Shown in pieces: positions 1-41,965 of a stretch of 41,965 nucleotides of DNA. The notes beneath the pieces were generated by a model, which worked only from the letters and a program-made list of their open reading frames with translations, did not search any database and had not been told where the DNA came from. The position numbers and the translations under genes are program-made. The number at the start of each line of letters is the position of its first letter. Position 1 is the stretch's first letter. This DNA is from a virus, in the IMG/VR virus record IMGVR_UViG_3300017963_000419, positions 1-41,965 of that record, one strand, 5' to 3'.

Positions 1-1596
1 ATACCAGTCCACTGAATACTCGGAGGAGGACCCCGTGTCCACATTCTCATACAGCCTACACTCCCCGAGGTGGATGCGGATGCCCTCGGCCCCGTTGCCT
101 GTGCCTGTAGGTCCGGCCCCGGTCCCGGGTGATCCCACGCCATAGCCGATGCTCTCACCGTACAGGGAGCGGGTCCAGTTGTCCCCCTGTATCCAATACC
201 GCCAGTCATGGTCCCTGTTCTGTCCGGCTTGGCCGGGAGTATCCTCACTGAAATCGAGATCCGTGTGTTTGTACCATAAGTGCGGTGGGGTGGCGTTATG
301 CCAGTTGATATCGGCCCACCAGTCCTCGTCAAATATGTCCACCAGAGTATCGTTGACCCGGAGAGCCCCGGCCCCCACAAAAGCCTTGTAGCCCCGGATG
401 GTCAGGTGCCCCTCGACATCTCCACCCCCGCTCGGGACCCCTGTTGCGGCCCCGCTCACCTCCCCAATGAAATAGGCCCCTGACACACTGCCCCCACCGC
501 TCCATGGTGAGGAGGTGCCATATGGATCAAGCGGTCTGGGGTCCTCCCCGGTGTCAAACCAGTACTCCCCGAGGGCCACCGGGGCCTGCCAGAACACCTC
601 GTGAGGATCTGTTCCCGCTCCGGTGCCAATGTTGACTCCGTGATAGGCTCCCACCACGTTGCTCTGGTTGTGGAAGTCATACACCTCAAGCCGCTGATTC
701 CCGGGCCAGCTTCCCCACACATCGATGGACTTGTACACGGGCTCCCCTGCGCTGGTTGCGCCTTCCGGGTATTTGGCATCAATGTTGGCCCAGAAAAGCT
801 CACCGTGCAGATAGCTGTTTGTGTCGCTCAACTCCTCGGCTTTGAAGTATGGGACTGCCCACCGCCAATCCCCCACCTGCTCGACATTCCTGAGCTGGAG
901 GACCCCCTTGTGATGGCTGTCATCCGGGTTGTAGTCAATCGTGCTCCGGGACCCGTCAGCATCAATCCACAAATCCCGGCTGTCCGTGTCCGTGATAATG
1001 GATAGGTCATCCAGACACCCCTCATGCAGGACCTCCACTGAACTGAGCTCATCATCCTCGATTGTGAATTTGGAAAGGACCCTGAACACATTCCAGCGGT
1101 CATCCCCTACCGGATCAAATGGCGGGTAGCTGGACGTGGCAAACGGTGTCGCATTGGGGTCCGGATACCAGTTGGTGAAATCCTGCGTGAAGGTGTAATC
1201 CAGTTCAACCCCGGGCCACAACTCCCAGTGCTTCCGGCCCGTGTCCTCCTTGAGATACACGCAGGCATACCATTCCCCGGAGGAGCCTGTGGGCAGTATG
1301 TCTATCACGTTGAAACTTTTGAATTTGTTGGGGTCATCCGTATGGCCTGTGGTGTCATCCTGCGGAGCCTTGGCGATCACGGTTGTGGGGCCGTATCTGC
1401 GCCACTTGCCGCACCTGATAGCCAGTGTCTCCTCATCCTTCTTGAAGGACTGGAAACACCGGATGGGACCCTTGCCACCCCTGTAATCCCGGTTGCGCCT
1501 GCGCTGAGGGGTGACCATGGGCATCCCTTCAACCCTCCGGACCACTTCCCCGATCCTGCGGGCTGAATCTCTGTCGAACATTACGCCATCAGTCAT
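1..1596 (-). CDS. Virion-associated protein of unknown function, partial at left edge
   Basis: The frame is open from ATG 1596 to the window edge, 532 codons without a stop, so the gene continues outside. The N-terminus reads MTDGVMFDRDSARRIGEVVR, followed by a basic stretch; the rest is rich in Trp, Gly and Asp with many short beta-prone stretches, as in tail tip or fibre-type proteins. It starts 1 nt after the stop of the upstream gene (TGA then T then ATG), without a clear SD, which suggests translational coupling. It is the second gene after the tape measure, where baseplate, tip or receptor-binding proteins usually lie. I do not recognise the family; the virion role is inferred from position only. 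Confidence 0.75.
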   Translation of the reverse strand, partial: MTDGVMFDRDSARRIGEVVRRVEGMPMVTPQRRRNRDYRGGKGPIRCFQSFKKDEETLAIRCGKWRRYGPTTVIAKAPQDDTTGHTDDPNKFKSFNVIDILPTGSSGEWYACVYLKEDTGRKHWELWPGVELDYTFTQDFTNWYPDPNATPFATSSYPPFDPVGDDRWNVFRVLSKFTIEDDELSSVEVLHEGCLDDLSIITDTDSRDLWIDADGSRSTIDYNPDDSHHKGVLQLRNVEQVGDWRWAVPYFKAEELSDTNSYLHGELFWANIDAKYPEGATSAGEPVYKSIDVWGSWPGNQRLEVYDFHNQSNVVGAYHGVNIGTGAGTDPHEVFWQAPVALGEYWFDTGEDPRPLDPYGTSSPWSGGGSVSGAYFIGEVSGAATGVPSGGGDVEGHLTIRGYKAFVGAGALRVNDTLVDIFDEDWWADINWHNATPPHLWYKHTDLDFSEDTPGQAGQNRDHDWRYWIQGDNWTRSLYGESIGYGVGSPGTGAGPTGTGNGAEGIRIHLGECRLYENVDTGSSSEYSVDWY

Positions 1597-1597
1597 A

Positions 1598-2554
1598 TCA
1601 GTATGCGGATGGGAGCCCTATTGGGGCCCAATCCTCCTCCCATAGTCCATGATAAGGCAAATACACCGTTGGATCTCCCTGTCCAATTCTCTGTCCCTGC
1701 AAATTGAGCGGCACGGGGTCCCGGACAGCATCCCCATCCTCATCCCGGATCTTTTTGTATTTGACGAGGTTGCCCGGGCTAGATGGGGTGCCAGAGGTGT
1801 TCTGTCCAGCCTCAAACACGCCCATGTTCGCAATCTTTTTGATCCATGTCTCTGGGTCATACACGATCTCCCACCTGACAGACCAGTAGGGCTCATTTTC
1901 ATTGGTCCAGAGTTTGTCGGCCTTGATATCCCTCATCCATCCTGTCCATTGTTCAAAAGATATGCCGGCAATTGTCGGAGTGTCGTTGCATATGGTGTTC
2001 TGATAGGTCCGGATGTCCTCCGGATCAAAGTCAGCCTGTTTGATATTGCGCTGGATCAGGATCATGAGCAATGCATCCTCGATCATAGCCGGGGGATCAA
2101 AGGGCTGGTTGAGGCTTTTGTTGACCACCCGCACATCGGGAGCGTCCCGAGTGGCCCCAGCCGCTGAGATGGACTGGTTGTATGCATAGGCCTTCTCAAA
2201 TACCCTCTGGCGGGACATGAAAGTGAAGTTGATCACGGGGTCCAGATCCCACGGCTTGTCTCCACCGCCCGGGGGGATCGGAGGCACAAGGACATACGTC
2301 ACAACCACCCGCCACATCTGGCCATCATCCGCTTCCGGCCTCGGCACCACAGTGTCCACCCACAGGTCCGGGCTAGCCGGATGGAGGTCAAACACCTCCG
2401 GGAGCCCGAGGGCCGGAGCGTCATTTATTACCACGAGTGCGTCATCAGTCTGTGTATCTGTCAGGACCCGGAACATGCGGCGCACCTCGGTGGCTTCCTG
2501 ATCCTTCTTGCCACCCCTCTGATCAAACAACTCATCCACTTGTGTCACCGCCAT
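1598..2554 (-). CDS. Conserved-type tail-module protein, unknown function
   Basis: A 318-residue protein directly downstream of the tape measure gene. The start is ATG 2554, which has GGAGG five bases upstream; an in-frame TTG at 2566 lies within that SD and is less likely. The N-terminal part has a pattern FRVLTDTQTDDALVVINDAP followed by a beta-rich stretch ending WRVVVTY, and the C-terminal part contains YWSVRWEIVYDPETWIKK. No signal peptide, membrane segment or catalytic motif is visible. By position it may be a distal tail or tip component; the function is unknown. Confidence 0.8.
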   Translation of the reverse strand: MAVTQVDELFDQRGGKKDQEATEVRRMFRVLTDTQTDDALVVINDAPALGLPEVFDLHPASPDLWVDTVVPRPEADDGQMWRVVVTYVLVPPIPPGGGDKPWDLDPVINFTFMSRQRVFEKAYAYNQSISAAGATRDAPDVRVVNKSLNQPFDPPAMIEDALLMILIQRNIKQADFDPEDIRTYQNTICNDTPTIAGISFEQWTGWMRDIKADKLWTNENEPYWSVRWEIVYDPETWIKKIANMGVFEAGQNTSGTPSSPGNLVKYKKIRDEDGDAVRDPVPLNLQGQRIGQGDPTVYLPYHGLWEEDWAPIGLPSAY

Positions 2555-2566
2555 AGTATCCTCCAA

Positions 2567-4759
2567 TCAGGCTATCACAACCACATCCGGAGTGGCACCT
2601 GTTGCGGCACCAAATCCTTCCCGGAGTATGTCTGTGTTCTCAGCCATCTCTTTGTTCAATTCCTTCAGTTGCTTTTTCATGTCCTCTTGGATCTTGAGGG
2701 CCTTGTCTCTCCGGCCTGCCCGGATGCGCAACCTGTAATCCTCAATGGACCCCTTTTCAGCCGCCTGAGCAAACACCTTTGTCTGGTCAATATCCCTCTT
2801 GGCCCGGGCCTTGATCTCCTCACCCCTTTCCTTGCCCAGTGCCCGGAGATCGGCTTCAACCTTGAGGGCCTCCTTTTGGGCGTCAAAGAATTCACCCGAG
2901 CCCTTTTGGGCCTTGTCAATCTGAGCCTGTAGCATAGACCGCTTCTGATACAGCTGGTTGATCTTTTGCTGTACCCCCAGCTGGTCAAACATGGCCTTCT
3001 CCAAGGCCTTCTGAAACTCCTCTTGCTTTTTCTTGTCCTCCTCACTCGGAGCAAAAGGAGTGGCTGTGGGCGTGGCTGTGGGCTTCAAGGCCTCGGCCTC
3101 CTTTTTCAGGATGTCCAGCTTGGCCTGTATCTCCTTGATGATGGTGTCGCTCAGGCCCCGCTTGGAAATGGATTGGAGGGCCTCAATCTTGGATTGCAGA
3201 TCAAACTCTGATTTCAGGACCTTCTGGAAATCCTCCCGGGCCTGAGCATCCCGGGCCCACCGAGCCCTGTTTTGCGCCCGGAGATTTTCAAGGGAGCCAT
3301 ATTCAGCCTTGACCCGGGCCAGCTGATCAGCCCAAGCCTCTGCGCTTTCCCGCTCCTGCTCCATAGCCTTCCCTGCGTCCAATCCCAGCTTCACTACCCA
3401 TCCCACAACAGCCGCCAATGCCGCCGCAGGAGCCACGAGGGGATTGGCCGCCAGAAATGCCGCCGCTGTCGCCACCCCTTTGAGCACAGTGATCAAGGTC
3501 CCGAAAGTGCCAATCAGCTTCCCGAGGATCATGAGCCCCGGGCCGATAGCCGCCACCCAAAGGAGAGTGTTGGCAATCACCCGCTTTGTCTCAGGAGACA
3601 GGGCCTGAAACTTTGCTGTCCACTCCTCGATCTTGGCCGCTATCTTGGTGATGGTTGGAATGAGGGCCTCCCCAAGAGCGGCAAACGCATTCACCACTTT
3701 GTTCTTGAGGATGGTCATCTGGTTGGAGAAGGTTTGAAGCTGTTTCTGGGACACCTCATCCATGGTGCCTCCCGCATCCTTCAGATCCTCCCTGTATTGC
3801 CGGATCTTTTCACTGGACCCGATCAACGGGAGAATGGCTTGCTGGGTCCGGGCTTGGAAGCCCAAAGTGGTCAGTGCCGCCGCACGCTGTTCCGTGGACA
3901 GGGAGCCCAGAGCCCTTTCCAGATCCCCGGCTATGTCCGCAAAGGATCTGAACTCACCCTGAGCGTCAAAGATCTGAATGTTCATCTTCCTGAACTCGGA
4001 GGTGTTCCCCATGTAGGCCTTGGTCAGGAGCCGGATGGCCCTGCCAAACATTGATCCGGCCTTCTGCCCCTTGATGCCCTGATCTGCGAAAGCCGCAAGG
4101 ACCGCCACGCCATCCTCTGTATCAATCTTCCACTGGCGCATAGCGGGTCCGGCCTCGTTGGTCAGGGCCTCTGAGAACTGCTGGACCGTGGCATTGGCCA
4201 GAGTGTTGGCCTTGACGAGGATGTCACCGAGCCCCGTCATGTCCTTCATGAAATCCCCTGTTTTCTGGATCTGGGGACCGAGGGCCGAGAAAGCATCAGT
4301 CAGGAGGTCTGTGGCCACAGCCATATCGAAAGCCCCGGACTGGGCAAACTTGGTAACAATCGGAAGGGCCTGCATTGACTCCTGCGCATCCAAACCAGCC
4401 GAGGCCAAGAAGAAATAGGCCTCAGCCAATTCCTTGGCCGCAAAGGTGCTCTCCCCGGACATCTGCTTGGCCAGAGCGGCCATCTGTTTCTGCGTGCCCT
4501 CGGAGACATCCCCCATGATGGCGAGAGATTCAGTCATGGCCTTGTCAAAGTTGGCAAAGGCTTTCACCCCGCCACCCAGAGCAATCGTGATGGGCAGGGT
4601 GAAGCTTGTCGCCATCTTTCTCCCAAAGCCTGAGACCTTCTGGCCGAGGGCCTGAGCCTGTGTCGCCACCCGGGTCATGGTTGCCTGAGCGGTGGTCCAC
4701 TTCCGGGTGAAGTCAGTTGTGTCCCCGGTCATCTTGAATTTCAATGTTCTCTCAGGCAT
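2567..4759 (-). CDS. Phage tail tape measure protein (TP901-type)
   Basis: A 730-residue protein. ATG 4759 was chosen because GGAGG lies 7 bases upstream; the longer frame from 4801 overlaps the upstream gene further and lacks an SD. The N-terminal third has the TP901 core pattern (FDKAMTESLAIMGDVSEGT, then AAKELAEAYFFLASAGLDAQ). A hydrophobic alanine/valine-rich segment occupies about residues 420-475, and the C-terminal third is charged coiled-coil. Tape measure proteins set tail length and enter the host envelope at ejection. The gene follows the tail chaperone frameshift pair, overlapping the fusion product by 8 nt, which is the canonical order. The length suggests a moderately long siphovirus-type tail (inference). 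Confidence 0.96.
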   Translation of the reverse strand: MPERTLKFKMTGDTTDFTRKWTTAQATMTRVATQAQALGQKVSGFGRKMATSFTLPITIALGGGVKAFANFDKAMTESLAIMGDVSEGTQKQMAALAKQMSGESTFAAKELAEAYFFLASAGLDAQESMQALPIVTKFAQSGAFDMAVATDLLTDAFSALGPQIQKTGDFMKDMTGLGDILVKANTLANATVQQFSEALTNEAGPAMRQWKIDTEDGVAVLAAFADQGIKGQKAGSMFGRAIRLLTKAYMGNTSEFRKMNIQIFDAQGEFRSFADIAGDLERALGSLSTEQRAAALTTLGFQARTQQAILPLIGSSEKIRQYREDLKDAGGTMDEVSQKQLQTFSNQMTILKNKVVNAFAALGEALIPTITKIAAKIEEWTAKFQALSPETKRVIANTLLWVAAIGPGLMILGKLIGTFGTLITVLKGVATAAAFLAANPLVAPAAALAAVVGWVVKLGLDAGKAMEQERESAEAWADQLARVKAEYGSLENLRAQNRARWARDAQAREDFQKVLKSEFDLQSKIEALQSISKRGLSDTIIKEIQAKLDILKKEAEALKPTATPTATPFAPSEEDKKKQEEFQKALEKAMFDQLGVQQKINQLYQKRSMLQAQIDKAQKGSGEFFDAQKEALKVEADLRALGKERGEEIKARAKRDIDQTKVFAQAAEKGSIEDYRLRIRAGRRDKALKIQEDMKKQLKELNKEMAENTDILREGFGAATGATPDVVVIA

Positions 4760-5461
4760 TCTGTTTCCTCCACGCTTGATGCATAGCACGCCATTGTTCA
4801 AATTTCAGTCTGATCTCTCTCTGTGTTCTGGCCTGTACCTTCTTTGGCTTGAACCTCAGCAAGAAATCACCAATTTCAAATGTGCGGCCTTTCCTCCCTT
4901 TCAACATGTTCGCAATTACCATACAGATGAGGGCTGACTGCAGGTCCGATCTCTCCGGCTCCCCGGGGCTGATACGGTTGAAGGCTTCCCACTCCGTGAA
5001 CTCCCGGCTGGACATGCGCTCCTGCAACTCTGCTACTGTGCACCCCCCGATCTGTCTTGCGAGCCTGAACCAGTGCTCTCGTTCAGGCCGCTTTCTGAGT
5101 TTTTTTCCGCTTGCTCCACGGCCTCCTCGCCAATGCCATTCATCTTGGAAGCAACCTCAAACAAGCGGGTGATGACTTCCGAGGACTTGTTGTTCAGTGC
5201 GTCCAGATCCTTCTGGGTGAACAGGGGCTCCCCGGCCTCGTCAACAATCACAAGGGAGAGGAGGAGGGCCTTGAGGCCTCGCACGTCCACCTTGTTGCCC
5301 TGCGTCTTGCTGGTGACGTTGGATTCAAACTCATCCCGGCCTTTCCCGCTCAGGGTCCTCATCAGGACCTTGCCGCCCCACTCGGGCACTTCCACTTCCT
5401 GTACTTGATAATCTGTGACGCCCAATATGGCATCCTTGGTTAGGATCTTTTCAGTTGTCAT
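4752..5461 (-). CDS. Tail assembly chaperone, long form by -1 frameshift (G-T type)
   Basis: A predicted 236-residue fusion of the chaperone below with a second frame. Reading shifts -1 at the heptamer A AAA AAC (5105 to 5099). After the shift the frame runs without a stop through HWFRLARQIGGCTVAELQER and MSSREFTEWEAFNRI to the stop at 4752-4754. That second part resembles lambda gpT/DUF4035-type domains. The second frame has no convincing start of its own: the first candidate is a TTG at 5027 without an SD. The total of 710 nt plus one re-read base is exactly 237 codons. The lambda G/GT system is the known precedent; the two forms bind the tape measure during tail assembly. Confidence 0.85.
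5033..5461 (-). CDS. Tail assembly chaperone, short form (G-type)
   Basis: A 142-residue protein starting at ATG 5461 with AGGAGG upstream. It contains GGKVLMRTLSGKGRDEFE, typical of tail assembly chaperones encoded between tail tube and tape measure. The last about 25 residues are low-complexity Ser/Gly/Gln, which fits a zero-frame tail made while the overlapping frame is the conserved one. A second run that could slip, G GGG GGT (5048 to 5042), lies four codons before its stop. Family knowledge: this protein alone and its frameshifted form chaperone the tape measure. Confidence 0.9.
   Translation of the reverse strand: MTTEKILTKDAILGVTDYQVQEVEVPEWGGKVLMRTLSGKGRDEFESNVTSKTQGNKVDVRGLKALLLSLVIVDEAGEPLFTQKDLDALNNKSSEVITRLFEVASKMNGIGEEAVEQAEKNSESGLNESTGSGSQDRSGGAQ
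5099..5105 (-). other. Programmed -1 ribosomal frameshift site A AAA AAC
   Basis: On the minus strand the codons read GCG GAA AAA AAC TCA, giving a perfect X XXY YYZ slippery heptamer. A -1 slip joins the G-type and T-type frames with no intervening stop. The residues encoded between this site and the T-type domain (HWFRLARQ) look conserved and protein-like in the shifted frame but low-complexity in the zero frame, which favours this site over the G GGG GGT run further downstream. Confidence 0.85.
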
Positions 5462-5484
5462 GGTTAGACCTCCTGTGTTGGTTG

Positions 5485-5862
5485 TTATGTTATTGTGATG
5501 TCGCCATCTACCTTGAACGTGATCGTGGCCGTCATCCGGTCCTCAAGAGGATCGGCAGGCTCATACCCTGTCACGATTGCGTCAAACGTCCAAGTGGTCC
5601 CACCGCTATCCGGGAATGTGATGACCATAGACTGAGCGGCATCTCCACTGCCGATCACCCATGTTGCTCCCGGGTTGAATGCGACCTCCATTGAGACCTC
5701 TCCCCCGTCATACAGCTTTGTCCCGAGGAATGTGTGCGCATCCACGGTCCCCATAGTGGATGACTGCACTGTCTCCCTGCTGACTCCCGGTGGCGTCAAA
5801 TCCAATATCTCACCAATTGGACTTCCGCCAAATGATACTGTTGTACCTGTGCCGATATACAT
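5485..5862 (-). CDS. Major tail tube protein
   Basis: A 125-residue beta-rich protein. It starts GTGTTVSFGGSPIGEILDLT and contains RETVQSSTMGTVDAHTFLGT and a C-terminal MTATITFKVDGDITI strand, the pattern of lambda gpV-like/TP901-like tail tube subunits. The gene lies immediately upstream of the tail chaperone, as in other siphoviruses. Its ATG overlaps the stop of the preceding gene by one base (TGATG), and GGAGAG lies upstream. The protein is expected to polymerise as hexameric rings around the tape measure. Confidence 0.88.
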   Translation of the reverse strand: MYIGTGTTVSFGGSPIGEILDLTPPGVSRETVQSSTMGTVDAHTFLGTKLYDGGEVSMEVAFNPGATWVIGSGDAAQSMVITFPDSGGTTWTFDAIVTGYEPADPLEDRMTATITFKVDGDITIT

Positions 5863-6224
5863 CAGTCACTCTCCTTTCCTTCTGCTGGCTCATCCTTTTT
5901 GGGGCCAGCTTTCTTTTCCTTGGCAGGGAAGATGAACTCACCCCCCTCACCAATTTCCACTTTCGTGTAATCCCCCTTCTCAAGGATCTCCCATTTGGAG
6001 TGCTTGTCCGGGGCCTTCTGTTTTTCCTCCTCTGTGAGAGGCTTTTTCACCTCCAGTTTCAACACCTTGTTATCCCGGAAGTTGAGCCGGACCTGTTCCC
6101 CTGTTTCAGGGTGGCGATGGTACAGACAGTTCAGTCCCACTGCATTCCACCCTTTGACCAGTCCGGCCTGCCACAGTTTGAGCTTGACCTCCTCAACTGT
6201 TTCCTTTGTTTTGCTCCTCGGCAT
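5862..6224 (-). CDS. Small charged protein of the tail module, unknown function
   Basis: A 120-residue protein. ATG 6224 was chosen because GAGGAGG lies just upstream; a longer frame from 6257 has no SD. The middle contains HRHPETGEQVRLNFRDNKVL and a beta-rich YTKVEIGEGGEFIFPAK stretch; the C-terminus is a Lys/Glu-rich tail. No known motif was seen. It sits between the tail terminator-like gene and the tail tube gene. Confidence 0.75.
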   Translation of the reverse strand: MPRSKTKETVEEVKLKLWQAGLVKGWNAVGLNCLYHRHPETGEQVRLNFRDNKVLKLEVKKPLTEEEKQKAPDKHSKWEILEKGDYTKVEIGEGGEFIFPAKEKKAGPKKDEPAEGKESD

Positions 6225-6330
6225 GTTTCCTCCTCTCTGTTTGTCTATGCGTTTCAAAATCTTGTCGCATACAAAGACACATGAACACCCCCAGTCGTGT
6301 CACCTCGTGGCATCCTCGTGTCTCCTTCAT
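6193..6330 (-). CDS. Possible small overlapping gene (45 residues)
   Basis: ATG 6330 overlaps the stop of the preceding gene in the ATGA style used throughout this operon. The frame runs 45 codons (MKETRGCHEVTRLGVFMCLC...) and ends 32 nt inside the next gene. It would fill the only 100-bp gap in this part of the operon. Against it: no separate SD, Cys/Arg-rich composition, and a 22-bp stretch shared with the intergenic region near 30,060, which argues for a nucleic acid element instead. Confidence 0.28.
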   Translation of the reverse strand: MKETRGCHEVTRLGVFMCLCMRQDFETHRQTERRKHAEEQNKGNS

Positions 6331-6746
6331 GGCCTCTCCTGTCTGTACCCGATGCCGTTTATTGTAAAAGTGTGACGGCCCTGTGAATCCTTGCCGATTG
6401 GCAGGGGCTCCGGGTCCATGTTGATATTGTCATAGTGCGTCTTGTCAATTTTGAACTTGCCCCTGCGGTCCAGAGCCTTGCGGCACTCCTCGATATGAGC
6501 ATGGGCTGTCAGATAGCGTTTGGCCCGGACCCGGAGTTGGAAGCCCGAGTGCATGAAGTGGTCTGCCCCTCCATCCATGACCTTGTCTGCGGCTTCCCCG
6601 GGGGTGTCATAGATCGTGATTGTCATATTGGGTTTGTCGGGCTCCTCACTGATGAAGATTGCCCACTGGGCCGAGGCCGTGCCGGCAAACTCCCCGAGCC
6701 CGTCAGCCACCAGCAGATCTTTTATGTCAACTGATACAGGGTTCAT
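6327..6746 (-). CDS. Tail terminator-like protein (minor capsid 3 type)
   Basis: A 139-residue protein with the alpha/beta layout of tail terminator or minor capsid proteins: an N-terminal helix (IKDLLVADGLGEF), strands ITIYDTPGEAADKVMDGGAD, then a QLRVRAKRYLTAHAHIEECR helix and a C-terminal NGIGYRQERP strand. Such proteins cap the tail tube and join it to the head. The order adaptor, stopper, completion, terminator, tube fits known siphoviruses. It overlaps the upstream gene by 4 nt (ATGA). Confidence 0.72.
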   Translation of the reverse strand: MNPVSVDIKDLLVADGLGEFAGTASAQWAIFISEEPDKPNMTITIYDTPGEAADKVMDGGADHFMHSGFQLRVRAKRYLTAHAHIEECRKALDRRGKFKIDKTHYDNINMDPEPLPIGKDSQGRHTFTINGIGYRQERP

Positions 6747-7222
6747 AGCTTGGTCTCCATCTTCACAGCGGCAATAATCTCGGCCTGAGCCTCCTTGGCC
6801 GCATCCTCCAGATATTTGGCCTGCCCCACCTTGTGCTTGGCCTCAAGATCCTCGTGGACATATATGGCATAGGCCGCAGTGTACACCACCTCCACCTCCG
6901 GCTTGAGAACACTCTTGCTCAATCCAGCCTTCTCTTGGCTCACGATCTTTTTGTGATTGGCTTCCATCTTGGCCGCATCATCCCCTTTGAAGTTGGGAGT
7001 GCTGGTGCCTCCTTTTGTGCCCCACAGCGTTGTAGCCGAGGCCTTGAGATTGGCGGTGTCCACCGGGACCAGCTGTTGACTCTTGCGCTGGAGAATCAGA
7101 CCCCCGGCAATCATGCCTTTCAGGGTCCGGAAAGGGACCTTGGCAATGTCCTTGTTCAGACTGTGGAGAGCATCATCCAGCCCTATCACTCTGATTGCGC
7201 CTTTTCCCGGTATTACAGCCAT
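6743..7222 (-). CDS. Tail completion/neck protein (HK97 gp10 or minor capsid 2 type)
   Basis: A 159-residue protein. It has the features of gp10-like neck proteins: a helix GMIAGGLILQRKSQQLVPVD followed by TANLKASATT, then EVEVVYTAAYAIYVHED and a C-terminal AKYLEDAAKEAQAEIIAAV helix. The VPVDTxNLK and YAIYVHE elements are the usual anchors of this family. It overlaps both neighbours by a few bases, consistent with coupled translation of stoichiometric connector parts. Confidence 0.78.
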   Translation of the reverse strand: MAVIPGKGAIRVIGLDDALHSLNKDIAKVPFRTLKGMIAGGLILQRKSQQLVPVDTANLKASATTLWGTKGGTSTPNFKGDDAAKMEANHKKIVSQEKAGLSKSVLKPEVEVVYTAAYAIYVHEDLEAKHKVGQAKYLEDAAKEAQAEIIAAVKMETKL

Positions 7223-7593
7223 GCCGTCCTCAAGTATTCATCTGCGTTGGGGTCCAATCCATCTGTTCTCACCCGGAGCACCGGGAGCCTGTCAAACTTC
7301 CTGATCTCATGAGCATTGTCGAGGTCCTGCGGGTCCACGCCCGGGCTCGGGAGATCCGTGAGCACACCGAGCATCAGGAAGCCTCCCTCATCCACGTCCC
7401 GATCCGTGTACACGATTGACTTGGTCATGATCTCCTCCCCGTTGGCAGTCCTGATCTGCTCGTTGCTGTCCTCCCAACGGCAGTCAATCTCCACGGGCAG
7501 GTCCACATCCTTGTCGCCAAATCCGTCAGCTGTCGGGTTGGGCCAATACACGGCTTTCTGTCGCCGCATCTTCCTGATGATTGACATTCCCAT
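7213..7593 (-). CDS. Head closure/stopper protein (minor capsid 1 type)
   Basis: A 126-residue protein. It starts with a short basic segment then QKAVYWPNPTADGFGDKDV and PVEIDCRWED, a pattern of the putative minor capsid 1/head closure family, and ends with the short beta-strand element LPVLRVRTDG. It sits between the adaptor-like and gp10-like genes, as head closure genes do. A GAGGTG lies 4 bases before ATG 7593; an in-frame ATG two codons later is also possible. Confidence 0.72.
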   Translation of the reverse strand: MGMSIIRKMRRQKAVYWPNPTADGFGDKDVDLPVEIDCRWEDSNEQIRTANGEEIMTKSIVYTDRDVDEGGFLMLGVLTDLPSPGVDPQDLDNAHEIRKFDRLPVLRVRTDGLDPNADEYLRTAWL

Positions 7594-7601
7594 AATTCAC
7601 C

Positions 7602-8042
7602 TCACCAATACAAATACCCGTTGTACAGACCATTCTGTATGTCCTCTGAGCTCACAGGCCCGAGGGCCGACACCGAGGCAGTCACGGCCTGCCCATCCTC
7701 TGCCTGCTTCTGCAGAGCCGCCAAGAAGCCCGTCACATCTAGGACAAGGGCTGTCTGGCCATACATAGTCACATTGAAATTCAGGTCCACCTTGTACTGG
7801 AAGCCTTGACTCACGCTCCCGGCCTTCTCATTACTGACCCGGGTGTCCCGGATAGCCGTGAAGTGCGCCGCCAGCCACCGCTCGATCTCCTTGAGCTCAG
7901 TGGCATCCAATAGGCTCTCAGTGTCCTCGGCCTCAACTCGATCCGTGAGCTTGTTAGCCGGGATGATGAACACGTCCACTATCGTATCATCCAACTGTGT
8001 CTCAAGGATCTCCTTGACCTCACTTGCTGTTACTCTGGCCAT
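7602..8042 (-). CDS. Head-tail adaptor-like connector protein
   Basis: A 146-residue protein. ATG 8042 was chosen for the GGAGG seven bases upstream; it overlaps the end of the sulfotransferase-like gene by 23 nt. The protein is mostly helical in the first half (VTASEVKEILETQLDD, ELKEIERWLAAHFTAIRD), resembling gp6/gp15-type adaptors that dock under the portal. The C-terminal third, which includes ALVLDVTGFLAALQKQAED, is less typical. The assignment rests on pattern and on position before the stopper gene. Confidence 0.65.
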   Translation of the reverse strand: MARVTASEVKEILETQLDDTIVDVFIIPANKLTDRVEAEDTESLLDATELKEIERWLAAHFTAIRDTRVSNEKAGSVSQGFQYKVDLNFNVTMYGQTALVLDVTGFLAALQKQAEDGQAVTASVSALGPVSSEDIQNGLYNGYLYW

Positions 8043-8706
8043 GTTTGCCCCTCCACAATTCTGGGCTGACAAAATCCTTGACAGCCTCGTCATTCCATTT
8101 CAGCCCGAGCCCCTCAATCACTCCCCGGATCTCCGAGAAGTCACCCTCAACAAACTTGGTGGGCCAAACCTCAACCATATTCACGCTCGGGTCCTCTCTC
8201 ATCTCGTCAAAACGCTTCTTGTGGTGGTCAATCCACCCCTGCCATCCCTCGGGCTTGCGATATGCCCGCATGAATCCGGTCCTCATACAACTGTAGATGA
8301 CGTCATCATCCTTGCGCCTGACCACGATCCACTTTGCTTCCGGGAAAGCCTTGTGCCATGTAGGCCACACCAGACAGAGTTTGGCCCCTTTGTAGTACCA
8401 CGGGCCGCTCCGATAGCCCTGAAACTTCATGATCTGTTCAACCTTGCTCCGGAGATTGCCGAGTGGGAGCAGGTGGTTCAACTCCGGGAGGGGCTTTTGC
8501 CCAAGGGGATCTGCACCACAAAGCATCATGTAGGGCTTCACCAGATTGTCCCGGATCTCCCTGTTTTCAAAAAAGCCCTTCTTGTTGGCTCGGCCTCCAC
8601 CCATGACCAGCCTTCCCCCGAAAGCCCCGCAATGGTCTATGATCCCAGCTGTCATACTGGTCCCGGATCTCGCACAGCCTGTTATCAAAATTGGGGCCTC
8701 CATCAT
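8020..8706 (-). CDS. Sulfotransferase-like P-loop protein
   Basis: A 228-residue protein. Near the N-terminus, APILITGCARSGTSMTAGI (about residues 4-22) matches the 5'-phosphosulfate-binding loop of PAPS-dependent sulfotransferases. A later WIVVRRKDDDVIYSCMR fits the 3'-phosphate-binding region (Arg and Ser). A C-terminal sulfotransferase P-loop element (RGKHGQ) may be present. Two ATGs in tandem follow GGAGGAGGTGCT; 8706 was taken. It overlaps the GT-like gene by 4 nt (ATGA) and the adaptor gene by 23 nt, so it is translated with virion genes. The substrate is unknown; sulfation of a virion or host-surface glycan is an inference. Confidence 0.75.
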   Translation of the reverse strand: MMEAPILITGCARSGTSMTAGIIDHCGAFGGRLVMGGGRANKKGFFENREIRDNLVKPYMMLCGADPLGQKPLPELNHLLPLGNLRSKVEQIMKFQGYRSGPWYYKGAKLCLVWPTWHKAFPEAKWIVVRRKDDDVIYSCMRTGFMRAYRKPEGWQGWIDHHKKRFDEMREDPSVNMVEVWPTKFVEGDFSEIRGVIEGLGLKWNDEAVKDFVSPELWRGKHGQSNSK

Positions 8707-9350
8707 AGCACCTCCTCCAATTTCACCTTTGGCCACAGGTCCATAGCCGAGTCAGGGTTGCAGTTCAGGACCTCGACATCAGGCCGCTTTTCCTCCAGCT
8801 CATTCCTGAGATAGCGGCCCTGACTCATGAACCGGGGATATGCCCCCGGGTTGGGTGAGCTGATCTCGTTCACATGCCAATTAGCTTCCCCTGACTCCTC
8901 ATCGATCTTCATGTCAAAGCCGAGGAGACACACCCGGGTTGCCCCCAGCTGTACCGCCAAACAGATCCCCGACATGCCTGTGTTGTTAAACCATCCCAAC
9001 TCCCCGGGCTTCTCTCCCAGCCTCCGGATCTTGCGGCGCATCCACTTGACCCTTTGATTCTGTCCCGGTTGATTGGTAATCCCGACATGAGTGGCAGTTG
9101 AATAGCGCATATCCCTGCGGTGTCTGGAGTGCCAGCACATATCCCCAAAAATGTTATAGTCAACCCAAGGGCCGAGCCTGTAGGCATCGTTGACCCCCAC
9201 AACCTTCTTGTTGGAGATGAGGTCCCAGTCAAACTCACGCAAGCTGGGACCTCCTCCAATCACAAACACAGTTTGTCCGGGCCATACTCTGGGAGGTGTC
9301 CAGAATACTGATGGATCAACATCTCGGCCCTGCCAAACACGTGACATCAT
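8703..9350 (-). CDS. GT42 sialyltransferase/MptE (DUF115)-like protein
   Basis: A 215-residue protein. A Rossmann-type nucleotide-binding segment reads TVFVIGGGPSLREFDWDLI (about residues 27-45), then VVGVNDAYRLGPWVDYNIFG. The GxGPSL signature is shared by GT42 sialyltransferases and MptE/DUF115 proteins. Further conserved-looking parts are WFNNTGMSGICLAVQLGA and VCLLGFDMK. It is shorter than typical enzymes of either family. Its start (ATGATG 9350) overlaps the stop of the preceding gene, and its end overlaps the sulfotransferase-like gene, so the two form a translational unit. I infer a sugar or nucleotide-transfer role but cannot tell which. Confidence 0.65.
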   Translation of the reverse strand: MMSRVWQGRDVDPSVFWTPPRVWPGQTVFVIGGGPSLREFDWDLISNKKVVGVNDAYRLGPWVDYNIFGDMCWHSRHRRDMRYSTATHVGITNQPGQNQRVKWMRRKIRRLGEKPGELGWFNNTGMSGICLAVQLGATRVCLLGFDMKIDEESGEANWHVNEISSPNPGAYPRFMSQGRYLRNELEEKRPDVEVLNCNPDSAMDLWPKVKLEEVL

Positions 9351-9817
9351 TCATTCCCCTCATCGGGCTGGTATCCGGCCTCAGCCATTGCCTGTGCTCC
9401 GGCCTTCTTCAGGAAGCCATCATTGACAACCTCCTCTGTCTCCACCCCGTCAATCACTTTTACCACGTCCCATCGGCCTTGACCTCTGTGAACGGGCTTG
9501 AGCGTGATTTCAGGCTCTCCTGTGCCTTCTGAGCCTTCCCCATCCTCTCCCCCAGACCCCTCGGTGCCCGTGGCATCCGTGGCACCCTCGGCACTCTCGT
9601 TGCCATCTCCGTCATTGCCCTCATCCGGTCCCGGGCCGGGGTCCTCATCCTCGGGAGGAGGTGTGGCCTTTGTGCGGCCAACCTTCTCAAACTTCTGAGG
9701 ACCAAACTTGTCCACGAGATCCGTGTCTGAAGACACGATGTCGCCAGCCTTAAAGCGGGTGACCTTCTTTCCATCCCTGACGGAATGACTGCCGGCAAGT
9801 AATTTGAACTTTGCCAT
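9347..9817 (-). CDS. KFKLLAG-type head-module protein with acidic linker
   Basis: A 156-residue protein in three parts. Residues 1-50 form a small beta-rich domain (KFKLLAGSHSVRDGKKVTRF, AGDIVSSDTDLVDKFG) seen in many phages next to the capsid gene. About residues 51-100 are a Gly/Glu/Asp/Pro-rich disordered linker. About 100-156 form a second small domain (ITLKPVHRGQGRWDVVKV, then GAQAMAEAGY). AAGGAG lies upstream of ATG 9817. The function is unknown; a minor head or decoration-associated role is inferred from position between the capsid and connector genes. Confidence 0.75.
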   Translation of the reverse strand: MAKFKLLAGSHSVRDGKKVTRFKAGDIVSSDTDLVDKFGPQKFEKVGRTKATPPPEDEDPGPGPDEGNDGDGNESAEGATDATGTEGSGGEDGEGSEGTGEPEITLKPVHRGQGRWDVVKVIDGVETEEVVNDGFLKKAGAQAMAEAGYQPDEGNE

Positions 9818-9838
9818 GACTCTCTCCTTGGTTAGGTT

Positions 9839-9875
9839 GTGAGATCGGCCCTGCGTGGTTAGCAGGAGGCCTCAC
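9839..9875 (-). terminator. Stem-loop after the major capsid gene
   Basis: The 69-bp gap downstream of the capsid gene holds an inverted repeat: outer GTGAG/CTCAC, middle GGC/GCC, inner CCTGC/GCAGG, with a 7-nt loop. There is no U-run, so it may be an mRNA-processing or stabilising hairpin rather than an intrinsic terminator. Such a structure could help express capsid protein above its neighbours (inference). Confidence 0.45.
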
Positions 9876-9886
9876 TCAACAGTTGG

Positions 9887-10876
9887 TTACGAGGTCGTGT
9901 AATGCGTGATCCCGCAGTTGCCATCCTGATCCGTGCGCAGGTTGGGCACACTGATCGTCATGACCTTGTACAGGAACACCATTCCACCCTGCTCCTCCCA
10001 TTCCACGTTGGTCAGGGGCAGGCCTTCCACCATCCGGACCACATCCATGCTCATCTGAACGAGCAGAACATTGTCAGCGGCCAGCTTGTCGGCCACCTTG
10101 ACGTCCTGAATGTTCGTGATCTGCATGATGCGCTCCTTGATCGTGTTGGAGCCCTTGGCATCCGAGTAATCCTCATCCAGCTTGGTTTCATACGCCGCTG
10201 GTATGTAGAGGATGTACGGGCCGTACATCTTGGCGTCCAGACTGTCCTGCTTCATAGCAAGGACATCATCCACGATGTCAGCGCCAGTCGTGCCGGAGTC
10301 AGTCCACGCCGCACCGAGGGTCCCGGTGTTGCGGCTCGGGAAGTTGGTATATCCATACAGGTTATACCCGCCAAACGCAAAGGTGCCATACCCGTTGAAC
10401 AGTATGTCCTCCTGCGTGTCGGCTACCTTCCGAGAGGCCAGCCTTGCCTGGGTGGTGTCCAGAGCCTCCCCGGTGTTCCGGGAAGCCGCCAGCTTGCGGA
10501 TGCTGATCTGATAGTCCTTGTGGATGATCGGCAGAGGCAGGCCAACTATCTCGTAGTTGACTGCATCATTCTGGCCACGGGTGACCCCATCCATGTTGAC
10601 TTCAGCATCCCGCATGTCGCTGATGTTCTCTGATTCCAGCACGGTTTTGCCAAGACCGTTGGTCAGACCGTAGCGCAGGCCCCTTCCGAGGAGGTCTGCG
10701 ACACCCACGAGCCTGTCCTGTGCGGCCTCAATGATTGCCGTGTCATACTCCAACCACTCCTCTCTCCGGAGAGTTGCGTTGGTCCGGAGGGCCGCCACGT
10801 CCATGTTAGCCGCCAAAAGCCGCTGAGACATGGAGCCCCCATTCTTGATCAGCATCTCAAGGAATTGCTTGTCCAT
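9887..10876 (-). CDS. Major capsid protein, HK97-fold (encapsulin-like)
   Basis: A 329-residue protein. The E-loop/P-domain region reads IVGLPLPIIHKDYQISIRKL followed by ARLASRKVADTQEDILFNGY, resembling Linocin/encapsulin-like capsid proteins; YNLYGYTNFPSRNTG follows, then a central A-domain and a C-terminal strand pair (GGMVFLYKVMTISVPNLRT). AAAGGAG stands 7 bases before ATG 10876. It follows protease/scaffold and decoration-like genes in the usual order. Length and position make it the main shell protein. The N-terminus has no obvious long delta domain, consistent with a separate scaffold. Confidence 0.9.
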   Translation of the reverse strand: MDKQFLEMLIKNGGSMSQRLLAANMDVAALRTNATLRREEWLEYDTAIIEAAQDRLVGVADLLGRGLRYGLTNGLGKTVLESENISDMRDAEVNMDGVTRGQNDAVNYEIVGLPLPIIHKDYQISIRKLAASRNTGEALDTTQARLASRKVADTQEDILFNGYGTFAFGGYNLYGYTNFPSRNTGTLGAAWTDSGTTGADIVDDVLAMKQDSLDAKMYGPYILYIPAAYETKLDEDYSDAKGSNTIKERIMQITNIQDVKVADKLAADNVLLVQMSMDVVRMVEGLPLTNVEWEEQGGMVFLYKVMTISVPNLRTDQDGNCGITHYTTS

Positions 10877-10903
10877 TGTTTTTCTCCTTTCCTGTGTTGC
10901 TGA

Positions 10904-11341
10904 TTAGAGCCAGCGCACAACAATGCGCCTGTCTGCTACAGGGACACTGCCGGCACTTGCGTCAACCGCTTCCCGGGCCACGCAGACATCGACTGCCGTT
11001 GTGGTGGGCGTTGCCTGAACCTCTCCACCATCCGCAAATGCGAGGAGGTCCCCAACTCCTACATTCTCGCCATCGGCAAGAATCAGGTATGATTCGTCAC
11101 CAGACTTGAACACACGGTACAGCACCCTGTCCCCTGCGCCATAGTCATCGGCAACGCCGTTGCCCTGAAGATAGTCCTCAATTGCCACGGCCTTTTCACC
11201 AACCGTGCCACCTGTGGCTTTCTTCTGGACATTCCCGGTTGAGAGAAGCTCAACCACCTGACCGGGAGTGATAGCCGCTTCCGCAACCGCTTCACTCTGC
11301 ATCCCGGTCCCAATCACAATGATCGTGTTTCTTACAGGCAT
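10904..11341 (-). CDS. Capsid decoration-like protein
   Basis: A 145-residue, beta- and Gly-rich protein without signal peptide or catalytic motif. Segments such as ITPGQVVELLSTGNVQKKAT and GENVGVGDLLAFADGGEVQA fit small beta-barrel head decoration proteins. It lies between the protease/scaffold and capsid genes, the usual place for decoration proteins. GGAGG precedes ATG 11341. The assignment is by fold pattern and context. Confidence 0.6.
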   Translation of the reverse strand: MPVRNTIIVIGTGMQSEAVAEAAITPGQVVELLSTGNVQKKATGGTVGEKAVAIEDYLQGNGVADDYGAGDRVLYRVFKSGDESYLILADGENVGVGDLLAFADGGEVQATPTTTAVDVCVAREAVDASAGSVPVADRRIVVRWL

Positions 11342-11376
11342 TTCATTTCCTCCTTCTTGTTACGATCATTCTTGTT

Positions 11377-11988
11377 TCAGCTGGCCTTCTGAGCCGGGCA
11401 CAGGACAGGCATCTGCGGCACGCCATCGCTGGCATTGGCCGTGACTTCTGCCGGCACACGGGCCGAGAAATCCAACACTTTCTTTTCCGATCCGGACAGC
11501 GTCAGGAGTTTTTCCAGATCCTCGATGGACTTGCCCTTCAACTCCTCGTCAGAGAAGGGGCAGGCCTCGTTGGCCTTCAACTCCTTGATCATGTTCGCCT
11601 TGACCTGCTCATCCCGGGCTACAGCACGCTTGAGCGTTGCCGCCGCTTCAGGATTCTGCTTTTCAAGGTTGGCAATCACGTCCTGCACGCTTTCCTTGTT
11701 CTGTGCGGGCTCAGCATCCCCGGCTCCGGCTTCCCCTTCACCCTCGCCATCTCCGGCTCCTGCATCACCTTCACCATCTCCGTCACCCTCGGAGCCTTCC
11801 CCTGCGGCCTCACCCTCACCACCTTCTGCGGCTCCGGCTTCCCCTTCTCCCTCACCGTCACCCTCATTGGTCGTGGGTTTGTTGACCCTGTCGAACTGGT
11901 CATCACTCATATTCATGAGCAACTCCCGGTCCTCCTCACCCCAATCGCTGTTCGCAATCAGAGCATCCACCATTTGTGATCTGTCCAT
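11377..11988 (-). CDS. Possible nested scaffold protein (internal start)
   Basis: Within the protease/scaffold gene, ATG 11988 is preceded by a near-perfect AAAGGAGG at 12003-11996, seven bases away. The product would be 203 residues (MDRSQMVDALIANSDWGEED...) covering the acidic repeat and the helical scaffold part but not the protease. Lambda C/Nu3 is the known precedent. The long-form codons here (ATKGGSAM) do not require this exact SD, though the match could still be chance. A weaker internal site precedes MSGINKLF further upstream. Confidence 0.5.
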   Translation of the reverse strand: MDRSQMVDALIANSDWGEEDRELLMNMSDDQFDRVNKPTTNEGDGEGEGEAGAAEGGEGEAAGEGSEGDGDGEGDAGAGDGEGEGEAGAGDAEPAQNKESVQDVIANLEKQNPEAAATLKRAVARDEQVKANMIKELKANEACPFSDEELKGKSIEDLEKLLTLSGSEKKVLDFSARVPAEVTANASDGVPQMPVLCPAQKAS

Positions 11989-13122
11989 TGCAGACCCTCC
12001 TTTGGTTGCGGTGCCGCCCTGATTGGCGTCACCAGTTGCTTGGTTGGTTACTGGCACATAGGAAATCATTGGCTTGACCTCGGCCCGATCTCCCACCAGC
12101 TGGAGCTCATCGTTGGCGTCCAACGAATAGCCCTGCTTGAACAGCTGTGCCTTGCCGTCCTTGTCTTCAACCCCGTATATGACGTGTTTGTCGAACACAT
12201 CCCGCACGAACAGGAACATGTCCTGCCCGAGATTCAGAGAAGTGGCCAAGGTGTCCCGGAGGGCCAGCCTGACATCGTCATGGCTGATCTCGTTGACCTT
12301 GAGTCCCAGCTTCTCTCCGAGGGCCGAAAACAGTTTGTTTATCCCGCTCATTTCCTGCTCTCCTTCCTGTCCATCCTCCTTCCTGTTGACTCTGGGCGTG
12401 CCTGCCCCATCTTCCCAACTGCAGGCACCCTTGTCATTAGGCAACAGGGCCAGATGATCCGGCCTGTAGTTGAATACTGTTCCGCTGAACTTCTCGCCAT
12501 TCCACTCCCCCGGCTCCATGTCGCACTCGGTGAACAGGCCTGTGCTCACCTCAATATGCTGATTCTGCTCCAGCATGCTCAAGATCTCCGGGGCCACCTC
12601 CTTGCACTTCTCAATATTGATCCAGACCTCTCCGTGAAGCTTGCCTGTCTCCTCGTTGAAGTAGCAATTGAAAAGCTGACCCACCGTCTGCCGCTCCACA
12701 ACATCCGGGCTATTGGCTGTGATCGGCTTGCCCATCAGATCCGGGTGGTTGACCACCACGGGCTCCCCGGCCCAGCTGTCCGGGAATTTGGACAACTCCT
12801 CAGCAGGGTAGAACACGCCATTGTGGACCCCTTCACAGATCAGGACCGTGGGGCATACCAGATAGTCCACCCCGTCAAGATCCTCCCTGCGGATCAGGTT
12901 GCTCATCAGGTGCCGGATCTGCTGGCTGTTCACCTGCATCCCCTCATCCTGATTGAACCGCAACCCATAATCCGAGTTGTTGGCCGGACCCGCAAATTGC
13001 GTATGGCAAACAGCGGCCCGTTGATCCCCATCCGGGAATTCACTTGTCATGACGCTATCCCCCATACAGCGGCTCATGAACTTCTTTTCTGACTCACCTT
13101 TTTTAGGCTTTGGCAAGGGCAT
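11377..13122 (-). CDS. Prohead protease (DUF2213 type) fused to scaffold
   Basis: A 581-residue protein starting at ATG 13122, with GAGGAGGG six bases upstream. The N-terminal PLPKPKKGESEKKFMSRCM followed by FPDGDQRAAVCHTQF is a widespread leader of phage proheads. About residues 60-270 form the DUF2213 protease: YLVCPTVLICEGVHNGVFYP, EPVVVNHPD, IEVSTGLFTE and FNYRPDHLALLPND. The catalytic His and Ser are presumably in the NHP and VSTG stretches. A winged or beta domain follows, then a long Asp/Glu/Gly-rich repeat (about 450-510) and a helical C-terminus (EKQNPEAAATLKRAVARDEQ) typical of scaffolds. It probably cleaves itself and other head proteins during maturation. Confidence 0.88.
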   Translation of the reverse strand: MPLPKPKKGESEKKFMSRCMGDSVMTSEFPDGDQRAAVCHTQFAGPANNSDYGLRFNQDEGMQVNSQQIRHLMSNLIRREDLDGVDYLVCPTVLICEGVHNGVFYPAEELSKFPDSWAGEPVVVNHPDLMGKPITANSPDVVERQTVGQLFNCYFNEETGKLHGEVWINIEKCKEVAPEILSMLEQNQHIEVSTGLFTECDMEPGEWNGEKFSGTVFNYRPDHLALLPNDKGACSWEDGAGTPRVNRKEDGQEGEQEMSGINKLFSALGEKLGLKVNEISHDDVRLALRDTLATSLNLGQDMFLFVRDVFDKHVIYGVEDKDGKAQLFKQGYSLDANDELQLVGDRAEVKPMISYVPVTNQATGDANQGGTATKGGSAMDRSQMVDALIANSDWGEEDRELLMNMSDDQFDRVNKPTTNEGDGEGEGEAGAAEGGEGEAAGEGSEGDGDGEGDAGAGDGEGEGEAGAGDAEPAQNKESVQDVIANLEKQNPEAAATLKRAVARDEQVKANMIKELKANEACPFSDEELKGKSIEDLEKLLTLSGSEKKVLDFSARVPAEVTANASDGVPQMPVLCPAQKAS

Positions 13123-13276
13123 TGTTTTCCCTCCTCTTGCTGAAGTCAATGCGGGCATATCCGTTGCTGTAGGCCCGGGAGCCACCGCCAACACGGCTCT
13201 CGGCCCTTGCCCGTGCAAGCTGGTTTTCACCGCCCGGGTTGCCCTTCATCATTGGCTTGTTCGTGTTCTTGCTCAT
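13103..13276 (-). CDS. Small basic protein, unknown function
   Basis: A 57-residue Arg/Asn-rich protein (MSKNTNKPMMKGNPGGENQL...). ATG 13276 overlaps the upstream stop as ATGA and has GGAGGG close by; the longer frame to 13405 lacks these. It overlaps the protease start by 20 nt. The composition suggests a nucleic-acid-binding or disordered protein; nothing further can be said. Confidence 0.6.
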   Translation of the reverse strand: MSKNTNKPMMKGNPGGENQLARARAESRVGGGSRAYSNGYARIDFSKRRENNALAKA

Positions 13277-13644
13277 TCTCCCTCCATGTAATCCGGGGTG
13301 CTCCAATTCCCCGGAGGGCTTTTCAATTCTGCTATGGCCTCCTCCAGTGTCGGGATCGGCTGAGGACCCCACGCAAAATCCGGGGTGTCCCGGGCCAACA
13401 GCCATCTCCGGGCTAGAACAACAACCACGCTGTTCTGTGTCCCGGTGTCAAACCACTCGGTGTATCCATCCCCCTTGTTTCGCATAGCCCCGAGGCCCTC
13501 AGGCATCCCCTGCTCCTCCTCCACCGGGGTCAGGACCGCTATGCCCTCATCAGCCAGTGTTTCCTTCTCGGAGATCCCCACCTCAATACCGTCAATCACG
13601 AGGGTGGCCCTGTCCTGAGCAAATATGGCTTGGAACACCGTCAT
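13273..13644 (-). CDS. Small head-module protein, unknown function
   Basis: A 123-residue protein beginning [20 protein letters not shown], beta-rich in the first half and Pro/Trp-rich at the end (DFAWGPQPIPTLEEAIAEL). It overlaps the minor head gene by 4 nt (ATGA) and has GAGGAG upstream. It lies between minor head and protease genes. No family is recognised. Confidence 0.72.
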   Translation of the reverse strand: MTVFQAIFAQDRATLVIDGIEVGISEKETLADEGIAVLTPVEEEQGMPEGLGAMRNKGDGYTEWFDTGTQNSVVVVLARRWLLARDTPDFAWGPQPIPTLEEAIAELKSPPGNWSTPDYMEGE

Positions 13645-16600
13645 TTCTTTGCTCCTCTCACATGCTTCAAATCAACGCCCCACTTGGTGGCATTCTGTCC
13701 GTTGCCCTGTCCTACCGTGGGAACATTCCGGACCTGCTTGAACGGCAACCTGCCGGCAATGAAGCTGACCTCATTTTCCCCGTCACTGTAGAACAAGCCG
13801 CCTCCCCGGCCCGGGGTGCGCTCCATAAAGTACAGCCCTGTCACCCTGTCATGAGGCACGGCCTGAATGGTAACATCCCGGTGGTTGACACTCACCTTCC
13901 GATAGATGCTTGCGCTCTCATTGGCCCCACGCACTACCTTCCCGGCCTTCATTTGGCTTATGGCAGTGGATGATTCAGTCCGGATGAGCCGGAGGACCCT
14001 GCGGCCCTTGTCATTAAACCTGAACGAGGTTTTGCCCAAAAACTCCTGCACGAAAGCGTGATATTGCGTCAGTGACTTCTCCACTGTCTCGGCCCCATAC
14101 CGGGAGATGAGAGCATCATAGGATCGGGCCGCATCCTCAGCCCCTCTCCTCCAGAAGTATCCTGTCTTGAGATTGACTGTCCTGTTCTTGGCGATAAAGT
14201 ATTTGTAGGCCTGAGCCTGAGAGCCCCACGTGGACCCTGCGTGTGAGTCTGTCCACGCCGCTACAACATCCATATTGCCGCCATTCTTGCTCATGTACTC
14301 CTTCATAGCCTCGACTACAGACTTGCCGTCATCAACCACGGGCTTCTTGGGCACCTTTGTCTTGGGAACATAGGGGTCAAGGTTGGCCACCTTCTTCAGT
14401 GTCTTTTCTCCCGGGGCTTGGCTGTTGAAAAACTTCCTGAGCTTCTGCCACTGCTTCAAATCGTGTTTCTGCTGAGGGGTCAGCTTGGCCTTGGGGATGG
14501 CCTCCAGCTTCAGGCCTGCCTTCCGGGCCGCTTTGATCTTGGCGGCATTGAAAGCCTGATCCCCGTTTGCCATATGATAATTGATGTTTTTGGCGGCTGT
14601 GACCATGGTGTCAAATTCACTCGACTGCGGGTGAACTGTCTTGGCTGGTCGTGTGCTCCTCCGGCCTCCCCGGAGTTTGTCCCAGATCTGCCCGTGCTCA
14701 TCCACAAGGTCCACAGCCCCGGATTGCGTCTGTCTCATAGCCGTTGGGAAGCGTGCGGACACTCCGGCCTTCCGCAGTTTCATCATCTCCCGGGTCAGGT
14801 CCTCGGTGTAGGCAATGCGCCACTTGCTCTGCTTCATATCGAGGGCTTTCTCAGCGATGTCCTGCATGTTCTGCCACCGAGCCTCAACCGTCTTGCGAAT
14901 GTCCTTGGGGAGATCCTTGAGCATCTTGGTCATCTTGGCTTTGGGGGTCTTGTTGATAGCCCGGGCAATCTCGTAAATGTCTGTGCCGCCGAACACGTCT
15001 GCGGCTGACTGGTTCACGGCCTTGTCCCGCATGGTCCACAACTCCATCGGGAAGTCATCAAAGTCACCAGCCTTCTTCATGGCCCCTTGCGCCCGGAAGC
15101 GCAGGCCCGATCCGTTGTCAATCCTCCAGACATTCCCGGCCTTGTCAACTATGATGTTGTCCTTCCCGAGGCCAGCCACGTCCCGGTTGCCGAGCAGGCT
15201 GTCAATGTGGAAATCCTTTTCCAGCTGTCGCAGGACCTTGTCCCGGTTTGCGGCTGAGGCCCGGGACAGATATGAGCCCAGCTCATCGCCGTCAATGAAC
15301 TCGGCCAGCTTGACAGGGCCTCGGGGTGTCTGATATACCCGGAAGGCCGGGACACGCACGCCCATGGTCCTGTAGGCCGCATCCGTGACAGCCTCCTCGG
15401 TGAGGTGAGCGGCTGAGGCTCCCCGCTTCATCACAAACAAGCGGCCCTTGCTATCCTTGACCAATTCTGCGCCTGTAGAGCCACCCAGCTTGCGCACTCT
15501 GGTGACGTCTGTAACAGCCTTTGGGAAGCCTGCAGGGGCCGGGAGTTTGATTGTTTCTGCGACAGCAGGAGCCCGGGGCACCGGGGTCTCACCGAGCACA
15601 AACCGCTTGACCTCCTGCCGTGTGTAAAACTTCTTGCCGCCCGGGGAGGTGTACACCTTCATTTTGCCAGTCTTCACAACCTTTGTTTCCACTGTGAAGC
15701 CTTGTGCGAGAATGTCAGCGTCAGTATCAAACTTGATCTGCGGAGGGGCCTTCATAATCGGCTCCGGAGCCGGGGCCTTGGGTTTGGCCGGGGCCTTGGG
15801 CTTCTCAAACAGCTCAGGATACTTGGCCTGCACAGCGGCTTTCTCCTCCGGGGTCAGCGGTGTGGGGGTGACCTTCTTGGGCTTGGGCTTGGGCTTCACC
15901 GCTTTGGGCTTGGGCACCGGAGGCTTGGGGAACACCGGGGTGACCTTGAGGGGCTTGGCCTCTGTGGGGACTGCCGGCACTGGGGGCTTCACCTTCCCCT
16001 TCACAGGCTGAATCGTCACAGGCTTCCCGGTGGCCACGGCCTTGGCTTTTGCCGCCGCATCAGCGGCTTTCTTCTCTGCATAGCTTTTGGGCGTGATGGG
16101 CGTGAACTTGCTCTTCAGGGGCTTCCCGATCTTGGGGGCTCCGGGGAGTTGCTTGCCTGTCCTGTCTTCATATAGACCCCTCCGCACAAACGTGCCATCT
16201 TTACGGACATATTGCGGCCCTACTGCCTTGGCAATGTCATCCTGCGAGGGAATATGTGCTTTTTGCGGCCCAACGGCAGGAAGTGCGACACAGCGACACT
16301 GAGGGTGTAGAGGGATTAAACCTTCAATATTATCAAGTGAATAAATGCGGCCTTCCATGGATGCGCAGTCAGGACACACCCTGTCATCCCCGGCTGTGCT
16401 CCACTCGGCTTTGACCTTCACGCCTTCCACCCCAGCTTCCCTGTAGGTGTTGATTGTCGCCACGTGATGAGCCCTGATGACCTCAGTGCGTGCTATGATC
16501 CGGGCTCGGGTCAGGGAGGGGATCTTGCGCCCGAGGCTGTCCACTGTCGCCAGTGACTTCCCGGAGGCCTCAATTGTCTTGTTCAATATCTGCGCAATCT

Positions 16601-17333
16601 GGCGTGGGTTGCGGCCCTCGGCTATCCCTTGGGCTAGCCTGTGAGACATCAGGGCTTCCATATCATCGGTGATCCCCTTGAGATCCGTGTACATCCGGGT
16701 GTAGATCAGACCCACCTTGTCTGCGTGGAGAGGGGTGTTGAATCGTGCATCGATCCCGAGGACAGGGCCACCCTCCGGAAGCTTGGGTGGGGTGATCCCG
16801 GCTTTGATCAATTCCTGATCGGCCCTTTTGAGGCCCTGCTTGTATGCGCTGTCTATGTAGGTGTTGGCCCAAGCGACATTGCCCACGGCCTTCCGGGGAG
16901 CACCCTGCGCAATTCCAAGGATCTCCTGATTGTTCTGCCCGTGCAACCACTCCATGAAGCCTTCCACCTTCCCCGGGTCCGTGTCAAAGGCAAAGGCCTT
17001 GGGTGGCAGGGCCGCATTGGCGACTAGGGCAGAGAAGGGGGGCAGAGTTGTGCTGTTGGGAAGCTCACCTGCGGGCTCATCCCGGAGGCCCAGTGCGTCA
17101 TTGGTGACGATGCTCTCCCAGATCTCAGATTTGATCAACCTGAATCTGCGGTTCATCTCTGCAACAAAGGCCCTCCGGATGCCGGCAGTGCGTGTAGGAT
17201 CGGCCTGCATAGCGGCATTTAGCCGGAAATGCTTTGAACAGCCACAGGAATCAGCCGCAGAGCCACGCAGGTTGTGCTTCCTGCTGGCGTATGCCTTGCG
17301 TCTGTGGTAGGCTGTCAGGCTTGCTACACTCAT
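13641..17333 (-). CDS. Giant minor head protein with kinase-like and ART-like domains
   Basis: A 1230-residue protein. Residues 1 to about 355 are a SPP1 gp7/Mu F-type head morphogenesis domain: [34 protein letters not shown] and HPQCRC, with Cys near 319, 322 and 350. About 380-585 are a Pro/Lys/Ala-rich linker. About 590-800 resemble a HipA/PI-kinase-like fold: RLFVMKRG (Lys636 as ATP lysine), [16 protein letters not shown] (Asp718) and VWRIDNGSG (Asp739 in place of DFG). About 1080-1230 resemble an ADP-ribosyltransferase: [14 protein letters not shown] and GENEVSF, an ExE motif ending at Glu1188. The gene begins ATGA-coupled to the portal gene. Typical minor head proteins are far shorter. 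The extra domains are probably carried in the capsid and ejected (inference). Confidence 0.85.
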
Positions 17334-18856
17334 GCCACCTCGGCCTCCTCTGCTTCTGCTGTTTCCTCCTCCTCGGCTAGCTGTGCGGCCTCCTCCTCCT
17401 GTGCCGCCGCTTCAGCCGCCGCAAGTGCCTCTGCATCCTGCCTCTCCTGCTCAAGCATCTCCATGACCTCCTCCATCATGGCCTCGGCCTCCTCCTCGGT
17501 GAAGCCCAAGAAGCGGGTCAGGAAGTGCATGGGCGGCACTACCACCTCGGCTCCGGATGCAACATATGCCTTCAGGGCCTCGGATCTGAGCTTGCCGATC
17601 TCGGCCTGATCCTTGTCGCTGAGTGCATCGATGTCGGGCCATACAACCGTGTAGCCCTCCTCTCCCGGGGCCTTGAGCACGCCTGCGGCCACGCACCTGT
17701 CGATGAACTGTGCCATGATCACGGGCTCTGCAAAGTCATTGCGCCGCTCGGCTACCCTGTCTGTCCAATTCTCCTTGTCCTGTGTGCTGGCCAATTCCCC
17801 TCTCTCCGATCCGGTCAGGATGCGGACAGGGATGCCTGTGGCCCCGCTGATGAGCTTCAGCTGGACATCCACGTGTTTCTCCGGGTCCTCGGCTCCCGGT
17901 GCGAGGTTTTTGGCTTTGATGCCCTTCAGCTTCAGCACCCTCCGGAGGTTGTGCACATATTCATCAATCTCATCGTTGAGTGCGTCCTCATCGTCAATCT
18001 GCGTCCCGGGCTCCATCTCCAGTGCGAGATCCTTGCTTGCTCCCCGCCAGAACATCTCTGCAGAACCACCTGCGATGAGCTCCAGATTTTCAAGCCTGTT
18101 ATAGACACATTCAAGCCGGGGCACGCCCATGACGTTGCTCTCCAGCAATCCCTCGGCCACGTGTACTATCCGGGACCAGTGAACCGTCAGATCAAAACTG
18201 GCTGTCTGCCGGATGTCATCTGTCTTGGTCCCTGCCACGTTGAAATTGACGGATCTGAGCTTGTAGGTCATGGGCAGGCCATACCGCTCGGAGGTGTGGT
18301 CAGCATCCCACGTGTTCACCTCGGCATTCTTCTCGGAATAGGGTTGCATATACAGCAGTCTGCGGGAGGTCCCGGCCTGCACCTCGTTGGCCAACTCCTC
18401 CGGGGCCGAAACATCATCAAATCCGAGGAACAAAACTGCATACTTGCCAATGCCTGCCAGCTTGTCAACCCTTGTGAAATATGACCAGACGTTTATGGTG
18501 TCAGTCAGCTCATCCCAAGACTTCTCGAAAGCTGTTGTCTGGTTGGGGTCCTCTGTCTCGATCACGGAGGGCTGACCCCGCCATGTTGCGTCCGGATAGG
18601 CCGTGATTATGCGCTTGGCAATATCCTGCCGGACAAACTTGCGGTTGTAGTCATCAAATTCAAGATCCTTCTTGTAGCCGAGGGTGGCATACACGTCACG
18701 CTGACCACCATACATTTTCCCGAGGCCCCGGGCCAAGCTTGATCGAGTCAGGTTCACAGACGCCAGTGTCATAAACTTGCTCAGGGCTTCCTGCTCTTTC
18801 TTGTTGAGCGTGATGCCCCCGTTCACCTTTGTCCCGGCTGGATATTGTGTCCTCAT
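17330..18856 (-). CDS. Portal protein (DUF1073/Phage_portal_3 type)
   Basis: A 508-residue protein; ATG 18856 has GGAGG six bases upstream. The N-terminal part contains QRDVYATLGYKKDLEFDDYN, FVRQDIAKRIITAYPDATWR and YFTRVDKLAGIGKYAVLFLG, typical of this portal group. A clip/stem region follows (AEGLLESNVMGVPRLECVYN, SGATGIPVRILTGSERGELA), and the C-terminus is a Glu/Ala-rich coiled tail. The portal forms the dodecameric DNA gate of the head. It stands between the terminase genes and the minor head gene, as expected. Confidence 0.92.
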   Translation of the reverse strand: MRTQYPAGTKVNGGITLNKKEQEALSKFMTLASVNLTRSSLARGLGKMYGGQRDVYATLGYKKDLEFDDYNRKFVRQDIAKRIITAYPDATWRGQPSVIETEDPNQTTAFEKSWDELTDTINVWSYFTRVDKLAGIGKYAVLFLGFDDVSAPEELANEVQAGTSRRLLYMQPYSEKNAEVNTWDADHTSERYGLPMTYKLRSVNFNVAGTKTDDIRQTASFDLTVHWSRIVHVAEGLLESNVMGVPRLECVYNRLENLELIAGGSAEMFWRGASKDLALEMEPGTQIDDEDALNDEIDEYVHNLRRVLKLKGIKAKNLAPGAEDPEKHVDVQLKLISGATGIPVRILTGSERGELASTQDKENWTDRVAERRNDFAEPVIMAQFIDRCVAAGVLKAPGEEGYTVVWPDIDALSDKDQAEIGKLRSEALKAYVASGAEVVVPPMHFLTRFLGFTEEEAEAMMEEVMEMLEQERQDAEALAAAEAAAQEEEAAQLAEEEETAEAEEAEVA

Positions 18857-18857
18857 A

Positions 18858-19238
18858 TCATTCCTCCGCAACAAAGCAATTAGCCTTGACCTGCCCGCTG
18901 ATTGCCTTGAGTTTGATTGTTACCCCGGAGGAGACACGGCCCGCAATCGGCTCCCCGGCCTCGGCCACCTCATCCATGGGGAGGATCGAGCCCCCATTAT
19001 CAGGGCCCACCTGCAGGCTAGCCCCGGTGGCCACCTCCGTCAGCTGTATGACATAGCGGCCCGGGGTTGTGAGGTTGTCCACAGGGAGGTCCACGGTGAC
19101 TCCTGCGCCAATCGTGATCTCCCCGGCCTGAAAGCCCGTGCCTGTTTGAGACAGCCGGATATTCTGGGCCGCCAGCCCTTGGTCCTTGATCTCACCCTTG
19201 TTAATGTTGATGGTGTCGTTCAATGTGATGTCGCTCAC
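18858..19238 (-). CDS. Small beta-rich head-module protein, GTG start
   Basis: A 126-residue protein. GTG 19238 was chosen because GGAGG lies shortly upstream and the frame opens one base after the preceding stop; the longer frame from 19289 is antisense-like (MMRHTSSWKACC). The sequence is beta-rich and acidic (ITLNDTININKGEIKD, RYVIQLTEVATGASLQVGPD), resembling small decoration or receptor domains. The function is unknown. Confidence 0.68.
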   Translation of the reverse strand: MSDITLNDTININKGEIKDQGLAAQNIRLSQTGTGFQAGEITIGAGVTVDLPVDNLTTPGRYVIQLTEVATGASLQVGPDNGGSILPMDEVAEAGEPIAGRVSSGVTIKLKAISGQVKANCFVAEE

Positions 19239-19239
19239 G

Positions 19240-19593
19240 TCAATCCCTCCTCTGCAACAAGCTTTCCAGCTTGAAGTATGCCGCATCATCTAGCGCAAAG
19301 CCCACCTCGGCCTCCTGCATTTCACCGAGCCCCTGCAGGCCTGTATAGTCTGCCAACCAGTTGTTCAATGTCTTCCACTCCTCCTGCCCTGCCTCCATAA
19401 AGCTGAAATTGAGCACGTCCGGCCTGCATGTCGGGGGCAAGCAGATCTCCACCTTGAGCTTTGAGGAGATCCCCCATTTGACAGTCAGGTCCTGCATGAT
19501 GGCAACGGCCTGACCCGGGATCTCCACCCACTGATTGATTAGCCGGAGGAGGGTGTGGGCCTCGTGCGGTATGCCTACATATGGTGTCATCAT
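19240..19593 (-). CDS. Small protein between terminase and portal, unknown function
   Basis: A 117-residue protein. The start is ATGATG at 19593/19590, overlapping the terminase stop and following its GGGGGAGG. It is mostly helical with hydrophobic positions (HTLLRLINQWVEIPGQAVAI, KTLNNWLADYTGLQGLGEMQ). No family is recognised. The tight overlap makes it part of the packaging/head operon. Confidence 0.68.
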   Translation of the reverse strand: MMTPYVGIPHEAHTLLRLINQWVEIPGQAVAIMQDLTVKWGISSKLKVEICLPPTCRPDVLNFSFMEAGQEEWKTLNNWLADYTGLQGLGEMQEAEVGFALDDAAYFKLESLLQRRD

Positions 19594-21110
19594 TTCCTCC
19601 CCCATGTTCCGGCTGTTTTCTCAGCTTCCCCAAGATTGTTGAGCTTGTTGAATGCCCCGGAGCACGCATCCACCTGATCCTTGAATGCCGCTCCCGGCCC
19701 AAATGCTTCCATCTCATCCACAAAATCCTGAACCCAAGGCCCTGCGAGCAGTGCCACATTCCCGATCTCCACCTGTGCGGACAGGGGCTGGGCCCGGACA
19801 AACTTGTCACCCGTGGCTGTCTCCCGGAAGGCCGGGAAGCCCTTGAGCATGCGCACAGTGCGCTCGGCTGATTCCTTGCCGCCGCTCCCTGGCTCCTGCT
19901 CTGTCCAGATCTGCACTGTGTATGGTGCGCCGGACCTGTTCTCACGGTCCATCTCCGCAACCTGCAAGATGCGCTTTTCCCGGGACCCGTATGACCACTG
20001 GCCCTTCACAACGTCCTCAATGATGAAGTCAAAGGGGCCATCCTTCATCTTGTGCATGAGCAGGCCTGCGGTCCGGGCTCCCCGGCCCTCACTCCCGGCC
20101 TTGTCCCAATAGCGCACTGACTTCTCAATACTGCGCCGGGAGATAGCCTGTATGATCTTGAGCTCACTGACCTTCATCATCCCGCCACCTCTCGGGCTGG
20201 GCCTCTGCTGTAGCTGTCCGGCTGTGCCGTATGACCCAAGTGACCGCTCCAGCTTCTTGAGCTCAGCATCACCAAATCGGGCCGGACACAGCGGCTGGTC
20301 AGTGCGTCTGCGAGGGTCCTTGAAGCCGAGGGTGGACCGGACCCTGTTGGTGCCCTCATATCGGGCAGGCAGACAAAGGTGGTCCCATTCCTCGGCTTCC
20401 CGCTCAAGCACGTGGCCTGATAGATCCTTCTCATGTACCCTCTGCATAATGATCACATATGCACCTGTCTTCATATCGTTGAGCCGGGAGGACATTGCTT
20501 CATCCCACCAATCGAGGCAGGCCTGTCGAGTGGCCTCAGATTCACCCTGCCTGACATTGTGCGGATCATCCACCACTATTATGTCCCCACCCTCCCCGGT
20601 CAACGCTCCGTCAACGCTAGTGGCCAGCCTGTAGCCATTCTGATTGTTCTCATATCGGGTCTTGGTATTCTGATCACCTACAAGCACGAGATCCGGCTGT
20701 GCCTCATAGAGCAGGTCCTGAAACAGGGGGGAGTTGAAGAGCCTCCGGGCCTTGACGCTATCCCGGGTGCTGAGGGTCTGCGCATAGGATGCAAACAGCC
20801 ACTGCCGCTCCGGGTGCTGTAGCCAATCCCAGATCGGCCAGAACACCGAGACAATCAATGACTTGCTATGGCGTGGTGGGATATTGATGAGAAGCCGCTT
20901 GACGGTCCCGGCTGAGACAGCCTCCAGATGATTGCACATAGCCTCGATATGCCAGCCCGGGACATAATCACGTTTTTCAACCACCTTCCAGAACAGCCGG
21001 ACAAAGTGGCTCAGGCTCACGAGGGCCAAAGCCTTGTCTATAGGGTCAAGGGCACGCAGGGGCTTTCTCCGGGAGGGGGTGATTGTTCTTATCCTGCAAG
21101 GCCCTCCCAA
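19590..21110 (-). CDS. terL: Terminase large subunit
   Basis: A 506-residue protein. The packaging ATPase shows LLINIPPRHSKSLIVSVFW (Walker A variant, about residues 73-91) and GGDIIVVDDPHNVRQ (Walker B, about 173-187). The nuclease half begins near VRYWDKAGSEG (about 333), followed by the acidic FIIEDVVKGQW, as in T4 gp17-like terminases. The start is uncertain: the frame opens at TTG 21110 without an SD, and no ATG precedes the conserved helix; GGGAGGG lies just inside the frame. It overlaps a small coupled frame from the terS side. It packages DNA into the prohead through the portal. Confidence 0.93.
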   Translation of the reverse strand: MGGPCRIRTITPSRRKPLRALDPIDKALALVSLSHFVRLFWKVVEKRDYVPGWHIEAMCNHLEAVSAGTVKRLLINIPPRHSKSLIVSVFWPIWDWLQHPERQWLFASYAQTLSTRDSVKARRLFNSPLFQDLLYEAQPDLVLVGDQNTKTRYENNQNGYRLATSVDGALTGEGGDIIVVDDPHNVRQGESEATRQACLDWWDEAMSSRLNDMKTGAYVIIMQRVHEKDLSGHVLEREAEEWDHLCLPARYEGTNRVRSTLGFKDPRRRTDQPLCPARFGDAELKKLERSLGSYGTAGQLQQRPSPRGGGMMKVSELKIIQAISRRSIEKSVRYWDKAGSEGRGARTAGLLMHKMKDGPFDFIIEDVVKGQWSYGSREKRILQVAEMDRENRSGAPYTVQIWTEQEPGSGGKESAERTVRMLKGFPAFRETATGDKFVRAQPLSAQVEIGNVALLAGPWVQDFVDEMEAFGPGAAFKDQVDACSGAFNKLNNLGEAEKTAGTWGRK

Positions 21111-21331
21111 CGGTACACATCAGTCACATCGTGCACATGCGATGTGTGCGATGCTAGAATGTGTATTTGCGCAAAAGGGGCTAGCCGGGAGCGGTCCACA
21201 TCGTTCACATCATACACATGCGATGTTATCAATGTGCTCAATGTGTACTCGGGCCAGAAGCTGGATTTTGGGGGAGGGGTCATTGATAGCATCAGTAGCA
21301 TTAATGGTATTGATGTGTACTTTGCGATCAT
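21089..21331 (-). CDS. Possible small coupled gene between terminase genes
   Basis: An 80-residue frame starting ATGA-coupled to the small terminase stop and overlapping the large terminase start by 22 nt. It contains two copies of a peptide unit, TSHVYDVNDVDR and TSHVHDVTDVYR, encoded by 34-bp DNA repeats 81 bp apart, which keeps the frame. The unit could instead be a DNA element with an accidentally open frame. No SD other than coupling was seen. Confidence 0.4.
   Translation of the reverse strand: MIAKYTSIPLMLLMLSMTPPPKSSFWPEYTLSTLITSHVYDVNDVDRSRLAPFAQIHILASHTSHVHDVTDVYRWEGLAG
21113..21146. repeat. 34-bp repeat, copy 1, between terminase genes
   Basis: Begins GTACACATCAGTCACATCGT. It matches copy 2 at 21194-21227 at 28 of 34 positions. 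Its first ten bases, GTACACATCA, recur inverted as TGATGTGTAC at 21311-21320. Repeats beside the small terminase gene are candidate packaging (cos/pac) recognition sites. Confidence 0.6.
21194..21227. repeat. 34-bp repeat, copy 2, between terminase genes
   Basis: Begins GTCCACATCGTTCACATCAT and shares the core CACATGCGATGT with copy 1. It starts 81 bp after copy 1. A shorter related unit on the plus strand follows at about 21229-21248 (AATGTGCTCAATGTGTAC). Confidence 0.6.
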
Positions 21332-21945
21332 GAGGCTTTCCTCCCGGCTACCAGCTCAAGCTTTTTGCCATTCATCTCGATCACACCCCCGGAGGCCTCG
21401 GAGATCTCCTTCAGCTGTTCCAGCTTTTCCCGGCCCAGCTTGGTCAGATCGAGGACCAGCGAATGGTCATGTTTGTGGTCCACCCTTCCCTCATGAATTT
21501 GCTTCTGAATGTTCTGCCACCGATCCGGGTGCCTGTTGCATAGCCAAAAGCAGATAGCCGCCACGTCAGGTGCGAGCATTTTCTTGGTGGTCCGGACCTT
21601 GGTTGACGGCAGGGACACCTTGGCATCTCCCTTGCCCTGAGTCAGCATGATTTCCTCAACTGTGATCTCATCATATTCATAGCCGAGTGCTCGTTGCAGG
21701 AGGGACCGCTCAACATGTTCGGAATCAAACTTGTCACGGCCTCTTTTTATGGCATCCGCAAACTGTGTGTGGCGCACCATCCACTCACCAATAGTTGAAG
21801 TTGCTACACCCAGCACCTTTGCCAGCTTCCCGTTTGTGGCTCCTGTCTCTCCCACTACCCTCTCTGCTAGGTCGCATATGGCAGGGTCATAGGTTGAGGG
21901 TCTGCCTCCCTTGTTCTGCTTCTCGGGCATCTTTGTCCGTGGCAT
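21328..21945 (-). CDS. terS: Terminase small subunit
   Basis: A 205-residue protein. Its N-terminal helix-turn-helix follows GGRPSTYDPAICDLAERVVG and reads NGKLAKVLGVATSTIGEWMV, the usual terS DNA-binding layout. HTQFADAIKRGRDKFDSEHV and LLQRALGYEYDEI follow, then MLAPDVAAICFWLCNRHPDRW, typical of the terS oligomerisation region. ATG 21945 was preferred because the family motif starts soon after; ATG 21966 in frame is possible and neither has a good SD. It is the first gene of the leftward operon and should recognise the packaging site. Confidence 0.85.
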   Translation of the reverse strand: MPRTKMPEKQNKGGRPSTYDPAICDLAERVVGETGATNGKLAKVLGVATSTIGEWMVRHTQFADAIKRGRDKFDSEHVERSLLQRALGYEYDEITVEEIMLTQGKGDAKVSLPSTKVRTTKKMLAPDVAAICFWLCNRHPDRWQNIQKQIHEGRVDHKHDHSLVLDLTKLGREKLEQLKEISEASGGVIEMNGKKLELVAGRKAS

Positions 21946-21995
21946 AGTCACTCTCACATTGTACATTCACTCGGGTCTCAAAACTGGCAGGAGGA

Positions 21996-22011
21996 TAGCC
22001 CGAAAGGGCTA
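21996..22011 (-). promoter_or_regulatory. Small hairpin upstream of terS
   Basis: TAGCCC-GAAA-GGGCTA is a 6-bp perfect stem with a 4-nt loop about 50 bp upstream of the leftward operon. It may be an mRNA 5' stability element; no U-run follows on either strand. Confidence 0.4.
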
Positions 22012-22131
22012 GTCACGGAAGATGAATTTTACCATACCACATTCTCGTAAAAGAGAAGGGTGCAACTATCTTATTGATCTTCAACGGTTTAACATGCAGT
22101 CACGAAAGCAAAAATTCAACTACGTTTTTTC

Positions 22132-22160
22132 TCGACTATGAGGCAAACATCCGATATACT
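22132..22160 (+). promoter_or_regulatory. Candidate rightward early promoter
   Basis: TCGACT (22132-22137) and TATACT (22155-22160) are separated by 17 bp, near the bacterial sigma-70 consensus. The -35 element overlaps the operator-like site at 22129-22144. It would read towards the early genes. The AT-rich context makes chance matches more likely. Confidence 0.45.
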
Positions 22161-22197
22161 GTTTGTCTATCGGGTGAATTGGTCTTTTCTCGGAAAG

Positions 22198-22223
22198 GAG
22201 AACAACGTTGCAAGTTTGTTCTC
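22198..22223. promoter_or_regulatory. 26-bp imperfect palindrome
   Basis: Outer arms GAGAACAA and TTGTTCTC surround a central TTGCAA with the same dyad centre, so 22 of 26 positions are symmetrical. It overlaps the right arm of the site at 22187-22202 and the left arm of the site at 22219-22234. This suggests a binding site for a dimeric or cooperative DNA-binding protein. Confidence 0.55.
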
Positions 22224-22264
22224 GTTTTTTAGAAAAAGTTGGTGAAATGCCGTATAAGGAAAAA

Positions 22265-22351
22265 TGCACGAAAAAAAAGTTCAAAAAAGTTTAGTCCAAC
22301 GGGCTTGGGAGAAATAGTTGAATGAAAAAAAGAATGAACTTTTTTAGTGCA
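22265..22351 (+). repeat. Long inverted repeat in early leader region
   Basis: TGCAC, then A6 and GTTC (22265-22282), pairs with GAAC, T6 and then GTGCA (22336-22351): 15 pairs with a small internal loop, around a 53-nt spacer. The right arm ends in a T-run within the stem. It could be a leader structure, an attenuator or part of an origin. AT-rich DNA around the divergence point is the best origin candidate in the window (inference). Confidence 0.45.
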
Positions 22352-22394
22352 ATAAACTCAACAAACGGTATGATTCTAGCTCTATTCTACACCC

Positions 22395-22556
22395 ATGACC
22401 ACAAGACACACAAACAAGGAGAGAAACACAACAACAGCGGGGAAGCGTTCCGGCCTCAACGTGACGAGGCAAGAGCGGCTGGACAACCCTTCTACCGGAT
22501 GCCGAAAGGACACGGCTCTGGTGGATGTTATCGGCCCAGCCAACACGGCTCAATAG
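22395..22556 (+). CDS. Possible small early gene (53 residues)
   Basis: The frame MTTRHTNKERNTTTAGKRSG... ends KDTALVDVIGPANTAQ. Its second half uses GC-rich third positions like neighbouring genes, unlike the overlapping longer frame from 22322. There is no SD, and translation could begin near the mRNA 5' end. The function is unknown. Confidence 0.35.
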   Translation: MTTRHTNKERNTTTAGKRSGLNVTRQERLDNPSTGCRKDTALVDVIGPANTAQ

Positions 22557-22794
22557 CTAGAACAGGAACACTCGCCATATCAGCCGCCGATCAGAGGGGA
22601 TCGGGTCGAAACAGAAAGGCTGTGAAAGTCAAGACGCTATCGGAAAGCGGAACACCCTACAGGAGAGGCTAAGCAGAAACAGCCCCGAGCCGGAGGACCG
22701 GGACCCAACCAACCCTATAGGACCGCATTCAAGCCGAGAGGGGAGCGGAAACAGAGTACAGACAAACGAAACAAGCCCAAAAGGAGTACAGACC
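22557..22794 (+). other. Early leader stretch without a supported gene
   Basis: No frame with both a start codon and an SD was found here. A frame at about 22,629-22,860 is open and protein-like but has no ATG, GTG or TTG start. An orphan copy of the leader motif, AGAGTACAGAC, is at 22753-22763 with no start codon after it, possibly the remnant of a lost gene. Confidence 0.4.
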
Positions 22795-22902
22795 ATGAAG
22801 GCTTTTTTGAGACGCTGGCGCTTGATGCGCTGGAGGATGATCCCGGTGAGGAACATCGGTGATTGGATGAAGAAACAAGATCAACTCGCAAACATTATAT
22901 GA
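22795..22902 (+). CDS. Small basic early protein (35 residues)
   Basis: ATG 22795 directly follows the shared leader GGAGTACAGAC. The product MKAFLRRWRLMRWRMIPVRN... is Arg/Trp-rich and could be amphipathic or membrane-active. It is too short for family assignment. The leader makes it very likely to be translated. Confidence 0.65.
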   Translation: MKAFLRRWRLMRWRMIPVRNIGDWMKKQDQLANII

Positions 22903-22912
22903 ACGCACCACG

Positions 22913-22940
22913 GAGCCCCGGGGGATCACCTCCGGGGCTC
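22913..22940 (+). promoter_or_regulatory. Hairpin H1 with anti-SD-like loop
   Basis: A nine-bp stem GAGCCCCGG/CCGGGGCTC surrounds the loop GGGATCACCT. Loop plus first stem bases read GGATCACCTCC, identical to the 3' tail of bacterial 16S rRNA. It lies between two small genes, immediately before the GGAG that serves the next start. It could pair with an SD or block ribosomes. Confidence 0.6.
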
Positions 22941-22951
22941 GGAGATTGAGC

Positions 22952-23116
22952 ATGAAGGTTTATGCAAAACCCGCCACGGAGAACAGAGAGCAGAGGACAC
23001 GTGAAACACGTTGGATGGAACCAGTCAACGCTACATGGACGATGCTTCAAAACGACACGCTGGACCCGAGGAACACCCGGGGCCGGATCGGAAGGTGGGA
23101 GCCGAGGAACAACTAA
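22952..23116 (+). CDS. Small early protein (54 residues)
   Basis: ATG 22952 has GGAG seven bases upstream, just after hairpin H1. The product MKVYAKPATENREQRTRETR... is Arg/Asn-rich and hydrophilic. No family is recognised. GC-rich third positions match the neighbours. Confidence 0.6.
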   Translation: MKVYAKPATENREQRTRETRWMEPVNATWTMLQNDTLDPRNTRGRIGRWEPRNN

Positions 23117-23131
23117 CACAGGAGTACAGCC

Positions 23132-23329
23132 GTGAAATACTACATCAATCGCATGAACGTCACCCGGGCCGAGGTTGTTGAGGCCCTCACCGAGGAGTAC
23201 ATGACCCCGGAGATGAGGCTGAGGGAGTTGGAGAGGAAAGCCCGGGCCGAGGGAAGGGCTCAGACAGACCTTTACGTGGATGCCCCGGCTGGTGGTTCAG
23301 TCAGGATGATTATCACAGTTACAGCGTAA
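23132..23329 (+). CDS. Small early protein (65 residues), GTG start
   Basis: GTG 23132 follows the leader GGAGTACAGC. The protein begins MKYYINRMNVTRAEVVEALT, has a charged central helix (RLRELERKARAEGRAQTD) and ends with a beta strand (SVRMIITVTA). The function is unknown. It is part of the early run of small host-interaction-type genes. Confidence 0.75.
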   Translation: MKYYINRMNVTRAEVVEALTEEYMTPEMRLRELERKARAEGRAQTDLYVDAPAGGSVRMIITVTA

Positions 23330-23351
23330 CACAAAACGAGGAGTACAGACG

Positions 23352-23747
23352 ATGACGAAAACAGAAATACAACGCAGGGCACGGATGATCAGGAAGCTCA
23401 CAGGCTACAGGGCCGGATACATATGGGAAGCGCAGGGAGCCCGGGAGGAGCACGGGGAATGGGACGTCAACGGGATCTTGAATCAGGATGCCCCTTCTGA
23501 GATCATAGACAGCTGGGCCGGGGATCTCCTCACGTGGGATGATCTCCTGAAGGACCTTGTCCCCGGGATTCAGGTTGACTGCTACGTCACTGAGATCGTG
23601 GACATTCAGTATCAACACACCGAGCTGATCACAAACGTGTACTTTTGCATCGGCACCAAGGAGGATGAGGACATGGGGTGGTTCCAAGAGGTTTGCGGAG
23701 CCAAGCACATGGTCAATTTCAAGACTGGGGAAGTCACGAGAGTTTAA
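23352..23747 (+). CDS. Early protein (131 residues), unknown function
   Basis: ATG 23352 follows the shared leader. The N-terminal helix is basic (TKTEIQRRARMIRKLTGYRA), followed by an acidic Trp-containing middle (DSWAGDLLTWDDLLKDLVPG) and a beta-rich end (VYFCIGTKEDEDMGWFQEV). No signal peptide, metal site or known motif was seen. Confidence 0.78.
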   Translation: MTKTEIQRRARMIRKLTGYRAGYIWEAQGAREEHGEWDVNGILNQDAPSEIIDSWAGDLLTWDDLLKDLVPGIQVDCYVTEIVDIQYQHTELITNVYFCIGTKEDEDMGWFQEVCGAKHMVNFKTGEVTRV

Positions 23748-23757
23748 CAGAACAGCC

Positions 23758-23782
23758 GGAGCCCCGGAACACCCGGGGCTCC
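23758..23782 (+). promoter_or_regulatory. Hairpin H2, perfect 10-bp stem
   Basis: GGAGCCCCGG/CCGGGGCTCC with loop AACAC. The stem resembles that of H1 but it lacks the GGATCACCT loop. It lies between the 23352 and 23802 genes, 9 bp before the leader motif. No U-run follows, so it is more likely an mRNA-processing or translational element than a terminator. Confidence 0.6.
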
Positions 23783-23801
23783 TCAATCGAGGAGTACAGA
23801 C

Positions 23802-24011
23802 ATGAAAGGCAAAGTCACTATTTGGAAGGAATCAGACACGCTCGTGGACAGGGCCGAGATGACCTTTGAAGAGGGCAAGGCCTTGGCTATCAAGAAGGCC
23901 AAGGAGATGAGTCACCCCGGAAGGATCGCAAGCGTGGATCTGGAGTTTGCCGGGGCCGGGACCTTCCGCACGATGAAGGTTTGGGCCGATGGAGAAACAT
24001 GTGAATTCTAA
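23802..24011 (+). CDS. Small early protein (69 residues)
   Basis: ATG 23802 follows GGAGTACAGAC directly. The sequence has a beta-alpha-beta pattern: KGKVTIWKESDTLVDRAEMT, a lysine-rich helix (EEGKALAIKKAKEM), then SVDLEFAGAGTFRTMKVW. The function is unknown. Confidence 0.75.
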   Translation: MKGKVTIWKESDTLVDRAEMTFEEGKALAIKKAKEMSHPGRIASVDLEFAGAGTFRTMKVWADGETCEF

Positions 24012-24026
24012 TCAAGGAGTACAGAC

Positions 24027-24266
24027 ATGAGCAAAGCAATTCAACCGATACTATCACACCCGGGAATCAAGCCGAGGCCGAGGCCCGTGGACTTCACCGA
24101 TTATGGCTGGTTTGTAGCGCAGGTTTGTCAGCTTTCAGCTGACGAGATCCGCAAGCAGATATCAGCCCGTTGCCTGTTCGCCAAGAGGACAAAGCGGATG
24201 GGGGCCGTGGGACTGGTTCAGCACGATTACAAGTTTGACGAGATGGGGCAGTTGGTAACAGACTAA
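24027..24266 (+). CDS. Small early protein (79 residues)
   Basis: ATG 24027 follows the shared leader. It contains PRPRPVDFTDYGWFVAQVCQ and a basic stretch CLFAKRTKRMG. It may be a small DNA- or protein-binding factor; no family is recognised. Confidence 0.75.
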   Translation: MSKAIQPILSHPGIKPRPRPVDFTDYGWFVAQVCQLSADEIRKQISARCLFAKRTKRMGAVGLVQHDYKFDEMGQLVTD

Positions 24267-24280
24267 ACAGGAGACAGACG

Positions 24281-24526
24281 ATGACAGTTGGTGAACTGAA
24301 AGAAGCAATTGAGGATCTGGAGCGGATGGAAGGTGAGAAGGTGTTGGACATGGAGGTCTATGCGGTGTATGACTATGGCGACCACTGCCACACGAGGGCT
24401 TTGGTTGACTTCCGGGAGGCCGAGGTGAGGGTGCCCTATGAGACAGCCTACAGCGACACCGGGAAGGCCGTGAAAATGTATCCGGAGGATGATGAAGAAG
24501 GAACAGAAGCAGTTGTATTGAGCTAA
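24281..24526 (+). CDS. Small early protein of the MTVGELxEA type (81 residues)
   Basis: ATG 24281 follows the variant leader GGAGACAGAC. The pattern MTVGELKEAIEDL followed by VYAVYDYGDHCHTRALVDF resembles a family of small acidic phage and bacterial proteins (YDYGDHxxT core). The biochemical role is unknown. The conserved His, Asp and Cys could bind a metal (inference). Confidence 0.78.
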   Translation: MTVGELKEAIEDLERMEGEKVLDMEVYAVYDYGDHCHTRALVDFREAEVRVPYETAYSDTGKAVKMYPEDDEEGTEAVVLS

Positions 24527-24550
24527 CACACGAAAACAGGAGTACAGACA

Positions 24551-25615
24551 ATGACTAATGGCGACATAACCAAGAAGATCATGAAGGTGGTAAACAACAA
24601 CGATATCAGCAACGAGGATATGGCCAAGAAGGTCAGGCCGCTTCTGGGACAATTCCCGCTGTCCTCGCACAAGCTGGTCTATGATCAGGACATACAGGAT
24701 CTCCCGGAGGATCGCAAAGCGGCTCTGCTGGAGGTCTGCGCTGACTCGGACAAGGAGAAAGTGGAGCGTGGGATTGAGGCAACCATGGCTGATTTCGGGG
24801 CTAGCCGGGAACAGGCCGAGGGGATGTTCAGCCTGCCTTGGGGCCGCTACACCGGAGAGGCCAAGAAGGCCCCGGCCAAGAAGGCCGCACCCAAGAAGTC
24901 AAAGCGCACAAAACACCCCGAGCCGGAAACACCCAAAAAGGAGGTCAAGAAGATGAACGGTGATTGGACAGTCAACGCTGGAGAGGGTGATGAGGTTGTA
25001 CGGGTCACGGCCAATGAGCGGATTGCTCTGGACATAGCCCGCAACTATGACAGCCGGGAGGCCCAGCTGAGCGACAACTACAGCAACCTCACCGGGGCTG
25101 ATCTCATCGCCAACACGGGCTGGAGCCCGCAGAAGGCCGGAGGGGTGATTCACTCGATCATCAAGAAGGGGCTTGCCTGGCAGGATAGAACAGCCGATGT
25201 CGGCAAAGACATAGTATGGCTCACGGACAAGGGTGTTCATGTCATATTCAACATCCTCGACACCGAGAAGGCCAAGCAGGGAGAAAAGGCCGAGCCGAAA
25301 AAGGAGACAACAGAGGAGTTCAACGCCCGGAGGAAAGCCGAGCACGCCAAGAGGGCCGCTGAACAGCAGGAGCAGAACCAACTCCACTGGGAGGTCCGGA
25401 AAGAGCTCAACACGCTCAGGACTGCGGTTGATGCGGGACCTATCGAGCAGGAATGGTGCGACAAGCTGAGCCTCACGATCTGCAAAGCCAAGATGATCAA
25501 GGGCTCCAAGCTTCACGAACAGCTGAGCACGGTTTGGACCTCCTCCCGGTGTGCCAACCGGGAGTTGATCAAACTCACGCTGGGACTGATCACAGGTGAA
25601 GAGTTCAGAATGTAA
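24551..25615 (+). CDS. Three-part protein with winged-helix-like domain
   Basis: A 354-residue protein. Residues 1 to about 100 are helical and acidic. About 101-135 form a Lys/Pro/Ala linker (KKAPAKKAAPKKSKRTKHP) like histone H1 tails. About 165-230 look like a winged helix: LTGADLIANTGWSPQKAGGV as helix-turn-helix, then GLAWQDRTADVGKDIVWLTD as wing. The rest is a charged coiled coil ending near LIKLTLGLITGEEFRM. It probably binds DNA. The leader motif directly precedes ATG 24551. A transcription or nucleoid-associated role is inferred. Confidence 0.75.
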   Translation: MTNGDITKKIMKVVNNNDISNEDMAKKVRPLLGQFPLSSHKLVYDQDIQDLPEDRKAALLEVCADSDKEKVERGIEATMADFGASREQAEGMFSLPWGRYTGEAKKAPAKKAAPKKSKRTKHPEPETPKKEVKKMNGDWTVNAGEGDEVVRVTANERIALDIARNYDSREAQLSDNYSNLTGADLIANTGWSPQKAGGVIHSIIKKGLAWQDRTADVGKDIVWLTDKGVHVIFNILDTEKAKQGEKAEPKKETTEEFNARRKAEHAKRAAEQQEQNQLHWEVRKELNTLRTAVDAGPIEQEWCDKLSLTICKAKMIKGSKLHEQLSTVWTSSRCANRELIKLTLGLITGEEFRM

Positions 25616-25625
25616 CATACAACCC

Positions 25626-25649
25626 GGGCCGGGGGATCTCCTCCGGCCC
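25626..25649 (+). promoter_or_regulatory. Hairpin H3 with GGATCTCCT loop
   Basis: A seven-bp stem GGGCCGG/CCGGCCC encloses GGGATCTCCT, one base different from the loop of H1. It lies 7 bp before the SD CAGGAG of the 25667 gene. The stem differs in sequence from H1, so the loop is better conserved than the stem. Confidence 0.55.
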
Positions 25650-25666
25650 ACAACAGGAGATGACTC

Positions 25667-26056
25667 ATGAGCAGTTATTTCGACCAACTCAACAATCGGG
25701 TAGTGGGGGAGGATGTGGATGGCGTCATCCATGTAGAGCAGGAAATGATCCGGGAGGTTTTACTGGTCACAGGTGATCGTGAATTCCCGGAGGATCTGCG
25801 ACAGAAGGCCGTGGCCCTGATCGGAACATGGGCCGTGGAATCCAAGCTGGAGGAGTTTGTGCCGGGGATCGGGCCGAGCCCGGGTGTCAAGCATTTCAAG
25901 GTCATGGGGTACAGCCGCCTGATTCACGAGATGCACAGCCTGTTCCACGAGGTGGCCAGCAGGGAAATCAAGACCCGCTTTGGCAGGTTTGGGGACAGGC
26001 CCAACCTGACCCTGAAACAGCGGGACAACTGGATCAAGGAAACATTTGAGGACTAA
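25667..26056 (+). CDS. Early/middle protein (129 residues), unknown function
   Basis: ATG 25667 has CAGGAG upstream rather than the shared leader. The protein is mainly helical: QKAVALIGTWAVESKLEEF, SRLIHEMHSLFHEVASREIK, then basic KTRFGRFGDRPNLTLKQRD. No known motif was seen. Confidence 0.75.
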   Translation: MSSYFDQLNNRVVGEDVDGVIHVEQEMIREVLLVTGDREFPEDLRQKAVALIGTWAVESKLEEFVPGIGPSPGVKHFKVMGYSRLIHEMHSLFHEVASREIKTRFGRFGDRPNLTLKQRDNWIKETFED

Positions 26057-26063
26057 CAGAACA

Positions 26064-26090
26064 GGGGCCGGGGGATCACCTCCCGGCCCC
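26064..26090 (+). promoter_or_regulatory. Hairpin H4 with anti-SD-like loop
   Basis: A nine-bp stem GGGGCCGGG/CCCGGCCCC encloses GGATCACCT, the same loop as H1 on a different stem. GGATCACCTCC at 26073-26083 matches the 16S rRNA 3' tail. The next SD, AGGAGGG, starts 7 bp downstream and is complementary to the loop's CCTCC. Confidence 0.6.
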
Positions 26091-26109
26091 GCCAACAGGA
26101 GGGCTAATC

Positions 26110-26715
26110 ATGCCGAGAGTACACAGAGTTGAAAGAGCACGCAAACCCAACGCAGTAGTGACAGCACAAGACATCGAGGATGCCAAGAGCGGCAAGCGGC
26201 CTGATGCGGCCAGCTATTACCACTGGTCATTCAGGTACGGTGGCAAGCACGTCAGCAAAACCTATCCCAAGCAGAGCCAGCTCACCCAGAGTGAGTTTTT
26301 GGGGGCCATATACGGGTTGGCCGAGGATCTTGAGGCCCTGTCAGAGCAGAACAGCTTTGAGGAGATCCGGGAGGCCGTGGAGGATGCCAAGAGCACCCTT
26401 GAGGAGCAGAGGGATGAGTGCGAGAGCAAACGGGACAGCATGCCGTATCAGCTTCAAGACTCCGAGACAGGGGAGTTGCTGGAACAGCGGGGCCAGTACT
26501 GCGAGGAGATGATACAAGAGTTGGACGGCATCGAGATCCCCGGGGATGATGAGGCCCGGGAGGAGGTCCTGCCGGAGGCCGAGGCCGAGTTGCCTGACGA
26601 GGAGGACATTGAGGACCGTGAGGCATATCTGGACAATCTGGTTGAGGAAAAGCTCAACGAGAGGAAACAGCAGGTGATTGACGAGATTCAGGCTGTTGAA
26701 TACCAAGGTGAATGA
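26110..26715 (+). CDS. Conserved phage protein with acidic coiled coil (201 residues)
   Basis: The N-terminal region (RVERARKPNAV, then YYHWSFRYGGKHVSKTYPK and SQLTQSEFLGAIYGL) belongs to a pattern seen in many phage and bacterial proteins. The remainder is a strongly acidic coiled coil (EDLEALSEQNSFEEIREAVE; DEEDIEDREAYLDNLVEEKL). AGGAGGGCTAATC precedes ATG 26110, downstream of H4. The function is unknown; the Lys/Arg/Trp-rich head may bind nucleic acid. Confidence 0.8.
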   Translation: MPRVHRVERARKPNAVVTAQDIEDAKSGKRPDAASYYHWSFRYGGKHVSKTYPKQSQLTQSEFLGAIYGLAEDLEALSEQNSFEEIREAVEDAKSTLEEQRDECESKRDSMPYQLQDSETGELLEQRGQYCEEMIQELDGIEIPGDDEAREEVLPEAEAELPDEEDIEDREAYLDNLVEEKLNERKQQVIDEIQAVEYQGE

Positions 26716-26728
26716 GGAGGTGATACAC

Positions 26729-26887
26729 TTGAGCGTTGTAATCGGATATGTGTTGGAAGCCGCTTGTTGGTTCCAGCTGTGTATGCTGTGCCTGATCTGG
26801 GCCGCATACGCCAAGGAAAACATTGAGCGGGAAAGGGCCGAGGAGGAGGAGCCCCGGGGCATATCAGTCAGGTTGGAAAAACCATAA
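26729..26887 (+). CDS. Small single-pass membrane protein, TTG start
   Basis: A 52-residue protein. TTG 26729 was chosen for GGAGGTGAT eight bases upstream. One hydrophobic segment (VIGYVLEAACWFQLCMLCLI, about residues 4-23) is followed by a charged cytoplasmic-type tail (KENIERERAEEEEPRG). It could be a small inner-membrane effector; holin-like function cannot be claimed, as no lysis neighbours are present. Confidence 0.6.
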   Translation: MSVVIGYVLEAACWFQLCMLCLIWAAYAKENIERERAEEEEPRGISVRLEKP

Positions 26888-26901
26888 CAGGAGGGCCTGA
26901 A

Positions 26902-27093
26902 ATGGCTGGAGCAAAAACAAAGGTGGATCAGCACGTTTATTGGGGCGTGCCTGACTTCCCCAAAGTGGTCAAAGATGAGTTCATTTGGCTCTGCAAGATC
27001 GAGGGGAAGGACTACAAGAGGGTGTTGGCCAGTATGGTCAAGGCCTTTAACCACGAACACGGCAAGGAGATCAGGCGTGCTCGCAAAACGTAA
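26902..27093 (+). CDS. Small ribbon-helix-helix-like protein (63 residues)
   Basis: ATG 26902 follows GGAGGGCCTGAA. The short strand QHVYWGVPDFP is followed by two helices (KVVKDEFIWLCKIEGKDYKR and VLASMVKAFNHEHGKEI), the size and layout of Arc/CopG-type DNA-binding proteins. It is a candidate regulator, possibly for the operator-like array at 22,042-22,234 (inference). Confidence 0.6.
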   Translation: MAGAKTKVDQHVYWGVPDFPKVVKDEFIWLCKIEGKDYKRVLASMVKAFNHEHGKEIRRARKT

Positions 27094-27117
27094 CCACACA
27101 AAATGAGGAGTACAGAC

Positions 27118-27639
27118 ATGACACAAACGCAGATGCAAACAGAGATCCTTTTCAAGGATCACGTGAACATGATCCGGGACAGGGCATGGAGTTTTCACAA
27201 CACCACCGGATTGGACTATGATGAGCTGTTTTCCGAGGGTCTTGTGATCTTCATGAAGGCAGTTCAGGCTTGGGATGGCAAGCGCAAATTCAGCACGGTG
27301 TTCTACCGGATACTGAACAATGAATTCAGCACGTTCATCCGGAAGATGGATGCCTGTCCCGAGATGGAAGCCGACACCCTGCCGGCAAGGGTCCCCAACC
27401 CTCGTCAGGCCCTCCAGTGGAAGGAAAAGCTGGAGCACTTCCTGACAGGGCTATCGGGGGAAGCCCGACATGTGGCAAAGCTGGTCCTGAACGGGCCTGC
27501 GGAGGCCATTGGGATCATCGGCACGGAGCCTCCCCGGGTTGTCCGGGGGGCAATCCACCGCTATCTGGTCCGGGACCGGGGAGTGTCCCACCAGAAGGCA
27601 TGGGCTGTTCTGAAGGAGTTGAGGGAGGCAATGTCATGA
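27118..27639 (+). CDS. Sigma-70 region 2-like transcription factor
   Basis: A 173-residue protein; ATG 27118 follows GGAGTACAGAC. Residues about 13-80 resemble sigma region 2: DHVNMIRDRAWSFHNTTGLD, YDELFSEGLVIFMKAVQAWD, RKFSTVFYRILNNEFSTFIR. The C-terminal half has helical segments (EARHVAKLVLNGPAEAIGII, GAIHRYLVRDRGVSHQKAWA) that could replace region 4. It is probably a phage-encoded sigma or sigma-like factor that redirects host RNA polymerase to middle or late promoters (inference). Its stop overlaps the next start (ATGA). Confidence 0.72.
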   Translation: MTQTQMQTEILFKDHVNMIRDRAWSFHNTTGLDYDELFSEGLVIFMKAVQAWDGKRKFSTVFYRILNNEFSTFIRKMDACPEMEADTLPARVPNPRQALQWKEKLEHFLTGLSGEARHVAKLVLNGPAEAIGIIGTEPPRVVRGAIHRYLVRDRGVSHQKAWAVLKELREAMS

Positions 27640-27926
27640 GCGTCAAGCTGAAGAACAGCCACACAATACAGGAGGTCCGGTACAACACGGACAGGCACAC
27701 CCGAGAAAAGGACCCCGGGCTGGCTGACGTGTTTCCGGATCTGCCGGCAACGCTCCTTGGGATAGCCGAGAGGATGGTGCAGGAGGCTGTTGAGGCCTTC
27801 TGCGGCCTCCGGCCCGGGAGCGCAGAGACAGTTGACACAGTCATAACAGAGAAGGGAATCACATTCATTGGAAGGACACCCGGGGTCATCAGACGCTGGG
27901 AAGCAGATTACATTATCAACCGATAA
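27636..27926 (+). CDS. Small protein coupled to the sigma-like gene (96 residues)
   Basis: ATG 27636 overlaps the sigma-like gene stop and has GAGGGAGG upstream. The longer frame reaching back to 27417 is a shadow of the sigma-like gene. The protein MSVKLKNSHTIQEVRYNTDR... has a helical middle (LLGIAERMVQEAVEAF) and ends GVIRRWEADYIINR. Its role is unknown; coupling suggests a partner or antagonist of the sigma-like factor. Confidence 0.7.
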   Translation: MSVKLKNSHTIQEVRYNTDRHTREKDPGLADVFPDLPATLLGIAERMVQEAVEAFCGLRPGSAETVDTVITEKGITFIGRTPGVIRRWEADYIINR

Positions 27927-27963
27927 AACCCCACTGGGGTGACCGGAACAGGAGAGTACAGAC

Positions 27964-30030
27964 ATGAGAACAAAGTATCCAACGAAAGAACAGACCAAGA
28001 AGGCCCTCAAAGAGAGGATCGCAAACGACAATCAGGTGGCGGTGGCCGGGATGCTTCTGATCCACAAGTATCAGACAGCTGACGAGCAGGCCGCTCACAC
28101 GACCAAGTATGAGAATGATGTTGGCTTCAGCGGGGCTGACTCTGAATTCCTGTCGGCCATGGCTGACAAGTATTATGAGACCGGAGCCCTGACTGAGAAT
28201 CAGCTCAAATATGTCAGGAAGATGATGGTCAAATATGCGGGCCAGATCCTCCTACACGGTGGGGTACAGTCAGTGCCTCTGCGTGTCATTACGAATGCCG
28301 AGCGTGCCAAGGAGAAAGAGGCATGGGCCAAGGAGCAGGCCCGGAAGCGGGGGGAGAGCACAAAGCGCAAAGTTGAGCTTGAGGGCACCACCCTCAAGAT
28401 CAGCTTCCCCTATGATCCGGCCCGGGTGGCGGCTGTCAAGGCTCTGTCAGGCCGGAAGTGGGTCAACAACGGGCCGCTGGACAAGTACTGGACAGCCCCG
28501 ATCTCGGTGGAGGATGTGCAGGCCCTTCAGAAGCTGGAGTGGGATGAGTTTGACCAGAAGGCCCTTGATTGGCTAGCCCAGAAAACAGCCCCAGTCAAGG
28601 AGGTCAAAGAGATCCCCGGGCTCAAGGGCACTCTGTATCCCTTCCAGCACGGAGGGGTCAGCTTCATCGAGAGCCGAGGGGGCAGGGCTCTGATAGGGGA
28701 TGAGATGGGGCTCGGCAAGACGGTTCAGGCTCTGGCATGGCTCCAGCTTCACCCGGAGGCAAGGCCAGCCGTGATAGTGGTCCCGGCCTCCCTCAAGCTC
28801 AATTGGGAGCGGGAGGTGTTCAGCTGGATGACAGACACGCTTCCCATAGTCCTCAGCGGCAGGCCCAAGAGCAAAGGGGAGTACAAGCCCGGGAACAACA
28901 AGGATGTGTTCATCATCAACTATGACATCCTCCCCAACAAGCGGGAGAAACAGGGCAAGAAGCAGGTGGAGATTGCCAACACTGGTTGGGCTGATATCCT
29001 CCTCAAGCTGAAGCCCAAGGCTGTCATACTGGATGAGTGCCACTACATCAAGAACAGCAAGGCATACCGGACCAAGGATGCGAAGCGGCTCTGCAAGGCC
29101 GCAGATCACGTCATCTGCCTCTCCGGGACCCCGATCATCAACAGGCCCATCGAGATGTTCAACGCCATACAGGCTATTGAGCCGGGCATCTTCCCCAGCT
29201 TCTGGGACTATGCTCAAAGGTATTGCGGAGCAACTCACAATGGATTTGGTTGGGACTTTGGCGGGGCCCAGAATGAGGATGAACTCCACGAGAAGCTGGT
29301 CAGCACAATCATGCTCCGGAGGCTCAAGAAGGATGTGCTCAAGGATCTCCCACCAAAGGTCCGCACAGTCATCCCTCTGGAGTTGTCCAACAGGGCCGAG
29401 TATGACAAAGCCTCAGCTGACTTCATCGAGTGGCTGGGAGAGAAGGACCCGGACAAGGTTGCGGCGGCAGAGAGGGCCGAGACACTGGTGAGGATCGAGA
29501 AGCTGAAACAGCTGTGCATCAAGGGGAAGGGGAAGCAGGCTGTTGAGTGGATACGTGACTACATAGAACAGGATGGGAAGCTGGTGGTGTTCGCCACTCA
29601 CAAGGCCACGATCAAGGCCCTGCAAAAACACTTCCCGGAGATCTCAGTTGTTCTGGATGGGAGCACAGCAATGAAGGACCGTCAGGCCGCTGTGGACCGC
29701 TTCCAGAAGGACCCCAAGATCAAACTGTTCCTCGGGAACATCAAAGCCGCTGGGGTGGGGCTCACCCTGACTGCGGCCTCGGCTACCTGCTTTGTGGAAC
29801 TGGGATGGACTCCCGGGGAACACGATCAGGCCGAGGACCGTGTTCACAGGATCGGACAGGAAGCCGATTCAGTCAATGCCTACTATCTGGTTGCAGATGG
29901 GAGCGTGGAGACTGAGATTGCGGCCCTGCTCGATGAGAAGCGGAAGGTGCTGGCGGCTGTCCTTGACGGCGAGGAGGTTGAGGAGGCCGGGATGCTCACG
30001 GCTCTGTTGGAGCGGATGACTTCAAGCTGA
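27964..30030 (+). CDS. SNF2-family DNA helicase/translocase (SMARCAL1-like)
   Basis: A 688-residue protein; ATG 27964 follows GGAGAGTACAGAC. The N-terminal segment GALTENQLKYVRKMMVKYAG and a HARP-like region precede the ATPase: ALIGDEMGLGKTVQAL (Walker A, about residue 245), VPASLKLNWEREV, AVILDECHYIKN (DExH, about 355), LSGTPIINRP (about 385). The C-terminal lobe has KLVVFATHKATIKAL, GVGLTLTAASATCF and QAEDRVHRIGQ (motif VI). Family role: translocation on DNA for replication-fork remodelling or recombination. Its position at the head of the replication genes fits. Confidence 0.93.
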   Translation: MRTKYPTKEQTKKALKERIANDNQVAVAGMLLIHKYQTADEQAAHTTKYENDVGFSGADSEFLSAMADKYYETGALTENQLKYVRKMMVKYAGQILLHGGVQSVPLRVITNAERAKEKEAWAKEQARKRGESTKRKVELEGTTLKISFPYDPARVAAVKALSGRKWVNNGPLDKYWTAPISVEDVQALQKLEWDEFDQKALDWLAQKTAPVKEVKEIPGLKGTLYPFQHGGVSFIESRGGRALIGDEMGLGKTVQALAWLQLHPEARPAVIVVPASLKLNWEREVFSWMTDTLPIVLSGRPKSKGEYKPGNNKDVFIINYDILPNKREKQGKKQVEIANTGWADILLKLKPKAVILDECHYIKNSKAYRTKDAKRLCKAADHVICLSGTPIINRPIEMFNAIQAIEPGIFPSFWDYAQRYCGATHNGFGWDFGGAQNEDELHEKLVSTIMLRRLKKDVLKDLPPKVRTVIPLELSNRAEYDKASADFIEWLGEKDPDKVAAAERAETLVRIEKLKQLCIKGKGKQAVEWIRDYIEQDGKLVVFATHKATIKALQKHFPEISVVLDGSTAMKDRQAAVDRFQKDPKIKLFLGNIKAAGVGLTLTAASATCFVELGWTPGEHDQAEDRVHRIGQEADSVNAYYLVADGSVETEIAALLDEKRKVLAAVLDGEEVEEAGMLTALLERMTSS

Positions 30031-30043
30031 GCCGAGGTGCCAT

Positions 30044-30084
30044 GGGGAGGTTGGTCACATACAAAGACACACGACCACCTCCCC
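30044..30084 (+). promoter_or_regulatory. Stem-loop after the helicase gene
   Basis: A stem of twelve pairs with one bulge: GGGGAGGT and GGTC pair with GACC and ACCTCCCC. The 16-nt loop contains CATACAAAGACACA, a 14-mer also present in the intergenic region at 6268-6281. No U-run follows. It may end or stabilise the helicase mRNA before the promoter at 30130. Confidence 0.5.
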
Positions 30085-30129
30085 TCGCCATGCGTAGTGG
30101 CAGGGAAGTGGCATCTGCGTGATCTCTGC

Positions 30130-30162
30130 GCATAGCAGGATCTAGCCCAAAGTTGTATAATA
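30130..30162 (+). promoter_or_regulatory. Phage middle promoter, copy 1
   Basis: GCATAGCAGGAT (30130-30141), 11 bp, then TTGTATAATA (30153-30162). The second copy upstream of 35370 has the same two boxes at the same spacing. TATAAT is a perfect -10; the upstream box is not TTGACA. Transcription would begin a few bases before the SD of the 30181 gene. Confidence 0.7.
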
Positions 30163-30180
30163 CCCAAAAAGGAGTACAGA

Positions 30181-30429
30181 ATGCCGAGAACCAAGATGCC
30201 TGTGGACACGGATCTCCCGGACCCGATCCCAGCTGGAACAAAGATAGTGACCAAGTCAGGCATGCGAGGGATCGTGGACCCCACCAACAAAGAGGACAGG
30301 TGGGGGTATGATGTGTACAAGGTGTTCCTGCCCCGGCAGGAGATAAATGGATGGTGGTACCCGGACTGGGTGCTGTATTACACGAAACAGGAAATGGATG
30401 AAGCAGGAGTGGAGGTTGATATATCATGA
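30181..30429 (+). CDS. Small protein (82 residues), unknown function
   Basis: ATG 30181 follows GGAGTACAGA directly. It contains IPAGTKIVTKSGMRGIVDPT, a small beta-barrel-like start, then a Trp-rich NGWWYPDWVLYYTKQEMDEA. Its stop overlaps the next start. The function is unknown; it may be an SH3-like DNA- or protein-binding domain. Confidence 0.72.
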   Translation: MPRTKMPVDTDLPDPIPAGTKIVTKSGMRGIVDPTNKEDRWGYDVYKVFLPRQEINGWWYPDWVLYYTKQEMDEAGVEVDIS

Positions 30430-31307
30430 AACAGATGTTTGTACCAAAGCAGTTCAGAGCGGCCACGCTGGCAATGATCGAGCAGGCCAATGACATAATC
30501 GAGGACTACATGCGGATGGGCTATGAGCTCACCCTGCGACAGCTGTACTATCAGTTTGTTGCCCGGGATCTCCTCCCCAACAGTGACAAAAGCTATAACA
30601 AGCTGGGGGAGACAATCTCAAATGCCAGGCTAGCCGGGATGGTGGACTGGGATGCGATCCGGGACAGGACCCGCTTCACCCGGGCTCTGACCCACTGGGA
30701 TGGCCCGGGACAGATCGTGGAAGCGGCGGCAAACTCATACAGACGTGATCACTGGGAGGGCCAGACCTATTACGCAGAGGCATGGGTGGAGAAGGATGCC
30801 CTGATTGACGTGATCCAGAGGGCTTCCGAGGGAGCAGACATCACCTGCTTCTCATGCCGGGGCTATGTCAGCCAGACGGCCATGTATGAGGCCGCACGCA
30901 GATTCAAGTATCAGATCCGGGAGGACCGCAAGTGCGTCCTGTTCCACCTCGGTGACCACGATCCCTCTGGGATTGATATGACCCGGGACATACAGGACAG
31001 GCTGTCCACCTTTGGGGCTGATGTCGAGGTCCGGAGGCTAGCCCTGAACATGGATCAGGTCCAGCAGTACGGGCCACCGCCCAACCCTGCCAAGCTGACC
31101 GATTCACGCTGTGGCGACTACATTGCTGAGTACGGGTATGAAAGCTGGGAATTGGATGCGCTGGAGCCGCCAGTGCTTGTCCAGCTGATACGGGATGAGG
31201 TGGCCACGATCAAGGACCAGCCCGCATGGGATGCGGTGTTGGAGAGGGAAGCCGAGGAAAAGGAGGCCCTCAGGGAAGCCGCTGATGACATGCACGAGAG
31301 GTTTTGA
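30426..31307 (+). CDS. Topo VI-A/Spo11-like protein with TOPRIM motif
   Basis: A 293-residue protein. LTLRQLYYQFVARDLL (Tyr41/Tyr42) resembles the catalytic-tyrosine helix of the 5Y-CAP domain in topoisomerase VI A/Spo11, followed by NKLGETISNARLAGMVDWDA, a winged-helix pattern. The TOPRIM-type acidic motif is FHLGDHDPSGIDM (about residues 172-184). It is smaller than TopVI-A and no B subunit is nearby. It lies ATGA-coupled before the primase gene. Such proteins occur in phages without known function; DNA nicking or relaxation at replication is an inference. Confidence 0.75.
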   Translation: MKQMFVPKQFRAATLAMIEQANDIIEDYMRMGYELTLRQLYYQFVARDLLPNSDKSYNKLGETISNARLAGMVDWDAIRDRTRFTRALTHWDGPGQIVEAAANSYRRDHWEGQTYYAEAWVEKDALIDVIQRASEGADITCFSCRGYVSQTAMYEAARRFKYQIREDRKCVLFHLGDHDPSGIDMTRDIQDRLSTFGADVEVRRLALNMDQVQQYGPPPNPAKLTDSRCGDYIAEYGYESWELDALEPPVLVQLIRDEVATIKDQPAWDAVLEREAEEKEALREAADDMHERF

Positions 31308-32203
31308 TGGACTTCCAGAAGCTGTGTGATCATTACAGAATAAGCACTGCCCCTCCCGGTGACAAACACCATCGGGAGGGGTGGATCAATGTCCCATGCC
31401 CCTTCTGTTCTGGCAACCCGGGGCACCACCTCGGCTACAGTGAGGACCGGGGCTCATTCTCCTGCTACAGGTGTGGGCGCAAGAAGCGGCTCAAGGCCAT
31501 CATGGGGCTCCTGAACATCAGTGAGCCGGAAGCCAAACGCATCATCCGGCAGTTCAAGGGAAGGCCAACAGCCCGGGACAAAACCAAATCCAAGCCCAAG
31601 ATCCGGAGAATCAGGAAGTTGATATGGCCGACAGGCACCGGACCCATGGCAGAGATCCATCACCGCTATCTCCGGGGCCGGGGCTATGACTCCAAGGCTC
31701 TGGAAAGGCTCTGGGGCCTCAAGGGAACACTCCGCACGGGCCTGTACAAATTCAGAGTGATGGCCCCTATCACCTTTGAGGATCGGCTGGTGTCCTATCA
31801 GGGCCGGGACATTACGGGCCGGAGCCCTCTCAAGTACAAGGCCTGCGCTCAGGAGAATGAGGTGCGGGATCACAAGCATTGCCTGTATGGTCTGGACAAG
31901 GTCCCGGGAGACACCGTTGTGATTGTCGAGGGGATTGCTGATGTATGGCGTCTGGGACCCGGGGCTGTGGCTACCTTTGGCATCCAGTACACCCGCCAGC
32001 AGGTGATGCTCCTGCGTGGCTTCTCGACCCAATTTGTGATGTATGACAGCGGTGATCCGCAGGCCGTGATTCAGGCCCGGAGCCTTGCCGCAGAGTTGAG
32101 TGCTTTCTCGGGCTCGGTGGAGATCCTTGAGCTGGACACTGGGGACCCGGGAGAGATGGAGCAGGAGGAGGCTGACAAGCTAATGCATGAGCTGTTACCG
32201 TAA
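31307..32203 (+). CDS. DNA primase, CHC2 zinc finger and TOPRIM
   Basis: A 298-residue protein; ATG 31307 overlaps the preceding stop (TGATG). The zinc site is Cys31-x2-Cys34 (VPCPFC) with Cys53-x2-Cys56 (FSCYRCG), as in DnaG-type primases. A Lys/Arg-rich linker follows, then AEIHHRYLRGRGYD. The TOPRIM domain has VVIVEGIADVWRLG (catalytic Glu, about 209) and VMYDSGDPQA (about 245). No C-terminal helicase is fused; the DnaB-like helicase is a separate gene at 33709. Confidence 0.92.
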   Translation: MDFQKLCDHYRISTAPPGDKHHREGWINVPCPFCSGNPGHHLGYSEDRGSFSCYRCGRKKRLKAIMGLLNISEPEAKRIIRQFKGRPTARDKTKSKPKIRRIRKLIWPTGTGPMAEIHHRYLRGRGYDSKALERLWGLKGTLRTGLYKFRVMAPITFEDRLVSYQGRDITGRSPLKYKACAQENEVRDHKHCLYGLDKVPGDTVVIVEGIADVWRLGPGAVATFGIQYTRQQVMLLRGFSTQFVMYDSGDPQAVIQARSLAAELSAFSGSVEILELDTGDPGEMEQEEADKLMHELLP

Positions 32204-32266
32204 CAGAAATGCCGGCAAGCTTGTACCATAGTCGATGAGAACATATTTGACATAATTGCGAGCGGT

Positions 32267-32337
32267 CCCGAGGGGGCCAAATGTCACCCGGGCCTTGTGC
32301 CCAAAACCGTCTGTACTCCGGTGGCATCCCCTCGGGG
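32267..32337 (+). ncRNA. Structured leader RNA upstream of replication genes
   Basis: A nine-bp outer stem CCCGAGGGG (32267-32275)/CCCCTCGGG (32328-32336), then GCC/GGC, then CACC-c-GG (32285-32291)/CCGGTG (32318-32323). An alternative internal hairpin GGGC/GCCC would exclude part of the inner stem. The nested, two-state layout resembles cis-regulatory RNAs. No known riboswitch consensus is recognised. Confidence 0.45.
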
Positions 32338-32368
32338 CTTTAATCCTTGGCAACAGGAGGATCAAAGC

Positions 32369-32500
32369 GTGAATACACGCCCAATTTCACTTTCACTTTC
32401 TATGCCCCAGCCGGGGGAAGCCCTTACACGCTTTGAGGGGTTGCCCTTTTCCCGGCTCGGGGCTGTTTTTTGTTGGTATGGGGGAAGCGTATGCGATTGA
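32369..32500 (+). CDS. Possible leader peptide (43 residues), GTG start
   Basis: GTG 32369 follows AGGAGG at good spacing. The frame (MNTRPISLSLSMPQPGEALT...) crosses the terminator-like stem and ends 10 bp inside the next gene, so its translation could open that stem and couple to the replication protein. There is no known homology. Confidence 0.42.
   Translation: MNTRPISLSLSMPQPGEALTRFEGLPFSRLGAVFCWYGGSVCD
32405..32470 (+). terminator. Intrinsic terminator/attenuator candidate
   Basis: CCCCAGCCGGG (32405-32415) pairs with CCCGGCT-c-GGGG (32451-32462): eleven pairs with one bulge. CTG and T6 follow. The loop is about 35 nt with a minor internal CCCT/AGGG stem. It stands between primase and replication initiator, 21 bp before the next ATG. 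Confidence 0.55.
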
Positions 32501-33282
32501 TTGTGCTCAACAACGGCCCAACAGCTACCGGGAGAGAGGACCCATTGCTCAGCTGGAGGGCCAAGGGCTTGTTGTGGTGGCTTCTGAACACCGCTCACAA
32601 ATCTGTCAGCTCACACTCTATTGTTGAGGCCTCGATGGAGGGCCGTGATGCCAAGGATTATGCCCTCAAGGAGTTGGAGCGGCAGGGCTATCTGCGCAGG
32701 GTCCGGCTACACCGGGAAGGCCGCATTGCGGGCTGGGGATGGGTCGTGTTTACCGCTCCAACCCGGATGACTCACGAGGAGGTTGCCGAGGTTGCGAGTG
32801 GGAAGGTGTTTGGGACCCCACAAGAGACAAAGAAAAGTACACAAAAGAAAGAGAGAAAAAAAGATATATTCTCTGACCCTCTGGATAACCAGATTCTGGA
32901 AAGTCAGGAAGTGGATGTAAAATCAAGCGTTTCAGTGTCTCCACCTTCTCTCAAGGACCGCACGGCCCGTTTTGTCCCATACGCAAAAAAGCTGGCCTAT
33001 GTTATCAAACAGGCCAAAAACATCAAGACCTCTCCCCAGAGGCTTCAAGCTTGGGCAAACGAGATCCGGAAGCTACACGAGGTGGATGGGGTCTCAACCC
33101 GGAGGATCAAGCAGGCCATTATCTGGTACCGCAAGAATATTGGCGGCCAGTATGTGCCAGTGGTTGAATCCGGGGAGAGCCTGAGAAACAAGTTTGTGAG
33201 ACTGGAAGATGCCATGGCCCGGGCCGGGGATGATCAGCCAGATGAAGAGGATGGATTCAGGATTGGAGGGATCAAGATATGA
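32491..33282 (+). CDS. Winged-helix replication protein (replisome organiser type)
   Basis: A 263-residue protein. ATG 32491 has GGGGAAG upstream; the frame from 32470 is also open. The N-terminal region LLSWRAKGLLWWLLNTAHKS and KDYALKELERQGYLRRVRL is the winged-helix typical of phage replication initiators. A Lys/Ser-rich linker (KKSTQKKERKKD) leads to a second helical domain ending AIIWYRKNIGGQYVPVVESG. It precedes the DnaB-like helicase gene by two, as origin-binding or helicase-loading proteins do. The exact role is inferred. Confidence 0.72.
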   Translation: MRLIVLNNGPTATGREDPLLSWRAKGLLWWLLNTAHKSVSSHSIVEASMEGRDAKDYALKELERQGYLRRVRLHREGRIAGWGWVVFTAPTRMTHEEVAEVASGKVFGTPQETKKSTQKKERKKDIFSDPLDNQILESQEVDVKSSVSVSPPSLKDRTARFVPYAKKLAYVIKQAKNIKTSPQRLQAWANEIRKLHEVDGVSTRRIKQAIIWYRKNIGGQYVPVVESGESLRNKFVRLEDAMARAGDDQPDEEDGFRIGGIKI

Positions 33283-33737
33283 GCGTGGTGAGAGGATGGA
33301 CGTGTCAGGACTGTTTGAGGAAATACCGGGATGGGGACAAGACAACCTTCCCCATCACCATATACCCCAACCCCGCAGACATACACTGCAAGGGGAAGCC
33401 AGCCTGTGTACAGCTGGAGATCACCGAGGAGGATCAGGTGGAGTTGGGACAGGATCGGCTCCGGGACAACCTGATGAAGGACTACAGACTGATGAGCCGG
33501 GATTACACCCCAGAGTTGTTGGACAAGGTGGAGGAGATCCTGAAGGCCCATCTCATGATGGCGTGGCAGTGGGTTAACAGGGCCGTGATGGACATCGATG
33601 GCACCCACACGGTGATCCTCGACTATCCAATCAAATCCCCTTCTCTGGACGTGTACGACAATCTGACAGAGTTGATCAAATATCTCAAGAAAAAGCTGGA
33701 GAGTACAGATGGCGAGGGTGAAGCGCAAGAAGGTTGA
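33279..33737 (+). CDS. Small zinc-finger-like protein before helicase (152 residues)
   Basis: ATG 33279 overlaps the preceding stop. WTCQDCLRKY and HCKGKPACVQLEI give two Cys pairs (near residues 9, 12, 37 and 43) that could bind zinc. The rest is helical (ELLDKVEEILKAHLMMAWQW) with a C-terminal coiled coil. It overlaps the helicase start by 29 nt. It may be a helicase loader or partner (inference). Confidence 0.7.
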   Translation: MSVVRGWTCQDCLRKYRDGDKTTFPITIYPNPADIHCKGKPACVQLEITEEDQVELGQDRLRDNLMKDYRLMSRDYTPELLDKVEEILKAHLMMAWQWVNRAVMDIDGTHTVILDYPIKSPSLDVYDNLTELIKYLKKKLESTDGEGEAQEG

Positions 33738-35268
33738 GAACAGTGTCGAGAGGAGAATGGCCACTGGCATGATTGTCAGCACCCGGGCTCTGCGGGAGAT
33801 CCAGACCCTGTACAACGAGGATCTGGTGGAGATCCCCTATGTGCGCCGGATAGCCAACTGGTGTCTGGAGTATTTCAGCCGCTATCAGAGAGCCCCGGGA
33901 AAGCACATACAGGACATATTCAACAGTCAGGTCCGCAAGGGGATGGATGAGGATGAGGCAGACCTGATCAGTGATTTCCTTGACGAGATCTCCGAGGAGT
34001 ATGCCCGGGCCGATCACTTCAACGTCCCATACCTGCTGGATGAGGTGGAGGAGCGGCTCAAGGCCATCAGCCTCCAACATCTGGCCGAGGACATACAAGC
34101 CCATCTGTCCAATGGAAGCACTCTGGAGGCCGAGGGCCTGCTGGGGCAATATGACAGGATCTCCCGGCCCTCCTCCAATGGGGTCAACCCACTGGATGAT
34201 CCAGAGGTGGTTCAAGCCGCTTTTGAATCCCGGGCCGAGCCCCTGTTCACTCTCCCGGGAGCCGCAGGGGATCTCCTGAATGACCAGCTGGTCCGGGGAG
34301 GCTTTCTGGGCTTCATGGGAAAGGCCAAGATTGGCAAGACAGCGATGTTGCTTGAGATGGTCCACCGGAGCCTCCTGCACCGCAACAACACAGCATTCTT
34401 CTCAGCCGGGGATGAGACACAGGAGGATATGACAGTCAGGCACCATGTACGCTTGGCAGGAAAGAGCAATCAGGGGAGGTACTGTGGGAAGCTGTGGGTG
34501 CCAGTCCTTGATTGCGAATACAACCAAGATAACACCTGCAACCGGAAGCACCGGGAGGGTGACACCGGACTGGAGGGTGCGACCTCGATGGAGGATGCCC
34601 CGGATGACTACAAGCCCTGTTCATATTGTGCCAAGCATGATCGGCCCCGCTTCCGGGGAGCCATGTGGTACAGGCGCAGAGATCCCGTGACCCCTCTGAC
34701 ATGGAGAGAGGGGCTCAAGATCGGCCAGAGGTTTATGAAGCGGCTGAAGGGCCGTCAGTTCAAGCTTGTGACCACTCCCAACAGCACTCTGACAGTACAG
34801 GATATTGAGGCCCATCTGGATGCTTGGGAGCACTTTGATGGATGGGTCCCGGATGTCATTGTGATTGACTATGCGGACATCATGGCCCCGGAGCCCGAGG
34901 ACCGCAGGAAGGATACCCGGGACCAACAGAATGGGACGTGGAAAGCCCTGCGCAGACTATCCCAGAAGCGGCATGTGCTGGTCATCACGGCTACCCAAGC
35001 GGATGCTGAAAGCTATGACACAGCCAGACTCAAGCTCAAAAACTTCTCTGAGTGCCGGCAGAAGTATGATCACGTGACCGGGATGCTGGGGCTCAACCAG
35101 ACTGATGAAGAGAAGCGGCGTGGCATCATGAGAGTGGGTTGGATGCTCCTGCGCCACGGTGAGTTTGACCCGAGCCGGATGACTGTCTTGCTCCAATGTC
35201 TCCAACAGGGCAGGCCGCTGATCGGATCTTTTCCCCTGCGGTTCAAGAAGAAAGACAAAAAGGCATAG
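33709..35268 (+). CDS. DnaB-like replicative helicase with Cys-rich insertion
   Basis: A 519-residue protein; ATG 33709 follows GGAGAGTACAG inside the preceding gene. The N-terminal 150 residues are helical like a DnaB N-domain. The RecA-like core has GFMGKAKIGKTAMLLEM (Walker A, about 202-218), AFFSAGDETQEDM, VIVIDYADIMAPE (Walker B, about 383) and VLVITATQAD. Between Walker A and B lies an insertion with VLDCEYNQDNTCNRKH and PCSYCAKHDRPRF: four or more Cys and His (about 268-310), a probable zinc site absent from ordinary DnaB. It unwinds DNA at the fork with the primase at 31307. Confidence 0.87.
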   Translation: MARVKRKKVENSVERRMATGMIVSTRALREIQTLYNEDLVEIPYVRRIANWCLEYFSRYQRAPGKHIQDIFNSQVRKGMDEDEADLISDFLDEISEEYARADHFNVPYLLDEVEERLKAISLQHLAEDIQAHLSNGSTLEAEGLLGQYDRISRPSSNGVNPLDDPEVVQAAFESRAEPLFTLPGAAGDLLNDQLVRGGFLGFMGKAKIGKTAMLLEMVHRSLLHRNNTAFFSAGDETQEDMTVRHHVRLAGKSNQGRYCGKLWVPVLDCEYNQDNTCNRKHREGDTGLEGATSMEDAPDDYKPCSYCAKHDRPRFRGAMWYRRRDPVTPLTWREGLKIGQRFMKRLKGRQFKLVTTPNSTLTVQDIEAHLDAWEHFDGWVPDVIVIDYADIMAPEPEDRRKDTRDQQNGTWKALRRLSQKRHVLVITATQADAESYDTARLKLKNFSECRQKYDHVTGMLGLNQTDEEKRRGIMRVGWMLLRHGEFDPSRMTVLLQCLQQGRPLIGSFPLRFKKKDKKA

Positions 35269-35295
35269 CAGGATTGGATGGATCATTGTATAGTA
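35263..35295 (+). promoter_or_regulatory. Phage middle promoter, copy 2
   Basis: GCATAGCAGGAT (35263-35274, overlapping the helicase stop codon), 11 bp, then TTGTATAGTA (35286-35295). Box sequences and spacing equal those at 30130. It would drive the lysine-rich protein and the DUF362/radical SAM genes. Confidence 0.7.
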
Positions 35296-35369
35296 GGTTG
35301 GATATGTTAAGTTGTTTGACAATTGAGTAGGTGAGCCAAGGTTGCTAACCAAGTGAAAGGAGGAAAACC

Positions 35370-36029
35370 ATGGCCAGAAAGACAACGACAGAGGGTGACG
35401 AGGGGATCCAGACCGAGAGACTGATTGCGGCGGCACGGGACATGAACACCGTGATGGGCCTCGATCCGGCTATTGGCACGGATGACGAGGGCAATGATAT
35501 CATTGAAGATTTGCCCGATGAGGACCTGACAGCCGCTATCAAGAATGAGGCTGACGAGGTACTGGCGAAAGACAAACTTGAGGATGACACGTGGGCAGTC
35601 CTTGAGGAATTGGGCGTGGCTGAGAAGGCCATAGCCGAGCGCAACAAGAAAGCCCCGGCAAAGGAGGAGAAAGTGGCAGACAAAAAGAAAGCCGCAAAAG
35701 ACAAGAAGGCTCCCGCCAAGGGCAAGGACAAGAAAGCCCCGGCCAAGGAGGAGAAAAAGGCAAAGGCTCCCAAGAAGGAAAGCAAGCCCAAGGAGCCCAA
35801 GGGACCCCGCTACAGCAGAGCCCGGGCCGTGGCCGATGCGCTGGGCAAGGTCAAAAAGACCTTCACCGTGCAGGAGTTGGCTGAGAAGGCTGATGAGCTG
35901 TACAAGGACGTCACTGGCGGGTCCAACGTCAAGGAGGCCCTTGCGGTTGCCAAGATCGCAGTGGGTGTCCTCGATCAGCTGGGCACGATTCAGGCCGCTG
36001 AGGAAAAGAACACCTACACCAAGGCATAA
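35370..36029 (+). CDS. Lysine/alanine-rich DNA-binding-like protein (219 residues)
   Basis: Residues 1-85 are acidic and helical (AARDMNTVMGLDPAIGTDDE). About 90-150 are repeats of KKAPAK-like units as in histone H1 or bacterial H1-like tails. The C-terminal 70 residues (RARAVADALGKVKKTFTVQE then ELYKDVTGGSNVKEALAVAK) are a helical domain of winged-helix size. ATG 35370 has AAGGAGG upstream and a leader of about 70 nt from the candidate promoter. It is probably a nucleoid-type protein; it is first in the metabolic island operon. Confidence 0.72.
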   Translation: MARKTTTEGDEGIQTERLIAAARDMNTVMGLDPAIGTDDEGNDIIEDLPDEDLTAAIKNEADEVLAKDKLEDDTWAVLEELGVAEKAIAERNKKAPAKEEKVADKKKAAKDKKAPAKGKDKKAPAKEEKKAKAPKKESKPKEPKGPRYSRARAVADALGKVKKTFTVQELAEKADELYKDVTGGSNVKEALAVAKIAVGVLDQLGTIQAAEEKNTYTKA

Positions 36030-36031
36030 TC

Positions 36032-36886
36032 ATGTCTTGGGTCCGGTGCGCTGACTACAAGCGGGACACGCTTCAGAGCATCCCCGATCACATCTGGTCG
36101 GGGATGCCTGACGTGTCGGGCAAGCGGGTGTTCATAAAGCCCAATTTGGTCTGTCCCCCTACCCGTTGGGACAAGGCCTCCACCACATCGGTGAACGTGG
36201 TCCGGCTCGTGATCGAGCGGCTACAGGATGCCGGGGCCTCCTCCATCGTTGTAGGTGACTGCGGCTTCAAGGATCAGTGGGATGCCACGCTGGAGATCTC
36301 CGGCTATGGCAAGCTGTCCAAGCAGTACGGGGTGGAGTTGATCGGCCTCCAGTGCGGCCCCAATTTTCACCGCTTCACCCTCCACCGTCTGAACAAGGGT
36401 GAATACATGTCTTTGTATGGGGCCAAAATATCCGATTTTGTATTGGGGTGCGACACTGTTTTCAACCTGCCCAAGCTCAAGGTCCACTCCATGGCTCTGG
36501 TCACCGGGGCTATCAAGAACATGATGGGCACGATGGCCCAGAAGGGCTCCATGCATCCCAAGGCCAATATCAAGATCCTTCACAAGCGGCTCCGGGACCT
36601 GTACTACATCATGAGCCCTCTGGTTGGATTTGTCCTGATGGATGGGGTCTATGGATCGGAGTACACCGAGCAATACGGGGTCCCGGTTCACTCGGGTCTG
36701 CTCATATCCGGGACAGACATGTGGGAGGTGGATTGTCTGGCGGCTTCTGCCATGGATATCTGCCACGAGGATGTGCCCTATTTGACGTACATAGGCAGGG
36801 ACAAGGCTATAGACAGCCCTGACCTGATCGATGAATCTGCTGTCATCTCGTATGAAAGGCCGTTGGCATGGCGAAAGACAAAGTGA
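36032..36886 (+). CDS. DUF362 family protein
   Basis: A 284-residue protein. It has the DUF362 hallmarks KRVFIKPNLVCPPTRWDKA (about residues 31-49), VVRLVIERLQDAGASSIVVG, VFNLPKLKVHS, VTGAIKNMMGTMAQKG and a C-terminal LISGTDMWEVDCLAASAMD. It lacks the ferredoxin-like tail seen in some members. DUF362 proteins have no settled reaction. ATG 36032 stands 2 nt after the previous stop with only a weak SD, and the gene overlaps the radical SAM gene by 19 nt, so they are coupled. DUF362 is unexpected in a phage. Confidence 0.85.
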   Translation: MSWVRCADYKRDTLQSIPDHIWSGMPDVSGKRVFIKPNLVCPPTRWDKASTTSVNVVRLVIERLQDAGASSIVVGDCGFKDQWDATLEISGYGKLSKQYGVELIGLQCGPNFHRFTLHRLNKGEYMSLYGAKISDFVLGCDTVFNLPKLKVHSMALVTGAIKNMMGTMAQKGSMHPKANIKILHKRLRDLYYIMSPLVGFVLMDGVYGSEYTEQYGVPVHSGLLISGTDMWEVDCLAASAMDICHEDVPYLTYIGRDKAIDSPDLIDESAVISYERPLAWRKTK

Positions 36887-38052
36887 ATATCAGCAAGGCC
36901 AAGTTTGGTTCCATTGTAGGATGGCGGGGGGATAGCCTCTGCTGTCCACAGGCTTTCGGGGGAGATTGCTATGGGGGATGCAGTTGCGGGTGTTGGTGGT
37001 GCTTCTGTCGGGAGATGGAGGAGGAGATGTTCACCAAATACTACACTGGCTGGCACCGGGATCTCGTCAGGCCAGCTAGCCCGGAGGACTTCAAAAAGCT
37101 GTTCGACAAAATGCACTCTGACAAGCCCACCAAGAATTGGGAAGTCAAGTGCCTCCGGGAGGGCCTGCCCTTCAACATGGGCTCCAAGGCCGAGACATTC
37201 TGTTTGGAGGACCTGAATGACAGTGTAGTGATCCCAATTCTGGAGTTGTTCCGGGAGGCCGGGGTGCCTCTGATCCTTGAGACCAAAACCCATTATGTGG
37301 GGCTGGAGCGGTACATGGACGTGCTCAAGGATCTCGACTGCGCCGTGATCGTGGCAATCATGGGAGGATCGGACACGCTCAACTACAAGCTGGAGCCCGG
37401 GGTGCCTATGGCCTCGGCTCGGTGGTATCTCGTGGAACAGCTGAACAAGCGGGGGATCTGGACCGGGGTGCGGTGGGAGCCTGTCATGGCCACCATCAAC
37501 GACAAGCAGGCCATGTTTGAGCAATACGCTGAGATGTGTGTCAGGACCGGGGCCAAGCATGCCTCCATATTCAACTACAGGACCAGCCTGCCTCGGAGGG
37601 GCCAAGAGGAGTTTGAGAAGCGTGGCATCAACTACATCAGGATGCTGGAGGGCAATCTGGATGAGAAGTGGCGGCCCAAGGGACAGGCCCTGATCCAAGC
37701 CCTCAAGGACCGGGGTGTCAAAGTGTCCTCCCCTGACTTTGTGAACTTCCCCTTTGGGAATGCGTGCGAAAGCTGTTGTGGGGTAGATGGGCTGTTCAAG
37801 CCCTATCAGTTCACCTTTCAGCACGCCTGCAAACGGATCGAGGAGGAGGGCTCAGTGTGCTGGGATGATATGGAGGAGATCACCTTCAGAGAGCCCAAGG
37901 CCTATGAGCGGATGAAGGAGCACTGGAATGGCGGGGGGCAGTACTATTCACTGGACGACAGCCCCGAGATCAAGGTGCTGGACCGGGACAAGCAGGGCAT
38001 GAAGATATATGGCAGGAAAAACCCAGAGGAAAAGGAGGGGCTGATATGGTAG
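36868..38052 (+). CDS. Radical SAM protein 1 (SPL-like), Cys-rich
   Basis: A 394-residue protein. GDCYGGCSCGCWWCFC gives CX3CX2C as Cys38, Cys42 and Cys45, with extra Cys at 34, 40 and 47. The barrel shows LPFNMGSKAETFCLED, GVPLILETKTHY, CAVIVAIMGGSD and LEPGVPMASARWYLVEQL, matching spore photoproduct lyase-like radical SAM proteins. A C-terminal Cys group (NACESCCGVDG, then HACKRIEEEGSVCW) could hold an auxiliary Fe-S cluster. It overlaps the DUF362 gene and the next gene. The substrate is unknown; DNA photoproduct repair cannot be claimed. Confidence 0.8.
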   Translation: MAKDKVNISKAKFGSIVGWRGDSLCCPQAFGGDCYGGCSCGCWWCFCREMEEEMFTKYYTGWHRDLVRPASPEDFKKLFDKMHSDKPTKNWEVKCLREGLPFNMGSKAETFCLEDLNDSVVIPILELFREAGVPLILETKTHYVGLERYMDVLKDLDCAVIVAIMGGSDTLNYKLEPGVPMASARWYLVEQLNKRGIWTGVRWEPVMATINDKQAMFEQYAEMCVRTGAKHASIFNYRTSLPRRGQEEFEKRGINYIRMLEGNLDEKWRPKGQALIQALKDRGVKVSSPDFVNFPFGNACESCCGVDGLFKPYQFTFQHACKRIEEEGSVCWDDMEEITFREPKAYERMKEHWNGGGQYYSLDDSPEIKVLDRDKQGMKIYGRKNPEEKEGLIW

Positions 38053-38516
38053 CAGATGAGCATTGGATGTTGGGGCCACACAGATTGTCCTTCATCCCGG
38101 AGGACACACTGGAGATGAAGGCCGTGCCTGCGGCTCATGTAATCGAGTTGGTGGGGAAGGCTTGGCCGGGGGAGGCCGTGTTCATATCCCGGAAGCCCAT
38201 CAATCATGAGGCTCAATTGATACACAAGGAGACATGCGAGGTCATAGCCTCGTGGGGCTCCAACCGGGAGGCCTTCATACAGCTGTGGGAGGATGCCCGG
38301 GAGGGGAGGCCCCTGCTTCACTCTGAGAGCCTCCGGGTGGCGCAGTTTGGCGATTACAGGAAGGCCCAGCTGGCCTTGTTGGAGGACAAGATCAATCACA
38401 TACTGGCCGAGGGCCGGGAGTGGTTATTGGAGGGTGAAATGTTCCAGCTGACGCAGTCAGGGGTGGAGCTCAAAATGGTGATCAAAGAAGATGAAGCACC
38501 CGTGCCCTCTTCATGA
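38046..38516 (+). CDS. Small partner protein between the radical SAM genes (156 residues)
   Basis: ATG 38046 has GGAGGGG upstream and overlaps the radical SAM 1 stop by 7 nt. The sequence is beta-rich at first (HRLSFIPEDTLEMKAVPAAH, VFISRKPINHEAQLIHKE), then helical (REAFIQLWEDAREGRPLLH). No metal site is evident. By gene order it may be a substrate-binding partner of the radical SAM proteins (inference). Confidence 0.72.
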   Translation: MVADEHWMLGPHRLSFIPEDTLEMKAVPAAHVIELVGKAWPGEAVFISRKPINHEAQLIHKETCEVIASWGSNREAFIQLWEDAREGRPLLHSESLRVAQFGDYRKAQLALLEDKINHILAEGREWLLEGEMFQLTQSGVELKMVIKEDEAPVPSS

Positions 38517-38594
38517 CACGCTAACATGCCGCTTGACCATCCTCGGATATCATCTGAGGGTGCTCAAGTTGGCTATCCGGGAGGAGTTGCCGAG

Positions 38595-40004
38595 ATGGCT
38601 GAGATGGATTATTGGACGCTGAGAAAGAATGTCAGCAAGATCGTGCCCCGCATGACACAGCTATTCCGGGAGCGCAAGAAGGTCCGGGCTGTCAGAGAGA
38701 AGGGCCGCAAGAGCGGCTACAAGCAGTACAATCTCCGGACCCGGGAGTGGGTCAAACAGGAGCGGCTACTGAACACCGAGGAGGTCAACAGCTTTGCGGA
38801 GATCTCTGTCAGGGCTCAGGCCTGTCCGATGCCCCTCAACCTCGATGTCTGGGATGGACTGATCTGTCCATTTGCTTGTAAGTATTGCTATGCCAATGCC
38901 TTCCGGGCTAGCCTGTACACGGCCTTTTTCGACAACAGCAAGACAATGGGCTTCCGGCACTGCAACCCAAGCTATTACAAGGGTGAGCTGGACAAGCTGA
39001 TGAAGCACCGGGGGAAGGACCCGCAGAGCGTGCCACAGGACGTGCCCCGGGCTATCGCAATGGAGATCCCCATGAGGCTCGGGATCAGGTTTGAAGACTT
39101 CCTGCGCAATGAGGAAAAGGAGGGGATCAGCTTGGAGTTGTTGCGCTATCTAGCCCAAGAGGACTATCCAGTGATGATCAATACCAAATCGGATCTCGTG
39201 GGCCATGAGGACTATCTGGAGGCACTGGGCTCCAACGAGGGGAGGACAGCTGTCCACGTCACGGTGATCTCCTCCAATGACCAGATCCTCAAGACACTGG
39301 AGCCGGGAGCCCCGCCATTTGACAAGCGGGTGGAAGCCTGCGAAAGGCTGGCCGGGGCCGGGGTGCGACCTGTGGCCCGGATCGAGCCATATTTGGTGTT
39401 CCTGTGCGACAGCCCGGATGAGGTGGAGGAGTACATGGAGAGGATGTGGGAGGCCGGGGTGCGGCATATCACGTTTGATACATACAGCTACACCGCTCAC
39501 AACCCGGGGATCAGACAGGACTTCATCAACTGCGGGGTGGACTTTGAGCGGCTGTTTCTGCTGGGGTGCGACAGTCAGGGCCTCGGGAGCCTCCTGCTGG
39601 GCAAGTTTATGGAGTTGTTCCGGGAGAGGGGCTTCAGCTGTAGCACTTTCGATATTGGCAATGCGGCCTCCAATTCCCAGACCATCTGCTGTGAGGTTGG
39701 GGACTGGTTTCAGGGGGGATGGAATTATGGGTGCACGGTCATAGCGGCCCGATTCATCAAGAGCCGGGGAACACAGCCCACCCGCTGGAAGGATTTTGTT
39801 GAGCATGTCGAGGAGCATGGGGGCTTCCTGAGTGAGGCCCTGAGGATGGACGTTCACAGGCTCTGGAATGTCGAGGGCAACGAGGCCTATGCCTCCAACT
39901 GGTGTCAGGGGATCGAGCCTGTGGGGGCCGATGAGGATGGGATTGTCTGGCACTATCTGGAGGGGGATGACTTCCGGGAGCGGCTATTGGAGGAGTGTTT
40001 ATGA
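38595..40004 (+). CDS. Radical SAM protein 2
   Basis: A 469-residue protein; ATG 38595 was chosen for GGGAGGAG upstream, as the longer frame from 38526 has no SD. The cluster motif is ICPFACKYCYAN: Cys91, Cys95 and Cys98. MNLD-type context (PMPLNLDVWDGL) precedes it. The barrel has YPVMINTKSDLVGHEDYLEA, AVHVTVISSNDQILKTLEPG and VRPVARIEPYLVF, the SPL-like repertoire, and RHITFDTYSYTAHNPGI. The basic N-terminal 55 residues (RERKKVRAVREKGRKSGYK) suggest nucleic-acid contact. It is different in sequence from protein 1, so it is not a recent duplicate. Confidence 0.85.
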   Translation: MAEMDYWTLRKNVSKIVPRMTQLFRERKKVRAVREKGRKSGYKQYNLRTREWVKQERLLNTEEVNSFAEISVRAQACPMPLNLDVWDGLICPFACKYCYANAFRASLYTAFFDNSKTMGFRHCNPSYYKGELDKLMKHRGKDPQSVPQDVPRAIAMEIPMRLGIRFEDFLRNEEKEGISLELLRYLAQEDYPVMINTKSDLVGHEDYLEALGSNEGRTAVHVTVISSNDQILKTLEPGAPPFDKRVEACERLAGAGVRPVARIEPYLVFLCDSPDEVEEYMERMWEAGVRHITFDTYSYTAHNPGIRQDFINCGVDFERLFLLGCDSQGLGSLLLGKFMELFRERGFSCSTFDIGNAASNSQTICCEVGDWFQGGWNYGCTVIAARFIKSRGTQPTRWKDFVEHVEEHGGFLSEALRMDVHRLWNVEGNEAYASNWCQGIEPVGADEDGIVWHYLEGDDFRERLLEECL

Positions 40005-40303
40005 GTGAGGACCTGAAAGACATCAGTGACGGAATGAAGGTGGATTTCACCGAGTGCGCTGAGTGCGCCGCAAAGCCCGGGACCCCTTCCCTGTGTCCCA
40101 GCTGTATCGCCAACCGGGACATGATCTACACCCTCAAGGAGGCCGTGGTCAAGGGCTCCAAGGCCCTGCGCTTCATAGCCGGGGTGCTGGAGGAGGGAAC
40201 AGCCCGGGGAAGGCCAATGGACCTGATCCTGAAAGGTGACTGGGACAAGTGGTGGGAAAAGGTCAAGGCCTTCCGGGATATCATGGAGGGCCTACACCGA
40301 TGA
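40001..40303 (+). CDS. Small zinc-binding protein (100 residues)
   Basis: ATG 40001 follows GGAGGAGTGTTT and overlaps the radical SAM 2 stop by 4 nt. TECAECAAKPGTPSLCPSC gives Cys19-x2-Cys22 and Cys32-x2-Cys35, a zinc ribbon. The rest is helical (MIYTLKEAVVKGSKALRFI). It is coupled at both ends to neighbours. The function is unknown. Confidence 0.75.
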   Translation: MSEDLKDISDGMKVDFTECAECAAKPGTPSLCPSCIANRDMIYTLKEAVVKGSKALRFIAGVLEEGTARGRPMDLILKGDWDKWWEKVKAFRDIMEGLHR

Positions 40304-40491
40304 TAACAGACACTTCCAAGATGCCGTTTGGCAAGTACAGAGGCACCCCCATGTCCGAGGTCCCGGACAGCTACCTTGTTTGGTTCTATGGGCAGGATGA
40401 TGCCAAGGCTAGCCAGCCCGAGGTCTATCAGTACATTGTGGACAACGCCCATCTGTTCCCGGATCTGATCTTGAGGAGGGAGGACCGATGA
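40300..40491 (+). CDS. DUF3820 protein (63 residues)
   Basis: ATG 40300 overlaps the preceding stop (ATGA). KMPFGKYRGTPMSEVPDSYL followed by VWFYGQDDA is the DUF3820 signature, a small domain also found attached to exonucleases. The family function is unsettled; in phages it accompanies recombination or nuclease genes. Confidence 0.85.
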   Translation: MITDTSKMPFGKYRGTPMSEVPDSYLVWFYGQDDAKASQPEVYQYIVDNAHLFPDLILRREDR

Positions 40492-40703
40492 GCCAAGGAA
40501 CAGCCTGCCAGTGTCCTGAGAGAGAAAAGCCCGTCAAGGAGAGGGCTTGGGTGGTCTGGATGCGGAGATGCAACTACAGTGCTTTCAACGGCTACCATTA
40601 CACCCCCAGCGACTATTCCGCTGTCAAGTGTAGGGCTTGCGGAGCCAACTGGAGGACCAATGCTCAGTTTGTGGATGATTTGAAAGATGGAGAATTGAGA
40701 TGA
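40488..40703 (+). CDS. Small Cys-containing protein (71 residues)
   Basis: ATGA overlap with the DUF3820 gene. Cys28 (RRCNYSAFNGYHYTPSDYSA) and Cys48-x2-Cys51 (KCRACGANWRT) could form a zinc ribbon, with Cys7/Cys9 or His37 as further ligands. The function is unknown. Confidence 0.72.
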   Translation: MSQGTACQCPEREKPVKERAWVVWMRRCNYSAFNGYHYTPSDYSAVKCRACGANWRTNAQFVDDLKDGELR

Positions 40704-41005
40704 GCGGTGGATCTTTTGACTATTTGTGTCACAAGGAATTGGACTATTTCATGTGTACAGAGCGGGGTCTGGATGAGATGATTTGCGCTCTGGCAGAGTT
40801 GGGATATGCTGAGGATGCGGCTGTTGCCACCCAGCAATTCCTTCTGGACCTCCGGAAGGCCAAAGTCAGGCTGGAAGCATCCCTGTCTGATCTCCAGCCC
40901 GTATGGAAAGCAATTGAGTGGTGGAAGTCATGCGACACTTCCGAGGATGCGTTCAAGAAAGCACTAGCAAAGTGGAGAGGAGAAACAGATGAGTCAAGTG
41001 AGTAA
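40700..41005 (+). CDS. SGGSFDYLC-type conserved small phage protein (101 residues)
   Basis: The start MSGGSFDYLCHKELDYFM belongs to a widespread small family in phages and some bacteria. Helices follow (GLDEMICALAELGYAEDAAV, RLEASLSDLQPVWKAIEWW). ATGA overlap with the previous gene. The function is unknown. Confidence 0.8.
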   Translation: MSGGSFDYLCHKELDYFMCTERGLDEMICALAELGYAEDAAVATQQFLLDLRKAKVRLEASLSDLQPVWKAIEWWKSCDTSEDAFKKALAKWRGETDESSE

Positions 41006-41825
41006 CAGGGTGGAGGAGATCTTTGCCCACGCAGTGGCGATGGATCAGGCCGGGAGGCTCCGCAGTACCATTTACGTGATTGACCGGGAGGTGTACATCA
41101 TCAATCAGGACAACACGGTGTTCCTGCGGTTCAAGCTCAGGGAGAGTGAGAAGCCCTTTGAGGAGCCTGTCAGCTTCCGGGCCAATGACTATGACTCCCG
41201 GGCCTTCCGGGAGGAGGGTGGCAAGATTGTGTTTGAGACTGAGGCCAATGGCTTCATCCGGACCAAGACCTGCGGCACCCCAGACGCTGACCCGGAGGAG
41301 ATCCGGGACATGTTCAAGAAGTTCAAGCCCGTCAAGGTCAACAAGGTCAAGCTGAGCCGGGACATCCTCCCACTTCTGGAGGAGGGCCTGAGCCACATCG
41401 AGATCCGGGCCGAGGAGGGGGAGATCAAGTTTGTTCAGCGCAACATCTACTCGGGTGCGGTGATCGAGATCTCCCGGGCCGTTGACACTGGGGCTCTGGG
41501 GGTGGACAACCCCGATGAACTGGAGGAGGACTTTGGGCCGCTCGGCCTGCGCACAGGTGACTTCTCGGCCCTGTTTGCGTTCAATGATAATCTGGTGTTC
41601 ACCTTCCCACCCGAGGGGCAAGGTGACTACTGTTGTGTGAGAAGCAGGGACCCCAAAATGGCCATGGATGGGGTAGTGGCTTGTTGTGTGTATGATGAGC
41701 TGGGCCAGATCTCGGAGGTGAGTGATGGGAGGAAAGAGCAGAAAAAGCGGGGGAGTCAGCAAGGCTCTGATAAACAAACTGTCAAAGGGAAAGAACAAGT
41801 GCGGAAGCGGGTGCGCACCAAGTAA
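40989..41825 (+). CDS. Possible sliding-clamp-like protein (278 residues)
   Basis: ATG 40989 has GGAG upstream and overlaps the preceding gene. The protein appears to have two similar beta-rich halves: RFKLRESEKPFEEPVSFRAN to KIVFETEANGFIRTK, and VNKVKLSRDILPLLEEGLSH to DFSALFAFNDNLVFTFPPEG, ending near VVACCVYDELGQ. This layout recalls T4 gp45/PCNA-type clamps, but no diagnostic motif is visible. A Lys-rich disordered tail follows. It is equally possibly a protein of unknown family. Confidence 0.5.
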   Translation: MSQVSNRVEEIFAHAVAMDQAGRLRSTIYVIDREVYIINQDNTVFLRFKLRESEKPFEEPVSFRANDYDSRAFREEGGKIVFETEANGFIRTKTCGTPDADPEEIRDMFKKFKPVKVNKVKLSRDILPLLEEGLSHIEIRAEEGEIKFVQRNIYSGAVIEISRAVDTGALGVDNPDELEEDFGPLGLRTGDFSALFAFNDNLVFTFPPEGQGDYCCVRSRDPKMAMDGVVACCVYDELGQISEVSDGRKEQKKRGSQQGSDKQTVKGKEQVRKRVRTK

Positions 41826-41889
41826 CAAACAGAAGCGGGGGAAGGGATTTGATCTGCTATCTGAACAATCTGAAGGCGCAGGGGATTGA
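41725..41889 (+). CDS. Small basic protein overlapping the preceding gene (54 residues)
   Basis: ATG 41725 follows GGAGGTGAGTG, a strong SD, within the end of the 40989 gene. The product MGGKSRKSGGVSKALINKLS... is Lys/Gly/Ser-rich with two Cys (KCGSGCAPS). The frame overlaps the next gene. The function is unknown. Confidence 0.55.
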   Translation: MGGKSRKSGGVSKALINKLSKGKNKCGSGCAPSNKQKRGKGFDLLSEQSEGAGD

Positions 41890-41965
41890 CCCCAATTTCT
41901 GGTGCTCGGAGGAGTATGCCGGCAAGGCAGGCCTGATTGAGCGCAAGATCCGGGATGGCGGGACC
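41849..41965 (+). CDS. Partial gene at right edge
   Basis: The frame is open from TTG 41849 (after GGGGGAAGGGAT) to the window edge: ICYLNNLKAQGIDPNFWCSE, then EYAGKAGLIERKIRDGG. It is too short to assign. An upstream start in the same frame is possible. Third-position composition matches neighbouring genes. Confidence 0.5.
   Translation, partial: MICYLNNLKAQGIDPNFWCSEEYAGKAGLIERKIRDGGT

Follow-up and report, generated by a model that had tools for sequence, protein, structure and literature searches.

The window, a viral sequence of 41,965 nucleotides, carries near its right end a set of plus-strand genes in which two radical SAM proteins lie among replication genes. A DnaB-type replicative helicase (33709..35268; PHROG 19, 2.7e-26) is the conserved left neighbor of the module, and a c7 family gene, K35370 (35370..36029; PHROG 5235, function unknown, 1.1e-6), stands directly before it. 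Then follow a DUF362 protein (36032..36886; PF04015, 7.6e-36), an SPL-like radical SAM protein that we call rSAM_A type 1 (36868..38052), a small protein (38046..38516), and a second SPL-like radical SAM protein, rSAM_B (38595..40004; PF04055, 3.2e-9). These four open reading frames had been picked out in a preliminary description of this DNA, and all are confirmed at the coordinates given there. The overlap of the first three also holds, as the DUF362 gene ends at 36886, past the rSAM_A start at 36868, and rSAM_A ends at 38052, past the small gene start at 38046. The rSAM_B reading frame opens at 38526, but we agree with the start at 38595 because GGAGGAG lies 8 bases upstream and relatives start nearby. 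The preliminary description closed the group at 40004; however, the conserved unit runs on to g40989 (40989..41825), a predicted PCNA-fold sliding clamp and the conserved downstream partner of rSAM_B, and to the c3 gene, which lies just beyond the window end, as seen in a near-identical contig. A candidate middle promoter at 35263 had also been proposed, but a consensus scan of 33500-41965 did not find it; the two sites that came up are both on the minus strand (shuffles give 3.7). An Rfam search of the window gave no match.

The two radical SAM proteins differ in how readily they are recognized. rSAM_B exceeds the Pfam radical SAM cutoff (PF04055; 37.6 bits, cutoff 29.5); rSAM_A falls below it at 13.8 bits, but it has the invariant motif, and a profile comparison pairs it with rSAM_B at 99.8% across 340 columns. 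By this profile homology, the two are paralogous SPL-like radical SAM proteins. The CX3CX2C cysteines are invariant in aligned relatives, both in rSAM_A (Cys38, Cys42, and Cys45; 36979..37002, plus strand; 29/29 sequences) and in rSAM_B (Cys114, Cys118, and Cys121, numbered from 38526; 38865..38888, plus strand; 27/27). The pair of CX3CX2C radical SAM proteins first described thus stands, and the loss of cluster-binding cysteines in relatives, named there as a sign against the idea, was not seen. Among the protein families found across loci, rSAM_B is the most conserved: when loci are compared two by two, it is more alike than DnaB in 857/857 pairs, than the clamp-like c4 protein in 1076/1076, and than the polymerase-region protein in 427/432. 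Intein-like inserts interrupt the rSAM_B gene at Cys121 in three loci (L032, L034, and L084) and at Cys114 in L034. Group I introns were considered as an explanation for the split rSAM_B genes and rejected, with no Rfam match in 7 loci. One locus (L080) encodes a third radical SAM protein, labeled A1, whose low score (63.8 bits) kept it from being counted as type 1. In sequence searches of the PDB, nothing meaningful matched the rSAM_A, rSAM_B, DUF362, or M6-type radical SAM profiles.

The DUF362 identity was also borne out, with the PF04015 cutoff of 24 bits passed at 124.5 bits. An AF2 model of the protein (pLDDT 83) superposes on LarA-family chains with Z 17.9 and rmsd 3.2 over 221 residues (6d6z), the next unrelated fold reaching 5.5; by this model, the DUF362 protein has the fold of LarA, a nickel-pincer enzyme. 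Passages of PMC11770544 place the LarA superfamily and DUF362 in the same Pfam clan (CL0471) and describe the roles of LarA His174, Lys184, and His200. His152, Lys162, and His175 of the DUF362 protein (36485..36556, plus strand) are invariant in 8/8 aligned sequences, window included, and their spacing resembles that of the LarA residues on visual comparison with the LarA-like ORFs of L182 and L183. Sequence alignment with two LarA-like proteins by hhalign did not confirm the residue correspondence. DUF362 accompanies rSAM_A type 1 in 7/7 loci and another rSAM_A subtype in 0/49; at the level of phage records, in a locus set from which 19 duplicate or fragmentary loci had been removed, it occurs in 8/24, exactly the eight that carry rSAM_A type 1. 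The preliminary description had listed DUF362 first among the four genes; it is not the core of the module but one of several exchangeable partners and marks one rSAM_A subtype. The link between a LarA-like protein and a radical SAM partner gives DUF362 a functional setting in viruses; judging by title and abstract opening, none of the DUF362 papers found concerned a phage.

How far does this arrangement extend to other phages? DnaB was found upstream in 56 of the 75 labeled loci (the other 19 are unsorted by upstream DNA length), and in 56/56 of these rSAM_A sits after DnaB and before rSAM_B, which places the gene order beyond chance. The c7 family sits between DnaB and rSAM_B in 50/56, and downstream of rSAM_B are g40989 in 62/64 loci and the c3 gene in 63/64. 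These counts omit the window and also L096 and L097, far rSAM_B relatives (21-23% identity) without the module. The locus sets include near-identical contigs (e.g., L025/L028, L054/L055, and L085-L087/L094), and the counts are therefore of contigs, not of independent events. The random association that had been named as the outcome against the grouping was not seen; all four genes are genuine and belong to a module conserved among phages. In 50,697 phage records, rSAM_A type 1, rSAM_A type 2, and c3 had no match, and rSAM_B and DUF362 had 2 and 1 faint matches, in faecal phages. A scan of bacterial genomes found three MAG contigs, which carry the same phage genes. Plasmids were rejected as carriers of rSAM_B, as the 18 matches were partial and weak, to cellular radical SAM proteins.

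In place of DUF362, other phages encode a PLP enzyme, an aldo/keto reductase, a flavoenzyme, or others. The PLP enzyme occurs in 28/49 type 2 loci and an FAD enzyme in 3/49, compared with 0/7 type 1 loci; the module as it stands in the window lacks genes for a PLP enzyme, a flavin enzyme, or a glycosyltransferase, and 9/49 type 2 loci with DnaB have no recognized tailoring enzyme. The matches for the aldo/keto reductase, TAGT, epimerase, amidoligase, and DAO exceed their cutoffs. The PLP enzyme scores 34.8 bits against a Pfam cutoff of 35, but it matches PHROG 7093 at 2.7e-46; the names MTc45 (24.7 versus 27 bits) and GNAT-like u14 (15.1 versus 22 bits) come from weak matches, and c7, c6 (clamp loader-like), MTc15, GTc30, and GTc38, without Pfam matches, were named by eye. 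Several partners resemble proteins of other phages: the PLP enzyme, over 99% of its length, shares 38% identity with gp052 of Pseudomonas phage M6, the flavoenzyme shares 27% identity over 85% with its counterpart in Pseudomonas phage PaMx11, and a TAGT glycosyltransferase in L019 is 44% identical to a protein of an Aeromonas phage whose annotation reads HMC glucosyltransferase.

The partner follows one radical SAM protein more closely than the other. Of 65 loci with rSAM_A, 60 entered the tree test; 49 had a PLP, AKR, or DUF362 state (a locus with both PLP and AKR was scored as PLP), and 11 were not counted. Across the 49 scored loci, the partner state changes 4 times on the rSAM_A tree versus 13 times on the rSAM_B tree. 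The latter number is below all 200 shuffles (mean 18.0), and thus the rSAM_B core is also non-random with respect to partner. Coupling of rSAM_A to its partner may in part reflect physical linkage in recombination. The best reading is that rSAM_B is a constant radical core, with rSAM_A and the tailoring enzyme as an exchangeable unit.

The AF2 model of g40989 (pLDDT 87) matches PCNA chains with Z 16.5 and rmsd 3.8 over 218 residues, so a two-domain PCNA-type clamp fold is predicted; sequence-family searches gave no significant match, and the clamp name of the c4 family rests on a weak match (13.9 bits versus 27). A C-terminal [LIMF][FW] tail, which we take to resemble clamp-binding peptides, ends 22/112 cassette and DNA-methyltransferase-like enzymes against a background of 1/412 replication-region proteins and 4/298 others, a pattern picked after the tails had been inspected. 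The window rSAM_A ends in EGLIW, and relatives have LF tails. Against a role for the clamp, the tail is found in only 2/74 proteins of rSAM_B, the presumed clamp client, and in 0/54 of the PLP/AKR/FAD/DUF362 group. c3 is acyltransferase-like at 19.7 bits (cutoff 27.5), a weak likeness, and it weakly resembles a lysyltransferase domain (5e-4) and PDB 2hqy (1.5e-4). By eye, c7 consists of a low-complexity Lys/Ala/Pro-rich stretch and a small C-terminal domain; a Pfam search with it gave no significant match, and the family, mostly 150-440 amino acids long, is variable, with a median pairwise identity of 23%. The small protein preceding rSAM_B has a blastp match (E<=1e-5) to a 140-amino-acid protein of L044 and likely has relatives in some other loci. 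A small-protein profile scores the L044 protein at 18.5 bits; with the window protein alone at 2.0 bits, which is not significant, we rejected it as a recognized family.

The radical SAM pair is thus encoded between the replicative helicase gene and the genes for a predicted PCNA-fold clamp and DNA polymerase. It seems reasonably likely to us that tailed phages use the module for DNA base hypermodification coupled to replication, with a substrate and product that we infer. For the window phage, the link to DNA modification would come from its relatives, its gene position, and the clamp-like gene. The preliminary description had suggested a novel modification of phage DNA, host tRNA, or a peptide; we uphold the novel modification system, and of the three substrates, the evidence favors DNA. 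In such a pathway, rSAM_B, assisted by the clamp, would act on DNA that has just been replicated and generate a base radical. The likeliest site is the thymine methyl, as for spore photoproduct lyase, and this step would attach or prime an acid side chain. rSAM_A would next make or rearrange the link to the side chain, and its subtype would determine the later chemistry, which could be PLP decarboxylation, flavin oxidation with aldo/keto reduction, methylation, or glycosylation. In the window phage, DUF362 would carry out a LarA-like reaction on a hydroxy-acid side chain, at its alpha carbon, and c3 might cap an amine. Protection against host nucleases would be the likely benefit.

Does this chemistry begin from 5-hydroxymethyldeoxyuridine (hmdU)? 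In the M6-type pathway, as set out in passages of PMC6449724, hmdU is put into DNA and then phosphorylated. ADDT (PF18724) and the hmdU DNA kinases HMUDK_hel and HMUDK (PF18748 and PF18723) were each found in 0/24 phage records (36-172 kb, linear, possibly fragments and so perhaps incomplete), and the same searches were positive in the M6 control. We advance, tentatively, an hmdU-independent route: a clamp-guided rSAM_B would take hydrogen from the thymine methyl of replicated DNA and couple an amino or hydroxy acid, and an exchangeable rSAM_A and tailoring unit, here nickel-pincer-type and LarA-like, would then build the final base. The pathway might instead be based on hmdU after all, provided by the host or by phage genes outside the sequenced DNA, with other enzymes in place of the kinase and transferase. 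We think this unlikely given the ADDT and kinase results, but the thymidylate synthase family (PF00303, dUMP hydroxymethylase) was matched in 3/24 of these possibly incomplete records, once strongly, and the search for TET/JBP as another hmdU source (0/24) had no positive control, matched nothing anywhere, and is uninformative. The record near-identical to the window, itself perhaps incomplete, has no PF00303 match.

The radical SAM pair could alternatively serve DNA repair, with rSAM_A and rSAM_B as SPL-like lyases that reverse thymine damage and their neighbors as accessories. The location among replication genes, the weak matches to the SPL and PA0069/Rv2578c families, and the annotation of the M6 counterpart as a DNA repair photolyase all fit this idea. 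However, repair would have no use for swappable partners (PLP, aldo/keto reductase, flavin, or DUF362) whose distribution follows rSAM_A, and rSAM_B misses the Pfam SPL cutoff (12.8 versus 27 bits), with no listed match for rSAM_A. Moreover, the M6 PLP/radical SAM locus, in which the PLP enzyme is a decarboxylase and the radical SAM protein an isomerase, serves base synthesis. We give repair a small chance. Modification of host tRNA or other RNA during infection appears more improbable still: radical SAM, PLP, and aminoacyl-type transferases do generally occur in RNA modification, and c3 is faintly like a lysyltransferase domain, but the module lies among helicase, clamp, and polymerase genes, includes a PCNA-fold model, and has PLP and flavin enzymes homologous to those of DNA-hypermodification loci. 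Most doubtful of all is a RiPP-like modified peptide or small metabolite made from c7 or the small protein. Radical SAM proteins do often use peptides, and both genes adjoin the radical SAM genes, but c7, mostly 150-440 amino acids long, is variable and shows no repeated core peptide by eye, and the homologies to DNA-modification enzymes point elsewhere.

Returning to DNA hypermodification, the radical pair and its swappable partners probably remodel the phage's own DNA bases and may do so from a start other than the usual one, a route that would be new. If it is true that radical chemistry adds side chains to ordinary DNA bases, this would be a new principle of DNA modification, would supply new enzymes for DNA labeling, and would predict unseen bases in uncultured phages. 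The slot filled by a PLP enzyme, aldo/keto reductase, flavoenzyme, DUF362, or epimerase makes the predicted structures directly testable.

Several known systems share parts of this module. The SPL and PA0069/Rv2578c families have in common with the rSAM pair a radical SAM core, CX3CX2C, and weak profile matches, but the curated cutoffs are missed by far (e.g., 48.6 versus 430 bits), and unlike those families, the rSAM proteins have an invariant Cys-Cys motif in the C-terminal half and occur in phages as a conserved pair. rSAM_B also matches radical SAM mobile pair B (TIGR04470), by its NCBIfam name one of a radical SAM pair on mobile DNA, but weakly, at 26.9 bits and far under the cutoff of 410. 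The DUF362 protein shares a predicted fold and, by eye, a similar His-Lys-His spacing with the LarA superfamily but is shorter (284 amino acids), lacks a sequence-level match, and is tied to a radical SAM protein.

The closest comparison is with thymidine hypermodification in M6, PaMx11, and Pam3. The gene for M6 gp052 adjoins one for an SPL-like radical SAM protein, and its locus also encodes ADDT, thymidylate synthase, and hmdU DNA kinase domains; Pseudanabaena phage Pam3 has the same PLP/radical SAM pair with ADDT and kinase domains. In both, the PLP enzyme stands beside the SPL-like radical SAM gene near replication genes, as in related phages' cassettes; in PaMx11, a DAO-type flavoenzyme adjoining ADDT and HMUDK_hel is near replication genes, as in some of those cassettes. 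Compared by profile, the M6 radical SAM protein is nearer to rSAM_A (98.1%, 265 columns) than to rSAM_B (78.9%, 119 columns). M6 DNA carries 5-NedU, according to passages of PMC6449724. The earlier remark that no described phage pathway was known to combine DUF362 and radical SAM proteins needs correcting to the extent that SPL-like radical SAM proteins with tailoring enzymes are already known in M6-type hypermodification. Titles and abstract openings on phage radical SAM proteins and hypermodification revealed no system like the present one. What sets the module apart from M6, PaMx11, and Pam3 is its two radical SAM proteins, the PCNA-fold clamp-like protein, c3, and DUF362.

The module is a real phage system, for which we show here gene content, gene order, co-segregation, homology and predicted folds. 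The four ORFs that the preliminary description had set in a row are all present in the window (36032-36886, 36868-38052, 38046-38516 and 38595-40004), the first encoding the DUF362 protein and the second and fourth the SPL-like radical SAM proteins rSAM_A and rSAM_B. The window is 41,965 bases of a virus record, and a 61,397-base contig (L001/L007/L041), near-identical to it, carries sequence beyond it. Upstream of the module are genes for an SNF2 helicase, a sigma-factor-like protein, a topoisomerase-family protein, a primase, a DnaD-like loader and DnaB, and the opposite strand carries terminase, portal, head and tail genes; thus, the module sits among the replication genes of a tailed phage. 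The protein encoded at 30426-31307 matches PHROG 6247 DNA topoisomerase (1.1e-107) and has no Pfam match; in Pseudanabaena phage Pam3, which has hypermodification genes, a gene annotated as topoisomerase VI lies just 5' of the PLP gene. In the head/tail region, a minus-strand gene (8703-9350) encodes a match to a PHROG named alpha-2,3-sialyltransferase (1.9e-29), which is odd for its position.

IMG/VR was scanned with rSAM_B, DUF362 and rSAM_A as queries, and all three scans recovered a recurrent gene order. Among 75 labelled loci, counted without the window and the far relatives L096 and L097, DnaB was upstream in 56; rSAM_A lay between DnaB and rSAM_B in all 56, as did the protein family c7 (by eye, Lys/Ala/Pro-rich in part in the window) in 50. 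Where more than 2.5 kb was available downstream (64 loci), homologs of g40989 (40989-41825 in the window) occurred in 62 and the weakly acyltransferase-like c3 in 63. Farther right are the weakly clamp-like c4, an exonuclease that carries a uracil-DNA-glycosylase domain, a family A polymerase and, by eye, a clamp loader-like protein. In L027 (11697-12896), the glycosylase domain is fused to a 3'-5' exonuclease adjoining the polymerase, and the substrates of this fusion may be modified or deaminated bases. In L023, an ORF between rSAM_B and g40989 (9401-10579) resembles RtcB RNA ligase by eye. The reciprocal scan with DUF362 yielded 11 loci, each with rSAM_A of type 1, and the rSAM_A scan gave 70, of which 64 were newly fetched; no rSAM_B was seen in four of these 64 (L122, L159, L171 and L181), in each of which the available DNA ends 0.02-2.1 kb past the rSAM_A match.

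The genes between DnaB and rSAM_B differ with the type of rSAM_A (7 type 1 loci, 49 type 2). DUF362 was found in 7/7 type 1 and 0/49 type 2 loci, while PLP enzymes (28/49), aldo/keto reductases (AKR; 12/49) and DAO-type flavoenzymes (3/49) were found with type 2 and in 0/7 type 1 loci; the by-eye family MTc15 occurred with both (1/7 and 13/49), and nine type 2 loci had no recognised tailoring enzyme. In 24 whole records, DUF362 was present in exactly the eight with type 1 rSAM_A. A theme common to these partner families is that they usually act on an acid, at its alpha carbon, amine, hydroxyl or carboxylate. The cassettes also encode proteins that exceed Pfam cut-offs, namely a TAGT, an NAD epimerase and an amidoligase, and others that are methyltransferase-, glycosyltransferase- or GNAT-like by eye or weak match. 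TET-associated-type glycosyltransferases (TAGT) lie near the module in L006 (130+145 aa), L019, L051 and L071, one being split into two ORFs; a search run without a positive control gave no TET/JBP matches. Across 49 scored loci, partner state (DUF362, PLP or AKR) requires 4 changes on the rSAM_A tree and 13 on the rSAM_B tree; shuffling gave a mean of 18.0 on each, and 200 shuffles were never as low as either value; type 1 itself required 6 changes on a larger rSAM_B tree (72 rows). Thus, rSAM_A and its partner move as a unit, and the rSAM_B backbone beneath them is more constant.

The two radical SAM proteins are paralogues by sequence, with profiles that match at 99.8% over 340 columns. The CX3CX2C motif is invariant in rSAM_A (29/29 sequences) and rSAM_B (27/27), and the C-terminal halves of both families share a conserved Cys-Cys motif. 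Pairwise likeness of rSAM_B exceeds that of DnaB in 857/857 locus pairs, c3 in 1171/1171, c4 in 1076/1076, primase in 153/153, g40989 in 1369/1371, the clamp loader-like protein in 322/323, the polymerase-region protein in 427/432 and type 2 rSAM_A in 797/900. Inteins tend to favour active sites of important proteins, and close reading of three loci showed rSAM_B to be broken by intein-like inserts exactly at its cluster cysteines: Cys121 in L032 (6643-9125) and L084 (8001-9752), and Cys114 and Cys121 in L034 (6352-9113). Inteins may also be present in the polymerase ORFs (1161-1388 aa) of L058, L068 and L071. A third radical SAM protein of greater divergence occurs in a few phages (L059:11754-13265, L081 and L080:10571-11626), its gene lying between c3 and the clamp-like c4 in L059 and L081.

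The predicted DUF362 model (pLDDT 83) has a LarA fold (Z 17.9 over 221 residues). By title, structure matches 1-11 are lactate/malate racemases or LarA-like enzymes and the twelfth is 4nar, an unnamed Thermotoga protein; the next fold reaches only Z 5.5. An excerpt of PMC11770544 places DUF362 and LarA in Pfam clan CL0471. By eye, the spacing of 10 between His152 and Lys162 equals that between LarA1 His174 and Lys184, and His175 comes 13 residues after Lys162, compared with 16 from Lys184 to LarA1 His200; the three DUF362 residues are invariant in 8/8 sequences. Because no alignment was obtained between DUF362 and LarA-like sequence profiles, use of a nickel-pincer-type cofactor is a hypothesis.

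The g40989 product is predicted to be a PCNA-fold clamp (pLDDT 87; Z 16.5 over 218 residues), and the presence of such a gene beside rSAM_B suggests that the substrate is DNA at the replication fork. The c4 gene of L041 (14961-15974; weak bacterial beta clamp match, 0.049) is close to g40989, and the phage may encode two clamps. C-terminal [LIMF][FW] tails resemble clamp-binding peptides. Such tails, a pattern picked after the tails were viewed and counted over related rows, end 22/112 putative DNA-acting enzymes (shuffled mean 1.7): type 1 rSAM_A 5/8 (EGLIW in the window), type 2 5/50, MTc15 5/13, D12 2/5, N4MT 3/22, the by-eye family GTc38 2/2 and four other families 0/12. Elsewhere they end 1/412 replication-region proteins, 4/298 others, 0/54 PLP/AKR/FAD/DUF362 proteins and 2/74 rSAM_B rows, the last of which argues against simple tail-mediated docking of rSAM_B.

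Pseudomonas phage M6 is among the closest comparisons. The module PLP enzyme is 38% identical to M6 gp052 over 99% of its length, and gp052 adjoins gp053, an SPL-like radical SAM protein; the PLP gene adjoins rSAM_A in 10/24 module-bearing records. Against the M6-type radical SAM profile, rSAM_A gives a better match (98.1% over 265 columns) than rSAM_B (78.9% over 119). The later M6 steps use the radical SAM and PLP enzymes. The M6 locus also holds ADDT, HMUDK, HMUDK_hel and thymidylate synthase. Excerpts of PMC6449724 report 5-NedU in M6 DNA and a route that begins at hmdU, via a kinase and transferase; an excerpt of PMC11946847 also gives 5-NedU for Yuavirus phages. Thymidylate synthase occurs in 3/24 module-bearing records, and ADDT, HMUDK_hel and HMUDK each in 0/24, by searches positive for all three in M6. 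Single absences prove little, record completeness not being given, but the joint absence is telling.

The module-bearing records thus gave no match to the early kinase and transferase, and they nearly always have a second radical SAM protein and a clamp-like gene. The simplest interpretation is a scheme in which rSAM_B would take over the M6-type early steps, probably by activating a DNA base through radical chemistry, and rSAM_A with the partner enzyme would carry out those remaining. We infer, with fair confidence, that DNA is the substrate, and further infer thymine as the base, methyl activation, the side-chain identity and an anti-restriction role. Among the papers listed by literature searches on DUF362, phage radical SAM proteins and thymidine hypermodification, we found no description of such a phage system; a key 2021 paper on thymidine hypermodification pathways reportedly describes such genes combined in viral metagenomes and may bear on the module. 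The module would be a variety of phage DNA hypermodification whose chemical entry step is possibly new. Two other phages with thymidine hypermodification loci have related enzymes: Pam3 has the PLP/radical SAM pair of M6, accompanied by ADDT and kinase domains, and Pseudomonas phage PaMx11 has a match to the flavoenzyme (27% over 85%), which there adjoins ADDT and HMUDK_hel.
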